Assembly: GCA_003167215.1 (NCBI GenBank)
Contig: PMTV01000066.1
Coordinates: forward strand, 1 to 60,387
From: Acidobacteriota bacterium
GTDB lineage: Bacteria > Acidobacteriota > Terriglobia > Acidiferrales > UBA7541
Direction of reading: 5' to 3'
DNA: 60,387 nucleotides
Shown here piece after piece: positions 1 through 60,387 of this stretch (position 1 is the stretch's first letter; each line of letters begins with the position of its first letter). The position numbers and the translations under genes are program-made. The notes beneath the pieces were generated by a model. It was not told where the DNA came from and did not search any database. It was given only the letters and a program-made list of their open reading frames with translations.

Positions 1-168
1 AACGGTGGTGAAATCAGAAGGGCGCTCGGGCGACTTCTCTAGCGTCGGTCGCAGAGTTCTTTCTTCCCACTTGAGTTCTGCCTGCGACGGCTTGCGCTTC
101 GCATCGAGAGCATCCGCCGCATTAGTCTTCAGAGGGTCAGCGGTCTTCTCGCCAATTTTCTCGGCCAT
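1..168 (-). CDS. methylmalonyl-CoA mutase family protein, N-terminal fragment
   Basis: Only the first 56 codons are inside the window; the gene continues to the left. The start is ATG at 168-166 with GGAG at 180-177 as ribosome binding site. The segment reads WEERTLRPTLEKSPERPSDF, which matches the N-terminal TIM-barrel entry of acyl-CoA mutase large subunits (conserved W, TL.P.L.K.PER, F.T). In the family this enzyme interconverts (R)-methylmalonyl-CoA and succinyl-CoA using adenosylcobalamin in the cytoplasm. The residues deciding between methylmalonyl-, isobutyryl- and ethylmalonyl-CoA mutase lie outside the window, so substrate is not assigned. The first 25 residues before this block are polar and variable, as is usual. 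Confidence 0.72.
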   Translation of the reverse strand, partial: MAEKIGEKTADPLKTNAADALDAKRKPSQAELKWEERTLRPTLEKSPERPSDFTTV

Positions 169-224
169 GGACAGAGCTCCTTGGACGGCGGGGCAATGCT
201 CAACACGTAAACGGTCTATCGTTC

Positions 225-253
225 ATTCTAGGGCAACGCGACGGCAGCGGCAA
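225..253 (-). promoter_or_regulatory. putative sigma-70 promoter of the mutase gene
   Basis: On the minus strand TTGCCG (253-248), a 17-base spacer and TAGAAT (230-225) form a good -35/-10 pair, about 55 bases upstream of the mutase start codon. The interval 169-345 otherwise shows no gene. Confidence 0.45.
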
Positions 254-345
254 GCTGCGGAAATTGAGGTTAGCATTGAAGAACGAGCCGGTGCTGGATC
301 AGGAGCCGACTCTTGAAGATGAATCGCCTTCCGGCTTCGACCGGA

Positions 346-2412
346 TTACTTTGCTCCGACAGGGCTACCGGCATCCGGCGTTCCAGGAATCAGGTTCTCG
401 CGATAGACCTTTCCTCGCAGCGCATCCGCCATGGTAATACGGCTGACTTCCAGCGTGCGCCCCATGGCCTGATTGAAATTCACGAGAGCTTCTTCCAAGT
501 TGACCTTGGCTCGCAATTCCGTACCTTGCGCGGCGGTCAAATCGCGGGACCGAAGCACGACGTTGTAGCTGGTGGACGAACCGAGCTGATATTTCTTCTG
601 TTCGGCGTCCAACGTTTGCTGCGCCAGGTTTCGAGCCTTTTCCGCAGCGGCCACCTGGGCACGATCCTGCTGCAAGGCGATGATGGTATTGCGGACGTTG
701 AGCACGATTGTGTTTTGTGTCTGGCGATACTGCGTTTGCTGCTGGCGCTCGTCGAGCAGGGCGCGGGCGTTGTCTGCCTGCGCCGAGCGGTTGCGCAGCG
801 GAATGGCAAAAGTCACCCCGCCTGCATACGTCGGGAAATTGTTGTTGATCATGTTAGAGAGGGCGCTGCCCAAGCCATTCGTCTGCACGCCCGAAGGAAA
901 TACCGGAAACCCCACCACTTCGTTCCCTATTTGAAGCCCGGTAGTAGAGTCCACAATGGGTTCACTCGGGATGGGCACAATCGAAGTGGGAGTTGTGGAA
1001 GTCTGCGTGATTGCGTTTCCCGAGAGACCCGTCTGGCTGAACTGGGCGTAAACATTGAGCGAGGGAAGAAGAGCGTTCTTTGTAGCCTTCACTTCGATGC
1101 CGGCGTTCTTCAGGTTCAGATCCGCCTGATATATTTCAGGCCGCTTCTTCCAGGCTTCCTGTACTGCATCCTGCAGCGGAATATTTTCCACCACTTCGGG
1201 ATTCGAGATGGTTGTGGTCGGGATAATTTCGAGGCCCACCAGCTCCGGCGCCATCAGATTCTTAGTGATGTCATTCAGCAGGACGGTCTGTTGCTGCAGG
1301 CGCGTAGTCTGCGCCACGATCAAGTTCTGCTGGTCGGTGGCGACTTGCGATTCCGCGGTGAGCACGTCGAGCGGCGCCATGGTTCCAATCTGCAGCTGCT
1401 TTTTGTTGTCTTCATACAATTTTGTCGAAACACCCACCGCGGCTTCCTGCACGATCACATTCTGCCGGTCGAAGACCAGTTCCCAATAGTCATTGGAGAC
1501 TTGCGTGACTGTCGCGATCACCTGCTGCGCCAATTGCGACTCGGACACCTTGATGAAATTCTTAGCTTCGAGGATGTAACGGGTATTCACGAGTATTCCG
1601 AAGCCGTTCAGCAGCGGCTGCGTTAGAGTGGCCGTCAAGACGGGCTGGATATATGGGTTAAATAGGTTTTCCGACAAGTTCGAGGCTTGCCGAGTGGTAT
1701 TAAGGGTCACCGAGAAGTTCGCGCCGGTATGAAAACCCTCGGAGTAGCCGAAATTGTAGGTATAACCGTTTGACGATATAGCTTCCGCGGTGTCGGAGGT
1801 TGTTCCAGTGCCGGAAATGAACGGGTTATTGACCGGTATCGTCGAGCGCGCCCATCCTACCGTTCCTGTAATTAGGGGATCGAACGAAACGGATGGCGAA
1901 GTACCCAGCACCACCTGCTGCGAATTGCTTGATTGCGGGATTCCGCCGGCTTTCGCTTTCAAGAGCTGCGTTTCTTCAATCCAAGGCTGGAACTTTTGTA
2001 CGCTGATGTTCAGATTATTTTCGAGCGCCAGCGATATCACATCTTCCAGGCTGAGCATCAACTTGTCGCCCTGAATCAGTTGGTCGATGCGAGGGGAGTT
2101 TGTCAGCATGGGCTGAGCGATCTGCAGTGAGCGGTACGGAGCGGTGATGTCCGGCAAGACGTGCTTGCCATTCGAATAGTCCGGGCCCATCTTCATGCTC
2201 CGCGCTTCGTCAGCGGCAGGAGTGTTGGGCTGGGCTTTGAGCTCGCCGCCTGTCGGCTCTTGCGTTTGCCCCGGCTGAGCTTGCCCAGGAGTTTGTTGGG
2301 ATTGCACTCCTTGCGGGGCCTGCGTTTCCTGTGACTGAGCAAAAACCGGTGAAACGACAAGAGAAGCAGCCGTCAGAAACACCAGCGCAACATGAGTAAT
2401 CCTTCGAATCAT
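346..2412 (-). CDS. TolC family outer-membrane efflux protein
   Basis: A 688-residue outer-membrane channel factor. A signal peptide (about residues 1-25, ending VFAQ) is followed by a Gln/Pro-rich stretch to about residue 60. Then come the two OEP repeats: long amphipathic helices with the typical NLNISVQKF start and coiled-coil segments rich in Gln and Ala (for example near 560-620). In the family the trimer forms a beta-barrel plus periplasmic alpha-barrel and joins an inner-membrane pump through an adaptor. No adaptor or pump gene is next to it, so the partner is unknown. It is longer than E. coli TolC because of the N-terminal linker and an inserted loop with many Thr/Ser/Gly around 200-230 and 475-520. 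GAGAGGGA precedes the ATG. The operator-like repeat at 2577-2614 lies upstream. Confidence 0.9.
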   Translation of the reverse strand: MIRRITHVALVFLTAASLVVSPVFAQSQETQAPQGVQSQQTPGQAQPGQTQEPTGGELKAQPNTPAADEARSMKMGPDYSNGKHVLPDITAPYRSLQIAQPMLTNSPRIDQLIQGDKLMLSLEDVISLALENNLNISVQKFQPWIEETQLLKAKAGGIPQSSNSQQVVLGTSPSVSFDPLITGTVGWARSTIPVNNPFISGTGTTSDTAEAISSNGYTYNFGYSEGFHTGANFSVTLNTTRQASNLSENLFNPYIQPVLTATLTQPLLNGFGILVNTRYILEAKNFIKVSESQLAQQVIATVTQVSNDYWELVFDRQNVIVQEAAVGVSTKLYEDNKKQLQIGTMAPLDVLTAESQVATDQQNLIVAQTTRLQQQTVLLNDITKNLMAPELVGLEIIPTTTISNPEVVENIPLQDAVQEAWKKRPEIYQADLNLKNAGIEVKATKNALLPSLNVYAQFSQTGLSGNAITQTSTTPTSIVPIPSEPIVDSTTGLQIGNEVVGFPVFPSGVQTNGLGSALSNMINNNFPTYAGGVTFAIPLRNRSAQADNARALLDERQQQTQYRQTQNTIVLNVRNTIIALQQDRAQVAAAEKARNLAQQTLDAEQKKYQLGSSTSYNVVLRSRDLTAAQGTELRAKVNLEEALVNFNQAMGRTLEVSRITMADALRGKVYRENLIPGTPDAGSPVGAK

Positions 2413-2576
2413 CGTTGTTCCCTCTCAGAGTAGTGAAACGTCGAAATGCCAGCAGGCCTCACCCTATCTAAACGCACGCGCAGGCCCATTTGTTTCAAAT
2501 GGACTCTTTCGGTGCAACGCAGCGGCCATGCATATCCAGTTGAAATTAGACGGTTAATCGGGAATTTCGGCTCACG

Positions 2577-2614
2577 GTTCGTTCATTAGCGAACATTACT
2601 GTGCGTAAACGAAC
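2577..2614. promoter_or_regulatory. operator-like inverted repeats in a divergent intergenic region
   Basis: The 356-base gap between the tolC-like gene (minus) and the TPM gene (plus) contains GTTCGTT (2577-2583) mirrored by AACGAAC (2608-2614), with a second inner pair GTTCG/CGAAC (2577-2581, 2590-2594). Nested palindromes of this size upstream of an efflux factor resemble TetR/MarR-type operators. No such regulator gene is in the window, so the assignment is inference. Confidence 0.3.
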
Positions 2615-2724
2615 AAACGGACACCGGAGTGTAGCATCGCAACTTACCCGCTGACAATCTCGTGCACAAACTCGTGATTCTTGATTGGTGCGACTGCGTT
2701 GGTTTGGTTGGGACAGCACGTACG

Positions 2725-2754
2725 TTGACACCATCGTTCAGGTAGTTCTAACAT
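2725..2754 (+). promoter_or_regulatory. putative sigma-70 promoter of the TPM-domain gene
   Basis: TTGACA (2725-2730), an 18-base spacer and TAACAT (2749-2754). Transcription would begin near 2761, leaving only about eight bases before the ATG at 2769. This supports 2769 rather than the upstream in-frame ATG at 2685 as the start. Confidence 0.45.
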
Positions 2755-2768
2755 GCCCGCCACCTACC

Positions 2769-3605
2769 ATGCCGTCCGTGCGCAAGCAGAGGAAGTCCAT
2801 CGACAGCCTGAAGGCCGCCACCGTTCTGCTGGCGTGTTTTGGATGGCTGTTCCTCACGCTCGGTGCATACGCTCAGAACGGCCTTCCCAAAACGAAGCCC
2901 GAGGGCTACGTAAACGACTATGCGGGGGTGCTGAGCCAGCCAGCTCGCAACCTGCTCACTGCGCTTTGCACCGAAGTGGACCAGAAAGCGCATGCCCAGA
3001 TTTCAGTCGTCACCGTCAAGTCTCTAGACGGAAGGCCAATTGCAGACTTTACAGTCGATCTTTTCACAAGATGGGGAGTTGGCCCAAAGCAATCCAATCA
3101 GGGAGTTCTGATTCTTGTTTCACCGCAGGACCACCAGTATTGGACGACTGTAGGATATGGGCTGGAACCGATACTTCCCGACGGCAAAGTTGGTGGCTTC
3201 GGCCGTGAAGCAGTTCCGTATCTTCGCGATGGAAACTACGACGCTGCAATGCTTCTCATGACTCGCCGCGTCGCCGATGTGATCGCGCAGGATCGCGGCG
3301 TCACTCTCAGCGCCACGACGTCTATTCCTGCGGCGCGCACGCCCCGCCGAGACCAACAAAGGAACGGGCCCAATCCCATCTTCATAATTATATTCTTGAT
3401 TTTTCTCTTCTCACTGATTGCGAACCTAATCAAGCGAGGAGGCGGGAGAGGTGGGCGGGGCGGTGGGTGGATCGGTCCAATGATTGGTGGAATGATGATG
3501 GGTGGAGGAGGATTTGGTGGAGGGGGATTTGGGGGAGGCGGCGGTGGCTTCGGCGGTTTCGGCGGAGGAGCGACGGGCGGAGGCGGTGCAGGCGGTAGCT
3601 GGTAA
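2769..3605 (+). CDS. TPM-domain (YgcG-type) membrane protein with Gly-rich tail
   Basis: 278 residues from the ATG at 2769, chosen because an N-terminal signal/anchor (LLACFGWLFLTLGAYAQ) follows a short basic leader and because the upstream promoter would exclude the 2685 start. A TPM domain (TPM_phosphatase, PF04536) follows, with its typical VNDYAGVLS start and NQGVLILVSPQDHQYW strand. Then a transmembrane helix (FIIIFLIFLFSLIANLI) and a tail of about 50 residues that is almost only Gly with some Met and Phe. Family members are periplasmic-facing membrane proteins of ill-defined function, often paired with LemA; a lemA gene lies two genes downstream, in keeping with this. Confidence 0.85.
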   Translation: MPSVRKQRKSIDSLKAATVLLACFGWLFLTLGAYAQNGLPKTKPEGYVNDYAGVLSQPARNLLTALCTEVDQKAHAQISVVTVKSLDGRPIADFTVDLFTRWGVGPKQSNQGVLILVSPQDHQYWTTVGYGLEPILPDGKVGGFGREAVPYLRDGNYDAAMLLMTRRVADVIAQDRGVTLSATTSIPAARTPRRDQQRNGPNPIFIIIFLIFLFSLIANLIKRGGGRGGRGGGWIGPMIGGMMMGGGGFGGGGFGGGGGGFGGFGGGATGGGGAGGSW

Positions 3606-3646
3606 TTTTGTTTCTTCGCACGCGTAGTTAGCTAAGGACATCGCGA

Positions 3647-4363
3647 ATGGAAGCTAAACTGACAGAACTGGTGGATCGGCTGAAAGCGGCGATTCACGAC
3701 AACCTTAAGACTGTCGTGCTCTACGGCTCGGCGGTTACCGGCGAATTCCGCGCCGGGCATTCGGACCTGAATATCGTGTGCGTAGTGGATCGAGCCGATG
3801 CCGCGCTTCTCGAACATTCCCACGGCGTCGCGGATTGGTGGATTCGGCAAGGTAATCCGCCTCCGCTTTTTTTTACGCAGGATGAACTGCGCCGCTCAGC
3901 CGACGTGTTCGCCATCGAGCTTCTGGACATGAAGCTCCATCACCGCATTCTTTTAGGCACGGATTTTCTGGCCGAGTTCGAAGTGCCGCTGCAGCTACAC
4001 CGCCTTCAAGTGGAACGCGAACTTCGCACAGCCTGGCTGCGTCTGCGCCAGGCGATACTCGCTGCGCCGCTCAGCAATAAAGTCCACCTCGGCATTATGA
4101 TGAATTCTGTTTCGCCATTCTGCGCGCTATTTCGCCACGCGCTGCTGGCCCTGGGTCACGAGATGCCGACCACGAAACGCGGAAGCGTGGATGCTATAGC
4201 GTCGCTGACCGGCGGGAACCCGACGGCATTTCAAGCCATACTCGATCTGCGGGAAGGGAAACGGAAGAAGCGCGAAATTGATGTCGAGGCATCACTCAAT
4301 GCCTATCTCGAGCTGGTTGAGGTCGTCACGAATGAAGTGGACCGCCGGCTCGAATCTGCCTGA
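3647..4363 (+). CDS. nucleotidyltransferase-fold protein with Asn at the second catalytic position
   Basis: 238 residues, ATG at 3647 preceded by AAGGA. The N-terminal third has the Pol-beta nucleotidyltransferase signature VVLYGSAVTGEFRAGHSDLN: Gly-Ser, then the metal-binding Asp, but the second acidic residue of the D-x-D pair is Asn. A later acidic strand (FAIELLDM) could supply the third ligand. The C-terminal half is helical and may be a substrate-binding bundle as in aminoglycoside adenylyltransferase-like and HEPN-linked proteins. It lies between the TPM and lemA genes with 41- and 60-base gaps, so co-transcription is likely. The substrate is unknown and activity is uncertain given the substitution. 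Confidence 0.7.
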   Translation: MEAKLTELVDRLKAAIHDNLKTVVLYGSAVTGEFRAGHSDLNIVCVVDRADAALLEHSHGVADWWIRQGNPPPLFFTQDELRRSADVFAIELLDMKLHHRILLGTDFLAEFEVPLQLHRLQVERELRTAWLRLRQAILAAPLSNKVHLGIMMNSVSPFCALFRHALLALGHEMPTTKRGSVDAIASLTGGNPTAFQAILDLREGKRKKREIDVEASLNAYLELVEVVTNEVDRRLESA

Positions 4364-4423
4364 CGATTTTTTGGGGCAGGTTCTGCCGCGGGGTGATTGA
4401 ATGAATTTCCACAGGAGGATTTC

Positions 4424-5005
4424 ATGAAAGCAGTTGCAGCGATCATCGTCGTGCTCGTCATCTTCGCGCTGATAGTCGGCGGTTCGTACGTTTCACATCG
4501 CAATCAGATGGTTACTCTGAACGAAACGGTGAAGTCCAACTGGGCTCAGGTGGACGTAGTCCTTCAGCGCCGGTCGGACCTGATCCCGAACCTGGTGGAA
4601 ACGGTGAAAGGCTTCGCCGCGCACGAAGAAACCGTCTTCGGCGATATCGCGAAGGCTCGTTCAGCGTTGATGGGCGCGCAAACTCCGCAGGATAAAATCG
4701 CGGCGAACGGCCAGCTCGATGGCGCGCTCAGCCGACTGCTCCTGATTGTCGAAAATTACCCGCAGCTTAAATCAAACGAAAATTTCCTGCGCTTGCAGGA
4801 CGAGCTGGCCGGCACGGAGAACCGCATCGCGGTCGAACGCAAGCGTTACAACGATTCCATCCAGGCCTACAACACGTACATCGGGCTATTCCCGAACAAT
4901 ATTTATGCGGGCTGGGCCGGTTTCAAGCGCAACGACGCGTATTTCCAGGCTTCGGAGACTTCGCGCGAAGCTCCCAAAGTTCAATTTCCCGCGGCTAAGC
5001 CTTAG
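4424..5005 (+). CDS. lemA: LemA family membrane protein
   Basis: 193 residues. ATG at 4424 is chosen over the in-frame TTG at 4397 because AGGAGG (4413-4418) sits five bases before it. One N-terminal transmembrane helix (residues about 3-23) is followed by the conserved LemA core, with the signature RRSDLIPNLVETVKGFAAHE, and long antiparallel helices exposed outside the membrane. The last 40 residues carry NDSIQAYNTYIGLFPNNIYA, another family hallmark. The role of the family is unclear; it is often linked to TPM proteins, and one lies upstream here. Confidence 0.93.
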   Translation: MKAVAAIIVVLVIFALIVGGSYVSHRNQMVTLNETVKSNWAQVDVVLQRRSDLIPNLVETVKGFAAHEETVFGDIAKARSALMGAQTPQDKIAANGQLDGALSRLLLIVENYPQLKSNENFLRLQDELAGTENRIAVERKRYNDSIQAYNTYIGLFPNNIYAGWAGFKRNDAYFQASETSREAPKVQFPAAKP

Positions 5006-5071
5006 GCGGGAATTCGGCTAAATAATTGCGTTGAGAAATTCCGGGCGATGATGTCCGGTCCGGCTGGTAGT

Positions 5072-5494
5072 TTAGCGGGTGGTTCGGGGCACGGGTGCGG
5101 TGGCGGTCGGAGCGCTGGCGCGTTTGCGCTCACTTGGATCCCAATCAGTGGGAGGGAACGCGATACGCCAGAACTTGGGTGAGGGCTCGGAGAATTCCAG
5201 ACCCACTTCCGATCTGCCGCTGTTGTAATCGCCCTGAAAAATTACGGTGCACGGAAGCTCTTCCTGAGTCTGAGGATTGCTGATGGTGAGCTTCTGACCG
5301 CGCTTCACCTTGGCAGCCAGCAGCACGAGGCAGCCGTTCGCGTTCACGGTGATAGTCTTTGTTTTTTCCTGAAATAGCTCGCCTTCGGTTGAGCGGACCT
5401 CTACGGACATCCCAATCCGCACTCGCTGCGTCCGCCGCGGCTCGGCATAAACTTTGCCTTCCGTGTCGCGCGAAGGTTCCTTAACGTTTGCCAT
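5072..5494 (-). CDS. PilZ-like domain protein
   Basis: 140 residues from ATG 5494, preceded by GGGAG with a six-base spacer; an in-frame start ten codons upstream lacks this. A RRTQRVRIG motif opens a PilZ-like beta barrel, with NGCLVLL and GLEFSEPSPKFWRIAFPP further on. PilZ domains classically bind cyclic di-GMP through RxxxR and D/NxSxxG; here the second motif is degenerate (VNANGCLVL), so binding cannot be assumed. Its C-terminal FW.I..PP..W block is shared with the protein at 59798-60130. It faces lemA convergently and likely forms a single-gene unit. Confidence 0.65.
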   Translation of the reverse strand: MANVKEPSRDTEGKVYAEPRRTQRVRIGMSVEVRSTEGELFQEKTKTITVNANGCLVLLAAKVKRGQKLTISNPQTQEELPCTVIFQGDYNSGRSEVGLEFSEPSPKFWRIAFPPTDWDPSERKRASAPTATAPVPRTTR

Positions 5495-5524
5495 ACAAGT
5501 CTCCCGTCGGTTGATACCCAGCAA

Positions 5525-5874
5525 GCCTCACAGCTAGCTACAATTCCTATTAGACGCTCAGCGGCGTCACGATTCTCATTTTGGAACGGTTCTTGGCCTT
5601 CGCTTCCACCCCCAGCGCTAGCTAACAGAATGACACAATGTCGCGGCTAGGCTGGGCCCTTTTCTCGGACAATTGAAACAAGAGTTACTCCCAGGCTGAG
5701 GGGCCATGCCGGCGTACCCATCAAGACCAACAGGGGCGGTTTTTCACTCCAGCCGCGTGATTTATCAACATTACAGCTTAATGAATCCTGTTGCTCCCAC
5801 CTTGACCCTGCTTGCCTCCCGCGCTACGCTACCAATCACCCAGTGTTCTGGAGGCGTCGCGCCCGCGATACTGA
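5525..5874. promoter_or_regulatory. 350-base intergenic region upstream of phoH with weak promoter candidate
   Basis: No convincing gene was found here. TTGACC (5802-5807), a 17-base spacer and TACGCT (5825-5830) could be a weak promoter for phoH. GGAGG at 5850 is too far from the phoH ATG (5875) to be a normal ribosome binding site. Confidence 0.25.
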
Positions 5875-6846
5875 ATGAAACAAACCGTCCGACTAGTGGG
5901 TGGCATCAGCGAGCTTTTTGGTACCCTCGACGAAAACATCAAGCTGTTCGAATCAACCCTGCACGTCACGACCCATTTGCAGGATCATGACCTGGAAATC
6001 GAAGGGGCACCCGCTCAAGTGGAGCGCGCGGCCCAAATCCTCGGAGAATATAATAACCGCGTGCGCGAAGGCCGCGTCCCGGCCAGCCAAGAAGTGAAAT
6101 CGCTGCTCCGTGTCGCCACCACAGCCCCATCGTCCGAGTTGCGCGGCGCTTTTTCACCCACGCGCGTGCGCTCCTTCGGCAAGAAAAGCATCGCGCCTAA
6201 GAGTCCCAATCAGGCGCGCTATATGGAAGCGCTCGAAACGTTTGACATGGTTTTCGCGATCGGCCCCGGCGGAACGGGAAAAACCTACCTGGCTGTGTCT
6301 ATGGCTGTCTCCGCGCTGCTCTCCAAGCAAGTCACTCGAATTATTCTCGCGCGGCCGGCAGTGGAAGCCGGCGAGCGCTTGGGTTTTCTCCCCGGAACAC
6401 TTCAGGAGAAGGTCGATCCCTACATGCGCCCGCTCTATGATGCGCTTCACGACTTGCTGGAAGCCGACAAACTGGAGAGTTTTCTTGAAAAAGGCATTAT
6501 CGAGGTTGCGCCGCTGGCCTTCATGCGCGGGCGCACGCTGAACGATTCCTTCGTCATCCTCGATGAGGCGCAGAACACCACCAGCGAGCAGATGAAAATG
6601 TTTCTCACGCGATTGGGGTTCAATTCAAAGGCGGTGATCACGGGAGACGTCACGCAGATCGACCTGCCGGATTCGCGCCGCTCGGGACTGGTGGAAGCCA
6701 TCGAAATCGTGGGCAAGATCGAAGGAATCTCGATGGTTTATTTCGACGAGCACGACGTCGTGCGCCACAGCCTGGTTCAGCGTATTATCAAAGCTTACGA
6801 CGAGCACGGTGCAGCCCATCCTGCCGGCAAGAATCATCGCGCCTAA
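5875..6846 (+). CDS. phoH: PhoH family ATPase (YbeZ type)
   Basis: 323 residues. Walker A is GPGGTGKT at about 130-137 and Walker B is VILDEAQN about 95 residues later. An N-terminal region of about 110 residues with the KH-like segment of YbeZ proteins precedes the ATPase core. The family is a cytoplasmic NTPase that partners with YbeY in RNA metabolism. The ybeY gene starts ten bases downstream, followed by corC and era, a gene order widely conserved in bacteria. The ATG at 5875 directly follows an in-frame TGA, so no longer form is possible; no good Shine-Dalgarno was seen. Confidence 0.95.
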
Positions 6847-6855
6847 TCCAGTTAC

Positions 6856-7329
6856 ATGATTCTCAACCAACAGCATCAGGTGAAAATTTCCATTGGCGAG
6901 CTGGAGAAATTTTCCAGAAAGTTGCGGCGGCTGCTGCGCATTCCCTCCAACGCACTTACGATCTGCCTGGTCACCAATGCGGAAATCGCGAAGTGGAACC
7001 GCGTCTACCGTGGAAAAAATCGCCCCACGGATGTATTGTCGTTCGCAGCGGATGAGCCACACTCCCATCGAAGGATCGGCCGATTGCCGGGAAAACGCAG
7101 TTCTTTCGCGCTGCGCGCTGCCTCTGCGCCGCCGTATTTGGGCGATATTGCGATTGCTCCCGCTGTCGCCCGGCAAAACGCCCGCCGTTTGGGACGCGAT
7201 TTCGACGGCGAAATGCGCATCCTAGTCCTGCACGGAATTCTTCATCTGATGGGATACGACCACGAAACCGATCAGGGTCAAATGGACCGGCGGGAAATGA
7301 GTCTTCGCCGTCATCTCGGTTTGGCATAA
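6856..7329 (+). CDS. ybeY: YbeY endoribonuclease / rRNA maturation factor
   Basis: 157 residues. The zinc site HGILHLMGYDH is at 126-136, with His126, His130 and His136. The PTDVLSF strand typical of YbeY is at 58-64 and LGDIAIAP at 95-102. Between them lies an insertion of about 30 residues (65-94), longer than the usual spacing of about half that, rich in Arg and Ser. YbeY acts in 16S rRNA 3'-end maturation and 70S quality control in the cytoplasm. It starts ten bases after phoH, so translation is probably coupled. Confidence 0.95.
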   Translation: MILNQQHQVKISIGELEKFSRKLRRLLRIPSNALTICLVTNAEIAKWNRVYRGKNRPTDVLSFAADEPHSHRRIGRLPGKRSSFALRAASAPPYLGDIAIAPAVARQNARRLGRDFDGEMRILVLHGILHLMGYDHETDQGQMDRREMSLRRHLGLA

Positions 7330-7434
7330 TCATGGGCCGACACTTCACTTTTTGGCGTTCCAGCATGCCAGGGCGCAACCGCCGGCCGATTCGCGCTGCG
7401 GCGCCTGCGGTCACGATGTCGGAGCGCCTCTAGC

Positions 7435-8691
7435 GTGGCCATTTTTTTCTACACCGCCGGCATTCTTTTTCTTACAGTTATTCTGCTGTTCTTCTCCTAC
7501 CTTGACCGGGTGTACCGCGAGCTGGGCCGCGCGTCCACTGGCCGCATCCACGACCATCTGGAAACGTTCGAATCCGAAGTTGCTCCGCGGTTCCACATGG
7601 CGCCCCGTCGAGCTGCGCTGGCATTCAGTCTTCTCACGCGCCTCTGGCTCGTCCTTGTCGCAGCGATTACCGCTCGGGCGGTAATCTTCTTCTCGCTCGG
7701 AACTTGGGAAGCTGCGCTTGAGATGATTTTCTTCCTGGGCGCCGAAGTCGTGGTGGCCATGCAGTTTTTGCCTTCGCTTCTTCTTGCGCGCGCTCCGGGC
7801 AACTGGATCGCGCCCTTCGTTCCGATCGTGCGCGCATTTCTGCTTCTCACGTGGCCGGTTCTGGCTGTGCTCGAACTCCTGGTGTCCGTGCTCCACGTTT
7901 CGGAAGAGGAGCAAAGCGCCCCGGCGGCCGAGCAGCAAGCCATCGAAGATTTTGTCGACGCTGCAACGGAAGAGGGAATCATCGAGCAGGACGAAGCGCG
8001 GCTCATCGAACAGGTGGTCGAGTTCGGCGACAAGCGCGTCCGCGAAGTGATGACGCCGCGCCCCGACGTGATCGCCATTCGCGCGGATGCTTCGTTGGAA
8101 GACTTGCGCGACCTTGCTGTCGAAACAAAATTCTCACGTCTGCCGGTTTTCGAAAAATCATTGGACGACATCGTGGGCATCGTCATGGCGCGAGATATGC
8201 TCGAGGTGCCGGACACCGAAGCCGCTCATCGCACGGTTCGCGAGCTGATGCGACCGGCTCTTTTCGTGCCGGAGACGAAGTTTGGGTCCGAGCTGCTGAA
8301 AGAAATGCAGCGCAAGAACCAGCAGATGGGGATTGTGATTGACGAGTACGGCTTGATGGCCGGTGTCGTCACCATCGAAGACATGGTGGAGGAGATTGTC
8401 GGCGAAATCGGTGAAGAAGATCGCAGGCCGGCGCCCGATGTGATTCGCGAAGCCGGCGGCGCGTTGGTAGTTCGCGGCAGCGTTCCGGTGGATAAAGTCG
8501 GCGAACTGTTCGGTGTGAAACTCGACGCCGCCATGCGGCACTCCACCTCCAGCACAATCGCTGGATTGTTGAATAGTGTTGCAGGCCACGTTCCGCGCAC
8601 CGGCGAAATCATCGACGCCGACGGCCTTCGCTTCGAAGTTCTCGAAGCCAATCAGCGCAAAGTTCTGCGCGTCCGCGTCCGCTTTAACTGA
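7435..8691 (+). CDS. CorC/HlyC-type CBS-domain membrane protein
   Basis: 418 residues from GTG 7435. Three or so transmembrane helices in the first 150 residues form a short N-terminal membrane domain. Two CBS domains follow (about 200-320, with VMTPRPDVIAI and IVIDEYGLMAGVVTIED) and a C-terminal CorC_HlyC domain (about 335-415). Relatives act in magnesium/cobalt homeostasis; transport direction and ion are not evident from sequence. It is the third gene of the phoH-ybeY-corC-era block, a usual position. Confidence 0.9.
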   Translation: MAIFFYTAGILFLTVILLFFSYLDRVYRELGRASTGRIHDHLETFESEVAPRFHMAPRRAALAFSLLTRLWLVLVAAITARAVIFFSLGTWEAALEMIFFLGAEVVVAMQFLPSLLLARAPGNWIAPFVPIVRAFLLLTWPVLAVLELLVSVLHVSEEEQSAPAAEQQAIEDFVDAATEEGIIEQDEARLIEQVVEFGDKRVREVMTPRPDVIAIRADASLEDLRDLAVETKFSRLPVFEKSLDDIVGIVMARDMLEVPDTEAAHRTVRELMRPALFVPETKFGSELLKEMQRKNQQMGIVIDEYGLMAGVVTIEDMVEEIVGEIGEEDRRPAPDVIREAGGALVVRGSVPVDKVGELFGVKLDAAMRHSTSSTIAGLLNSVAGHVPRTGEIIDADGLRFEVLEANQRKVLRVRVRFN

Positions 8692-8771
8692 GACTCTTGG
8701 AAAGAAGGCGTTGTCATCCCTCCGCCTCTTTCTTCTTCCGCTGAAACCTACTCGCATCCAGCCCGATGGCG

Positions 8772-8777
8772 TACAAT
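8772..8777 (+). promoter_or_regulatory. -10 box (TACAAT) close to the era start codon
   Basis: TACAAT ends ten bases before the era ATG, inside the 96-base gap after the corC-like gene; no convincing -35 was found. A transcript from here would have a leader of only a few bases. Confidence 0.35.
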
Positions 8778-8787
8778 CGTTGTCTGC

Positions 8788-9702
8788 ATGCCTTTCAAGT
8801 CCGGCTTCGTCGCGATTGTTGGCCGTCCCAATGCGGGCAAGTCCACGCTTGTAAATACTCTGGTCGGCCAGAAGGTCGCTATCGTCTCGCCCAAGCCGCA
8901 AACCACTCGCAACCGCATTCAGGGCATTCTGAATCGCGACGACGCGCAAATCGTTCTGGTGGATACGCCCGGCATTCACCGGCCGGAAAATGTTTTGAGC
9001 CGCATGATGATGGACGAATTGCAATACGCGCTGGAAGGCATCGACATTCTTTCGCTCATCGTGGATGCCACCGCCGATTTCGGCGCTGGCGACCGCTTCT
9101 CGATTCAGTGGGTGGAACGCTTTCGCGGCCCGGTTTACCTCTTGCTGAATAAAGTGGACCGTATCCACAAACAGCTTCTGCTGCCCATGATCGAGCGCTA
9201 CAACAAAGTATTTGAGTTCGCGGAGATTTTTCCGATCTCCGCGCTCACCGGCGCCGGCTGCCTCGACCTGGTGAATTCCTGGCTCACGCGGCTTCCCGAG
9301 GCGCCCCCGCATTTTCCGGCCGATCAATTCACCGATCAGCCCGAGCGTTTTCTGGCAGCCGAACTCGTTCGCGAAAAGGCGATCCTCATCACGCGGGAAG
9401 AAGTGCCGCACGCCATCGCCGTGCTGATCGATAATTTCGAAGAGACCGAGAAGATCACGCGCATACGCGCAACGATTTACGTTGAGCGCGAAGGCCAGAA
9501 GGGGATTCTGATCGGAAAGGGCGGCGCCACCATCAAGAAAATCGGAACGCAGGCTCGCCTGGAACTCGAAACCATACTCGGCGCGAAGATTTTCCTGGAG
9601 CTGATGGTGAAAGTGCAGCCGCACTGGCGCCAAAATTCCGCGATCGTTCGCCAACTTGATTGGCACCGCCAGCTGGAACAGCTCGCGGACTACCAGGAAT
9701 AG
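8788..9702 (+). CDS. era: GTPase Era
   Basis: 304 residues. G1 is GRPNAGKST (13-21), G3 is DTPGIH and G4 is NKVD, followed by the SALTG G5 element. The C-terminal KH domain has GQKGILIGKGGATIKKIG. Era binds the 3' end of 16S rRNA and is needed for 30S assembly; it acts with YbeY, whose gene is upstream. The ATG lies ten bases after a TACAAT box with no Shine-Dalgarno, suggesting a second, nearly leaderless transcript besides read-through from phoH. Confidence 0.97.
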   Translation: MPFKSGFVAIVGRPNAGKSTLVNTLVGQKVAIVSPKPQTTRNRIQGILNRDDAQIVLVDTPGIHRPENVLSRMMMDELQYALEGIDILSLIVDATADFGAGDRFSIQWVERFRGPVYLLLNKVDRIHKQLLLPMIERYNKVFEFAEIFPISALTGAGCLDLVNSWLTRLPEAPPHFPADQFTDQPERFLAAELVREKAILITREEVPHAIAVLIDNFEETEKITRIRATIYVEREGQKGILIGKGGATIKKIGTQARLELETILGAKIFLELMVKVQPHWRQNSAIVRQLDWHRQLEQLADYQE

Positions 9703-9705
9703 GTT

Positions 9706-11061
9706 CTATTCCCTCGCAGGCGCGATGCCCAGCGTGCGCATTTTCCGGTATAAATGGCTGCGCTCGAGACCCAGTGCCTGCGCCGCCTTGGTCATATTCC
9801 AGCGATTTTCTTCCAGCTTGCGCAACACGAATTCGCGCTCGTAGGCGGACCGCGCCTCCTGCAAACTCTCGTACGGCTTCTGCGGGCTCTTGGACGCGCC
9901 GCGGAATATTTCCGGCGGCAAATGATGCGGTTCGATCCGCGGCGAAGGGCAAATGATGACCAGCCGTTCGACCAGGTTTTTCAGTTCGCGCACATTCCCG
10001 GGCCAGGGATAACTCAGCAGCACATCGACAGCGGGCGAGCTGAATTCTTTCTGTTTCTTGCCGTATTCCTCGCAGAAGGCGCGCAGGAAATGCGCCGCCA
10101 GAATCGGGATGTCCTCCACTCGATCGCGCAACGCGGGCACGTAAAATGGAATCACGTTCAGCCGATAAAATAAATCTTCCCGAAAAGCATTGCGTCCGAT
10201 TTCTTCTTCCAGCTTTTTATTGGTGGCGGCCACGACGCGCACATCCACGGTCACGGGCGTATTCGAACCCAAAGGCTCCACGCGCTGTTCTTCCAGCACG
10301 CGCAGAACTTTCGACTGCGTCTTCAGGCTCATGTCGCCCACTTCATCGAGGAATAAGGTTCCGCCGTCGGCCTTCAAAAACTTGCCGATCTTATCCTCGC
10401 TGGCGCCGGTAAAACTTCCTTTGCGGTGCCCGAACATTTCCGATTCAATCAGTTCTTCCGGTATGGCGGCGCAGTTCACTTCCACGAACGGCATCGCTTC
10501 CCGCAAGCTGCTGGCGTGTAGAGCTCGCGCTACCAGCTCTTTGCCCGTTCCGCTTTCGCCGTAAATCAGCACGCGGCCGTTCGTCGGCGCGGTCAACGCA
10601 ATCTGCTGCCGCAGCGCTTTCATGGGCACACTGTTCCCCAGAATTTGATGCTTTTCCTCCAGTTCAGCGCGTAGCCTGCGATTTTCAGACTCCAGCCGCA
10701 CGTAATCGAGCGCGTTGCGCACTACCAGCACGATTTTTTCGAGGGAGAGCGGTTTTTCTATGAAGTCGAAGGCCCCAAGTTTCGTCGCGCGCACCGCCGT
10801 CTCGATATTTCCGTGGCCGGAAATCATCACCGCCATCGGCGCGCCTTCGCGCTGCTGAATGCGCTCGAGCGTTTCCAGGCCGTCCATCTTCTTCAGCCAA
10901 ACGTCCAACAGAATCAAATCGAAGTTTCGCCGGCCGATCTGCTCCAGGCATTCTTCACCTGAGGCCACTGCTTCGATTTCATACCCTTCGTCCCGCAGCA
11001 ACGCGCCCAGCGATTGCCGGATTCCGATCTCGTCATCAACTATAAGTATGGTCGCCGGCAT
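9706..11061 (-). CDS. NtrC-family sigma-54-dependent response regulator (NtrX-like)
   Basis: 451 residues. A receiver domain (1-120) with phospho-acceptor Asp53 is followed by an AAA+ domain with Walker A GESGTGKE (168-175) and the sigma-54 contact loop GSFTGA (215-220, Ser in place of the usual first Ala). A Fis-type helix-turn-helix lies at the C-terminus (MTKAAQALGLERSHLYRKM). It activates RNA polymerase holding sigma-54 upon phosphorylation. The histidine kinase gene lies 77 bases upstream on the same strand, so the two form a pair. It ends three bases from the end of era, convergent. Confidence 0.93.
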   Translation of the reverse strand: MPATILIVDDEIGIRQSLGALLRDEGYEIEAVASGEECLEQIGRRNFDLILLDVWLKKMDGLETLERIQQREGAPMAVMISGHGNIETAVRATKLGAFDFIEKPLSLEKIVLVVRNALDYVRLESENRRLRAELEEKHQILGNSVPMKALRQQIALTAPTNGRVLIYGESGTGKELVARALHASSLREAMPFVEVNCAAIPEELIESEMFGHRKGSFTGASEDKIGKFLKADGGTLFLDEVGDMSLKTQSKVLRVLEEQRVEPLGSNTPVTVDVRVVAATNKKLEEEIGRNAFREDLFYRLNVIPFYVPALRDRVEDIPILAAHFLRAFCEEYGKKQKEFSSPAVDVLLSYPWPGNVRELKNLVERLVIICPSPRIEPHHLPPEIFRGASKSPQKPYESLQEARSAYEREFVLRKLEENRWNMTKAAQALGLERSHLYRKMRTLGIAPARE

Positions 11062-11138
11062 TATTTTCGAGCCTTTGAACTTCTCGATCTTTTGAGCCCG
11101 CGGGGCCTGCGTGCAAAGTTAGATTCCAGTAAAAACCG

Positions 11139-13367
11139 CTAAGCCGGCCCACCCGTTTGCGTTTGTGTGGCCACAACTTCCGCGGCGGGAAATCGAATCA
11201 GAAATCGCGCTCCGCTCGGCAGGTTATCTTCCACGCGGATTGTTCCGTTATGCTCGGCAATAATGCGGCTCGCGATGGCGAGTCCCAGCCCGGTGCCACG
11301 CTCTCTGGTGGAAAAGTGCGGCAGAAAAAGCCGCTCTTTGTCTTCGGGAGAGATACCGTGGCCGCTGTCGGAAATCTCGATTTCCACCGCATCGCCGTCT
11401 CCTTCCACGCGTGTGGCCACGCGCAAACGCCGAATCGTCGAACCTTCCATGGCCTCCGCCGCGTTATCAATCAAATTGGCGACCACGCGACGCATCAATT
11501 CCGGATCGGCTTTCACCGGCGGCAAGGTAGCGGCCAGTTCTGTTTTCACCGTGATGCCGTCCAAACGTCCGTGAAATAAATCCAGCGCACTAGACACAAT
11601 GGAATTCAAATCCGCGGAAGCCAGGCGCGCGGAAGGGAATCGCGCGAATTGCGAGAACTCATCCACCAGCGATTCGAGCGTCTGCACTTCGCGCTCGATC
11701 AGTCCGGCGCATTCCGCCACCAGCTTTTCGAGCTCACCACGCGTGGCCTCGGTCTTCAATGACGCCGTGCGCTCCAGATGCCGGAGCAGCCGCTGCGCCG
11801 AAAGCTGAATCGGCGTAAGCGGATTTTTGATTTCATGCGCGATGCGCTGGGCAACCTCCTGCCAGGCAGCCGCTTTTTGCGCGCGAAGAAGGTCGGTAAG
11901 GTCGTCGATGACCACCACAAAGCCCGGGTTCGAGCGCCGCGGTCCAAGAGAGCTCACCGTCACCGCAGCGCGAAGCAGCCTTCCCGCGGACGCGATTTCA
12001 ATTTCACGCGAAGCCGCGCCCATACGCAACGACCGCCTCATCAGATACAGAACCGCGCGGCCTGCTTCTTCGCCCAGCAGCTCCGGCAGCGTATGTGCGT
12101 TGCGTGCGTGTTCTCCCAAGATCATCACGATAGCGGAATTCACCCGCGCCACTTCTCCGGTCGCGTTCAGCGAGACCACTCCCGTCGGGATATTTTCCAG
12201 AATTGCTTCCATCAATTTCCGGCGGCCCTCGCGCTCCTCGATGGCCTGCTCGAGATTTCGCGTGAACTCATTAATCTGGCGCCGGCCTTCTCCCAGTTGC
12301 TCGGTCATGCGATTGAACGAACGTACCAAGGTTCCCAGTTCGTCTTGCGCCTCCACCTCGATGCGATGATCGAAATTGCCGCGCGAAATTTCGCGCGTCG
12401 CCTCAGCCAGACCCTGAATCGGCACGGTCACTTGTTTCGAAAGTCGCAGCGCGATCCAGGTGGTGCTGGAAAGCAGGATTAACGTGACTGCGATGAGCGT
12501 GAGCAAAATCTCGCGCTTGAAAGCGCGTAATCGTTGCTTCTGTTCCGCGTAAAGTCCCGTTTGAGTTTCAATATTTTGATACCGCTCCACAAAATCATCC
12601 GGCAGGTGCCGGGCGGCAAACAAAATAGAACCTTGCATGGGAGCGCTTCCCGCGAGGTAGAGCTGGTTCCCCGCCTGCCACACTTGCGCGCCGCTGGCGA
12701 GCGATCGCACCATTTTCGGCGCCGCCGGATTGCGATTCTGGGAGTGAGGATCTTGTGTCTTCGCCTGGAACTCCGGGCCGAAACTCCACCCCTTCTCGAA
12801 ATCCATTCCCCCAGTCACTTGCCCTTGACGATCGGTGATCCACGCAGCATCTGCAGTTCGGCTCAGCACCAGGAAGCTCTGGTCCGGCGTTTCTCGCATC
12901 GCAGCTTCGGAAGCGAGCGTACTCAATCGTTTGAGCTCAGCTTTGCCGAAGCCCGTTAAAAGCACTCGGCTTTCTTCGTTGGCTATTTCCAAGGGCCGGG
13001 GGAACCAGAGGTTTAGTGTCCGATTCAATAAAGCGTAGCTGGAGAAAAACAAAAACATAACCGGCAACAAGGAGACGCCCAGCGCGCCTAAAACCATCTT
13101 GGCCTTGAAACGCGAGCCCATCTGTCCGATGCGCCGTTCGTTCCACAGACGGACCAAGCTCCTGATCATTATCAGACTGAAAACCAGCAGCGCCGCAAAC
13201 ATAAAAGTTGACAGCGCGAACAAGATCACCAATCCGCTTTCTTTTTCCGGATGCAGGGGAATGTTTAACGAGCCGAGCGTGAATACCGCTGCGGCAAGCA
13301 AAACTATCGCCACGAGGCCCAGCGTGAGCCGCAACTCTCGCTTCCATTTTGACCGTTCGCCCTTCAC
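11139..13367 (-). CDS. NtrY-like membrane sensor histidine kinase
   Basis: 742 residues from GTG 13367. This start is chosen because GGAGG lies just upstream and the GTGA overlaps the stop of the preceding gene; a longer in-frame GTG at 13409 is less likely. Three N-terminal transmembrane helices, a periplasmic region, a fourth helix (about 300-320), a HAMP domain, a PAS domain, HisKA with HEIKNPLTPIQLSAQRL, and HATPase_c with the DSGHGI and GTGLGLAIA boxes. It would phosphorylate the regulator encoded next. The architecture is that of NtrY, which senses nitrogen or redox state in some bacteria; the signal here is unknown. Confidence 0.92.
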   Translation of the reverse strand: MKGERSKWKRELRLTLGLVAIVLLAAAVFTLGSLNIPLHPEKESGLVILFALSTFMFAALLVFSLIMIRSLVRLWNERRIGQMGSRFKAKMVLGALGVSLLPVMFLFFSSYALLNRTLNLWFPRPLEIANEESRVLLTGFGKAELKRLSTLASEAAMRETPDQSFLVLSRTADAAWITDRQGQVTGGMDFEKGWSFGPEFQAKTQDPHSQNRNPAAPKMVRSLASGAQVWQAGNQLYLAGSAPMQGSILFAARHLPDDFVERYQNIETQTGLYAEQKQRLRAFKREILLTLIAVTLILLSSTTWIALRLSKQVTVPIQGLAEATREISRGNFDHRIEVEAQDELGTLVRSFNRMTEQLGEGRRQINEFTRNLEQAIEEREGRRKLMEAILENIPTGVVSLNATGEVARVNSAIVMILGEHARNAHTLPELLGEEAGRAVLYLMRRSLRMGAASREIEIASAGRLLRAAVTVSSLGPRRSNPGFVVVIDDLTDLLRAQKAAAWQEVAQRIAHEIKNPLTPIQLSAQRLLRHLERTASLKTEATRGELEKLVAECAGLIEREVQTLESLVDEFSQFARFPSARLASADLNSIVSSALDLFHGRLDGITVKTELAATLPPVKADPELMRRVVANLIDNAAEAMEGSTIRRLRVATRVEGDGDAVEIEISDSGHGISPEDKERLFLPHFSTRERGTGLGLAIASRIIAEHNGTIRVEDNLPSGARFLIRFPAAEVVATQTQTGGPA

Positions 13368-14134
13368 CGGCCTTCCTCCAGATACCGTCCCAATGGACAC
13401 TTGTCGCACTCAGCGACTTGCTTGCGGCACCAGTTTTTCCCCGCCCTAACGATTAGCCCGTGAAATTCCTTAAATCTTTCCACGTTTCCTGGAGTTTGCC
13501 TCTCGAACATCCAACGAACTTCTTCGTACTTAGCCTTGCCGCTTATCCATCCGTGCCGCGCCATGATGCGCTTGGTATAAGCATCAACTACGAAGACCGG
13601 GTGCTTTCCGGCGTAGAGTAGAATCGCGTCCGCGGTCTCCGGGCCGATTCCCCACACTCGCAGAAGCTTTTCGCGGAGCTCAATTGTCGGAGTTGCGAAC
13701 ATTCGCTTGAGCGATCCGCGATAGTCCGTGCGCAAGAACTGGACGAAAGCCTTCAGCGCCCGCGCCTTCTGCCGATAGTAGCCCGACGGACGAACTAGCG
13801 ATTGCAGGCGCCGGATGTGGGCTTTTTCAACGGAAGCGGGCGTAAAAACCCCGGCGGCTCGCAGGTTGGCCAGAGCCAGTACGACGTTCTTCCACGAGGT
13901 GTTCTGCGTGAGGATGGCACCGAGGATCACTTCGAACTGTGTGTTCCCGGGCCACCAGTGCTGCGGCCCAAGCGCGGTAAAGAGCGAGTTAAAGTATTCA
14001 TCAAGCGGGGGTTGTGCATCAACTTGAGCCGCTTTCGGCTGTTTTGCGCTAAGCGTGGCGTCTTGAAGCCAGCCCGGATGTGAAGAAACTCCTAAAAGTG
14101 GCGAACTGGCTATCGAATCGACGGTATTAGACAT
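13364..14134 (-). CDS. endonuclease III-like HhH-GPD DNA glycosylase
   Basis: 256 residues. The helix-hairpin-helix reads LRVWGIGPETADAIL and is followed by FVVDAYTKRI with the catalytic Asp of the HhH-GPD fold. The Lys of bifunctional Nth enzymes is replaced by Glu (GPET instead of GRKT), so this should be a monofunctional glycosylase, like MagIII/alkyl-base enzymes. An iron-sulfur motif C-x6-C-x2-C is present (WCRKQVAECDKC), but the expected fourth Cys five residues on is absent. An N-terminal extension of about 40 residues is unusual. It heads the operon with the NtrY-like kinase. Confidence 0.85.
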   Translation of the reverse strand: MSNTVDSIASSPLLGVSSHPGWLQDATLSAKQPKAAQVDAQPPLDEYFNSLFTALGPQHWWPGNTQFEVILGAILTQNTSWKNVVLALANLRAAGVFTPASVEKAHIRRLQSLVRPSGYYRQKARALKAFVQFLRTDYRGSLKRMFATPTIELREKLLRVWGIGPETADAILLYAGKHPVFVVDAYTKRIMARHGWISGKAKYEEVRWMFERQTPGNVERFKEFHGLIVRAGKNWCRKQVAECDKCPLGRYLEEGR

Positions 14135-14266
14135 GAATCATCAACAATAACGGGCCAATTGATGCAAGTCAAGCGAGTGTTGCGTGAATACCACACTGCT
14201 GTGGCTATTTTTCGCTCGAGCTTAGTCAGCGTCCGAGTCCGTTTGGAACCGAGCGCACTTTCCGGC

Positions 14267-15385
14267 TTAGCCCCGCGTTCGCTGGAACTCCCGCATAAAA
14301 CTCACCAGCGCTTCGACAGCGTTCAGCGTCACGGCGTTATAAAGTGAGACGCGCATCCCGCCGACCGACCGATGGCCGGTCACGCCTGTGATGTGTGCCG
14401 CAGCGGCCGACTGCGCGAACTTTTTCTCCATGGCTTCGTCCCCGCCCGCAACGCGGAACACCACATTCATTTTGGAGCGCGAATCCTTCTCTACCGGGCA
14501 GGAGTAGAAAGTGCCCGCGTCGATCGTATCGTAGAGCAGCTTGGCTTTTGCTTCATTTCGTTTTTCGGCTGCGGCCACGCCGCCTTCGGCCGCAACCCAT
14601 TCGAGAACCAAACCCACGATGTATACCGCAAACGTAGGCGGAGTGTGGAAAAGCGAGTGTTCCTTGATCTCGGTCCGATATTGCAGGAGCGTCGGCAGTT
14701 TCTTATCGGCTCGCTCCGCCAAATCGCGCCTGATGATAACCACGGTGACTCCGGATGGCCCTAGATTCTTCTGCGCTCCTGCGAAAATCAATCCGAAGTC
14801 TCGGACGTCTATTCGCCGCGAAAGAATGTCCGACGACATATCCGCCACCAAAGGCACGTCTCCGGTCTGCGGAAACGCGCTCCACTGCGTCCCTTCGATT
14901 GTGTTGTTGGAGGCCATGTACACGTAAGAAGCATCACGCGCAAACACAATTTCACTCTTCCGCGGTACGCGCCTGAATTTTTCCGCTTCTGTCGAAGCCG
15001 CCAATCGGAACGGTATGCCCTTTTCTAGTTCCGCGATCGCTTTTGCCGTCCACATCCCGGTGTGCAACACGTCCACGGGCTTCCCGGAAATGTAAAGGTT
15101 CATCGGCACCATGGTGAATTGCAGGCTGCCACCGCCCTGCAGGAATATCACCGCATATTCGTCCGGAACCTCCATCAGGCGCCGGAGGTTTTGTTCCGCG
15201 CGCGAAAGAATCTCTTCAAACTCAGCCGAGCGATGGGTCATTTCCATTACGGACATCCCGGTGCCGCGGTAATCGAATAGTTCTTCGCGGATGCGTTCGA
15301 GCACGGAAAGCGGAAGAGCAGCAGGGCCGCCGTTAAAATTGAATGCGCGCTTAATTTCGCGGGAAGAGGACGTGGGTGAATTCAC
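14267..15385 (-). CDS. serC: phosphoserine aminotransferase
   Basis: 372 residues from GTG 15385, preceded by AAGGA. NFNGGPAALP opens the protein as in SerC, and the PLP lysine sits in GAQKNLGPSG. HRS and GTGMSVMEMTHR match the substrate phosphate region. It converts 3-phosphohydroxypyruvate and glutamate to phosphoserine and 2-oxoglutarate in serine synthesis. SerC also acts in pyridoxine synthesis in some bacteria. No other ser gene is near. The first 10 residues are an unusual Ser-rich leader. Confidence 0.96.
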   Translation of the reverse strand: MNSPTSSSREIKRAFNFNGGPAALPLSVLERIREELFDYRGTGMSVMEMTHRSAEFEEILSRAEQNLRRLMEVPDEYAVIFLQGGGSLQFTMVPMNLYISGKPVDVLHTGMWTAKAIAELEKGIPFRLAASTEAEKFRRVPRKSEIVFARDASYVYMASNNTIEGTQWSAFPQTGDVPLVADMSSDILSRRIDVRDFGLIFAGAQKNLGPSGVTVVIIRRDLAERADKKLPTLLQYRTEIKEHSLFHTPPTFAVYIVGLVLEWVAAEGGVAAAEKRNEAKAKLLYDTIDAGTFYSCPVEKDSRSKMNVVFRVAGGDEAMEKKFAQSAAAAHITGVTGHRSVGGMRVSLYNAVTLNAVEALVSFMREFQRTRG

Positions 15386-15690
15386 CTTTGGCGATTCCTT
15401 TCGAGTAGTTTGCAGCGCTCGGGACCGGTCACTGTGCGGTCTGCGGGAGTAATTCCCCGAGCTAGATTATCAGAACATGGCGACAGGAGAGCACGGTAAC
15501 TAAATCACGCCCCCTCGGTCGCTGCGCGCCGTCGGACGAATGAGCGCAGGCAAGATCAGCCCGCAATTGCAAGGGCGAAGCTTCGCTGCGACGCCACGCG
15601 AGCTAAAACGGCCGCAAGCCCTCACCTTGACACTTCGAATACCCAGCCAGTAGACTGAAAAGCTCGTCATCGTTCGCGGAGCCAAACAGA
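15386..15690. promoter_or_regulatory. 305-base divergent intergenic region between serC and the DUF507 pair
   Basis: No gene is seen. The two transcription units point away from each other, so both promoters should lie here, but no -35/-10 pair stands out. Confidence 0.3.
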
Positions 15691-15972
15691 ATGCTTCTGT
15701 CGCGAGATTTTGTCGGTTACATGGCCAAAGAGGTGGTAAAACGCCTCGCGGCCCAGAAGATGATCGAAGTAAAGAACGTGGAAAGCCTCACGCAGCAAGT
15801 CCGCCAGGTGATGGCAGACGAGGTGACCGTGGAGGACCGCGTTAACGAAGAAGTCCGCGAGATTCTAGCCAAGTACTCCGACGAAATGAAGCGCACGGGC
15901 GTTTCGTACCAGGAAATGTTCAAGAAAGTGAAGGGCCAGCTCGCCCGTGAAAGGAAATTAATTCTCCGCTGA
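15691..15972 (+). CDS. DUF507 family protein, first of a tandem pair
   Basis: 93 residues with the DUF507 layout: a short N-terminal LSRDFVGYMAKEVVKRLAAQ helix, an acidic central helix (DRVNEEVREILAKYSDEM) and a basic C-terminal helix. Members are all-alpha and mostly found in Acidobacteria, Aquificae and some Deltaproteobacteria; no function is established. It ends one base before the next gene, so the two are translated together. Confidence 0.85.
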   Translation: MLLSRDFVGYMAKEVVKRLAAQKMIEVKNVESLTQQVRQVMADEVTVEDRVNEEVREILAKYSDEMKRTGVSYQEMFKKVKGQLARERKLILR

Positions 15973-15973
15973 C

Positions 15974-16267
15974 ATGCGACTGACCCGTGAGAAAACCGTT
16001 CGCATCTCTCATCGAATCATCGATCTTCTTGTATCTACTCCTGAAGTTGATTTCGTCGAAGACCGCGACACTATTCGCCAGGAAATCGTAACTATTTTGT
16101 CGTCGCTGCTCAAGCTCGAAGAGCAGGTGGACACCGAGGTCCGCGCGAAAATCACTTCGCAGAAAAAAGAAATCCTGGAAGGCAGCGAAGAGTGGGACAT
16201 CCTCTATCGCAAATATTACGCCGAAGGTCTTAAACGCCTGGGCGTCGCCGAAGTTCACACCCGTTAG
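15974..16267 (+). CDS. DUF507 family protein, second of a tandem pair
   Basis: 97 residues, again MRLTREKTVRISHRIIDLL followed by an acidic helix (KLEEQVDTEVRAKI) and a terminal helix with YRKYYAEGLKRLG. It is a diverged paralogue of the gene before it. Starting one base after its neighbour's stop, it is probably made in equal amounts, which fits a heteromeric partner. The transcription terminator follows 20 bases on. Confidence 0.85.
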   Translation: MRLTREKTVRISHRIIDLLVSTPEVDFVEDRDTIRQEIVTILSSLLKLEEQVDTEVRAKITSQKKEILEGSEEWDILYRKYYAEGLKRLGVAEVHTR

Positions 16268-16281
16268 TCGTACAGCGGAAT

Positions 16282-16312
16282 AAAAAAGGGCGCCGTTTCA
16301 TCGGCGCCCTTT
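16282..16312. terminator. bidirectional rho-independent terminator
   Basis: GGGCGCCG (16288-16295), loop of six, CGGCGCCC (16302-16309), flanked by six A on the left and TTT on the right. It can end both the DUF507 pair (plus) and the M48 protease gene (minus), whose side has the longer T tract. Confidence 0.85.
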
Positions 16313-16359
16313 GCAGTTTATAACCCGCGAATTTGCTCTGAGCTACATCCGCGCCCGGA

Positions 16360-17640
16360 TTATTGGGGCGGCGCGTTTGGATCCGGCCGCCTCTGTAGCG
16401 TCGGACGGTCCGGATCATCCGTGGAAGTAGGATCGCTGCTGGTGGACTGCGGATCGCTTCCCGTTGATGGTCCCTTGTTGGGCTGCTGATCGGTCTTTTT
16501 GCGCAGTGAAGGCTTGTTCGGGTTCTTCTTGTCGTCCACCTTCATATTCATTTCGATCATTTGCAGCCGCCGCTTAACCGTGTCGAATTCCGAAGTGGTG
16601 ACGATGTACTCGTCGCGCGCCGGCAGAATCTTCGCAATTTCATTCTGCGCCGCAACGATGCGCTCCGGCGTCGGAGGATGCGTGGAGAAAATCTTCGGAA
16701 TGGTGCCCGGCTGCTTCTTTTCGTCCGCCTGAACCTTTTCAAAGAAGGAAACGAACGCGTTCGGATCGTAGCCGGCCTTGTACATATACTGGAGCCCCAG
16801 GTAATCGGCTTCGGCCTCATCCACGCGTGTGAATTTCAGGAAGGTCATGGGAATAGCAAAGTTCATGCCCTGATAAATCGCGTATCCGGCCCAGGTGTAA
16901 GGAATGAAGATCGTTGCCACCATCGCGCCGACCTGGATGATATCGCTCTTGGTTGCTTGCTTGGTGCCATGCCGCGCGCACACATGCGCGATCTCGTGCG
17001 CCATCACTCCCGCCAGCTCGGACTCCTCGTCCGCGTGCAGGATCAAACCGCTGTTGACGTAAAAAAATCCGCCCGGCAGCGCGAACGCGTTCACCACATC
17101 CGAATCGATTACCTTGATCGTAAACGGCACTTGCGCATCCGAATTGCGAACCAAGTTTTGCCCTACGCGGTTCACATACTCGATAACGATTGGATCGTTG
17201 ATGAATTTGGCCTGCTTCTCCACTTCCTGCGACAATTGTTTTCCCAGCGCGATTTCGTGTTCCAGCGAATAGAAATTCAATCCGTGGCCTACGCTACGAT
17301 TGCCGATCGCGTTCACATCCTGCTTGGAACCGGCCTTGACGTTCGGGTCCGTCGGCATTTGCTGAATCGGTAGTGAGTCCGGATTCTGCTCGCCCGTTCC
17401 TGGCGCGCTTTGGTCTTGAGCGCTCGAAGTAGGCTGCTGCGTTGTCTGCGTTGGAGCAGGTTGCTGCGGAGTCTGCGCGGGCGGAGAGGTTTGCTGGCCG
17501 GGCTGCTGTGATTGGCCGCTCTGCTGCTGGCTCGCAGGCTGTTGCGCGGATTGTAGCGGGAACCCCGCGATGGTCCCCGGACTAAGAAGCGAAGCAGCTA
17601 CAAGTAGCGCCCCCAATTGCCCGAAAAGGCTCTTTTTCAT
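16360..17640 (-). CDS. M48 family metalloprotease, BepA-like, secreted
   Basis: 426 residues from ATG 17640, chosen for the GGAGG five to six bases upstream; 12 further codons upstream would not keep the signal peptide at the N-terminus. A signal peptide is followed by a Gln/Pro/Thr low-complexity linker (about 30-95). The peptidase domain has zinc motif HEIAH (215-219) and the EAEAD helix with the third ligand. A Pro/Ser/Asp-rich tail closes the protein. It likely acts in the periplasm on outer-membrane protein quality control like BepA/YfgC, but the TPR domain of BepA is missing. Confidence 0.9.
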   Translation of the reverse strand: MKKSLFGQLGALLVAASLLSPGTIAGFPLQSAQQPASQQQSGQSQQPGQQTSPPAQTPQQPAPTQTTQQPTSSAQDQSAPGTGEQNPDSLPIQQMPTDPNVKAGSKQDVNAIGNRSVGHGLNFYSLEHEIALGKQLSQEVEKQAKFINDPIVIEYVNRVGQNLVRNSDAQVPFTIKVIDSDVVNAFALPGGFFYVNSGLILHADEESELAGVMAHEIAHVCARHGTKQATKSDIIQVGAMVATIFIPYTWAGYAIYQGMNFAIPMTFLKFTRVDEAEADYLGLQYMYKAGYDPNAFVSFFEKVQADEKKQPGTIPKIFSTHPPTPERIVAAQNEIAKILPARDEYIVTTSEFDTVKRRLQMIEMNMKVDDKKNPNKPSLRKKTDQQPNKGPSTGSDPQSTSSDPTSTDDPDRPTLQRRPDPNAPPQ

Positions 17641-17807
17641 GCGCACCTCCGGAGGAGCTTCGCCGGGATTATACACCCCACCCCCGGCATCCTCACGATA
17701 ATTGCTTGGATGGCGGATGTGGTAAAAGAGTTTCCCGTTCTCCGCAAACTCGCTGCAATTGCTCCGTGTAAGGGGTTTCCCCTGCGAATCATACGGCCGC
17801 TGCGATA

Positions 17808-17836
17808 TTGACGCGCCGGTCGAATCTGTCTACATT
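17808..17836 (+). promoter_or_regulatory. strong sigma-70 type promoter giving a leaderless mRNA
   Basis: TTGACG (17808-17813), a 17-base spacer and TACATT (17831-17836). Transcription would begin about 17843, exactly at the GTG start codon of the small gene. Confidence 0.55.
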
Positions 17837-17842
17837 CGTAGT

Positions 17843-18064
17843 GTGCCTGCCGGAAAGATCCAAGTCGGCCAAGTCTGGAAGAAGGACGATTCTGGCGAAT
17901 CTTATTTGATTACTAAGGTTTACAACGAAGCCATCGCCACATTTGCCCTGCTCCGCAAGACCGGCGCCGAAGCGGAAGGCACCGTAAAGGTCAAAGTTGA
18001 CCAGCGCGGCACCTCGCAAGCCCTCCCCGGCTTCAGCTACACCCAAGAATCTGACCCCTTCTAG
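17843..18064 (+). CDS. small conserved-type hypothetical protein (73 residues)
   Basis: Start at GTG 17843, placed by the promoter just upstream, although the frame is open further left. The product is VPAGKIQVGQVWKKDDSGES followed by a beta-rich middle (YLITKVYNEAIATFALLRKT) and a polar tail. It looks like a small barrel, soluble and cytoplasmic. I do not recognise a characterised family. It is convergent with bshB1, six bases away. Confidence 0.6.
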   Translation: MPAGKIQVGQVWKKDDSGESYLITKVYNEAIATFALLRKTGAEAEGTVKVKVDQRGTSQALPGFSYTQESDPF

Positions 18065-18070
18065 CGGCGT

Positions 18071-18787
18071 TTAAATAGACCGTACCGGCATCCGCACTAC
18101 GTCGTCCACACGCATGACCTCCTTCACGATGAACCCCTCGGCGTATTTCACTCCGATCATCCGGCCGTAGGCGGTTGCCGTCAGATTCATCCGCGCCTCC
18201 AGTTCGTCGAGAGGCAAATACACTTTCGACTTGCGATCTTTATCCGGCGGCTCGAATTGCGACTTGTAAGCCAGAATCGCCCGCCTTCGTCTTTCGAACT
18301 GTTTGGAAATGTCCACGCAAAATGTCGGGCGCGCGTTTTCGTACGCCGCCGCATACAGAATCTTGAACGGACGAAACGCGCGTCCGCTCAGCGGATAGTT
18401 CTTCAGCCCGGCGACGAAGCACGCTTCGTAGCCCAACTTCGCGGCATTGTAATGGTCCGGATGGCGTCCTTCCCAGTAGGGAAGTATCACTGTCTTCGGC
18501 TGCAATTCGCGAATCACCTCGGCGATAGCCATTTTGTAATCTTCGCGCATTTCCAGCCGCGCGTCCGGCAGCCCCAAATTTCTCCGCACGCTGACCTTCA
18601 ATATTTTTGCCGCACGCGCCGCTTCGCGCAGACGCGTCTCCGGCGTCCCTCGCGTGCCCGTCTCGCCTTTGGTCAAATCCAGAATCCCGGTGCGGTATCC
18701 CTCTTGCGCCATTTTCAACACCGTTCCGCCGCAGGTCAGTTCCACGTCATCCGGATGCGCCGCAATCGCCAGCAAATCTATCTTCAT
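18071..18787 (-). CDS. bshB1: bacillithiol biosynthesis deacetylase BshB1
   Basis: 238 residues. The zinc motif AHPDDVE is at 10-16, and the BshB1 signature HPDHYNAAKLG follows later (about 117-127). GETGTRGTPETR near residue 41 is also characteristic. The enzyme deacetylates GlcNAc-malate to GlcN-malate, the second step of bacillithiol synthesis. bshA and bshC are not in the window. Presence of the gene suggests bacillithiol as the low-molecular-weight thiol, which is known for Acidobacteria. Confidence 0.93.
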   Translation of the reverse strand: MKIDLLAIAAHPDDVELTCGGTVLKMAQEGYRTGILDLTKGETGTRGTPETRLREAARAAKILKVSVRRNLGLPDARLEMREDYKMAIAEVIRELQPKTVILPYWEGRHPDHYNAAKLGYEACFVAGLKNYPLSGRAFRPFKILYAAAYENARPTFCVDISKQFERRRRAILAYKSQFEPPDKDRKSKVYLPLDELEARMNLTATAYGRMIGVKYAEGFIVKEVMRVDDVVRMPVRSI

Positions 18788-18954
18788 GCCCCCTCCATTC
18801 GCGCCCCGATTCTAGCAGGGAACGAACATAGCCGAGCGACGTGCTCGCATCGTCCGTTCTCTTTTTTCCCGATACCGCGTCGAATCCTCGGTAGTGTCGT
18901 AATTTGTCCCAAGCATGGGTTCGCGTTTGGTGCGACAATCGCCCGCACTCCGGC

Positions 18955-19049
18955 ATGACTCCAGCGGAGCGCGGCGCGAAGCGTTGATGCGGCTGGGCGG
19001 TGTGGAGCAAACCAAGGAAATCTATCGCGAGCGAAGGGGCTCCCGATGA
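18955..19049 (+). pseudogene. decayed N-terminal prefix of the ADOP permease
   Basis: In three frames the sequence retains GMTPAE (18952-18969), then after a one-base shift ARREALMRLGGVEQTKEIYR (18969-19028) and RERRG, ending at TGA 19047-19049. Another shift restores GLP-MIETLLQDLRF into the permease. In intact ADOP permeases these blocks are continuous. Two frameshifts therefore separate the prefix domain from the gene now starting at 19046. Confidence 0.7.
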
Positions 19050-21484
19050 TCGAAACCCTGCTGCAGGATCTGCGTTTCGGCGCGCGCATGCTGCGCAAGA
19101 ATCTCGGCTTCACCGTTGTCGCCGTCCTTACTCTTGCGCTGAGCATCGGCGCCAACACCGCGATTTTTTCCGTCATCGACGCTGTGCTGCTTCGTCCGCT
19201 GCCCTACAAAAATTCCGATCAGTTGGTTTCGATCGCCGCTAACAACGTGCAGCGCGGCATTAACGGCCTCCCGGTTTCCTTCACCAAGATGACGCGCGTC
19301 AGGGAGCAAACGCGCACGCTACAAAGTGTCGGCGCGTATTATCCGCTCAACGCGAATCTCACCACGCACGGCGCGCCGGAACAGATTTCCGCGGCTCGAG
19401 CCACGGCCGGCTTCTTCGACGTTCTCGGCGTGATTCCTGCTGAAGGCCGCGGCTTCCTTCCCGAAGAAGATCGCGAAGGTGGCGCCGATGTTGCGATCAT
19501 CAGCGACGGTTTTTGGCACAGCCATTTCGGTGCCGCGCCGGATTTGATCGGTCGCGCGATTCCCCTCGATGGCAAGAGTGTCACCGTCGTCGGCGTGCTA
19601 CCCGCAAGTTTTCATTTTCCTTTCGCGCAGCCGGAACCTGACGTCTGGCTTCCACGGGTGTTCGATCCCGTCGCGCTAACCCCCGCGATGATTCGCACCG
19701 GCGCTTCGTACCTCGTCGTGTTCGCGCGCTTGCAGCCCAGCGAATCGCTGGCGCAGTCGCAAGCCGAGCTTGACGCTATCAGCGAAACCTACGCAAAAGA
19801 TTTTCCCGGCTACGTGGACGCCTCGAATTATTCGTTGGAAATAGTTTCGCTGAAGGAAAGTCTCGTCGGGCCTGTGCGCGTGACGTTGTTGCTGCTGCTC
19901 TCCGCCGTGGGATTCGTGCTGCTGATCGGCTGCACAAACATCGCGAGCATGCTTTTAGCTCGCTCCACCACGCGACAAAAGGAGATTGCGATACGGCAGG
20001 CACTCGGCGCTTCGTCTCCGAGACTTATGCGCCAGCTTCTGACCGAAAGCGTGCTGCTGTCGGCGCTCGGTGGAATTCTAGGCGTCGCTCTCGCGGCTGG
20101 AGGTCTGCGTTTGTTGCGTCTTTTGCCGCCGGGAACCATTCCGCGCATTGAAGAGGTCAGCCTGGACGCCGGAGTGCTCATCTTTTCGCTGGTCCTCTGC
20201 GTGGTCACCGGCATCGCCTTCGGTCTGCTGCCTTCGCTGCTCGCTTCGCACCGCGACGTAAACGAAACGCTGAAAGAGGGCGGTCGCGGCTCGAATGAAG
20301 GCCGCAAAAGCAGGAGTTCGCGCGCCGCGCTCGTGGTGGTGGAAGTCGCCGTTGCAGTTGTATTAGTCACCGGGGCAGGACTGCTGATGAAAAGTTTTGG
20401 CAACCTGATGCACGTAGACCCCGGCTTCAGTCCCACCAACGTGACCACGTTCCTGATGACGCTCCCCAAATCCCGCTACCCGCAGCCGGCGCAGCAAGCC
20501 GAGTTCTACCGCCGTCTGGTTGAAAGCGCGCAAATTTTGCCCGGCGTGCAATCCGCCGGCGTTTCGAGTTTCCTGCCGCTCGCGGGCGCTCTGCGTTACG
20601 TTTATTTTTGCCTCGAGGGAATGGTCTGCCAAGGAATCGGCAAAGACCCGGTGATCGCCGTCCGCCAAATCTCGCCGGACTACCTGCAAACGATGGGCAT
20701 CCCGCTGCTGCGCGGCCGTGTGTTCAACCAGCAGGACATCGCAGGAGTAAAACCTGTCGTAATCATCAACCAAACCGTCGCGCAAAAATATTTTTCCGCG
20801 CAGGATCCCATCGGCAGGCATCTCGCCAATTCGCGCGATAAAATCGAGATGGAAATCATCGGCGTCGTGGGCGACGTGAAATTCACCGGGTTGAACACTC
20901 CCTATATTCCCGAAATGTATATGCCGCAGGCGCAGAATCCCGCCGCCACCATGACGCTCGTCGTCCGCTCGACCTCGAATCCGCAGCCCCTGATCGCAGC
21001 CGTCCGCCAGAAAACCGCGGAGATCGATCCAGATTTGCCTTTTTCCAACATTGCGAGCATGAACGAAGTCGTCTCGGCGTCGGTGGCGCAGCCTCGCCTC
21101 ACCACGCAATTCACAGGATTTTTCGCCGGGCTGGCTTTGTTGCTGACGGCTGTCGGCATTTACGGCGTGCTGGCGTACTCGGTCACTCAGCGCACGCATG
21201 AAATGGGCATACGCATGGCGCTGGGGGCGTCTCGCGTTGAGATCCTCAAAATGGTGGTGGGGCAGGGAATGAAGCTGGTACTCTCCGGCTTGGTTCTCGG
21301 TCTCGTCGTTTCGCTCGCAGTGACGCGGCTTCTTACCACGCTGCTATTCGGCACCAGCGCGAGAGATCCCCTGACGTTTGCTGCCGTAACGCTGCTCTTA
21401 ATCGTCGTGGCACTGCTGGCCGCATATATTCCTGCGCGCCGTGCTGCTCAAGTCGATCCAATCGTCGCCCTGCGCCACGAATAG
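19046..21484 (+). CDS. ADOP-type MacB/FtsX ABC permease lacking its prefix domain
   Basis: 812 residues. It opens with METL-type LLQDLRFGARMLRKNLGF and has eight transmembrane segments in two FtsX blocks, each preceded by a MacB periplasmic core (about 55-240 and 460-660). The typical RQKEIAIRQALGAS and MGIRMALGASR motifs follow the core helices. ADOP (acidobacterial duplicated orphan permease) proteins carry no ATPase of their own and no ATPase gene is close. They are thought to move peptides or lipoproteins like MacB. The usual N-terminal prefix lies upstream as a frameshifted remnant. Confidence 0.93.
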   Translation: MIETLLQDLRFGARMLRKNLGFTVVAVLTLALSIGANTAIFSVIDAVLLRPLPYKNSDQLVSIAANNVQRGINGLPVSFTKMTRVREQTRTLQSVGAYYPLNANLTTHGAPEQISAARATAGFFDVLGVIPAEGRGFLPEEDREGGADVAIISDGFWHSHFGAAPDLIGRAIPLDGKSVTVVGVLPASFHFPFAQPEPDVWLPRVFDPVALTPAMIRTGASYLVVFARLQPSESLAQSQAELDAISETYAKDFPGYVDASNYSLEIVSLKESLVGPVRVTLLLLLSAVGFVLLIGCTNIASMLLARSTTRQKEIAIRQALGASSPRLMRQLLTESVLLSALGGILGVALAAGGLRLLRLLPPGTIPRIEEVSLDAGVLIFSLVLCVVTGIAFGLLPSLLASHRDVNETLKEGGRGSNEGRKSRSSRAALVVVEVAVAVVLVTGAGLLMKSFGNLMHVDPGFSPTNVTTFLMTLPKSRYPQPAQQAEFYRRLVESAQILPGVQSAGVSSFLPLAGALRYVYFCLEGMVCQGIGKDPVIAVRQISPDYLQTMGIPLLRGRVFNQQDIAGVKPVVIINQTVAQKYFSAQDPIGRHLANSRDKIEMEIIGVVGDVKFTGLNTPYIPEMYMPQAQNPAATMTLVVRSTSNPQPLIAAVRQKTAEIDPDLPFSNIASMNEVVSASVAQPRLTTQFTGFFAGLALLLTAVGIYGVLAYSVTQRTHEMGIRMALGASRVEILKMVVGQGMKLVLSGLVLGLVVSLAVTRLLTTLLFGTSARDPLTFAAVTLLLIVVALLAAYIPARRAAQVDPIVALRHE

Positions 21485-21640
21485 GATATCTTCAATGCGA
21501 GCCTTTCTGTGCACTCTAGCGAGCCGCGTGCGCGGGTTTCTCGAATGAATGATAGAGGAAATCCAGTTGACAGCCCGTTCCGTTGCGGGATACGCTCGCC
21601 GAGCTTTCGGTCCTCGTCTTATCAAATCCAGGAGGAAAAT

Positions 21641-22399
21641 GTGAAATTGCTTAAGCTGTCTGCAGCCCTGAGTGTGTTAATGCTCCTCGCGCTTTCCGCG
21701 GCGGCGCAAGAACCCGGCACCATCGCCTCGATCGAACTCCAGACGCCGAAGAACGGCATGCTGAAACAATATGAAGACGGCCGGAAACAAAAGGCCGATT
21801 GGCACAAGCAGCAGAAAGATACGCAGGGACTCTTCGTTTTCCAAATTCTCACCGGAGATCACACTGGAACGTACATGGTCGCCCGCTTCGGCCAGCATTG
21901 GGCGGATTTCGACAAGCCGTCGGTTCCCGATGCTGACGATCTAGCGCAATACCAAAAGCTAATTGGGAGCACTGTGGAGAGCTTGGTCACGTCCTACTGG
22001 GAAGACCTGCCGAAAGTGAGCAATCCATCCGCGGACATGAACGGCAAGTACACCGAGGTCATCACCTTTCACATTCGCTACGGGCACGGCGACGATTTCC
22101 GCAGCGCCATCGCGCGGGTGGCCGAGGCACGGCAAAAGATGAACTCGCCGGCGCACGGTTCGTGGCATCGCCTGGTGAACGGCGGACCCGGCGGCACCTA
22201 TGTCATCACCTACGAGCGCGCTAATTGGGCTTCGATGGGGGACGACCCGGCGATCAAACCGTTGCGCGACGACCTCCGAGCGGCCTTCGGCGAGCAAGAA
22301 GCCATGTCGGTGATCGAGAGACTCAACAGCTCGATCGATAGCACCTACAGCGAGTTAATGGAGTTTCGCCCGGACCTGAGCTACCTTCCGGCCAAATAA
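21641..22399 (+). CDS. secreted hypothetical protein with two repeat-like domains
   Basis: 252 residues from GTG 21641 with AGGAGG (21630-21635) ahead; an upstream ATG at 21509 lacks this. A signal peptide (VLMLLALSAAAQ) is followed by two similar halves: each has a strand-rich stretch ending in a Trp/Tyr-rich segment (QHWADFDKP and ANWASMGDDP). This looks like a duplicated ferredoxin-like or dimeric alpha/beta-barrel fold, such as NIPSNAP or Dabb proteins, but I cannot name the family. It follows the permease by 157 bases and may be under its own control. Confidence 0.7.
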   Translation: MKLLKLSAALSVLMLLALSAAAQEPGTIASIELQTPKNGMLKQYEDGRKQKADWHKQQKDTQGLFVFQILTGDHTGTYMVARFGQHWADFDKPSVPDADDLAQYQKLIGSTVESLVTSYWEDLPKVSNPSADMNGKYTEVITFHIRYGHGDDFRSAIARVAEARQKMNSPAHGSWHRLVNGGPGGTYVITYERANWASMGDDPAIKPLRDDLRAAFGEQEAMSVIERLNSSIDSTYSELMEFRPDLSYLPAK

Positions 22400-22486
22400 C
22401 AGCCGGTTCGTTAGGTAGTTTTGATTTGGGGTGCGGGGCAGTCTGTCTGCGGTATGCGGTTCATGCAGTTTGACTAAAAGCAAGTC

Positions 22487-22517
22487 AGGCCGGCCTTCAC
22501 GGGCCGGCCTTTTCTTT
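22487..22517 (+). terminator. rho-independent terminator
   Basis: AGGCCGGCC (22487-22495), loop TTCACG, GGCCGGCCT (22502-22510), then TTTCTTTTT. It ends the gene at 21641-22399. Confidence 0.85.
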
Positions 22518-22602
22518 TTCGAGGCGTTCTTCTTATTGCGGCCTTCGCGGGCGAAGCATCCGCTGGTTGGCAGATGCCCCGCCCGGTGTGCTCTCAGAAC
22601 GA

Positions 22603-23676
22603 CTACTTGGGCCTGCCGCCGCCTGACGAGCGTGGAGCGGACGACTGCCTCTGCTGCATTTGCTGCGTCTGTTGCGTGTGCCGCTGCTGCAATTGCTGTG
22701 TCTGCTGCGCGTGCTTCTGCTCTACTTGTTGCGTTCGGGCATCATCAGCCTTTTGTTTCGTCAACTGTTGATGCTCCTTGTCCTGCTGCTGCTGGAGCTT
22801 CTGCCGTTCTTGTGTCTGCTTTGTTTGCAACTTGTCCTGCTCCTGTTGGTATTTCTTATCCGTCTTTGCGTTCCCGGTGTTTGGAGCAGCCGCGTGTTGT
22901 ACCGCCGGCAGATCGTTAGGATGGACGGCTGATCGACCGCCGGTGTTCTCCGCGCGCCCACCCGCTTCTCCGCCTCTCACCACGCCATTGCCCTTAAAAT
23001 CTCCAGGTCGCGCAGTTGCAACTACTCCCGGTTGGCCGTGGTTGAACGATGCGCGTTGCTGTGGATCAGAGCGGGCAGCCTGGATATGTGCGGTTTGCGC
23101 TGCTACCGGCCCGATATGTCTTTCATGTGCGGCAGCTTCTTCTTGCGGCGTGGCACGCGCGTCAATCCCACCGTGGCCGTTGAAGCTGACGTGAGAATCG
23201 TTTCGTATGTCCACGTGCTCGTTGTAAACGTTGTGGAAGCCATCGCCCACATGCCAAACCGATGTGTTATAGAAGAAATGCCCACCTTCCCAACGTCCGC
23301 CATAGAAGCCGTTACCGAAGTAGCCGAAGCCGTAGTTGATTCCGCCATAAAAACCTACAGTGGGACCCCAATAGCCGTCATAGAAAAGAAATCCGGAGCC
23401 GCCCCAACCCCAGTAGGGAGGGGTCCACAGGAAGCCGACTTCCGGAGCCATCACCCAAGTGCCCGGTATCCAGTAATAGTCGGCGGCATCGTAGTCATAA
23501 TCCCAGTATCCAGGCGTCCAGAAATAACCGTCGCCGGGGCAAATCGGCTGCTCGTAAACGGGCAGGACCGGCGGCCCTACCGCAATCGCTACGCGGACTT
23601 GCGCGGACACCGCCCCCGCCACGCCCATCAGCAATATTGCGAACAACATCGAACGCACCACTAAAGCAAAACGCAT
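22603..23676 (-). CDS. YXWGXW repeat-containing secreted protein with Gln-rich tail
   Basis: 357 residues; AGGAGG precedes ATG 23676. A signal peptide (1-25) is followed by aromatic repeats of the YXWGXW/WXXGXW type (GYFWTPGYWDYDYD, YYWIPGTWV, FLWTPPYWGW) and a Gly/Tyr/Phe-rich middle. The C-terminal third is a charged Gln/Lys coiled coil (EQDKLQTKQTQERQKLQQQQ) ending in a short Ser/Gly/Arg tail. Relatives are abundant in Acidobacteria; no function is established. Cell-surface or extracellular matrix binding is one guess. Confidence 0.85.
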   Translation of the reverse strand: MRFALVVRSMLFAILLMGVAGAVSAQVRVAIAVGPPVLPVYEQPICPGDGYFWTPGYWDYDYDAADYYWIPGTWVMAPEVGFLWTPPYWGWGGSGFLFYDGYWGPTVGFYGGINYGFGYFGNGFYGGRWEGGHFFYNTSVWHVGDGFHNVYNEHVDIRNDSHVSFNGHGGIDARATPQEEAAAHERHIGPVAAQTAHIQAARSDPQQRASFNHGQPGVVATARPGDFKGNGVVRGGEAGGRAENTGGRSAVHPNDLPAVQHAAAPNTGNAKTDKKYQQEQDKLQTKQTQERQKLQQQQDKEHQQLTKQKADDARTQQVEQKHAQQTQQLQQRHTQQTQQMQQRQSSAPRSSGGGRPK

Positions 23677-23987
23677 TGCGCATCCTCCTGTCCGATCATC
23701 CGTCGAGTACCCGCCCTGCTATGCTCCGGCGGGCTGCGCGGATCGAGCGGCTCAATTTAGGCCGGTCCCGGTGGTCAAGCCGGGCAAAAGAGTGACCTGA
23801 AGCACTTGAGAGCAAAACATAATCAATACCCAGTGGCCATACATCAATCCGTGTATTCAGCGGTGTCTCAGGTACTACCTCTATTTTGTAGTGCGCCGAC
23901 CTGGAACGCTTTGTCTTTGGCCCATGCATTCTCGTTGCTATAATTCCGCCCGTCCGCAGGCCGGCGATACCTCGGAGGACGCTCTTC

Positions 23988-24698
23988 ATGCCGAATGAAC
24001 CAAATCAACCGCGAAGCACTCTTCTCCGCATGCGCATGAGCGAATTCTGGTCCGGTGATCTTGGCCTGACACTCGTCACCATTGGCTTGGCAGTTCTGAT
24101 CTTCGTAATCACCCCGCTTCGCGAAGCCGGTCTTCGCGGACGCATCTTCTTCGAACTCGCTGTGGTAGCGCTGATGATTTCCGCGGCCCTGGTCGTAAAC
24201 CAGAGCCGAATCGCCACGGCTGTTGTGATCGCCGTGGTCGTCGGCACTGCGGCGGTGGTGGGGGCCGGGCGCATCCATCCGACGCCGCTTCTTCATCAGC
24301 TCGGCAGCGTACTCGTCACTGCAACTCTGCTTATTTACGTTTGCATTGTCTTGCTCGTGACGTTTCGCAACGGCCCGGTCACATGGAGCCGGGTGCAGGG
24401 CGGCCTCAGCGCGTATCTTCTACTGGGCTTGGCCTGGGCCTCCGCCTATGAGTTTCTTGAACAACTTCATCCCGGCGCTTTCCACTTCGTTTCTACGCCG
24501 GCCGATTTGGACCAACTCACCGCGAAGTTGACCTATTACAGCTTTACCACGCTTACCACGGTCGGTAGCGACATCAGCCCCATACTTCCCTTCGCGCGCT
24601 CGCTCACCATCGCAGAGTCCGTGGTCGGCCAGCTTTTTCCTGCTGTGCTGATGGGCGCCCTGGTCGCCATGGCCCTGCAGTATCGCCCCAAGTCCTGA
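23988..24698 (+). CDS. ion-channel-like membrane protein with non-canonical selectivity filter
   Basis: 236 residues. Five or six helices lie in the first 160 residues, then the pore loop YYSFTTLTTVGSDISP (183-198) and a last helix (QLFPAVLMGALVAMAL). The fold matches Ion_trans_2 potassium channels. The usual TTVGYGD filter is replaced by TTVGSD: Tyr is missing, Ser takes its place and one residue is deleted. This would not form the usual K+ filter, so the ion conducted, or whether it conducts at all, is unknown. It follows a divergent gap of 311 bases after the YXWGXW gene. Confidence 0.8.
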   Translation: MPNEPNQPRSTLLRMRMSEFWSGDLGLTLVTIGLAVLIFVITPLREAGLRGRIFFELAVVALMISAALVVNQSRIATAVVIAVVVGTAAVVGAGRIHPTPLLHQLGSVLVTATLLIYVCIVLLVTFRNGPVTWSRVQGGLSAYLLLGLAWASAYEFLEQLHPGAFHFVSTPADLDQLTAKLTYYSFTTLTTVGSDISPILPFARSLTIAESVVGQLFPAVLMGALVAMALQYRPKS

Positions 24699-24766
24699 GC
24701 GAGGCTTGATGGGTGAAACCCGGCGAGCAGCGCAATGTTGCGCATCCAAGCCCTCGGTTCATGGCG

Positions 24767-25543
24767 TCACTGCGATTCGGGCGTGAGCGCGCCGGTTGCG
24801 GCGTCAATGCGGAAGCGCGAAATTCCTGTTCCTTCAAGATGTGCTACGGAAAGACTTGCGCCGTCGGGGTCTACTTCAACGCTCCACGGTTTCGCGCCAG
24901 CTTGAACCGGCGACCCGGCCACGGCATTCAACGCGCCGGTTTTCCAGTCAATGGCAAACGCGGAAACGCTTTCGGAAGTGTGATTCACCACATAGAGATA
25001 ATTTCCAGAAGGATCGATCGCCAGCCACGCGGGCCCGTGTTCCGGAAAAACCGTAATCTCAGCAGCGCCCGTACTTTCGCCCTCGCTGCCGGACGAAACC
25101 GTTATCGAATCGCTCAACGGATTTGCGGCGAACGTCAGCTCCTGCCGGGTGGCCAGATTCGTGACGTGCAGCGTGCGCGAATCGCCTTGCACCGCGATGG
25201 CGTCACCCGCGCGGCCAGTCACGGTCAAAACCGTGTGCGCATTGTTACCGTCAAAGCTGCCTCCAATATTCGCGGTCCCAGCGGAGACTCCCGTTGCTAT
25301 GCCAGCTTTGTCGATCGTCGCCACTGCTTCATTGTCCGAAGTCCACCTGGTGTCCTTGGGGTTTTCGTGATCGGTGGGTCCGACCGCATAACTCACGTTT
25401 AGAATAAATGCCTGCGTCCCGGCAATCGCAATCGTCGGATTCGCGGGAGTGAGCTTCACTGACGTGACGAACAGATTGCTCAGTGAGGAGCCGAAGCAGG
25501 AGGATAATCCCAGAATTGAGAGCAGCGGAATAATTCGAACCAC
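24767..25543 (-). CDS. truncated lipoprotein: Ig-like (BIG2) domain plus start of a lactonase-like beta-propeller
   Basis: 258 residues from GTG 25543. The N-terminus has a lipobox-like LGLSSC, so it is probably lipid-anchored. A BIG2-type Ig domain (about 30-110: VKLTPANPTIAIAGT through VTG) is followed by propeller blades with LAIDPSGNYLYVVNHTSES and DPDGASLSVAH. Full lactonase-like propellers have seven blades, but only about two to three blades fit here before the TGA. Upstream an ACG lies in frame at 25576, with AGGAGG ahead and then EVNSFGKLKRV; an ATG-to-ACG change or an ACG start is possible. Confidence 0.6.
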   Translation of the reverse strand: MVRIIPLLSILGLSSCFGSSLSNLFVTSVKLTPANPTIAIAGTQAFILNVSYAVGPTDHENPKDTRWTSDNEAVATIDKAGIATGVSAGTANIGGSFDGNNAHTVLTVTGRAGDAIAVQGDSRTLHVTNLATRQELTFAANPLSDSITVSSGSEGESTGAAEITVFPEHGPAWLAIDPSGNYLYVVNHTSESVSAFAIDWKTGALNAVAGSPVQAGAKPWSVEVDPDGASLSVAHLEGTGISRFRIDAATGALTPESQ

Positions 25544-25619
25544 TCGCTTGAGCTTGCCGAACGAATTGACTTCCGTATTTGCCTCCTCACGCGAAAAGTT
25601 CAGCGCAATTCTCAGTTGA

Positions 25620-26723
25620 TTATTTCAGCGAAGCCATGTCGATCACGAAGCGGTACTTCACATCGTTCTTCAGCAGCCGCTCGTAAGCTTTGTCAACCTC
25701 TTGAATTTTGATCATCTCGATATCCGCCGTGATTCCTTTGTCGGCGCAGAAATCGAGCATCTCCTGCGTTTGGCGGATGCCGCCGATCGCGCTTCCCGCC
25801 AGGCTCCTGCGGCCGAAAATCAAACTGAACGCGCTTACCGGAGCCGGCTTGTTGGGCGCACCCACGAGCGTCATAGTACCGTCCATCTTCAGCAGACTGA
25901 GATAAATGCTCAGATCGTGTTCCGCGGAAACAGTATCCAGGATGAAATTAAAAGTATTGGCATGCTTCTTGAATTCGTCGGGATTTTTCGAGATCACCAC
26001 TTCGTCCGCGCCTAGACGCAGCGCGTCCGCGGTTTTGTTCGGGGAAGTGGTGAAAAGCACGACGTTCGCGCCAAAGGCTTTCGCGAATTTCACGCCCATG
26101 TGTCCCAGGCCGCCGAGTCCCACGATGCCGACTTTCTGTCCCTTGCCCGCTTTCCAGTGGCGCAGCGGCGAATACGTGGTAATCCCGGCGCAGACTAGCG
26201 GCGCAGTGCCCGCCAGATTGGTTTTGTCGGAGACACGCAGCACGAACTCTTCGTCCACCACGATGCTTTCGGAGTAGCCGCCATACGTTACCCCGCCAAG
26301 AAATTTGTCTGGCCCGTTGTACGTGAACGTAGGCATGCTTTCGCAGAACTCTTCCTCGCCCGCCCGGCAGTTGGCGCAGGTGCGGTCGGAATCGACCATG
26401 CATCTCACCGCGACGACGTCGCCCTCCTTGTATTTCTTCACCGCGCTTCCGGTTTTCACCACGCGCCCGACGATCTCGTGCCCCGGAACGCACGGATACA
26501 CCGTCGGCATCACGCCTTCCCATTCGTTGCGGACTTGATGCAAGTCCGAGTGGCAGATGCCGCAGTACAAAATTTGGATTTGAACATCTTCCGGCCGCGG
26601 CGAACGCCGCTGCACCGTGAACGGCGCCATAGTAGAAGTCTTGCTTTGCGCGGCGAAAGCCTTCGCCGGAAACGTCTGCGGTTTCTGCCTCTCTATCGCG
26701 GTCTGCTGAGCTGCGTCAGTCAT
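25620..26723 (-). CDS. NAD(P)-dependent zinc alcohol dehydrogenase, YahK/CAD type
   Basis: 367 residues. Catalytic zinc ligands lie in CGICHSDLH and GHE, and the NADP-binding motif is GLGGLGHMG. In the structural-zinc loop the first of four Cys is Asp (SDRTCANCRAGEEEFC), leaving three Cys and an Asp. An N-terminal extension of about 40 residues precedes the medium-chain dehydrogenase fold. The family reduces aldehydes to alcohols with NADPH. It is followed at 25543 by the Ig/propeller lipoprotein gene, 77 bases on; a shared transcript is possible. Confidence 0.88.
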   Translation of the reverse strand: MTDAAQQTAIERQKPQTFPAKAFAAQSKTSTMAPFTVQRRSPRPEDVQIQILYCGICHSDLHQVRNEWEGVMPTVYPCVPGHEIVGRVVKTGSAVKKYKEGDVVAVRCMVDSDRTCANCRAGEEEFCESMPTFTYNGPDKFLGGVTYGGYSESIVVDEEFVLRVSDKTNLAGTAPLVCAGITTYSPLRHWKAGKGQKVGIVGLGGLGHMGVKFAKAFGANVVLFTTSPNKTADALRLGADEVVISKNPDEFKKHANTFNFILDTVSAEHDLSIYLSLLKMDGTMTLVGAPNKPAPVSAFSLIFGRRSLAGSAIGGIRQTQEMLDFCADKGITADIEMIKIQEVDKAYERLLKNDVKYRFVIDMASLK

Positions 26724-27019
26724 GTTCGCATTCCTCCAATCTGAACTTGCGCCACTATTTTAGTCCTTGCGGCAACAGCAGTCACTACTAGTTCGCTCCG
26801 GTGGCAGCCCGTTTCACCAAGTCAGCTTCGTAATCCCGGATCGCGGCGAGAGAGCGGAACAAAGTATTGCGCGGAATTGCGCGGTCCAGACGAGGTTAGC
26901 CAAGCTATCGACTTGCTGTCATTTTTGAAAGTGTTCGATTTTGCACAGCCGCGGAACCGTCAGTCACCGTACGATAACTTGCTCGAGAAAATGTCAAATT
27001 AAACTACTCAGGAGATTTT
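26724..27019. promoter_or_regulatory. 296-base divergent region upstream of the small secreted protein
   Basis: No gene is visible. AT content rises in the last 90 bases before 27020, where the promoter of that gene should lie; no clear -35/-10 pair was identified. Confidence 0.25.
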
Positions 27020-27418
27020 ATGCGCGGACTAAGATTTCTGTTGTTAGGTGCTGTTGCTGCATTGTGCTTCACGGTCACCGCTCCCAAAGCGGCGGCTCAG
27101 GTCGCCGTCAGTGTGGGAATAGAGCCGGCATGTCCCTACGGTTACTATGACGCTGCTCCTTACGGGTGCGCTCCGGCCGGCTACTACGGTCCAGAATGGT
27201 TTACCGGCGGCGTATTCGTTGGCGCCGGCCCGTGGTTTCATGGCTCTGACGACTTCCGTGGCCACGTGAACAACCGTTTCCATCCGGAGCACGGCTATAA
27301 GGGCCCATCGCCAAAGGTTGGCGAGAAAGCCGAGGAGTCAAAGCGTGTCGATAGTGCGCACTTCAAAGGGAACGAGGAGCGCGACGGTCGCGGCCACGTA
27401 ACCGGCGGCAAAAAGTAA
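27020..27418 (+). CDS. small secreted Tyr/Gly/Pro-rich hypothetical protein
   Basis: 132 residues; AGGAG (27009-27013) precedes the ATG. A signal peptide ends at APKAAAQ (about residue 27). A middle region rich in Tyr, Pro, Cys and Gly (CPYGYYDAAPYGCAPAGYYG) is followed by a charged, His- and Lys-rich tail. It resembles the small YXWGXW-linked secreted proteins of Acidobacteria without the repeats. Function unknown. Confidence 0.65.
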   Translation: MRGLRFLLLGAVAALCFTVTAPKAAAQVAVSVGIEPACPYGYYDAAPYGCAPAGYYGPEWFTGGVFVGAGPWFHGSDDFRGHVNNRFHPEHGYKGPSPKVGEKAEESKRVDSAHFKGNEERDGRGHVTGGKK

Positions 27419-27441
27419 ATCAAGCAGGATCCTCCGGTAGT

Positions 27442-27530
27442 CGCAAACCCCTTGGTGAAACGCGGGTTTGCGGCGGGGGATTCGCCTGCGTCTGGGGCGC
27501 AGCCACGACATGATGCCGGTGGCTGCGCCC
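27442..27530. terminator. two strong inverted repeats downstream of the small secreted gene
   Basis: First hairpin CGCAAACCC (27442-27450) / GGGTTTGCG (27464-27472), loop 13. Second GGGCGCAGCCAC (27495-27506) / GTGGCTGCGCCC (27519-27530), a perfect 12-base stem with a 12-base loop. Neither has a T tract, so they may be rho-independent-like ends, an RNA element or a protein site. Confidence 0.5.
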
Positions 27531-27607
27531 ACTCAGCTCAGCGAAGAGGACTGAATGAGTTAGGAGTTCGCTTCGGTGTGTTGGGGCTAGGTGTGGAAGT
27601 CGCCAGG

Positions 27608-27817
27608 TTAGCCGTTGAGCTTCGTCTGAACTTCTTTCAAGATTTCCTTCGTCACCCGACGCCGCGCACGCGTATCCGTGCGTTTCTCTGCCAGAGGAGT
27701 CCTGATCTTGCCAATCTTTTTCGCAGCGTGAGAATCGTTGCGCATTTTGCGAACCTTATCGCGTGACCCTGACCCTTTACCTTGTCCCTGTTTGGATTTC
27801 ATGTCGGTGGATTTCAT
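27608..27817 (-). CDS. small highly basic hypothetical protein
   Basis: 69 residues from ATG 27817 with GAGGAAG upstream; a longer start at 27838 is possible. Lys and Arg make up over a third, with a coiled C-terminal helix (RRRVTKEILKEVQTKLNG). It may bind nucleic acid, but no family is recognised. The frame is clean and the ribosome site good, which is the main evidence that it is real. Confidence 0.5.
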   Translation of the reverse strand: MKSTDMKSKQGQGKGSGSRDKVRKMRNDSHAAKKIGKIRTPLAEKRTDTRARRRVTKEILKEVQTKLNG

Positions 27818-28042
27818 CGCTTCCTCTGACGGCATCATAGCACAACGATTTGTAAGGCTGATTCGAGGCGATTGCTATCATCGAATTGCGAAGCTCGGAT
27901 TCACGCGCAAGGTCTCTGGCCATCGCCGTCTTACCACTTTTCATCGCGAAGCACTCCATCGTTGTCATCATTTCGTCTCGGCGCGCAAAATGCTAACGTG
28001 TCATCCTGCGCGGAAGCTGAAGTCATTAGCAGGGAGGAAGCG

Positions 28043-28765
28043 ATGTCGGGGAAAGGGTTGGAAGGGCAGGTGGCGCTGGTTACTGGCGCGGCGAAGCGGG
28101 TGGGGCGGAGCATTGCGCTGCGGCTTGCGTCCGAGGGCGCGGACGTGGTGGTGAATTACCTCGGCTCGAAGGCGGAGGCGGAGGAGCTGGCGCAGGAGAT
28201 TCGCGCTATGGGGCCGCGCTCGGTGGCGATTGGAGGAGACGTTTCCAAGCGCCAGGACGTTGAAAAATTATTTATGGCCGCGGAGAACGAATTCGGGCGG
28301 CTGGACATTCTGGTGAACAACGCGGGCATCTTTCAGGCCGTGAAGTTTGAAGACCTGACCGAAGAGCAGTGGGACCACATGATGAACGCGAATCTGAAGT
28401 CGCAATTCCTGTGCGCGCAGGAGGCTGCGCCGATCATGAAACGGCGGGGACGCGGGCGCATCATCAATCTGGTGTCGCTCGGCGTGTGGCCGTCTTACAC
28501 GCACTACTGCGTGTCGAAGGCAGGATGCATCATGCTGACGCAATGCCTGGCGCGCGCCCTGGGCCCCGAAATTCTGGTGAACAGCGTCGCGCCCGGGACG
28601 ATTCAGTTTCCCGGCGAGCTTCCGGATGAAGATTATATTCGGCGCGTTCCGCTGCATCGCACCGGGACGGGTGACGACATCGCCGGCGCCGTCGCGTATC
28701 TGGCCAGCGCGGAGTTCGTGACCGGGCAGACCATCGTCGTCGATGGCGGAAGGTCGTTGGTGTAG
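28043..28765 (+). CDS. short-chain dehydrogenase/reductase (SDR)
   Basis: 240 residues from ATG 28043 with GGGAGGA upstream; the 57 codons before it are not supported. The Rossmann motif is TGAAKRVGRSIAL and NNAG is present. Catalytic Ser and Y-x3-K lie in NLVSLGVWPSYTHYCVSK. It ends with the FabG-like VDGG motif. It resembles FabG and pteridine-reductase-like SDRs; substrate is not deducible. A possible operon partner, the DUF3303 gene, follows after a repeat element. Confidence 0.85.
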   Translation: MSGKGLEGQVALVTGAAKRVGRSIALRLASEGADVVVNYLGSKAEAEELAQEIRAMGPRSVAIGGDVSKRQDVEKLFMAAENEFGRLDILVNNAGIFQAVKFEDLTEEQWDHMMNANLKSQFLCAQEAAPIMKRRGRGRIINLVSLGVWPSYTHYCVSKAGCIMLTQCLARALGPEILVNSVAPGTIQFPGELPDEDYIRRVPLHRTGTGDDIAGAVAYLASAEFVTGQTIVVDGGRSLV

Positions 28766-28787
28766 GAGAATTTGCGTGCGAGAAAAA

Positions 28788-28855
28788 ACGGCTTCAGGGG
28801 CAAAGCCCTGTTGCATCATGGCGCTTTCGGCGGGGCTGAAGCCCCGCCCTTCCAT
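28788..28855. repeat. REP-like palindromic element
   Basis: Two nested hairpins: CAGGG/CCCTG (28795-28810) and the perfect stem GGCGGGGC (28829-28836), loop TGAA, GCCCCGCC (28841-28848). The form AACGGCTTCAGGGGCAAAGC and GGCGGGGCTGAAGCCCCGCC resembles dispersed extragenic palindromes common in acidobacterial genomes. Only one copy lies in the window, so repetition is inferred. Confidence 0.55.
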
Positions 28856-28874
28856 CAGCAAACGAGGAGACAGA

Positions 28875-29150
28875 ATGCTCTTCATGGTGATTGAGCGATT
28901 CAAGAATCGCGACGCGGAGCCGATTTACCGGCGCTTTCGCGAACACGGGCGGATGATGCCTGAAGGGCTGAAGTACGTTGCGAGCTGGATTGAAGAAAAT
29001 TTCGATCGCTGCTTTCAAGTGATGGAATGCGAGGATCCACAGTTATTCGAGCCGTGGATCGCGGAATGGCGCGACTTGATGGACTTCGAAATCGTGCCGG
29101 TGGTTTCGTCGCAGGAGGCGGCGCAAAAATTCGCGGCGAAAGGGAATTGA
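28875..29150 (+). CDS. DUF3303 domain protein
   Basis: 91 residues from ATG 28875 with GAGGAGA upstream. The sequence MLFMVIERFKNRDAEPIYRR, then GRMMPEGLKYVASWIE and CFQVMECEDPQLFEPWIAEW, is the DUF3303 pattern, a small dimeric alpha/beta-barrel fold. No function is established. It is separated from the SDR gene by the REP-like element. Confidence 0.85.
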   Translation: MLFMVIERFKNRDAEPIYRRFREHGRMMPEGLKYVASWIEENFDRCFQVMECEDPQLFEPWIAEWRDLMDFEIVPVVSSQEAAQKFAAKGN

Positions 29151-29183
29151 GCGGCGGAGCGAAAATTACGCCCTAAAATGAAA

Positions 29184-29211
29184 GCCCCGTCCCGGTGGAT
29201 TGGGGCGGGGC
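29184..29211. terminator. bidirectional terminator between DUF3303 and aceE
   Basis: GCCCCGTCCC (29184-29193) and GGGGCGGGGC (29202-29211) form a 10-base stem with one G-T pair and an eight-base loop. On the minus strand TTTCATTTT follows, ending aceE. Confidence 0.75.
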
Positions 29212-29236
29212 CGCGTTCTTTGCGAACGCTGAAGAG

Positions 29237-31915
29237 CTAGGACGTAACCGGGTTAGGCTTTTCGCTGTTGATCCCGAGATCGGCGATGGCCTTCTTTACC
29301 ACTTTTTCCTCGATTTTTCCATCGAGGAAAAGTTCATTCAGCGCGGCAAGGGTGATGAAGCGCGCGTCCACTTCAAAGAAATCGCGCAACGAGGTGCGGC
29401 CGTCACTGCGCCCGAAGCCGTCGGTGCCGAGCGACGCGATTCGGCGGGGAAGCCAGGAGCTGATCATATGCGGCAAAGTCTTCAAGTAGTCGGTGGCGGC
29501 GACGAGAACTCCCGGCGAATCTTTCAGCATTTCCGTCACATAAGGGACGCGCGGCTTTTCCGCCGGATGCAGGCGGTTCCAGCGGTCGGTCTCGACTCCG
29601 TCGGTGTAGAGAGCTTTGTAACTGGTGACGCTCCAGACGTCGGCGGCCACGCCGTACTTTTTCTCGAGGATTTCCTGGGCTTGCAGCGCCTCGTTGAGGA
29701 TCGCTCCGCTGCCGAACAATTGCGCGCGCAGTTTTGATTTTTTGTTGGAGGAAGTGCGGAACTTGTACAGGCCCTTCAGAATGCCTTCGGACGCGCCGTC
29801 GGGCATTTCGGGCATGGCGTACGGCTCGTTCATCACGGTGATGTAGTAAAAAATACTTTCGCCATCTTTGTACATGCGGCGGATTCCGTCCTGAATGATC
29901 ACGGCGAGCTCGTAAGCGTAAGCGGGATCGTAGGCACGCAGATTCGGAACGGTGAGGGCGAGCACGTGGCTGTTGCCGTCCTGGTGCTGAAGGCCTTCGC
30001 CCGCGAGCGTGGTACGCCCAGAAGTTCCGCCCAGCAGAAAACCCCGAACGCGCATATCCGCGGCGGCCCAGATAAAGTCGGCGATGCGTTGGAATCCGAA
30101 CATGGAGTAGAAAATAAAAAACGGAATGGTGTTGATTCCGTGAGTGGCGTACGCGGTGCCGGCGGCGATAAACGACGCCATGGAGCCCGCCTCGGTGATT
30201 CCTTCTTCCAGAATTTGGCCGTCTTTGGCTTCTTTGTAGTAGAGCAAAGTCTTCACGTCCACTGGCTCGTAGCGCTGGCCGACGCTGGAATAAATTCCGA
30301 CGGTGCGGAAGAGCGACTCCATTCCGAATGTGCGAGCTTCGTCCGGCACGATGGGGACGATTAATTTGCCGATTTCGGGATCGCGCAGCAGTTTGCGCAG
30401 GATGGCGACGAATGCCATGGTGGTGGAAATTTCCCGGCCATCGCTGCCGGCGTAAAACTCCTTGAACAACTCCTCGTGATTCGCCGCGATCGGTTTCGCG
30501 CGGACTCGCCGCTGAGGCGCGTAACCGCCAAGCTCTTCGCGGCGCGCACGGAGATAGCGAATCTCCTCGCTGTCTTCGGCGGGGCGGTAGAACGGAACGT
30601 CAATGCATTGTTGGTCGGTTACCGGGATATCAAACCGCGTCCTAAATTCGCGGAGCTCTTCTTCGTTGAGCTTCTTTTGCTGGTGGGTTACGTTTTTGCC
30701 TTCGCCGGCCTCGCCGAGGCCGTAGCCTTTGATGGTGCGCGCCAAAATTACAGTGGGTGCGCCGCGGTTCTCGACGGCGGCTTTGTAAGCAGCGTAAACT
30801 TTCCGCGGGTCGTGGCCGCCGAGGCGCAGGCGGCGGAGCTGCTCGTCGGAGAGAGGTTCCACTAATTTTAGCAACTGCGGGCTGGAACCGAAGAAATGTT
30901 CGCGGACGTAATCGCCGGAAGAGACGACGAGTTTTTGATATTCGCCGTCAACCATTTCCCCCATGCGTTTTACCAGAAGGCCTTCGGTGTCGCGCTCAAG
31001 AATGGAATCCCACTCGGTGCCCCACAGAACCTTGATCACGTTCCATCCGGCGCCGCGGAACTCCGCCTCGAGCTCTTGAATGATTTGGCCGTTGCCGCGT
31101 ACGGGACCGTCCAAGCGCTGCAGGTTGCAGTTCACAACAAAGATAAGGTTGTCGAGTTTTTCTCTGGCGGCCAAACCGATTCCGCCGAGAGATTCCGGTT
31201 CATCGGTCTCGCCATCGCCGAGAAAGGCCCAGACTTTGGAGTCGGTTACGGGCTTGAGTCCGCGATCTTCGAGATATCTGTTGAATCGCGCCTGGTAGAT
31301 AGCCATCAGGGGACTGAGTCCCATTGAAACCGTGGGGAATTCCCAAAATGCGGGCATGAGCCAGGGATGCGGATAAGAAGTGAGACCGCCGTCAGTCTTC
31401 AATTCACGCCGAAAATTTTCAAGCTGCTCCGCGGAGAGACGCCCTTCCAGAAACGCGCGCGAATAAATTCCGGGAGATGCGTGGCCCTGGAAATAAATGA
31501 TGTCGCCTTCGAACTCCGGCGTGTGCGCGCGGAAGAAATGGTTGAATCCAATTTCATACAAAGTTGCCGCGGACGCATAGGTGGAAATGTGCCCGCCAAT
31601 GTTGTGCTCTTCGCGGTTCGCGCGCACGACCATGGCAATCGCGTTCCAGCGGACCAGGCTTTTGATCCGCCGTTCCAGTTGTTGATCGCCAGGGAAGTCG
31701 GGCTGCAAGCGGTGAGGGATGGTGTTGACATAGGGCGTCGCCGCAGTGAACGGAATGTCGATCCCGACAACCTTGGCGTGTGCCCGCAGGCGCTCAAGAA
31801 TGTACGAAGCAACCTCGGGGCCGCTTGATTGCAAGACCGAGTCCAGCGATTCGAGCCATTCCTGCAGCTCGGCATCATCCAGCCCGTGAATCGGCGTGGT
31901 AAGTTCGTTGTCCAT
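29237..31915 (-). CDS. aceE: pyruvate dehydrogenase E1 component, homodimeric type
   Basis: 892 residues, close to the 887 of E. coli AceE and collinear with it. The thiamine diphosphate GDGETDEPES...NCNLQRLDGPVRGN motif region is present. It decarboxylates pyruvate and acetylates lipoate on E2. No aceF or lpd gene is adjacent, so E2/E3 must be encoded elsewhere. It is transcribed alone here, ended by a terminator. ATG 31915 is preceded by GAGGGCAA. Confidence 0.97.
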   Translation of the reverse strand: MDNELTTPIHGLDDAELQEWLESLDSVLQSSGPEVASYILERLRAHAKVVGIDIPFTAATPYVNTIPHRLQPDFPGDQQLERRIKSLVRWNAIAMVVRANREEHNIGGHISTYASAATLYEIGFNHFFRAHTPEFEGDIIYFQGHASPGIYSRAFLEGRLSAEQLENFRRELKTDGGLTSYPHPWLMPAFWEFPTVSMGLSPLMAIYQARFNRYLEDRGLKPVTDSKVWAFLGDGETDEPESLGGIGLAAREKLDNLIFVVNCNLQRLDGPVRGNGQIIQELEAEFRGAGWNVIKVLWGTEWDSILERDTEGLLVKRMGEMVDGEYQKLVVSSGDYVREHFFGSSPQLLKLVEPLSDEQLRRLRLGGHDPRKVYAAYKAAVENRGAPTVILARTIKGYGLGEAGEGKNVTHQQKKLNEEELREFRTRFDIPVTDQQCIDVPFYRPAEDSEEIRYLRARREELGGYAPQRRVRAKPIAANHEELFKEFYAGSDGREISTTMAFVAILRKLLRDPEIGKLIVPIVPDEARTFGMESLFRTVGIYSSVGQRYEPVDVKTLLYYKEAKDGQILEEGITEAGSMASFIAAGTAYATHGINTIPFFIFYSMFGFQRIADFIWAAADMRVRGFLLGGTSGRTTLAGEGLQHQDGNSHVLALTVPNLRAYDPAYAYELAVIIQDGIRRMYKDGESIFYYITVMNEPYAMPEMPDGASEGILKGLYKFRTSSNKKSKLRAQLFGSGAILNEALQAQEILEKKYGVAADVWSVTSYKALYTDGVETDRWNRLHPAEKPRVPYVTEMLKDSPGVLVAATDYLKTLPHMISSWLPRRIASLGTDGFGRSDGRTSLRDFFEVDARFITLAALNELFLDGKIEEKVVKKAIADLGINSEKPNPVTS

Positions 31916-32103
31916 TGCTTCGATTGCCCTCGTAGCCTTTCATGTGCCAGCGCGCCGCAAGAAATCCGCCGGCGATGATTTTCGCGTTCCTAGAATACAC
32001 CCATACCTGCCCCTGTGCGCATGCGGAGCAATCGAGTTTTCTTTCGGAGAAATCGTGGAGAGAGACCAGCGATGGTGGGAGAAATGATCCACCAGCGGCA
32101 GTG

Positions 32104-32490
32104 TCAGATGTTTCGGGCGAGCTTGGCTACGAATTCGCGGTCGGCCGGCAAGAAATTCAACTCGCGCAAGGTTTCCGGAGAGCGCCATTCCATGGTCTCG
32201 AAGGCTTGGTTGCGGATGTCACCGGGTGCCACGGTTGCTTCGAAGAAAATCAGATCGATGGCTTCACCCAGCTCGGAGTGTTGATGGCGCGTACGAAAAA
32301 CTTCCGGACCGATTCGCGCGACGACTCCGAGCTCTTCCTGCAACTCTCGCGCCAGGGCTTGCGCAGGGGTCTCGCCCGACTCCAACTTTCCTCCGGGGAA
32401 TTCCCACATCAGCCCGAACGAATCGGTGCGGCGCCGCTGGCAGACCAGCAGCTTTCCGTCCGCTTCGATTAGCGCGGCCACTACTAACAT
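32104..32490 (-). CDS. Nudix hydrolase, MutT-like
   Basis: 128 residues. The Nudix box GGKLESGETPAQALARELQE followed by ELGV is intact, and LLVCQRRRTDSFGLMWEFPGG is the MutT-type entry. It likely hydrolyses 8-oxo-dGTP or a related nucleoside diphosphate derivative in the cytoplasm. It starts 13 bases after the stop of the BtuF-like gene on the same strand, so they are probably co-transcribed. Confidence 0.92.
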   Translation of the reverse strand: MLVVAALIEADGKLLVCQRRRTDSFGLMWEFPGGKLESGETPAQALARELQEELGVVARIGPEVFRTRHQHSELGEAIDLIFFEATVAPGDIRNQAFETMEWRSPETLRELNFLPADREFVAKLARNI

Positions 32491-32503
32491 TATTCGAGAC
32501 CTC

Positions 32504-33283
32504 TCACTTTGTTCCGTGAATCACGCGGAAAAGCTCCCGCGCGCCCTGGATTAATGGTGGTCCAGGCGTATTGAGCAATTCGTCGCGGATCACGAAGACG
32601 CGGCGCTTCTTCACCGCCGGGACATCCTGCCACGCGGGATTCCGCAACGCAGTCGCGGGCTTCGCTCGATCTCCGGTGGCGGCCCAAGCTAGAACAATCA
32701 CATCCGGCTTTGCCTGTGCCACTTCTTCGTCTGTGACGCGCCGGCCCGCACCGCCCACCATCCTGCCGCCTGCAATTTCGACTAGCTCTTTAACCCAAGG
32801 TGGGGAACTGATTCGCGGTTTCGGCCAGGCCTCGCAATAGACACGAGGCCCGCGATTCTTTCGCTTAGCGCGAGCAGCTTGGGCCACGGCAGCGAACGAT
32901 TGCTTCATCTTGACGATCAACGTCTCCGCGTTGGCTGGGCGGTTCGCGATTCTGCCCAAAGTCCGAATGTCGCGCTCGATGTCTGCCAGCGACCGCGGAT
33001 TGATGGCGACGAAAGTCACAGGCTCCGCAAGAATTTTCGCTACGGTGTCAGGCGTGAAAGGCACGGAGCCGATCAGCATGGTGGGCTTGAGGCGCATTAC
33101 TTCGCCGATGTTCATCTTCCAACAATCGCCCACTTGCGGACGCCGGCCCACCTCCGCGACGTCTTTACACCATTTGCTGACGCCGACCAGCTCGCGCCCG
33201 GCGTCCAGCGCCAGCAGAATGGAGGTAACGTTCGGCGCGAGCGACACGATCCGAACTTTCTCGTGCGAGCTTTTGGTTGGCAT
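32504..33283 (-). CDS. BtuF-like periplasmic-binding fold protein without signal peptide
   Basis: 259 residues. RIVSLAPNVTSILLALDAG and VGVSKWCKD match the BtuF/FepB fold that binds cobalamin or siderophores, and the two alpha/beta lobes with a connecting helix are evident. The first 20 residues are hydrophilic (MPTKSSHEKVRIVS) with no signal peptide, so it may act in the cytoplasm. No ABC permease lies near. A cobalamin-dependent mutase is encoded at the other end of the window. Confidence 0.8.
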   Translation of the reverse strand: MPTKSSHEKVRIVSLAPNVTSILLALDAGRELVGVSKWCKDVAEVGRRPQVGDCWKMNIGEVMRLKPTMLIGSVPFTPDTVAKILAEPVTFVAINPRSLADIERDIRTLGRIANRPANAETLIVKMKQSFAAVAQAARAKRKNRGPRVYCEAWPKPRISSPPWVKELVEIAGGRMVGGAGRRVTDEEVAQAKPDVIVLAWAATGDRAKPATALRNPAWQDVPAVKKRRVFVIRDELLNTPGPPLIQGARELFRVIHGTK

Positions 33284-33369
33284 CGTCGCGAGGATTCTAC
33301 TTGCTCTGTCACAAATCCACTAGAAGGCAAAGATGATGATATTTTCCATACGACGATGCCTGCCTGTTC

Positions 33370-33375
33370 TATAAT
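33370..33375 (+). promoter_or_regulatory. -10 box (TATAAT) near the first kinase start
   Basis: A perfect TATAAT ends 11 bases before the kinase ATG at 33387. No clear -35 was identified. The implied mRNA leader would be about five bases. Confidence 0.4.
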
Positions 33376-33386
33376 GGCGCGCTCTA

Positions 33387-36023
<2,637 letters not shown>

Positions 36024-36088
36024 TCGCATGCGACGCACCATTCTGCGGCCACCTATGAGTCTTCTGCGTTGAGTCGCAAGTTGCACGA

Positions 36089-36117
36089 TTGCCTGTATCG
36101 AGGCGCTGTCGTACAAT
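36089..36117 (+). promoter_or_regulatory. putative sigma-70 promoter of the second kinase
   Basis: TTGCCT (36089-36094), a 17-base spacer and TACAAT (36112-36117), nine bases before the GTG at 36127. Confidence 0.45.
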
Positions 36118-36126
36118 GCACGGCCT

Positions 36127-38397
36127 GTGCCTGATACTTCTTCCTACGTAGGCCGCACCATCTCCCACTATAGCGTCCTGGAAAAACTGGGAGGCGGAGG
36201 CATGGGCGTGGTGTACAAAGCCAAGGACACGCGGCTGGGCCGGAACGTCGCGCTGAAGTTCCTTCCCGACGATATCTCCCATGATCCTCAGGCGATCGAG
36301 CGATTCCGCCGCGAAGCGCGCGCTGCATCTGCGCTCAATCATGCAAACATCTGCACCATTCACGACATTGGAGAATTCGAAGGCCGTCCATTTATTGCCA
36401 TGGAACTTCTCGAAGGCGAGACTCTGAAGCACCGCATCGCCGGGAAGCCCATCGAAATATCGGAGCTTTTGGAGATCGGCATTCAAATCGCTAACGGGCT
36501 GGATGCGGCGCACTCGAAGGGAATCGTTCACCGCGACATGAAACCCGCGAATATTTTCTTGGTGGAACGCGGGCAGGCGAAAATTCTGGATTTTGGCTTG
36601 GCAAAGCTCACCTCCGTGCACCAGCATGCCGCCGAATCGGTGGGTGCTACATCCATGCGCACACAAACGCATGTGCTGGATAAGGAGCAATTGACCAGCC
36701 CGGGGAGTGCCATGGGCACGGTGGCGTATATGTCGCCGGAACAGGCTCGCGGAGAAGAACTGGATGCACGGTCCGATTTATTTTCGCTTGGTGTCGTGCT
36801 CTACGAAATGGCTACCGGATCAGTTCCGTTCTCGGGAGTGACGTCGGCGGTGATTTTTGACGGCATCCTGCACTCCGCGCCGGCGTCAGCGAAGGAGTTA
36901 AATCCGCGCCTGCCCGCGGCGATGGAAAACGTTTTCGGCAAAGCACTCGAGAAAGATACCGACTTGCGTTATCAGACTGCGGCAGAACTTCGCGCCGACC
37001 TCAAACGCATCAAGCGAGACCTTGATTCCAGCCGCCGACCCGCCACGGAAAAAAGCTCTTCACCCTCCGTGCCGCCCGCGGCTGCAGCCAAGCAGAAATC
37101 CGTCGCGGTGCTCTACTTCGAAAACCAGAGCGGCGCGAAGGAAGACGAGTACTTGCGCGACGGCATCACCGAGGACGTAATCACCGAGCTCTCCAAGATC
37201 CGCGGGCTGAACACCTTTTCGCGCCCAACCGTTCTGGCCTTCCGGGACAAGCCCGTGACCCCGGCGCAGATTGGCCAGCAACTCGGCGCGGCCTACGTCC
37301 TCACCGGCACCCTGCGCCGGGCCGGCGCGCGCCTGCGCATCAGTGCACAGCTCATCGACACGCATACCGATTTTCCGCTCTGGTCGGATCGCTTTGATCG
37401 GGAGATGAAGGACGTTTTCGAAGTACAAGATGAAATGGCGCGCAAAATCGCGGAGGCCCTGCGCGTAACGCTTTCTCCGCAGGAATTGGAGGCCCTGGCC
37501 GACAAGCCCACGGAAAACCCGCAAGCCTATGATCTCTACCTGCGCGGCAAGCGTTACGCGCGGCGACTGACACGACAGGACGTGGAGTTCGCTCTGCAGA
37601 TGTTCGAGAACGCGGTGACCTTGGACCCCAGTTTCGCCCTGGCCTACGCCGCCTGCGCCAACGCTTGCGCGATGTACTACTCCTTCTTCAGCCGCGATCA
37701 GGTGTGGGTGGAACGCGCGCGAGAGGCTTCCGGCAGAGCCGTGGCGCTGCGCTGGGACTTGCCTGAAACACACATTAGCCAGGCCTGGGTGCTATACGCC
37801 GCTGGACTCTATGACGAGGCCGTGCGCATGGTCAAGAAGGCCATCGAACGCAAGCGTGATTGCGACGGCGCCTATTACCTGCTGTGCCGCGCCCTTTTTG
37901 CCGCCGGACGCTATCAGGAAGTTCTAGACGTAGCAGAAGCTGCCATCGAGTCGAGCGGTGAGGACTATAACGTTTATGTGCCTATCAGGAACTGTTTCGG
38001 CGCCTTGGGAAAAGAACAAGCCAAACTCAAAATGAACGAGAGATTCTGCGGCGCACTCGAACAGCACATGAAACACGTGCCCGAAGATGCGAGAGCGCGC
38101 ATTTTGCTGGGCGGCAACTACGCCGAATTGGGGCGAGAGGAAGACGCCTTGCGCGAACTCAACCTGGCAGTTACGTTGCGCGCCAACGAAGCCTCGATTC
38201 TCTACAATGCGGCTTGCGTGTACTGCCTCCTGAACAAAAAGGCGGAAGCTTTGGATGCCCTGCGCAAAGCCTGGGAAGCGGGTTCCAAGGATGCTGTGTG
38301 GACTCGTCGCGACCCAGACCTGGTCATCCTTCACGGGGATCCGGAGTTTGAGCGCCTCTATCCGGAGAACGCCACGACGCCGACCTCCCCCATCTAG
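36127..38397 (+). CDS. Ser/Thr protein kinase fused to FlgO/TolB-like domain and TPR repeats
   Basis: 756 residues from GTG 36127. The kinase domain (about 15-285) has [11 protein letters not shown], catalytic Lys44, HRDMKPAN and DFGLAKL. A Ser/Pro/Ala linker follows, then a FlgO/TolB N-terminal-like domain (about 318-450: [31 protein letters not shown]) and TPR repeats to the end. No transmembrane helix is visible, so it is probably cytoplasmic, unlike the preceding kinase. The TolB/TPR part likely binds partner proteins. The 104-base gap to the kinase before it holds its own promoter. Confidence 0.9.
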
Positions 38398-38524
38398 TGA
38401 GCGCCGCCTTCCGCTACTGCACGGAAATTCCGGTGGACAGCAACGACCGGCTGCACAGATAATCTAGAGCGAATTAGTCGCGATCCAATCTGACTCTTCT
38501 CCATGCTAAGAGGAAATTAATCTT

Positions 38525-41221
38525 ATGAAAAAGATGCTCAAGGGCCTATTGTGTCTGGCGCTCGCCGCCTCACCGCTCGCAGCGCAGACCGGCAAAAACA
38601 CGACTTCCAACGGCGGCCTGCCGCCGATCATCGACCGCGAGTTGATCTTCGGAAATCCGGAAATCGCGGGCGCCCAAATTTCGCCCGACGGAAAGTATCT
38701 GGCGTTCCAAAAGCCGTGGAAAGACACGCGCAACGTTTATGTGAAGGGCGTGAATGAGCCGTTCAGCGCCGCGCAGTTGCTGACCACGGAAACCAAACGG
38801 CCAATTGCCGGATTCTTCTGGACCCGTGACGGCAAATACATTTTGTATGTGAAAGACAACGACGGCGACGAAAACTACAACGTCTACGCCGTGGATCCGA
38901 GCGCCAAACCGGCGGAAGGCGCGGACGCTCCAGCTTCGCGCGATTTGACCGGCCTGAAGGGTGTGCGCGTCGAACTTGTCGATGTTCCCAAAAATGATCC
39001 GGACGTGGTTTACATCGGGCTGAACGCCCGCGACAAATCCTGGCACGACCTTTACAAGCTCAAGATCTCGACCGGCGAGAAGACCTTGATGCGCAAGAAC
39101 ACCGAACGCATCGAAGGCTGGCAGTTCGATCTGCAGGGCAATCTGCGGCTGGCCACGCGCTCCGCGGAGAACGGCGACACGGAAATCCTTCGCGTGGATT
39201 CCGACAAATTCACCAGGATCTATTCCTGCAACGTCTTTGAAGCTTGCAGTGTGATCCGTTTTCAGAAAGACGGCAAGCGCGCTTACATGGAGACCAATAA
39301 GGGCGGCGACATGGACCTGACCGCTCTGGCGCTGCTCGATCCGGAAACGGGGAAAACGGAGATCGTGGAATCCGATCCGCTGAAGAAAGTGGATTTCGGC
39401 GGCGCCTTCTTCAACGAAGCAACCGACGAACTGGCGTTCACCTTGTATGTCGAAGACAAGCCGCGCTACTACTTCAAGGACAAAGGTTTTGGCGCCGATT
39501 TCAAATGGCTCGACGGAAAGTTCCCGGGCAAGGAAGTGAATTTGAATTCGGCCACGCTGGACGAGAAGATTTGGCTGGTGACGGCCAACAGCGATACCGA
39601 GCCGGGTGAGACCTACCTCTTCGACCGCAAAGACCACAAGCTCGCGCTGCAATATAAGATTCGGGAAAAGCTTCCCCGAGCAGACCTTGCGGAGATGAAG
39701 CCGGTGCACTACAAGTCATCGGACGGGCTGGAGATCCCCGCCTATCTCACTCTTCCCAAAGGCGTGCAGGCTAAAAATCTTCCTACGATTATTTTCCCGC
39801 ACGGCGGGCCGTGGGGCCGCAACTACTGGGGTTACAATGGATATGCCCAATTTTTTGCCAACCGCGGTTACGCGGTGCTGAGCATGAACTTCCGCGGGTC
39901 CACCGGCTACGGCAAGAAATTCGAAGACGCGGGCAACCAGCAATGGGGCCGCAAAATGCAGGACGACGTCACCTGGGGCGTGAAGTACCTGGTTGACGAA
40001 GGCATTGCCGATCCAAAGCGCGTGGGAATCTTCGGCGGATCGTACGGCGGCTACGCCACGCTGGCGGGCGTAGCTTTTACTCCCGATCTTTACGCCGCGG
40101 CTGTGGATCTGTTCGGTCCTTCCAATTTAATTACGCTGTTGGATTCGGTCCCGCCGTACTGGGAATCCATCCGCCAGATGTTCTATCAGCGCATGGGGAA
40201 TCCCACGACGCCGGAAGGGAAAGCGCTGCTGGTGGAGCGCTCGCCTCTCACCTGGGCAAGCAAAATCAAAACGCCGCTAATGATTGCGCAAGGCGCCAAC
40301 GATGCGCGGGTCAACCACGCGGAGTCCGAGCAAATTGTGATCGCGCTGCGCGACCGCGGCTTCCCCGTCGAATACCTGCTGATTCCCGACGAGGGCCACG
40401 GCTTTGCCCGTCCGGTGAACAACATGGCCTCGGTCATGGCCACGGAAATATTCTTCGCCAAGTATCTTGGCGGACGCGCCCAGACTGACGGAACGCCGGA
40501 AGTTATGGCCCGCCTGAAAGAAATCACAGTCGATCCCAAGACTGTGGTATTGGCCAAGAAAATTGACGCAAGCTCGGTGAGCGCTCCGAAGCCGGCCAGG
40601 GACCTCGAAGCCGGCACTTACAAGTATCAAGCCAAGCTCGAGATTGGCGGCCAGCAGGTCCCCCTCAGTGTCTCGACCACCATTTCGGACGGCGGCGGTG
40701 CCTGGACCGCGACAGACGTGATTGACACACCTCAAGGGACGGTGACCGAAGTATCAACGCTGGATAAAGGGACACTGATCGCGCGCACCCTCAATTTGAA
40801 ACAGGGACCAGTGGTGATCGACCTCAATTTCAGCGGTGACAAGGCTGCAGGTAATGTGAACATGAACGGACAGGATAAACCTGTCTCGGTCGATCTGGGC
40901 GGGCCACTGTTCGCTGATGGCGCAGGTTCGAAACAGTCCATCGCGTGCCTGCCCTTGGCCGAGGGCTACAGCGCCACGTTTCGTAATTTCGACGTCCAGA
41001 AACAAAAAGTGAAGCTGCTGCAGTTGAATGTTTCCGGCGTCGAAAAAGTGACGGTACCCGCCGGCACCTTCGATGCGTACAAAGTGGAGATTGCTTCGGC
41101 CGATGGCGGTGACGACAAGGAAACGCTTTGGGTGGCACAGGACTCCCACAAGGCCGTTAAGGAATCCTCGGTGCTGGCGTCCATGGGCGGAGCCTTACTG
41201 ACACAGGAATTGCTACCGTAA
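38525..41221 (+). CDS. S9 prolyl-oligopeptidase family peptidase with extra C-terminal domain
   Basis: 898 residues. A signal peptide (1-21, ending PLAAQ) precedes an N-terminal beta-propeller and an alpha/beta-hydrolase domain with catalytic Ser506 in GGSYGGY, Asp593 and His625. S9 enzymes cleave short peptides. After the hydrolase (about residue 690) a further 200 residues form a beta-rich domain (YKYQAKLEIGGQQVPLSVST, VTVPAGTFDAYKVEI) that resembles DUF3108-type domains seen alone in periplasmic proteins. It likely acts in the periplasm or outside the cell. It lies 127 bases after the second kinase. Confidence 0.9.
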   Translation: MKKMLKGLLCLALAASPLAAQTGKNTTSNGGLPPIIDRELIFGNPEIAGAQISPDGKYLAFQKPWKDTRNVYVKGVNEPFSAAQLLTTETKRPIAGFFWTRDGKYILYVKDNDGDENYNVYAVDPSAKPAEGADAPASRDLTGLKGVRVELVDVPKNDPDVVYIGLNARDKSWHDLYKLKISTGEKTLMRKNTERIEGWQFDLQGNLRLATRSAENGDTEILRVDSDKFTRIYSCNVFEACSVIRFQKDGKRAYMETNKGGDMDLTALALLDPETGKTEIVESDPLKKVDFGGAFFNEATDELAFTLYVEDKPRYYFKDKGFGADFKWLDGKFPGKEVNLNSATLDEKIWLVTANSDTEPGETYLFDRKDHKLALQYKIREKLPRADLAEMKPVHYKSSDGLEIPAYLTLPKGVQAKNLPTIIFPHGGPWGRNYWGYNGYAQFFANRGYAVLSMNFRGSTGYGKKFEDAGNQQWGRKMQDDVTWGVKYLVDEGIADPKRVGIFGGSYGGYATLAGVAFTPDLYAAAVDLFGPSNLITLLDSVPPYWESIRQMFYQRMGNPTTPEGKALLVERSPLTWASKIKTPLMIAQGANDARVNHAESEQIVIALRDRGFPVEYLLIPDEGHGFARPVNNMASVMATEIFFAKYLGGRAQTDGTPEVMARLKEITVDPKTVVLAKKIDASSVSAPKPARDLEAGTYKYQAKLEIGGQQVPLSVSTTISDGGGAWTATDVIDTPQGTVTEVSTLDKGTLIARTLNLKQGPVVIDLNFSGDKAAGNVNMNGQDKPVSVDLGGPLFADGAGSKQSIACLPLAEGYSATFRNFDVQKQKVKLLQLNVSGVEKVTVPAGTFDAYKVEIASADGGDDKETLWVAQDSHKAVKESSVLASMGGALLTQELLP

Positions 41222-41255
41222 ACGTCGACGGGTGCTGGTTAGGCTCGAGAGGAGC

Positions 41256-41447
41256 TCAGCGCGAGGCGGGTGTTCTTCCTGCATTTTTGGTCAGATGCCA
41301 AGCGTTACACCAGGAGCATCGATACGCCCGCAGATCCTTCGGCGCATTGGCGGTTGCGATCTGGTGCGCGGCAGTCGCCAGAGCTTCGCCTTCGCTCGCG
41401 TACTTGCGTTTCCCGCTGACCGGACATTTTGATTCGTTGTCGACCAC
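41256..41447 (-). CDS. small zinc-ribbon-like protein
   Basis: 63 residues from GTG 41447, with GGAAGG upstream. CPVSGKRKYASEGEA is followed by RAYRCSWCNAWHLTK, giving Cys, Cys and Cys plus His as a possible zinc site. Relatives of this size and pattern occur in many phyla; no function is known. It is convergent with the S9 peptidase. Confidence 0.65.
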   Translation of the reverse strand: MVDNESKCPVSGKRKYASEGEALATAAHQIATANAPKDLRAYRCSWCNAWHLTKNAGRTPASR

Positions 41448-41568
41448 AAGCCCTTCCGTAGAAGTTTCGTTACTAATCTAGTTATATTCGCCTTTACGTC
41501 TTTCGCTGTGCAACCTCAAACAACTACATACAGTCAAACATAGCTGTGCTGAAAGACACAGGGAAGGC

Positions 41569-41576
41569 TATAAAAT
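41569..41576 (+). promoter_or_regulatory. -10 region TATAAAAT upstream of the CarboxypepD_reg gene
   Basis: TATAAA/TAAAAT (41569-41576) ends eight bases before GTG 41584; the -35 is not convincing. No Shine-Dalgarno is present. Confidence 0.35.
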
Positions 41577-41583
41577 AATAACC

Positions 41584-42735
41584 GTGAATTCCACGAACAA
41601 AAACTCGTGCGGGAATTTTTGGGGTGGAAACGTCCGGAACTGGGACTTTGGCCGTGGGAAGTTCGTTGGGATGAGCCTTTGTGTCCTGCTCTGCGGATTT
41701 CCAGCTCCGGCTCGGTCACAGCAGTCCACTCCCGGACCGGCAGCGGAGAGCGGTGTACCCAACGCGCGGGGAACAGGGGTATCAGAGGGCGAGCCGCGAC
41801 CCTTGCAACGGTCGTCCGGAGACGTCACCGGAACGGTTGTCGATCAAACTGGAGCTGTCGTCGCGGGAGCGCGCGTGACGCTCACGAATGGAGACCAACC
41901 CCCAACGCGGGACGTGCTTTCAGGCGAAAACGGGCAATTCTCATTTGCCAACATAGCTTCCGGTCCGTTTAAGGTGACCGTTACGATGGCGGGATTCGCT
42001 ACGCAGACATATTCCGCAATACTGCGGCCCGGGGAGTTCTACATCGTCCCGCAGATCGCCTTGGCGGTGGCCACCGAAGTCACTGAAGTGCGTGTTGGGC
42101 TGCCACCTGTCGAATTGGCAGAAGAGCAAATCAAGGAGCAAGAGAAGCAGCGCGTGCTGGGCGTCTTCCCAAATTTTTATGTCAGTTACGTCCGCGATGC
42201 AGTTCCTCTGACACCCAAGCAGAAGTACGAGCTGGCTTGGAAGTCGACCGTGGACCCGGTCACATTCGCAGTGACGGGGGCCATCGCCGGCATCGAGCAG
42301 GCTCAAAATCAATTCAGCGGATATGGGCAAGGGGCACAAGGATACGGAAAGCGCTACGGCGCCGCCTACGCCGACACGGTTACCGGCACGTTCCTCGGAG
42401 GGGCCGTCCTGCCGGCGCTGCTGAAACAGGATCCGCGTTATTTCTACAAGGGAACCGGCAGCACGCGATCGCGGATCTTGTATGCCATCGCCAATTCGGT
42501 GATTTGCAAGGGCGACAACGGACACTGGCAGCTAAATTACTCCGGCATCCTTGGAGATCTGGCCTCGGGCGGCATCTCAAATCTTTACTATCCAGCGCAA
42601 GATCGGGGAGCGGGATTAGTGTTTGAAAACGAGGGAATAGGGATCGGCGCAACTGCCGCCGCCAATCTGATTCAAGAATTCATCATCCCGAAGTTGACAC
42701 CGAACCTTCCCAACCACCAAACGCCGAAACCTTAA
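41584..42735 (+). CDS. secreted carboxypeptidase-regulatory-like domain protein
   Basis: 383 residues from GTG 41584. A membrane-entry segment (GMSLCVLLCGFPAPARSQ) is followed by a CarboxypepD_reg domain (about 78-160: GDVTGTVVDQTGAVVAGARV) and a C-terminal region of about 200 residues with a conserved DPRYFYKGTGSTRSR segment found in acidobacterial relatives. It is probably an outer-membrane or periplasmic protein. The function of the C-terminal region is unknown. Confidence 0.8.
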   Translation: MNSTNKNSCGNFWGGNVRNWDFGRGKFVGMSLCVLLCGFPAPARSQQSTPGPAAESGVPNARGTGVSEGEPRPLQRSSGDVTGTVVDQTGAVVAGARVTLTNGDQPPTRDVLSGENGQFSFANIASGPFKVTVTMAGFATQTYSAILRPGEFYIVPQIALAVATEVTEVRVGLPPVELAEEQIKEQEKQRVLGVFPNFYVSYVRDAVPLTPKQKYELAWKSTVDPVTFAVTGAIAGIEQAQNQFSGYGQGAQGYGKRYGAAYADTVTGTFLGGAVLPALLKQDPRYFYKGTGSTRSRILYAIANSVICKGDNGHWQLNYSGILGDLASGGISNLYYPAQDRGAGLVFENEGIGIGATAAANLIQEFIIPKLTPNLPNHQTPKP

Positions 42736-42790
42736 AACACGATTGGCGAGAGATCGAACATTTCTAAATCGGAAATGGGACACTCAACGA

Positions 42791-44443
42791 TCAGTTCGCC
42801 CGGCGGTAAAGGACCCAATTCGGCGACTCCGCCACTGGAAGATATTCAACGCCGAGCATGTTGGGGTAGGCATTCAGAATCACAGCCAGAGTATCCCTCT
42901 CGCCAGCCGGGAACTTGGGCGCTAGGATAAGGGCTACGTCCCCAATCAGGAATTTCTCCGGCGGCATGGCAGCTGCGCTGATGTCTGTCTTGCTGAGGAC
43001 CACTGCGCCTCCGTGGGAGGGAGGGCGCAGCGTAGCGAACGAAAACGGATTGCTCGCGCCAAGGCCCCGTACGGATTCACCGGGTCGTCCGTTTGCCTGA
43101 ACCAGCGCGATCCCTTCCTCGGTGTACCGGACGAGGTTCTTGCCATCGTCGTTCGGGGGGCACGGTGTGGCGCAATCAACGAACTCTATCGATGCTAGTG
43201 GGGCCTCCTGAAATCGATGGCCGGGTTTCTCGCGCAGAACTTTGTCTGCCATCGCAGCCCCAAGGCCCGCAGCGTCTATACACATCGGAATTGCGACCGC
43301 GAGTAAACCGATGGCCAGCAGCGGGGCCATCTGGGGAGGGGAGGTGCCGTCCGGCACTGCGGCGGTCACTTCGTTCAAAAGTAGGAGCGCGGCCGCTCCC
43401 AGAAGAGGAAGGCCAAAGGGCTGGGTGTTCGTGAGCAGGAGCAGCGTGCCGGCGACCGTCGCCATCGCTACCACCAACGTCAACGTGAAACGACGGCGGA
43501 CCGAGACTCCGGGCAGCAGGCTGACAAGAGCTACCATCAGAGCGACCGGAGCAATTTCGAAACGATCCACATATATACGCTTGATCACATCATGGGCGTC
43601 AATCGCGCCACGCTTCACGGCAGCCAGCAGCCGGTACTCGCTCACGAGCGCGGGTAGGTCGAAGCGCAGATAGCCCATGATAGGGATGCTGAAGGCGGCG
43701 AAACCTGCCGCCATTCCCGCCAGACGGATGCGTGCGCCTGAGCGAAGTGGCAGCGAGACGGCTGCGAGCGTTAACGCCACGAGTCCAAAGCTGATCTTCA
43801 GAAAAAGCAGCAAGGCGCAGGCCAGTCCGGTGGAGAAACCACCGGCGAACCGGAGCCTACGACTGTCGGCCTTCTCCGGCAGGAACGATTCAAGCAGAAC
43901 CAGGGACGTCAGCGCATAACCATAGCGGTTGTGCTTCATGGAGAAAGCGGCCTGAGTGAAACCGTAGCCGAGCGGAAACGGTGCGGCGGCGAGCAGCGCC
44001 AAGAAGAGACAAGCGACGAAAAACGGAGCGGACTTCATACGCGGCCGGAGAACGAAAAATGCCCAGAAGCTGATCAGCGTGGTGGCCAGGGCGCTGCCGT
44101 AACCCAAACCGCGCGCGTTGTTGCCCGCCAGCCAAAGTCCCGCTGCGTGCAACAGGTAGTAAACCGGTCCCATCTGAGCGTAAAAGTCCACCTGAGGCCG
44201 TTCTCCGTTGAGAACGCGCCAGCCGCCGTCCAGGGACACGAATACATCGTGACCGAACATCCGCAGACGCGGGACTCCTACGATAGCGACGGCGAGACAC
44301 ACCAAGAGGAGCAACACAGCTAACAGACGACTGCGCCGGAGGGTGGCGTCGCGTGATCCTACCCACCACGACACCAAGCTTTCGAAGGAGATTCCTTCGA
44401 CAACGCGCTGGTTAGGTGAATGTGCAATTCGCACGGGAGTCAT
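42791..44443 (-). CDS. polytopic membrane protein, glycosyltransferase (GT-C)-like
   Basis: 550 residues with about 10 transmembrane helices and a short N-terminal cytoplasmic part. An acidic loop after the first helix (FVSLDGGWRVLNGERPQVDF) resembles the first loop of GT39/GT-C proteins, where an Asp would be catalytic. If so it would use a polyprenyl-linked sugar to modify a lipid or protein. The C-terminal 110 residues are extracytoplasmic. The assignment is tentative and substrate unknown. Confidence 0.6.
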   Translation of the reverse strand: MTPVRIAHSPNQRVVEGISFESLVSWWVGSRDATLRRSRLLAVLLLLVCLAVAIVGVPRLRMFGHDVFVSLDGGWRVLNGERPQVDFYAQMGPVYYLLHAAGLWLAGNNARGLGYGSALATTLISFWAFFVLRPRMKSAPFFVACLFLALLAAAPFPLGYGFTQAAFSMKHNRYGYALTSLVLLESFLPEKADSRRLRFAGGFSTGLACALLLFLKISFGLVALTLAAVSLPLRSGARIRLAGMAAGFAAFSIPIMGYLRFDLPALVSEYRLLAAVKRGAIDAHDVIKRIYVDRFEIAPVALMVALVSLLPGVSVRRRFTLTLVVAMATVAGTLLLLTNTQPFGLPLLGAAALLLLNEVTAAVPDGTSPPQMAPLLAIGLLAVAIPMCIDAAGLGAAMADKVLREKPGHRFQEAPLASIEFVDCATPCPPNDDGKNLVRYTEEGIALVQANGRPGESVRGLGASNPFSFATLRPPSHGGAVVLSKTDISAAAMPPEKFLIGDVALILAPKFPAGERDTLAVILNAYPNMLGVEYLPVAESPNWVLYRRAN

Positions 44444-44573
44444 CCTACATCACTACCATGAGCGTAAAGATGGATTTCGGCCCAGGGGAGGATTAGATGT
44501 GGGGAGCGGGTGGCCTTTACTCGGAAACTGTTCCGCTGCCAAACGGCAGGAAATAAAATGAGGGCATGCCGTC

Positions 44574-44603
44574 TTGACAGAAGAATATTGGGTCGGCAAT
44601 GAT
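44574..44603 (+). promoter_or_regulatory. putative promoter of the UGA-containing peroxiredoxin gene
   Basis: TTGACA (44574-44579), an 18-base spacer and AATGAT (44598-44603). The GTG at 44609 lies five bases after the -10, so the mRNA would be leaderless. Confidence 0.4.
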
Positions 44604-44608
44604 TCTAC

Positions 44609-45157
44609 GTGCAGGAAACTCTCAGCAAGAGGCTCGCAGATATCGTTCTTCCGGACGCCAATGGCCAAGAAATCCGTCTGGGTTCGTTATGGGAGAGCAG
44701 GCCGGCCATCGTCGTTTTTCTTCGCCACTATGGCTGAATTTTTTGCCGCGAGCACACCGCGCAGTTGCGCGAACACGAACAAGCCTTCCGGAACAAAGGC
44801 GCTTCTCTTGCCGCCATCGGCCTTGGCGACCGACACTATGCAGGAATTTTCCGCGAAGAAACGGGAATCGCGTTTCCCCTGTTGATCGACGAACAACGCC
44901 AGGCTTATGCCATCGCTAACTTGCGCTCCGCTAATTTGCTGCACATGGCTCGCCGCGACAATTTTAAGAGCCGCGACCGCGCGAAAGCGGCCGGGCATCA
45001 TCAGCACAAACTTGGCCAGAATCCTTTTCAGCTCGGCGGGAGCTTCATCTTCGCGCCGGGAAATATCGACCGCTTCGCCCATCTGAGCAAAACCTTCGGC
45101 GACAATGCAACTCCCGCTACGCTTCTTGCCGCTCTCGATAAAGGTGAGTGGACTTAG
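44609..45157 (+). CDS. peroxiredoxin-like (AhpC/TSA_2, PRXL2 type) putative selenoprotein with in-frame TGA
   Basis: 182 residues if TGA 44735-44737 (codon 43) is read as selenocysteine. Without read-through the frame splits into a 42-codon 5' part and a 3' part. The 5' part has a thioredoxin-fold entry (LADIVLPDANGQEIRLGSLW) and ends FLRHYG; the 3' part continues IFCREHTAQLREHE. In PRXL2/AhpC-TSA_2 proteins this block is RHFG-C-x-x-C-REH, so UGA replaces the first active-site Cys, giving U43-x-x-C46. A GC hairpin follows (44758-44771). The rest is collinear with the family to the end. It would reduce peroxides or disulfides in the cytoplasm. A nonsense mutation of a TGC/TGT codon is the alternative. 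No sel genes lie in the window. Confidence 0.8.
44758..44771 (+). promoter_or_regulatory. candidate bacterial SECIS hairpin
   Basis: CGCGC (44758-44762), loop AGTT, GCGCG (44767-44771). The loop G is 27 bases after the TGA. Bacterial SECIS elements lie directly 3' of UGA with a small apical loop holding G in its first two positions, about 16-37 bases away; this fits. Confidence 0.6.
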
Positions 45158-45170
45158 CCTGCAAAGCAAA

Positions 45171-45205
45171 AAAAGCGCCGGAGAGGTTCGCTCTCCGGCG
45201 CTTTT
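45171..45205. terminator. strong bidirectional terminator
   Basis: A perfect 15-base stem AAAAGCGCCGGAGAG / CTCTCCGGCGCTTTT with loop GTTCG. It separates the convergent peroxiredoxin and OmpA/PEGA genes. Confidence 0.92.
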
Positions 45206-45229
45206 CGTGATACGAGCCTAAAAAAAATA

Positions 45230-46945
45230 CTATTGAGCTGCTTCGACCTTCTTGAGCGGCGGCTTCGGCATCTGCCAGATGATTCCGGAGTCGTCGGCAT
45301 TGTTCGGGTAGAACTGCGCCGACTTGTTGCCGGAAGGCAACAGCACGATGTCCGCACGGCGGTTGTAGGCGAGCCAGCTGCCCTGTTTGTTCCGTTCACG
45401 CGCCTTGGGGGCCTTGTTCGGATTGGTGTCTTCCAGGGTTTTTACTTCCGACTTTTCCAGCTGGCGCTCTTTTCCGTACGCGGCAGTCTGAATTTTGTCG
45501 GCGGAGATGCCCTGATCGACCAAATACTGTTTAATACGCTCGACGCGACGCTCGCTCAAATCCTGGTTGTGAGGCTTTGAGCCGCGGATGTCCGCGTGCG
45601 ATTCGACAGAGAGCTTCGCATCGCCGTCGTACTCGAGATATTTCTTAAACCCGTCGGCCAGCGTGGCGAGCTCCGTTTGTTGGCTCTTTACCAGTCCCAC
45701 TTGCGGGTGACCCTTATCCGGATAGTCCGTGGGGTAGAAGATGCTCTGCAAGACGACGGCGGGAATGGGCTCGATAGAGCCGGTCACGTGAACAGATGCG
45801 GTTTGCGTTAAGGTTCCGCCGCAGACGTTCGTGGCCGTCAAACTGTAATTCCTGGTTTCATCCACCGGCCCGATGTCGGTCTTGGTGGGGTCTGCCTTGA
45901 TCGTCTGGTTGCCGTTGAGATCCACTTTGCCGATTGGATCGATATTGGCGGAGTCAGCGTTTGATGTGGTCCAGGTCAGCGTGCCATTGTCATCGGTGAT
46001 GACCTTATCGCCGATCTTGCGATAGTGCAGATCGGTCGGGCTTGCCGTCAGGTTTGCCACCACGACGGTGTTGACGTTAACAGCTTCGGTGCCTGTTACG
46101 ATCCCGCCGGGTCCCGTTGCCGTCAGCGTGTAGGTGGTCGTTGCTCGCGGCGAAACCGACTTGCTTCCGCTTGCGTCCACAGCGCCAACACCATTATCGA
46201 TGGTCACATCCACCGCATCCGTGGTCTGCCAGGCGAGGTCCGTGTTCTGGCTGCAATTAATGTTGGCAGTCGAATTCGTGACCGTAGCTCTTACCGGCGC
46301 GATGGCTACAGTCGCGCTAGCGATGCCCGCATAGAAGCGTGGCAACGGCGCCTTCTTTTGCAGTTCAGCCTGGCGATTGCTCCAATCCGTGGTGACCTGC
46401 GTGTTCTTGGCTACGTTAATCGAAACTTTTTTCCCGGCCTCGACCTTCACGTCGCCGGACCATAGGTCTTTTCCGCCGCGCGTGATGGTTAGATGATGTG
46501 TTCCGGGCGGCAGCAGCAATTCTTGTTTCCAGACCCAGAAGTCGTTATTGAATTCGTCCACGTGGCCGACAAAATAGCCGGGAGTCTTTCCATTCGAAAG
46601 AACCGCGGCGCGAACGTCTGTTCCGGAGATATAGACGCGGCCCCAGGGGCCGGCAACCTTGTCGCCATACGGTTGCAGCGCCACAACGAGGTCCGTGGAT
46701 TTTCCGGCCTCGATGTTGACGTCCTGCGTAGAGATCTTGTATCCGTAGTTAACCACCACCACCGTGTGCTTCCCGGCGCTCAGTTTGATACCGCGGCTTC
46801 CTTCGCGGATGCCGTTGCCATCCACGAACACGTACGCCTGGGACGGCGTCACTTTGATCTTCAGCTTCCCTTCCTGTGCGAAGCTGGCGCTCGCGCAAAG
46901 CGCGACTGCCACCGCAAGGGTGAAGAGGTGTCCAATTCGTCGCAT
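45230..46945 (-). CDS. OmpA-family envelope protein with PEGA-like and Ig-like domains
   Basis: 571 residues. A signal peptide (1-23, ending ASFAQ) is followed by a PEGA-like domain (about 25-95: VTPSQAYVFVDGNGIREGSR), a second similar module (about 100-185), Ig-like repeats with Cys pairs in the middle and an OmpA peptidoglycan-binding domain near 400-520 (VESHADIRGSKPHNQDLSERR). It anchors to peptidoglycan and probably the outer membrane. PEGA modules are surface-layer-like beta domains. It is transcribed toward the terminator at 45171. Confidence 0.88.
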   Translation of the reverse strand: MRRIGHLFTLAVAVALCASASFAQEGKLKIKVTPSQAYVFVDGNGIREGSRGIKLSAGKHTVVVVNYGYKISTQDVNIEAGKSTDLVVALQPYGDKVAGPWGRVYISGTDVRAAVLSNGKTPGYFVGHVDEFNNDFWVWKQELLLPPGTHHLTITRGGKDLWSGDVKVEAGKKVSINVAKNTQVTTDWSNRQAELQKKAPLPRFYAGIASATVAIAPVRATVTNSTANINCSQNTDLAWQTTDAVDVTIDNGVGAVDASGSKSVSPRATTTYTLTATGPGGIVTGTEAVNVNTVVVANLTASPTDLHYRKIGDKVITDDNGTLTWTTSNADSANIDPIGKVDLNGNQTIKADPTKTDIGPVDETRNYSLTATNVCGGTLTQTASVHVTGSIEPIPAVVLQSIFYPTDYPDKGHPQVGLVKSQQTELATLADGFKKYLEYDGDAKLSVESHADIRGSKPHNQDLSERRVERIKQYLVDQGISADKIQTAAYGKERQLEKSEVKTLEDTNPNKAPKARERNKQGSWLAYNRRADIVLLPSGNKSAQFYPNNADDSGIIWQMPKPPLKKVEAAQ

Positions 46946-47378
46946 CTCAATGTCTCCTAACGATTTTTATAGGCGAGATTATTTGTGCGCTTCCGCGCCC
47001 GTTCGGTAAAGCGCTGGCTGGGACTGCACCAAGAAGGTATATTCCTAGCCGCCATCTGTCAATGAATTTGAAAGAAAAAGCGAACGCTGTTGATATAACT
47101 GTTGATTCTACGTGTATCAACTATTCAACACTTGCTATCTGCCCGCTATGCTGCTTCGCTCAAAGCGTTTACAGTTTGGCGCGGCGGGAAGTTCGGCGAC
47201 GAAATGCCCACGAATGTTCCGCTGTGGAACGCAACTTCGCCGCAGCCAGCCACGACATGCTGGCCGGGATTGGGTCGTCGTCGCAGATCAATCGCCGCGT
47301 TTAGCGCTTGCCCCATTCCGGATGGACTGAACAAAAAGCCGGGATATTCGCATTGCGATTAGAGCGCCCAGCCAAGAT
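46946..47378. other. 433-base intergenic region, nothing recognised
   Basis: It lies upstream of the OmpA/PEGA gene and downstream of the GNAT gene. Short frames exist on both strands but none has a good start, composition or similarity that I recognise. The first 100 bases are AT-rich and probably hold the OmpA gene promoter. Confidence 0.4.
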
Positions 47379-48101
47379 TCAGAGTTCGTCACCAACGGAC
47401 TTTCGCGAGCGGTATAGATCTTTCGATGATCGGGAGAAGTGTGACTCAAGTGGGGCTCCGATTGTCTTCGCGAATGTCCAGCTCACGCCGCGAATATAGA
47501 TGAGGATCACGGTCATGATCTTAGGATTCCGCGCGTGTTTTGCAAGATTCAGGGACTGTGAGTTCAGAGCGCTGATGCCCCCGAACGTTCGAGTGGCACC
47601 GCGCTGACGCGCGTATTCATTCAAGGCGCGATTCATAGAGCCGTGAATTCCGAGTCCACGACGGCTGCGAACAACGAACATACCATAACGGAGAGCCTCG
47701 TCCGGGCGGAGAATCCAACTTACTCCGAATGCAAGCTCCATGCCGGTGGCGAAAGTAACCCACATGTATCCTGCCGCTTCGCGTTCGACATATGCGACAG
47801 CCGCTGCGTCGCCTCGGCCGAAACGCGCGGCAATCTCCGCTGCAGGGATACCCATTAACGAGATAACTGCGGTAGCCACCTCGAGATCTTGGCTCCCGGC
47901 GAATACCTTCACCTCGACTTGCTCTTTCGCGTAGGGCTCGAATAAAGGCCGCTGCAGGTTGGTCTGAAAAATGTGCCAGGCATGTGAATACATAAAAGGA
48001 CGAAGCAGTTCGCGCAATGCAAGCAACAAGGAAACAAACAGTCCGCGCCAGCGTATGCCTTCACGAACGGTTTGCCAGCGTGTAGAGGGCCGCTTGGGCA
48101 T
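47379..48101 (-). CDS. GNAT-fold N-acyltransferase-like protein
   Basis: 240 residues from ATG 48101; the frame is open 51 codons further up, but that would run into the divergent promoter. The acceptor-binding block RSRRGLGIHGSMNRALNEYA followed by RQRGATRTFGGISALNSQSL is the GNAT R/QxxGxG/A helix region. A hydrophobic N-terminal half and basic C-terminal segment differ from typical small GNATs. The acyl acceptor is unknown. Confidence 0.6.
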   Translation of the reverse strand: MPKRPSTRWQTVREGIRWRGLFVSLLLALRELLRPFMYSHAWHIFQTNLQRPLFEPYAKEQVEVKVFAGSQDLEVATAVISLMGIPAAEIAARFGRGDAAAVAYVEREAAGYMWVTFATGMELAFGVSWILRPDEALRYGMFVVRSRRGLGIHGSMNRALNEYARQRGATRTFGGISALNSQSLNLAKHARNPKIMTVILIYIRGVSWTFAKTIGAPLESHFSRSSKDLYRSRKSVGDEL

Positions 48102-48146
48102 AGTCAGCCTGAGGAAGCGTTCGGTTGCAGTCGTATCTTGTGCGGC

Positions 48147-48175
48147 ACGATACGCTATCGATCGATTCGCGTCAA
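48147..48175 (-). promoter_or_regulatory. putative sigma-70 promoter of the GNAT gene
   Basis: On the minus strand TTGACG (48175-48170), 17-base spacer and TATCGT (48152-48147). Transcription would start about 40 bases before the ATG at 48101, supporting that start. Confidence 0.45.
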
Positions 48176-48254
48176 TCGGTTCTCCGAGTGATTCTGGACA
48201 CGGATTCCGCTGGGTGTTAGGTTGGTTTCGCGTTGCGATACCCAAGAGGAGCAC

Positions 48255-49286
48255 ATGAAGGCAATCATTTATTCAGAGCACGGCGGACCCGAGGTTTTGC
48301 AGTACACGGATGTGGCGAAGCCCCAGATTGATGCGTTCGATGTTCTGGTCCGCGTGCGGGCTTGCGCGCTGAATCACCTCGATCTCTTCCTGCGAGGCGG
48401 GCTGCCTGGAATAAAGATCCCGCTTCCGCATATTCCTGGGAGCGACATCGCCGGGGAAGTGGCGGAGATAGGAGCGAAAGTTACGGGTTTGAAAGTGGGC
48501 GAACGCGTTTTGTTGCAGCCCGGGATTTCCTGCGGACGCTGCGCGCAGTGCCTGGCGGGAAATGACAATTATTGCCGCCAGTACATACTCTTCGGGCAGA
48601 TGGTGGACGGCGGGTGCGCTGAATATGTGAAATCAGCCGCTGTGAACGTTGTGCCGATGCCGGAAAATATGTCATTCGAGGAAGCGGCGGCGTTTCCGCT
48701 GGTGTCACTGACGGCGTGGCATATGCTGATTACGCGAGCGCAACTAAAGCCTGCCGAAACAGTTCTGGTTCTTGGTGCGGGCAGCGGAGTGGGAGCCGCG
48801 GCGATCCAAATCGCGAAAGCGACCGGCGCGCGTGTGATTGCCACGGCCGGGACGAAGGAAAAGGTAAAGAAGGGAAAGGAACTCGGCGCGGATTCCATGA
48901 TCCTGCATTCGGAGAATGACATCGCTGAGGAAGTGAAGCGCATGACGAACAGGCGTGGGGTGGACGTGGTGTTCGAGCACGTGGGACAGGCCACCTGGGA
49001 TCAAAGCGTGCGAAGCCTTACGGCTGGCGGAAGGCTGGTTACTTGCGGCGCGACCACCGGGTACGATGCGAAGATCGATTTGCGGTTCCTATTCACGCGC
49101 CAGCTTTCGATTCTTGGCTCGTTCATGGGAAGCAAGGCTGAATTGTTCAGCGCACTGGAACTTTACCGGCGAGGCCTGCTAAAGCCGGTGATCGATGTAG
49201 TGCTGCCGCTCGAAAAGTGCGCGGAAGCGCATGCGCGGCTGGAACATCGCGAGCAATTCGGGAAAATCGTGTTGCGCGTGGCGTAA
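48255..49286 (+). CDS. zinc-type alcohol dehydrogenase / quinone oxidoreductase-like MDR protein
   Basis: 343 residues from ATG 48255 with AAGAGGAG upstream. The structural-zinc loop CGRCAQCLAGNDNYC is complete, GSDIAGEV lies in the catalytic region, and the nucleotide motif is GAGSGVGAAAIQIAK. It likely reduces quinones or enones with NAD(P)H. It is divergent from the GNAT gene and lies convergently five bases from ispG. Confidence 0.9.
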   Translation: MKAIIYSEHGGPEVLQYTDVAKPQIDAFDVLVRVRACALNHLDLFLRGGLPGIKIPLPHIPGSDIAGEVAEIGAKVTGLKVGERVLLQPGISCGRCAQCLAGNDNYCRQYILFGQMVDGGCAEYVKSAAVNVVPMPENMSFEEAAAFPLVSLTAWHMLITRAQLKPAETVLVLGAGSGVGAAAIQIAKATGARVIATAGTKEKVKKGKELGADSMILHSENDIAEEVKRMTNRRGVDVVFEHVGQATWDQSVRSLTAGGRLVTCGATTGYDAKIDLRFLFTRQLSILGSFMGSKAELFSALELYRRGLLKPVIDVVLPLEKCAEAHARLEHREQFGKIVLRVA

Positions 49287-49291
49287 AGCCG

Positions 49292-50587
49292 TTAAGCGAG
49301 GACGCGGAGGGAAGGCTTGGCGGGCGCGGGAGCGAAGGGCGCGGTAGTGGCTGGGAGCGGTGTTTCGCGCTTGTGATACTTCGTTTCGACGTAATCATCG
49401 AGTAGAGTCTGAAAGGCCGCCGACAGTTCGTCGTAATTTCCTTCCAGCGTCGTGAAATGCTGGCCGTCGATGTAAACGGGGCAACGCGGCGACTCGCCTG
49501 TGCCGGGCAAGCTGATTCCGATGTTGGCGGCTTTTGATTCGCCGGGGCCGTTCACGATGCAGCCCATAATTGCCAGCTTCAATTCTTCCACACCTTCGTA
49601 ATGGCGTTTCCATTCCGGCATTTTGTCGCGGATGTATCCCTGAATACTTTCCGCTAATTCCTGGAACGTGGTACTGGTCGTGCGGCCGCAGCCGGGGCAG
49701 GCGGTGACGCTGGGCGCAAAGGTTCGCAGTCCGAGTGACTGCAGAAGTTCGCATGCGGCATACACTTCCTCGCGGCGATCGCCGCCGGGGCGAGGCGTCA
49801 ACGAGATGCGGATCGTGTCGCCAATTCCTTCACCGAGCAGAATTCCCATGGAAGCCGCGGACCAAACCAGGCCTTTTGCGCCCATGCCTGCTTCCGTGAG
49901 GCCGAGATGCAGCGGCTGGTCGGTCTTCTGCGCGAGGTCGCGATAAATTTCCACCAGGTCGTGCGGGCGCGAAACCTTGCAGGAAATAATTATTTGATCT
50001 TTGCGCAAGCCGCATTCGAGGGCCAGTTCCGTGGATTGGAGAGCGGAAAGGACCATGCACTCGTTAATGATTTCCTCAGATGATTTGCCAAGGTCGCGAT
50101 CGGTATTCTCCTGCATCTTGCGCATGACGAGTTCCTGATTTAGCGAGCCGCCATTCACGCCGATGCGCACGGGTTTGTTCTGTTCGCGCGCTACGCTACA
50201 GATCGTCGAGAATTGCTCGTCGCGACGTTGGCCATGGCCGACGTTGCCGGGATTGATGCGGTATTTATCGAGCGCAGCGGCGCAATCGGGATATTTCTTC
50301 AAGAGGACGTGGCCGTTGTAGTGGAAATCACCAATCAAGGGAACGTCGCAGCCGGCGTCCAGCAAGCGTTTCTTGATTTCCGGGACTGCTGCAGCGGCTT
50401 CTGGGATATTGACGGTGATGCGAACCAACTCGGATCCCGCTTGCGCGAGTTCGAAGCACTGCTGGGTGGTGGAAGCGATGTCAACGGTATCCGTGTTCGT
50501 CATGGATTGCACGACTACCGGCGCACCTCCGCCAACCTGAACTTTGCCAACTTTGACGCCGACAGTCGTGTGGCGCTTCTGTGTCAT
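49292..50587 (-). CDS. ispG: 4-hydroxy-3-methylbut-2-en-1-yl diphosphate synthase
   Basis: 431 residues. The TIM-barrel start [18 protein letters not shown] is characteristic, and the iron-sulfur ligands lie in TACPGCGRT and [11 protein letters not shown]. It converts MEcPP to HMBPP in the MEP isoprenoid pathway. The C-terminal 40 residues are an Ala/Pro/Thr-rich extension beyond the usual end. No other isp gene is near. ATG 50587 follows a TACAAT box by nine bases. Confidence 0.97.
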
Positions 50588-50596
50588 CGCATCTCT

Positions 50597-50602
50597 ATTG
50601 TA
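50597..50602 (-). promoter_or_regulatory. -10 box (TACAAT) upstream of ispG
   Basis: On the minus strand TACAAT ends nine bases before the ispG ATG. The -35 is weak and no Shine-Dalgarno is present. Confidence 0.4.
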
Positions 50603-50725
50603 GCGGAGCGGAAGGTAGTTGGGTAGCGGAGGTGCTCTCCTGTGCTGTCCTTAAGTCTTTGGCGAACACAGTGGGGCGCGACACGGCCTGGGATGGTGCG
50701 GCACCGAGGTCTGGCAACTCGCGGG

Positions 50726-51154
50726 CTAGTACTCCGGGCGGCGGGCAACAGCTCCATTAGACTTTGTGCTGCGCACCGGAGGAATAATCGTCGCCATCTT
50801 GCGGATCATGGCTAAGACAAGCTTCTTGTCGTCTTCGGAAAGAGTGGTGGAATATTTCTTAATATCCGCCAGAAAACGAATCTCCTCTTCCGATAGCTCT
50901 CCCAGCATTTTTCGGGTCTCACGGTCTTGTGGCGTATCGCTGCCGGGAAAAAAATCGGCCAAGGAAATTTCCATCGCTTCCGCTATTTTTGCCAGCGTTT
51001 CGAGCGAGGGAACGGTGTGTCCATTCTCCACACGCGAGAGATAGCAGCGGAGCAGTCCTGTGCGGCGCTCGATATCACCTTGCGATAGGCCCCGGTCGCT
51101 TCGATAAGACCGAATTACTTCACCGATGTTCACTTTTGGTTTTTCTTTTGGCAT
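50726..51154 (-). CDS. XRE-family helix-turn-helix regulator
   Basis: 142 residues from ATG 51154 with GGAAGG upstream. The HTH (about 12-65) has GEVIRSYRSDRGLSQGDIE and CYLSRVENGHTVPSLETL. The C-terminal half is a charged helical region. It is a cytoplasmic repressor or activator of unknown target; the nearest gene on the same strand is the GGDEF gene 191 bases upstream. Confidence 0.85.
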   Translation of the reverse strand: MPKEKPKVNIGEVIRSYRSDRGLSQGDIERRTGLLRCYLSRVENGHTVPSLETLAKIAEAMEISLADFFPGSDTPQDRETRKMLGELSEEEIRFLADIKKYSTTLSEDDKKLVLAMIRKMATIIPPVRSTKSNGAVARRPEY

Positions 51155-51345
51155 CGTTACCTTCCTATAACTGGGGCGTATCTTACGAGTCACCCCATGC
51201 CGGCGCAAGAGCTTTTTAGAGATGGTGTTCCTGTCAGGAACATTCCAGTCACGGCAAAAAAACGATCCGCACGAGTCCAAGCGGAGGTTCAGACCGACAG
51301 ATATTCGCACTCGGCCATTTTCTCGTTTTTAGTTTACAGCCTGGG

Positions 51346-52221
51346 TTATAGGACGGATTCAGGGACCGCGGAGCGTGGGACTTCACGGTTCCCCTGTTTG
51401 CCTGCGCGCTTGTCGGCATAAAGTTCCTTATCGGCGCGGAGCAGCAATTCTTGAGACGATTCGCCTGTTCTGTAATCCGTCCAGCCGCGCGAAAAGTGGA
51501 GGCGTATTTTCTGGTCGTTGCAATCGAACTCGAAACCTTCGATGCGCGCGAGCACGTGGCGCACTTCGTCGGCTCGGCATTCCGGAAGCAGCGCCATAAA
51601 TTCATCGCCGCCCAGGCGGACGGCCAGATCCGAACCCCGTATGGCGCGCTGCAAGCGATCCGCAAAGCCTTTCAGCGCGGTGTCGCCGGCCGCGTGACCG
51701 TGAGTGTCATTCATCAGTTTCAGACCGTCGATATCCATTAGCAGGACGGTAAGTGGACGTCCGTGCCGCTGTGCGCGGCTGATTTCCTGGGCCAGGCGCT
51801 GTTCCCCTGAGCGGCGATTATAGAGTCCGGTCAATTGATCGAGGGCGGCGAGCTTGTACACCTCGGACGCCAGACTTTCCACTTTAGCGAGCGAATTCAT
51901 CTGGCCGGTGAGTTCGTTGCGCAGCTTGGAAATTAAATTTCGCTGGTAAATAAGATACACGCTGAAAAGCAGGACCAGGCCGACGAGCGCGCGCACGGAC
52001 TGGTTCAGATAGAACGAGTATGTGCTTTGCTCGCGACTGAGCAGAGCGGGAAAGGCGAACGACGCAACGCCGAGCGTCAGTAGCAATATCACCGCAACGG
52101 TAGTTGACCACAGCCAACGTTCGCGGCGTTCCAGGTGAGTCAAGTTCTTGCGGATGTGCTCCGGCGGCAATTCGGAGCCGGTCAGAGCCGGGTCTAGCGC
52201 GATCTCATTTGTGTTCGTCAT
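51346..52221 (-). CDS. membrane diguanylate cyclase (GGDEF)
   Basis: 291 residues. Two transmembrane helices (about 40-60 and 75-92) precede a GGDEF domain with active motif RLGGDEF (GGDEF at 204-208) and an inhibitory RxxD I-site, RGSD at 195-198, five residues before it. It makes cyclic di-GMP from GTP under feedback control. PilZ-like genes at 55645 and 59798 could be effectors. The periplasmic loop between the helices is short, so the input signal is unclear. Confidence 0.9.
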   Translation of the reverse strand: MTNTNEIALDPALTGSELPPEHIRKNLTHLERRERWLWSTTVAVILLLTLGVASFAFPALLSREQSTYSFYLNQSVRALVGLVLLFSVYLIYQRNLISKLRNELTGQMNSLAKVESLASEVYKLAALDQLTGLYNRRSGEQRLAQEISRAQRHGRPLTVLLMDIDGLKLMNDTHGHAAGDTALKGFADRLQRAIRGSDLAVRLGGDEFMALLPECRADEVRHVLARIEGFEFDCNDQKIRLHFSRGWTDYRTGESSQELLLRADKELYADKRAGKQGNREVPRSAVPESVL

Positions 52222-52560
52222 CTAATTTAGAAAAGTAATCGCCTGATTAAACTAATAGCAGACTTCCGAAGAACAATTCTATGCATATGTTCCGCCACGT
52301 TTCCATGTAAGTAACCGTTGATTTACAGAATTCTGAGGGCCCACGAATAATTCCCAGATGTCCGCTCGCAGGGAAGTGCCGCTGTGTCGAAGAACGATTT
52401 CATCCGCGGCAGCGTTTTAATCAACCGCGTCACCGCCTGGTTGTAAATCCTCTCTGCTTCGTATCCTGAGCAAATTCACGCCCGCGCTCTGAACCGAAAT
52501 CTCCCCGACTACTGTGGCCGAGGTCCAGAAACCAAGACCAATCGTCTCGAGGAGAATTTC
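52222..52560. promoter_or_regulatory. 339-base divergent region between the GGDEF gene and the secreted peptide gene
   Basis: No coding frame is supported. It is AT-rich relative to its surroundings and should hold promoters for both genes, but no convincing -35/-10 pair was found. Confidence 0.3.
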
Positions 52561-52713
52561 ATGAAAAAAAAGATCGCTTGGGTGTTTCTCGTCGCAATTG
52601 CGCTTGTAGCCGTTCCCGTGTCGCAGGCTTCAGCCGTAACAAGATCGGGTTGGGATATCGATGGGACACAACCACCGGTGGAGCCCCCACCGTGGGGGCT
52701 TGAGGTTTCCTAA
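52561..52713 (+). CDS. 50-residue secreted peptide precursor
   Basis: ATG 52561 with GAGGAG (52549-52554) ahead. The N-terminus is a classical signal peptide: MKKK, a hydrophobic core and SQASA at 21-25 for cleavage. A mature peptide of about 25 residues would follow: VTRSGWDIDG then Pro-rich with PPVEPPPWGLEVS. It is too short for automatic annotation. The last codons hold a GC hairpin (AGCCCCCA / TGGGGGCT at 52682-52700). An operon with a 7TM gene begins 72 bases on. A secreted signal is a possibility; function is not known. Confidence 0.6.
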   Translation: MKKKIAWVFLVAIALVAVPVSQASAVTRSGWDIDGTQPPVEPPPWGLEVS

Positions 52714-52726
52714 AGCCTCACTTAGC

Positions 52727-52765
52727 GGGAGGAGAACTTCCGGCTTCTCCTCCCGGCTATTTGTG
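52727..52765 (+). terminator. hairpin between the peptide gene and the 7TM operon
   Basis: GGGAGGAGAA (52727-52736), loop of eight, TTCTCCTCCC (52745-52754), followed by CGGCTATTTGTGTT. It may be a terminator or partial attenuator that lowers expression of the genes beyond. Confidence 0.6.
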
Positions 52766-52785
52766 TTAGGATTTGACCCAGCCGG

Positions 52786-53541
52786 ATGACAATCTCGTCA
52801 AAAATCGTGTGGCTGGCCGGTATTTTCATTGAGGTCGTGATTCTCGTGCGGTCAATTCAGTGCAGATCGTTCGGGAAATATTCGATATTCTATAGCTACG
52901 TCGCTTCCGTGTTAGGCGTCTCGGCCTTTCTTTATGCCGCGTCAAAACCGTTATATAACAGCCTTTACTGGCCATTGGACTTCGTCACGATGGTCCTGGG
53001 CTGCGGAGTGATAATCGAAATATCCAGGCACGTATTCGCCCAGCACACGAGTCTCGAGCGTTTTGCGCGTTGGACTGCGATTACGGTCTTTGGAGCCATG
53101 TTTGTGGTGTTTGCCATACATGCTTTTTTATTGCCACACTGGAAGCCGGCTGCGAATCCCGCTGATCTGGAAAGGGATTTGCGATTGGCTCAGGCTCTGG
53201 CACTGCTGACCATTGTTTTTCTGACGGGATGTTACCGCATCGAAATAGGTAGGAACTTGAAGGGAATGATTCTCGGGTTCGGAGTGTATGTCGGCACCAG
53301 CATAGTTGCGCTGACTCTCAGGTTATTCCTGGGCTCCCGGTTTACGCCCGTCTGGCAAATCGCCCAACCTATCTCTTACTTTACGGCTCTATCGATCTGG
53401 GCCGTGGCGCTGTGGTCTTACGCGCCGGTTCCTGTTATTCCTGCGCCACCGCCAGACACTGATTACCAAGGGCTGGCCGGGCGGACACGGCAGGGGCTGG
53501 GTTCGATACAGGAGCACTTGGACAGGACGTCACAGCCATGA
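52786..53541 (+). CDS. seven-helix membrane protein, unknown function
   Basis: 251 residues with seven predicted transmembrane helices at about 5-22, 32-50, 60-80, 95-115, 135-150, 160-180 and 190-210, followed by a Pro-rich cytoplasmic tail. It is the first gene of a three-gene operon; the next gene overlaps its stop by four bases. I do not recognise the family. Its place behind a secreted peptide makes a receptor or transporter role possible but unproven. Confidence 0.7.
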   Translation: MTISSKIVWLAGIFIEVVILVRSIQCRSFGKYSIFYSYVASVLGVSAFLYAASKPLYNSLYWPLDFVTMVLGCGVIIEISRHVFAQHTSLERFARWTAITVFGAMFVVFAIHAFLLPHWKPAANPADLERDLRLAQALALLTIVFLTGCYRIEIGRNLKGMILGFGVYVGTSIVALTLRLFLGSRFTPVWQIAQPISYFTALSIWAVALWSYAPVPVIPAPPPDTDYQGLAGRTRQGLGSIQEHLDRTSQP

Positions 53542-54116
53542 TTCAGCTCATCATCTCGCTAGTCGTCGGCTTGGCTCTGGCCGTATCGCTTTATTTCTTT
53601 GCCCGGCGCGTGAAGCCATCGGCAGAAGGCAGCGCGCAACAGCTCCGCGAAGCGAGGCAGACGCTCGATTCGTTGCAGTTTGGCTTATTGCCGAACGACC
53701 TGGTGCAGAGAATTTTCGCCAGAGAGGATCTGGAATATGTACTTTCGGCGGCGCCTCCGGACGTTCAATCTATTTTCCTTAAGGACCGTAAGAACATCGC
53801 CTTGGCCTGGGTGCGCCGGGTGCGCAGCGCGGTTCTGGACTTGATGCGTTTTCATAGAGGGCACGCGCGGTTGCATGCGCAGCTGAGTTTTTCCACGGAA
53901 AGCCGCCTGGCGCTGAATTTCGCCCGGCTTCTGACGGCATGCCGCCTGCTTCAGATCGCGCTCTATCTGCGAGGACCCTACGCCGCTCCCGGAATGGTGC
54001 GAACTGCGGCTGCTGCGGCCGGCAGAGTGTGTTTGATCTCGGAGAATTCTCTCGCGTTCCTCAACGTGAAGGGAATCGATCCCGCTGAAAACGATCCGGC
54101 GCGTCATCGCGCCTAG
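53538..54116 (+). CDS. single-helix membrane-anchored hypothetical protein
   Basis: 192 residues. It starts with an ATGA overlap on the preceding gene, so translation is coupled. One N-terminal transmembrane helix (3-21), then an all-alpha soluble domain with LRDLVQRIFAREDLEYVLSA-like helices and a basic middle. It ends 15 bases before the next gene. No family recognised. Confidence 0.65.
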   Translation: MIQLIISLVVGLALAVSLYFFARRVKPSAEGSAQQLREARQTLDSLQFGLLPNDLVQRIFAREDLEYVLSAAPPDVQSIFLKDRKNIALAWVRRVRSAVLDLMRFHRGHARLHAQLSFSTESRLALNFARLLTACRLLQIALYLRGPYAAPGMVRTAAAAAGRVCLISENSLAFLNVKGIDPAENDPARHRA

Positions 54117-54131
54117 GTGAAGTGATTACTT

Positions 54132-54614
54132 ATGAGTCTTCCGATCAACCGAACAGATGTTGAATTGGCGGCCGATGACCTCCGGCGCCGGACGCTTTCG
54201 CATATGCCTGCGCCCCTGGAACGCATGATCTACCTGGGATCCACGCGCGACTATAATACCGGCCTGTATTATCACGATGGCTTGGCATCTCGCTTTTCCG
54301 ACGAGGTGGCCTGCGAAGCGCTGGCGCTTTGTCACCGCGAATCGTACCGGCAGGTTTTGGACTCTTCCGTCGAGGATTTGGTTCGCCAGCTGGATCGCTA
54401 TATCAAATCCACACAGGCTGCGGTGTGCGATTTCATCGCAGCGTGGAAGAGTCTTCAGCCTTACCGTGTGGCCGTGCCGGCAGCGACCGATCCCCTCGCC
54501 GCGGAGTTTCTGTGCGCGAACGTCAGGGTCGCGCTGGCAATTTGGGAGGCACATCAGGATGGCCGTTCCCCGCAGAGATTAGGCGCATCGCCACAGCTGT
54601 CACCTGTCCGATAA
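54132..54614 (+). CDS. hypothetical protein of the 7TM operon
   Basis: 160 residues, soluble and mostly helical, with an aromatic stretch (YNTGLYYHDGLA) near 40. It closes the three-gene operon, overlapping the convergent S24-like regulator by 92 bases, which is unusual. No family recognised; the frame and upstream coupling support it. Confidence 0.6.
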   Translation: MSLPINRTDVELAADDLRRRTLSHMPAPLERMIYLGSTRDYNTGLYYHDGLASRFSDEVACEALALCHRESYRQVLDSSVEDLVRQLDRYIKSTQAAVCDFIAAWKSLQPYRVAVPAATDPLAAEFLCANVRVALAIWEAHQDGRSPQRLGASPQLSPVR

Positions 54615-55341
54615 TTTCCGCGTCTCCGGGATGCGCAAATTGCCTGGTTGGGCAACCCGAAAGCGGATGCGGAATCAGTGTTAAATTCGATCCGCGAATT
54701 TCGCACCAGGAGCACGCATAGCCTTCCCGCAGCTCTACGAAGTAGATCGGCCGGTCCAGCTCGGTACGCCATCCCGCGGCCGCTACGCGCTTCCTATGGC
54801 TATCGATTTGCACGAACGAGCCGGGGCGCAGCAGTGGATTCATTGTGCGATCATCCATACCGATGAATCCGTACTGGCAGTTGCGCACGTCCAGCTTTTG
54901 AATCAGCGCAATCGGGACTTCCCCCCATACTTCAACCATCCGTGAAATCAAGCTGGTTGTCTCCACGTGGAACCCGCGGTCAAAGCGCACCGGAAATCGA
55001 ATCGTTCTATCGCGATCCGCCACTTCGATGGAAGCCAGATGGGTGTTGTGTAGCGGCAAACTGGAGTGATACCGCACGCTATCTTCGAGCTCCACACCAA
55101 ATATGCTCAGCAAATCAACGAATTTCGCACGATAGATCACGCTTAAACTAAACAGCTTGTAGATACTGGGAACGGAATTCTTATTTTCGAGCTGGGTGAG
55201 CCACGCGTTTGAGATGGAAAACTCGTCGTTACCCCGGTCTTCGGCAATCTTCCGGCTAAGCTCCTCCACCTCCCGAGTAGTAACGCCGAGCCGGTTTCGG
55301 AGCTCCCTGAGATGGTCCCCCGGTTGCGCGAGCGCCCTCAT
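54523..55341 (-). CDS. HTH regulator with inactive-looking S24-like domain
   Basis: 272 residues from ATG 55341; a TTG four codons upstream is an alternative. The N-terminal XRE-type HTH is long (LRELRNRLGVTTREVEELSR and WLTQLENKNSVPSIYKLF). The C-terminal domain aligns with LexA/S24 peptidases at MDDRTMNPLLRPGSFVQID, but the nucleophilic Ser is Thr166 and the position of the catalytic Lys is not Lys. Autocleavage is therefore unlikely. Its target may be the 7TM operon it converges on. Confidence 0.75.
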   Translation of the reverse strand: MRALAQPGDHLRELRNRLGVTTREVEELSRKIAEDRGNDEFSISNAWLTQLENKNSVPSIYKLFSLSVIYRAKFVDLLSIFGVELEDSVRYHSSLPLHNTHLASIEVADRDRTIRFPVRFDRGFHVETTSLISRMVEVWGEVPIALIQKLDVRNCQYGFIGMDDRTMNPLLRPGSFVQIDSHRKRVAAAGWRTELDRPIYFVELREGYACSWCEIRGSNLTLIPHPLSGCPTRQFAHPGDAEIIGQVTAVAMRLISAGNGHPDVPPKLPARP

Positions 55342-55644
55342 GAATTTTTCCAATTTTAGGTATAGGGAATGGCCAAGGTATTTAGAGCTAAGATAATGAG
55401 ACTAAAGCTATCTGCCCGGTGAATCAACTCATTTAATAATCTTGGAAGTCCCGAGCGTTGCCTCGAGAATTCACCAGATCACGATATCTTGCTTCCAATG
55501 CCAAGCAAAATCCAGTCGCGGCGCCAAATGCGGCATATCTAGTCGTGCAAAGCGCTCAGGTATATTTTAGGTGTCACATGCCATCGCAACGATGGCTGCG
55601 GGTTCGCGAATGTGCCAATCTGAAACACAACGGGAGAGTATCTC

Positions 55645-56007
55645 ATGGGCTTTTTTTCGGGCACCCCATCTAATCCTGCCGGTGGAGGCGGACAGTACAC
55701 CAATAAGCGTGAAGTTCCACGTTTTACGCTAATTGCCACCGCAGTCCTTCGAGAACCCGAGACCGACACGAAAATCGCCGGGCGCATTTCCGAACTCAGC
55801 CGCAAAGGTTGTTACGTAGACACCCTTATCAACTTACCGGAAGGCACTAAACTGGAAGTACACATTTCCCGCGATCAAGGCGTTTTCGAAACTTCCGGTA
55901 AAATCGTATACGTTCAACCCGGAATGGGAATGGGAGTCGCTTTTGTGGACGTGCCAGCCGAGCACTTAAAGATACTGGACTCCTGGTTGGCGGAACTTTC
56001 CGCATAG
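55645..56007 (+). CDS. PilZ domain protein
   Basis: 120 residues; GGGAGAG precedes ATG 55645. After a Gly-rich start comes PRFTLIATAVLRE with the basic N-terminal motif and GRISELSRKGCYVDT, matching D/NxSxxG closely. VGVAFVDV closes the barrel. Cyclic di-GMP binding is plausible. It lies in a group with STAS and bactofilin genes. Confidence 0.85.
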   Translation: MGFFSGTPSNPAGGGGQYTNKREVPRFTLIATAVLREPETDTKIAGRISELSRKGCYVDTLINLPEGTKLEVHISRDQGVFETSGKIVYVQPGMGMGVAFVDVPAEHLKILDSWLAELSA

Positions 56008-56133
56008 CCGCACCGGGCCCCGTTCACAGGTTTTTCGTTTTGGCCGATATACCTCCTGTGCGCATTCACATCGTATTTCATATTCCTGACCACCATACGG
56101 TAAAATATATTCTCCTAGCCTAGGGGGGCCTGT

Positions 56134-56478
56134 TTGAATTTCAGTGCGAACACGCGGCAGTTGGGAGACGTCACGGTTGTCGATGTGCGCGGAAGCTTTA
56201 CCAATGTGGAAGGCGAAGCCGTTCATGAACTGTTAGTCGATATTTTCCGGGAAGGGCGCACCAAGGTATTGCTGAACTTCCGCGACGTGTCCTACCTAGA
56301 CAGCTCGGGAATAGGCCAGCTAGTGCGCAGTCTTTACACCGCGAGGAGAAATGGAGCCGAACTGCGAGCTGTGGATCTGAACCCGCGCGCGTCTGAAGTA
56401 TTGCGCTTGACCAACCTGCACCGTATATTCACGGACTTCCCCGATGAGCGCACCGCGCTCGATAGTTTTTCTTCCTAG
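56134..56478 (+). CDS. STAS-domain anti-sigma factor antagonist-like protein
   Basis: 114 residues from TTG 56134, preceded by a G-rich site. VVDVRGSF, FRDVSYLDSSGIGQLV and LRAVDLNPRASEVLRL match SpoIIAA-type STAS proteins, with the phosphorylatable Ser in the DSSGIG loop. It would bind or be phosphorylated by an anti-sigma kinase; none is adjacent. A palindrome CCTAGCCTAGG lies just upstream (56114-56124). Confidence 0.88.
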   Translation: MNFSANTRQLGDVTVVDVRGSFTNVEGEAVHELLVDIFREGRTKVLLNFRDVSYLDSSGIGQLVRSLYTARRNGAELRAVDLNPRASEVLRLTNLHRIFTDFPDERTALDSFSS

Positions 56479-56666
56479 TCCGGCAAACTTCTAAAGCTGG
56501 CGAGGCACTCGCGTTCTCCGACCTGTACCGACGGTCAGTTTCCGGAGTAAGCAAGCCTGAACCTTTTCGACGTTGCCTTGATTTGCAGCACGCGCCTACA
56601 GTGTATCTACATTGGTCCTCCGGGACCGATTCCGCGTCGCAACGACATCGAAGGAGGATCGAAATT

Positions 56667-57179
56667 ATGTGGACAAAGCAGCCCCAAAGCGAAGCTCCAG
56701 GGTATTCTCCGGCGCCTTCAACGCCATTATCTCCGGCATCGCAAGCCGCATCTCCGGGCACTAATTATCCTGCCCGGCAGAGCGCGCCGACCGCGCGCAA
56801 TGTGGCCTGCCTTGGCGAAAGCATCGAGGTCAAGGGCAAGATCTCGGGCGAAGAAGATTTGCAGGTTGACGGAAAGGTAGAGGGTCCTATTGCACTTCAG
56901 GGCCAGCGCCTCACCGTGGGACGCACCGGGCATTTGAATTCGGAAGTGATCGCGCGCGAAGTGGTGGTGTATGGCAAGGTCCACGGCAACCTCCGCGCCA
57001 GCGACCGCGTGGAGATCAAGAAAGATGGCTCAGTGACCGGCGACGTGATTACCGCCCGCATCAGCATCGAGGACGGCGCCTTTTTCAAGGGCCGCATCGA
57101 GATCGAACGCGGCAAGCAGGCTTCATCGAAAGAGGAATTCGAAGGCAACACTGTCTCGGCAGGGGCTGCGGCAAATTAA
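56667..57179 (+). CDS. bactofilin (polymer-forming cytoskeletal protein)
   Basis: 170 residues from ATG 56667, with AAGGAGG (56651-56657) ten bases ahead. A Pro/Ala/Ser-rich N-terminal tail of about 50 residues precedes the bactofilin core with NVACLGESIEVKGKISGEED, QVDGKVEGPI and repeated V.G...G strands of the right-handed beta-helix. Bactofilins polymerise into filaments affecting cell shape or envelope. It follows the STAS gene by 189 bases. Confidence 0.93.
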   Translation: MWTKQPQSEAPGYSPAPSTPLSPASQAASPGTNYPARQSAPTARNVACLGESIEVKGKISGEEDLQVDGKVEGPIALQGQRLTVGRTGHLNSEVIAREVVVYGKVHGNLRASDRVEIKKDGSVTGDVITARISIEDGAFFKGRIEIERGKQASSKEEFEGNTVSAGAAAN

Positions 57180-57240
57180 GCCGCAGTCTCCGCCACTATT
57201 TCGGGTTGAAACTCCAGACTCCGACGGGCCGGGAAGAATG

Positions 57241-57678
57241 TCAGTCGTTCTCGCGCTTGTCTCGGTATTCGCCCGGAACGTCGTCTTCCGGAACTTCGTG
57301 GGTCCTGACTTCGCCTTGATCGGCGTCCGGAGCATTCTCGACGCCACTCACGACTTCAGCCTCAAAGGCTTGTCCCTCTTCCGCCAATTCTTCCACGCTC
57401 TCGGAATCCACGTCTTCTTTCCTTGGCAAACCTTGAATATCACCGGATTGTCCGCCGGCATTGGGCCCCAGGCCGCGGCGGCCTTGGCGGTACATGCCGG
57501 AATTCACTTCGCTGGTGCGGCCGGCAGGTTCGGGAACATTCCGGCGCACGGAGCTTTCCGCGCGGATAGACTGTTTCTTCTGAGCCGGTTTTTTAGCTTT
57601 TGCCTTTTTCTTTAGGACCTTTTTCGGAGTCCTTTTCTTGGAAGTCGTCTTCTTGCGGGCCTTCTTTTTGGTTGGCAT
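57241..57678 (-). CDS. Lys-rich / acidic bipartite protein
   Basis: 145 residues. The first 40 are almost only Lys, Arg, Thr and Ala (KKKARKKTTSKKRTPKK), like H1-type DNA-binding tails. The rest is acidic with a block DSESVEELAEEGQAFEAEVV that looks conserved, then NAPDADQGEV. A nucleic acid-binding tail with a protein-binding domain is suggested; the function is not known. Confidence 0.7.
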   Translation of the reverse strand: MPTKKKARKKTTSKKRTPKKVLKKKAKAKKPAQKKQSIRAESSVRRNVPEPAGRTSEVNSGMYRQGRRGLGPNAGGQSGDIQGLPRKEDVDSESVEELAEEGQAFEAEVVSGVENAPDADQGEVRTHEVPEDDVPGEYRDKREND

Positions 57679-57840
57679 CCGAAAAGTCTATCACTACCAA
57701 ATGATGCGGACAACGCGCGGCTTTTGCCAGGTGGTTTGTCTCGGAAGTTTACGGTGTTCTATTGACCGGGCGGCTGAGCAAGGTAGAGTCTTCCAGTGAG
57801 GCTCAGCATCTAACGACTAGCTCAGTAATTTCCAAATTCT

Positions 57841-59754
57841 ATGGCCTCTGAAAATAAGCCTGGCGCAGCCGGCAAATCCGCGAAGCCGAAGTTCGACTGG
57901 AAACTCCTGCCCGACGTCCTGGCGCTCCTAAAACCAAGGCGCACAATTCTCGCGCTTGGCTTCGTATTGATGATTATCAACCGCTCGTCCGGGTTGATAC
58001 TCCCTGCTTCCACAAAATACCTCGTGGACGACGTCATTACCAAAAAACAAATAAACCTCTTATTGCCGATCGTGATTGCCGTGGTCGCAGCGACAATCGT
58101 TCAAGGCCTCACATCGTATGCGCTGACGCAGCTCCTTTCGAAATCCTCGCAGCGCATGATTACGGAACTTCGCGTCAAGGTTCAGGCGCATGTCGGGCGC
58201 TTGCCCGTATCGTTCTACGACGCAAACAAAACCGGCGTCCTGGTCTCGCGCATCATGAGCGATGTCGAAGGCGTGCGAAACCTCATTGGCACCGGGCTCA
58301 TTGAGTTTGCCGGGGGAATTTTGACTGCGGTTTTTGCGATGGTCGTCCTCCTGCGGATCAGCCCCAGCATGACCGCCGTGGCGTTTGCCGTTCTCTTGGT
58401 TTTTGCTTTGGGATTGAACCGTGCGTTCAAGACGATTCGCCCTATCTTTCGCGCGAGGCCGAAGATCAATGCAGAAGTTACCGGCAGGCTCACGGAATCT
58501 CTAGGCGGCGTGCGCGTGGTGAAGGGTTACCACGCTGAAGCGCGCGAGGAGAAAGTTTTCGCGGCCGGAGTCCAAAGGCTGCTCGATAACGTTTTGAAGA
58601 CTCTCACGGCGACGTCGTTGATGAGCCTTTCCGCCACCAGCCTGATGGGTATCGTCAGCGCGGCGATTATGTTCCTCGGAGCGCGGCATATTCTGGCCGG
58701 CACCATGACGCTCGGCGTTTTTCTCGAATACACAATTTTTCTCGGCTTGCTCGTTGCGCCGGTGTTTCAAATCGTAGGAATCGGCCCGCAGATCACAGAG
58801 GCCCTGGCCGGCCTCGAACGCACGCGGGAAGTTCTGAACGAAAATCTCGAAGATGAAAGTCCGAATCGCACGGAGCGGCTGGGCCGCATCACCGGCCAGG
58901 TGATATTCGAGAATGTCGGTTTTTCGTACGATACCGGAAAACCTGTGCTGCACGATGTCAGCTTTCAATCAGAACCGGGAACTGTGACGGCATTGGTGGG
59001 CCCGTCCGGAGCGGGTAAATCCACGGTTATCGGGCTGATCGCTGCGTTCTACGTGCCTACCAGCGGCCGCATACTCGTCGATGGACATGACCTCTCGCTC
59101 GTGCGTCTTGATTCCTACCGCTCGCAATTAGGAGTGGTGTTGCAGGAAACCTTCTTATTCGACGGGACCATTCGCGAAAACGTCGCTTTCTCGCGCCCCG
59201 ATTCCAGCGAAGAGGAGATTCTCGCAGCCTGCCACATTGCGCGCGTGGATGAGTTTGCCGAGACGTTCGAGAAAAAGTACGACACGATCGTAGGCGAGCG
59301 CGGCGTGAAACTTTCGGGAGGCCAGCGGCAGCGCGTTTCAATTGCTCGCGCAATATTGGCCGATCCGCGCATTCTGATTCTGGACGAGGCCACCTCCAGC
59401 CTGGATTCCGAGTCGGAGGCGTTCATTCAGGAAGGGCTGCGCTACTTGATGAGCGGCCGTACTACTTTCGTTATCGCGCACCGGCTATCCACCGTGCGAC
59501 GCAGCGATCAAATCCTGGTGCTGGAGGCGGGGCGAATCGTCGAGCGCGGCACGCACGCGTCGCTCTACGCCAAAGGTGGCCGCTACTACGATCTCTATAC
59601 CAAGCAACATGGTGTGGAATCCAATTTGTTTCTCGCTCCGGGAGAGGGCGGCACCGAATCGAAGGACGGACAAAACTCCGAGATCGAATCCACGTCTAAC
59701 GCCGGCGCTTCGGCGCTGCCGGAGGCAATTCGCATAATACGCGGGCAAAACTGA
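57841..59754 (+). CDS. MsbA-like ABC exporter (fused membrane and ATPase domains)
   Basis: 637 residues. A six-helix exporter domain (about 35-335) is followed by an ATPase domain with Walker A GPSGAGKST, Q-loop, signature LSGGQRQR and Walker B ILILDEATSSLD. A tail of about 40 residues follows. It is a half-transporter that would form a homodimer. Substrate could be lipid, glycolipid or drug. It stands alone between two minus-strand genes. Confidence 0.94.
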   Translation: MASENKPGAAGKSAKPKFDWKLLPDVLALLKPRRTILALGFVLMIINRSSGLILPASTKYLVDDVITKKQINLLLPIVIAVVAATIVQGLTSYALTQLLSKSSQRMITELRVKVQAHVGRLPVSFYDANKTGVLVSRIMSDVEGVRNLIGTGLIEFAGGILTAVFAMVVLLRISPSMTAVAFAVLLVFALGLNRAFKTIRPIFRARPKINAEVTGRLTESLGGVRVVKGYHAEAREEKVFAAGVQRLLDNVLKTLTATSLMSLSATSLMGIVSAAIMFLGARHILAGTMTLGVFLEYTIFLGLLVAPVFQIVGIGPQITEALAGLERTREVLNENLEDESPNRTERLGRITGQVIFENVGFSYDTGKPVLHDVSFQSEPGTVTALVGPSGAGKSTVIGLIAAFYVPTSGRILVDGHDLSLVRLDSYRSQLGVVLQETFLFDGTIRENVAFSRPDSSEEEILAACHIARVDEFAETFEKKYDTIVGERGVKLSGGQRQRVSIARAILADPRILILDEATSSLDSESEAFIQEGLRYLMSGRTTFVIAHRLSTVRRSDQILVLEAGRIVERGTHASLYAKGGRYYDLYTKQHGVESNLFLAPGEGGTESKDGQNSEIESTSNAGASALPEAIRIIRGQN

Positions 59755-59797
59755 CCGCTGCCGCGCCAAAATCTCGAATCTAACGGCAGTTTTGTGG

Positions 59798-60130
59798 CTA
59801 GGAAATTTTCCATCCAGACGGTGGGGAACTGATGGGCCAAAATTCCGGCGCTGGTTTCAGGAACTCGATGGCTACTTGCGCCAGGCCGGCGTGTTCGCGC
59901 CCCATGAAGGAAACTCTGCCCTCTCGCTCGTCCCAAGTTTTGGGATTCAATAGCGTCACTTTCTGGCCTATGGCAACTTTCGTTCCCAACATCACGAGCG
60001 CCCCATGCGCGCTCACTGTCACGGTAAAAGTCTCTTCCTGAAACGGCCTGTGATCCTCAGATTCCCCGCGGATCTCCACAGCAAGGTCCGCTAAAACACG
60101 TTCGCTCCTTCGGTGCTCCGGCTGTGCCAT
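59798..60130 (-). CDS. PilZ-like domain protein, paralogue of the gene at 5072
   Basis: 110 residues. RRSERVLADLAVEIRG opens a PilZ-like barrel with SAHGALVML and AIEFLKPAPEFWPISSPP. The final FW.I..PP..W block is shared with the protein at 5072-5494, pointing to a sub-family. Cyclic di-GMP binding motifs are degenerate in the second position. Confidence 0.65.
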   Translation of the reverse strand: MAQPEHRRSERVLADLAVEIRGESEDHRPFQEETFTVTVSAHGALVMLGTKVAIGQKVTLLNPKTWDEREGRVSFMGREHAGLAQVAIEFLKPAPEFWPISSPPSGWKIS

Positions 60131-60328
60131 TGGAGTGCGCCCCCATTCGCGTACGCCCGCTCAGTTCGAGCCTGCTTACTATTGTCTAAATTCGGGCAAA
60201 GATGGGAAAAACCGCAGCGCGGGTATCGCCGGAGTAAACCTTGCCTGGAACTCGCGATGTGGCAGAAAGAGCTACGGTCGCGTGAGGGTAGCAAATGGCT
60301 GCAGCAATTCGCCGCGGAAATCGAAGGA
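60131..60328. other. 198-base region between the PilZ-like gene and the tRNA
   Basis: No gene or clear signal is seen. It is upstream of the PilZ-like gene and downstream of the tRNA. Confidence 0.4.
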
Positions 60329-60387
60329 TGGTGCTCGAGGAGGGAATCGAACCCACACGGCCTTGCGGCCACCGGATTTTGAGTCCG
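60329..60387 (-). tRNA. tRNA-Leu (anticodon CAA), 3' part
   Basis: Reading on the minus strand, the anticodon loop CTCAAAA with CAA, a long variable arm (GGTGGCCGCAAGGCCGT), T arm GTTCGAT and acceptor strand CTCGAGC-A-CCA are present. CCA is encoded. The 5' part, D arm and first acceptor strand lie outside the window. Confidence 0.85.

Follow-up and report, generated by a model that had tools for sequence, protein, structure and literature searches.

Is the TGA codon inside a peroxiredoxin-like gene of this stretch of DNA from a soil-type acidobacterium (the window, 60,387 nucleotides in full) read as selenocysteine (Sec), or is it a stop, an error or a reassigned codon? From the comparisons described below we conclude that the gene almost certainly encodes a bacterial selenoprotein of the AhpC-TSA_2/PRXL2/SelL-related thioredoxin-fold group, with Sec inserted at residue 43. 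The gene is easily missed, as standard ORF calling yields only the 3' half or drops it altogether, and with it goes a conserved redox enzyme of soil bacteria that probably depends on selenium. Table 1 lists the features of the locus.

Table 1. Positions of the gene and its proposed recoding features in the window
Feature	Position	Strand	Remarks
Predicted selenoprotein gene, 182 aa, PRXL2/AhpC-TSA_2-type peroxiredoxin-like	44609..45157	+	GTG start, TAG stop
Putatively recoded UGA (Sec43), opening the UxxC redox motif	44735..44737	+	TGA in 14/14 same-family orthologues spanning the site; TGC in four distant homologues
TGC (Cys46), second UxxC residue, putative resolving Cys	44744..44746	+	Invariant in alignment A1; opposite Cys47 of human PGF synthase
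Bacterial SECIS-like hairpin CGCGC-AGUU-GCGCG	44758-44771	+	Loop begins 26 nt past the UGA; conservation compared with a synonymous null

The reading frame on both sides of the TGA

The sequence-only reading had described a frame that starts with GTG at 44609, carries TGA at codon 43 and is flanked there by FLRHYG and IFCREH. Coordinates, terminator (TAG at 45155-45157) and flanks are all confirmed: codon 43 is the sole internal TGA of the frame and the read-through product of 182 residues has the motif FLRHYGUIFCREH (FLRHYG-U-IFC-REH). The upstream in-frame stop at 44600 makes GTG 44609 the natural start. It is the only in-frame start between that stop and the UGA which matches the conserved N-terminus, and several orthologues also start with GTG at the same position. 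We compared the gene with its close relative L017 and found a dN of 0.09 and a dS of 0.51 upstream of the UGA and a dN of 0.04 and a dS of 0.51 downstream. Purifying selection acts on both sides of the TGA, in agreement with the earlier statement that frame and similarity are intact on either side. Together with the Pfam matches and the recurrence of the TGA in dozens of other genomes, this places the TGA-containing frame far beyond chance.

It had also been predicted that automatic annotation would find only the 3' half, and the mechanical ORF list indeed gives just 44765-45157 in this frame, an ORF of 130 aa that starts with TTG. This listing is what speaks for a reading in which translation really ends at the UGA and the downstream ORF makes a protein of its own, initiated internally. 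Such a product would be missing the first beta-alpha units together with both redox positions, and the invariant block FLRHYG-x-xFC-xEH precedes the proposed start at 44765. Just one copy in the host's bacterial family, L031, is without its N-terminal half, and it stands alone. We consider a separately translated 3' product very improbable.

Conservation of the TGA codon among relatives

The gene is present in 16 of the 89 genomes of the host's bacterial family. All 14 full-length orthologues besides the window gene (61-88% identical) carry TGA at the same codon and Cys three residues further on. Across the phylum we found relatives in 24 genomes besides that of the window, and all but one of them have the internal TGA. 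For a contig scan of named genomes we used peptide patterns in which the site was written as Cys, so that the scan was not biased towards TGA and rather favoured Cys homologues. Nevertheless TGA was observed in 43 of the 47 relatives retrieved, as opposed to Cys in three (L122-L124) and GGA in one (L093). These 47 come in part from the same genomes as the family and phylum searches, and without duplicates there are 71 distinct proteins. Most relatives belong to the Acidobacteriota, with a few binned as Planctomycetota, Actinomycetota, Armatimonadota and Deltaproteobacteria.

Four Cys homologues were found overall (L060, L122, L123 and L124), all with TGC at exactly the Sec codon. The search for relatives with TGA or Cys at this site, as proposed by the sequence-only reading, accordingly returned both, and another residue (Gly) in a single case only. 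UGA conserved in orthologues combined with Cys codons in some homologues is also the pattern used as a test for bacterial selenoproteins. Within the sample taken, Sec appears to be nearly universal and Cys rare in the UxxC subfamily, which is an unusual feature.

TGA differs from the Cys codon TGC by one base and most of the sequences are metagenome assemblies, so we have to consider that the gene is a pseudogene, or that a mistake in sequencing or assembly turned TGC or TGT into a stop. The same codon is TGA in the 14 family orthologues and also in relatives whose sequences come from dozens of separate assemblies, which excludes a misread TGC. For a pseudogene, the dN values far below dS on both sides and the conserved stem and loop (see below) would be out of place. 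Given the conservation of the TGA and the dN/dS values we reject this explanation as extremely improbable.

Several sequences deviate from the common pattern. L031 (G012:C134:109133-109468) is a same-family copy whose N-terminal half, with the Sec site, is missing although the copy is not located at a contig end; it has likely decayed. In L093, from the Terriglobia MAG SRVP_25, GGA (Gly) at position 2627 replaces TGA in an otherwise intact orthologue, which may reflect loss of Sec by a single-base change or a fault in the assembly. L123 and L124 are nearly identical CxxC homologues from bins labelled Methanoregulaceae (an archaeon) and Fimbriimonadaceae (a bacterium), and probably represent a mis-binned contig or a very recent transfer. 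Three acidobacterial sequences (L071, L072 and L073) have two in-frame TGA codons three codons apart, giving UxxU as in SelL, followed by a strong hairpin. In the tree they lie inside a well supported branch (99/96) which also contains UxxC rows.

A hairpin downstream of the TGA

Bacterial SECIS elements are characterised by a G within a small apical loop (PMC1088965). The window gene has such a hairpin just past the UGA, with a 5-bp stem and the loop AGUU. Folded alone it reaches -9.0 kcal/mol (z -2.6). In a 60-nt fold of the window sequence the hairpin lies outside the minimum-energy structure, and RNAalifold gave only a weak consensus of -2.3 kcal/mol for the 60-nt alignment. Owing to this weak consensus we tested the specific stem against synonymous-codon resampling instead. 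Each protein was kept while its codons were redrawn from the usage of the same genes in 2000 draws, which controls for the conserved peptide.

The 5-bp stem was present in 55 of 65 distinct Sec sequences compared to 3.1 +/- 1.7 expected (maximum 11), and the Leu codon overlapping the loop was TTG in 58 of 65 compared to 7.5 expected; these counts are not independent, as the sequences are related. Among the Sec homologues less than 50% identical to the window gene, 15 of 21 have the stem where 0.7 would be expected (maximum 4). In several homologues whose peptide differs, the stem is rebuilt with other bases, with compensatory stems in L061 (GCGGUGC-AGGU-GCAUCGC), L071 (GCGGCGC-AGUU-GCGCCGC) and L074 (UUGCUGC-AGUU-GCAGCAA). 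Two pairs that we counted as failures, L063/L067 and L065/L070, can by eye pair in another register. The stem is absent from all four Cys homologues. For the window gene alone the synonymous null gave a P of only 0.03-0.05, and the strength of the result lies in the comparison across related sequences, which indicates that the hairpin is conserved more strongly than the coding sequence requires.

Selenocysteine machinery of the host

The host genome (3.78 Mb, 68 contigs, 96% complete) was searched for the sel genes, and all four were detected above their cut-offs, as the sequence-only reading would lead one to expect. The tRNA-Sec scored 64.6 bits and has the anticodon TCA (UCA in the tRNA) and a long variable arm, in agreement with ARAGORN. 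We obtained 463.7 bits for selA, 372 bits for selB (cut-off 242) and 319.5 bits for selD, the latter despite truncation by a contig end; the selD fragment has no in-frame TGA. Across the bacterial family selB was found in 77 of 89 genomes. It occurs in all 16 carriers of the gene except for two incomplete assemblies, G022 (77% complete) and G079 (73% complete). That the gene is a probable selenoprotein, as originally suggested, is supported, and nothing that had been named in advance as evidence against it was encountered.

The host also carries a formate-dehydrogenase-alpha-like gene with an in-frame TGA (L133, G000:C15:4901-5671, minus strand) and the motif NQARVUHGPT. We take RVUHGPT with an in-frame TGA to be the Sec signature of the formate-dehydrogenase family. 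L133 is a candidate for a second selenoprotein, which argues that the Sec system is in use. A ResA-like WAxxUGC selenoprotein was also sought in the host genome and only weak matches free of TGA were obtained. In the same bacterial family, many further genes resembling Prx or ResA (25-38% identity, e.g. L032, L036 and G078:C67:10404-10673) have one internal TGA. These internal TGAs suggest a larger selenoproteome in the family, and some of them may be terminators inside the match.

We also considered a general reassignment of UGA in this organism, for instance to Trp or Gly, which would turn codon 43 into an ordinary sense codon. The GGA of L093 could be taken as a hint at Gly. The remaining four homologues without TGA carry Cys, the full Sec machinery is present, and TGA is in use as a stop: among the 29 stop-to-stop frames in the window that reach at least 300 codons (spurious ones included), 7 end with it, and the orthologues L017, L018, L020 and others terminate in TGA. 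Internal TGAs at non-Cys positions of conserved genes, which would speak for reassignment if common, were not noticed among the genes looked at. We reject reassignment, as TGA functions as a stop and codon 43 is conserved, and regard the chance that it holds as negligible.

Protein family and fold

The read-through protein matches PF13911 (AhpC-TSA_2) with 53.3 bits (cut-off 27, E 4e-14), so the family relationship proposed earlier holds, and PF00578 with 42.7 bits (cut-off 26, E 6.5e-11). Over nearly its whole length it also passes NCBIfam NF040769 (SelL_rel_redox), marginally, with 120.7 bits against a cut-off of 120 (0.7 over). An AlphaFold2 model based on a 15-row alignment had a pLDDT of 91.2 and a pTM of 0.88. 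Its best solved fold match is human prostamide/PGF synthase (9usa, Z 22.4, rmsd 1.9 A over 160 residues), followed by the peroxiredoxins Bcp/PrxQ and AhpE with Z between 17 and 19. The best PDB sequence match is 9us9 (E 1.4e-9). In the sequence alignment U43 and C46 stand opposite Cys44 and Cys47 of human PGF synthase, the residues which were mutated in 9usa.

The claim that the TGA falls on the active-site cysteine of a peroxiredoxin-like protein needs to be narrowed. The TGA is indeed located at the redox site, but the motif is UxxC (U43, C46), which is nearest to the PRXL2/SelL-related branch and is not that of a classical TxxC peroxiredoxin. The classical motif PxxxTxxC/U is absent from RHYGUIFC, which has His at -3 of Sec and no TxxU. 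The UxxU motif of SelL proper is likewise absent from the window protein and all close relatives, which have UxxC, and occurs only in L071-L073. Gene neighbourhood gave no hint at the substrate, with neighbours kept only in the closest relatives L017 and L018, and a search of phage records returned no match.

Proposed mechanism

The analysis shows conservation of the frame, of the UGA and of its hairpin, the presence of the recoding genes, and the fold family; Sec insertion itself, a catalytic cycle and a substrate we infer as follows. The hairpin, 21-34 nt past the UGA, would recruit SelB with Sec-tRNA(UCA), and selenocysteine would be inserted at residue 43. The resulting U43-x-x-C46 redox centre would directly follow the core strand (residues 33-37). 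Sec43 may then act as the attacking nucleophile and reduce a peroxide or another oxidised or disulfide substrate. Cys46 would resolve the selenenic acid to a selenenylsulfide, and thioredoxin could reduce the latter and so recycle the enzyme. We propose a UxxC selenol/thiol pair because the T of the classical peroxiredoxin motif is missing and because U43 and C46 stand opposite the Cys pair of PGF synthase.

The product is most likely a UxxC thiol/selenol oxidoreductase. The selenoprotein may, in place of a peroxidase, be a thioredoxin-like disulfide reductase or isomerase or a prostamide-synthase-like reductase, and we give this role somewhat less than an even chance. It would suit the UxxC motif, which is not the PxxxTxxC/TxxU of classical peroxiredoxins, and PGF synthase with Cys44/Cys47 as the best match in both structure and PDB sequence, whereas the Prx-type folds of Bcp/PrxQ and AhpE also match strongly. 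A reductase role would bear on the substrate alone and can be reconciled with the selenoprotein described above.

Comparison with known systems

Literature searches on SelL-related proteins, acidobacterial selenoproteomes and the mechanism of prostamide synthase contributed nothing beyond the sources cited here. Among the predicted prokaryotic selenoproteins compiled in a 2022 review (PMC9312934), pfam13911 (AhpC-TSA_2) appears in Table 1 in the UxxS form only; the review also has pfam00578 Prx-like selenoproteins with UxxC or UxxU. The window protein shares the Pfam domain and Sec at the first motif position with the UxxS proteins, but has UxxC with an invariant second Cys. With the UxxC Prx-like protein WP_010940744.1 it has the motif and the Prx-like fold in common and it also passes PF00578. 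It is set apart from that protein, by description, through its better match to PF13911 and the signature FLRHYG-U-IFC-REH, which is PRXL2/SelL-related. The UxxC form of pfam13911 is missing from the 2022 list; the kind of selenium protein is already known.

Vertebrate SelL contains two Sec residues which are two residues apart (PMC3316567). The window protein and its close relatives differ from this UxxU arrangement by having UxxC, while the acidobacterial UxxU homologues L071-L073 fall into the same tree. As the protein passes the curated cut-off of NF040769, a family bearing SelL's name, we place it within a known kind, as a new member or a modest variant. Human prostamide/prostaglandin F synthase (PRXL2B) is the best match by sequence and fold with aligned redox positions, at an identity of only ~24% and with CxxC where the window protein has UxxC. 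Eukaryotic SelU (PRXL2A-type) is presumably related through UxxC; the structures matched here were those of PRXL2B alone. The bacterial UxxC and UxxU forms are in this way tied to the PRXL2 fold used in animals, and since Sec forms far exceed Cys forms in our sample the subfamily is useful for asking why Sec is retained. As a tentative and rather doubtful extension, the UxxC AhpC-TSA_2 proteins might form a widespread undescribed bacterial subfamily centred on the Acidobacteriota, in which Sec is ancestral and near-exclusive and from within which the SelL-like UxxU forms branch. If this were true, the UxxC subfamily would be the bacterial counterpart, and possibly the source lineage, of eukaryotic SelU and SelL.
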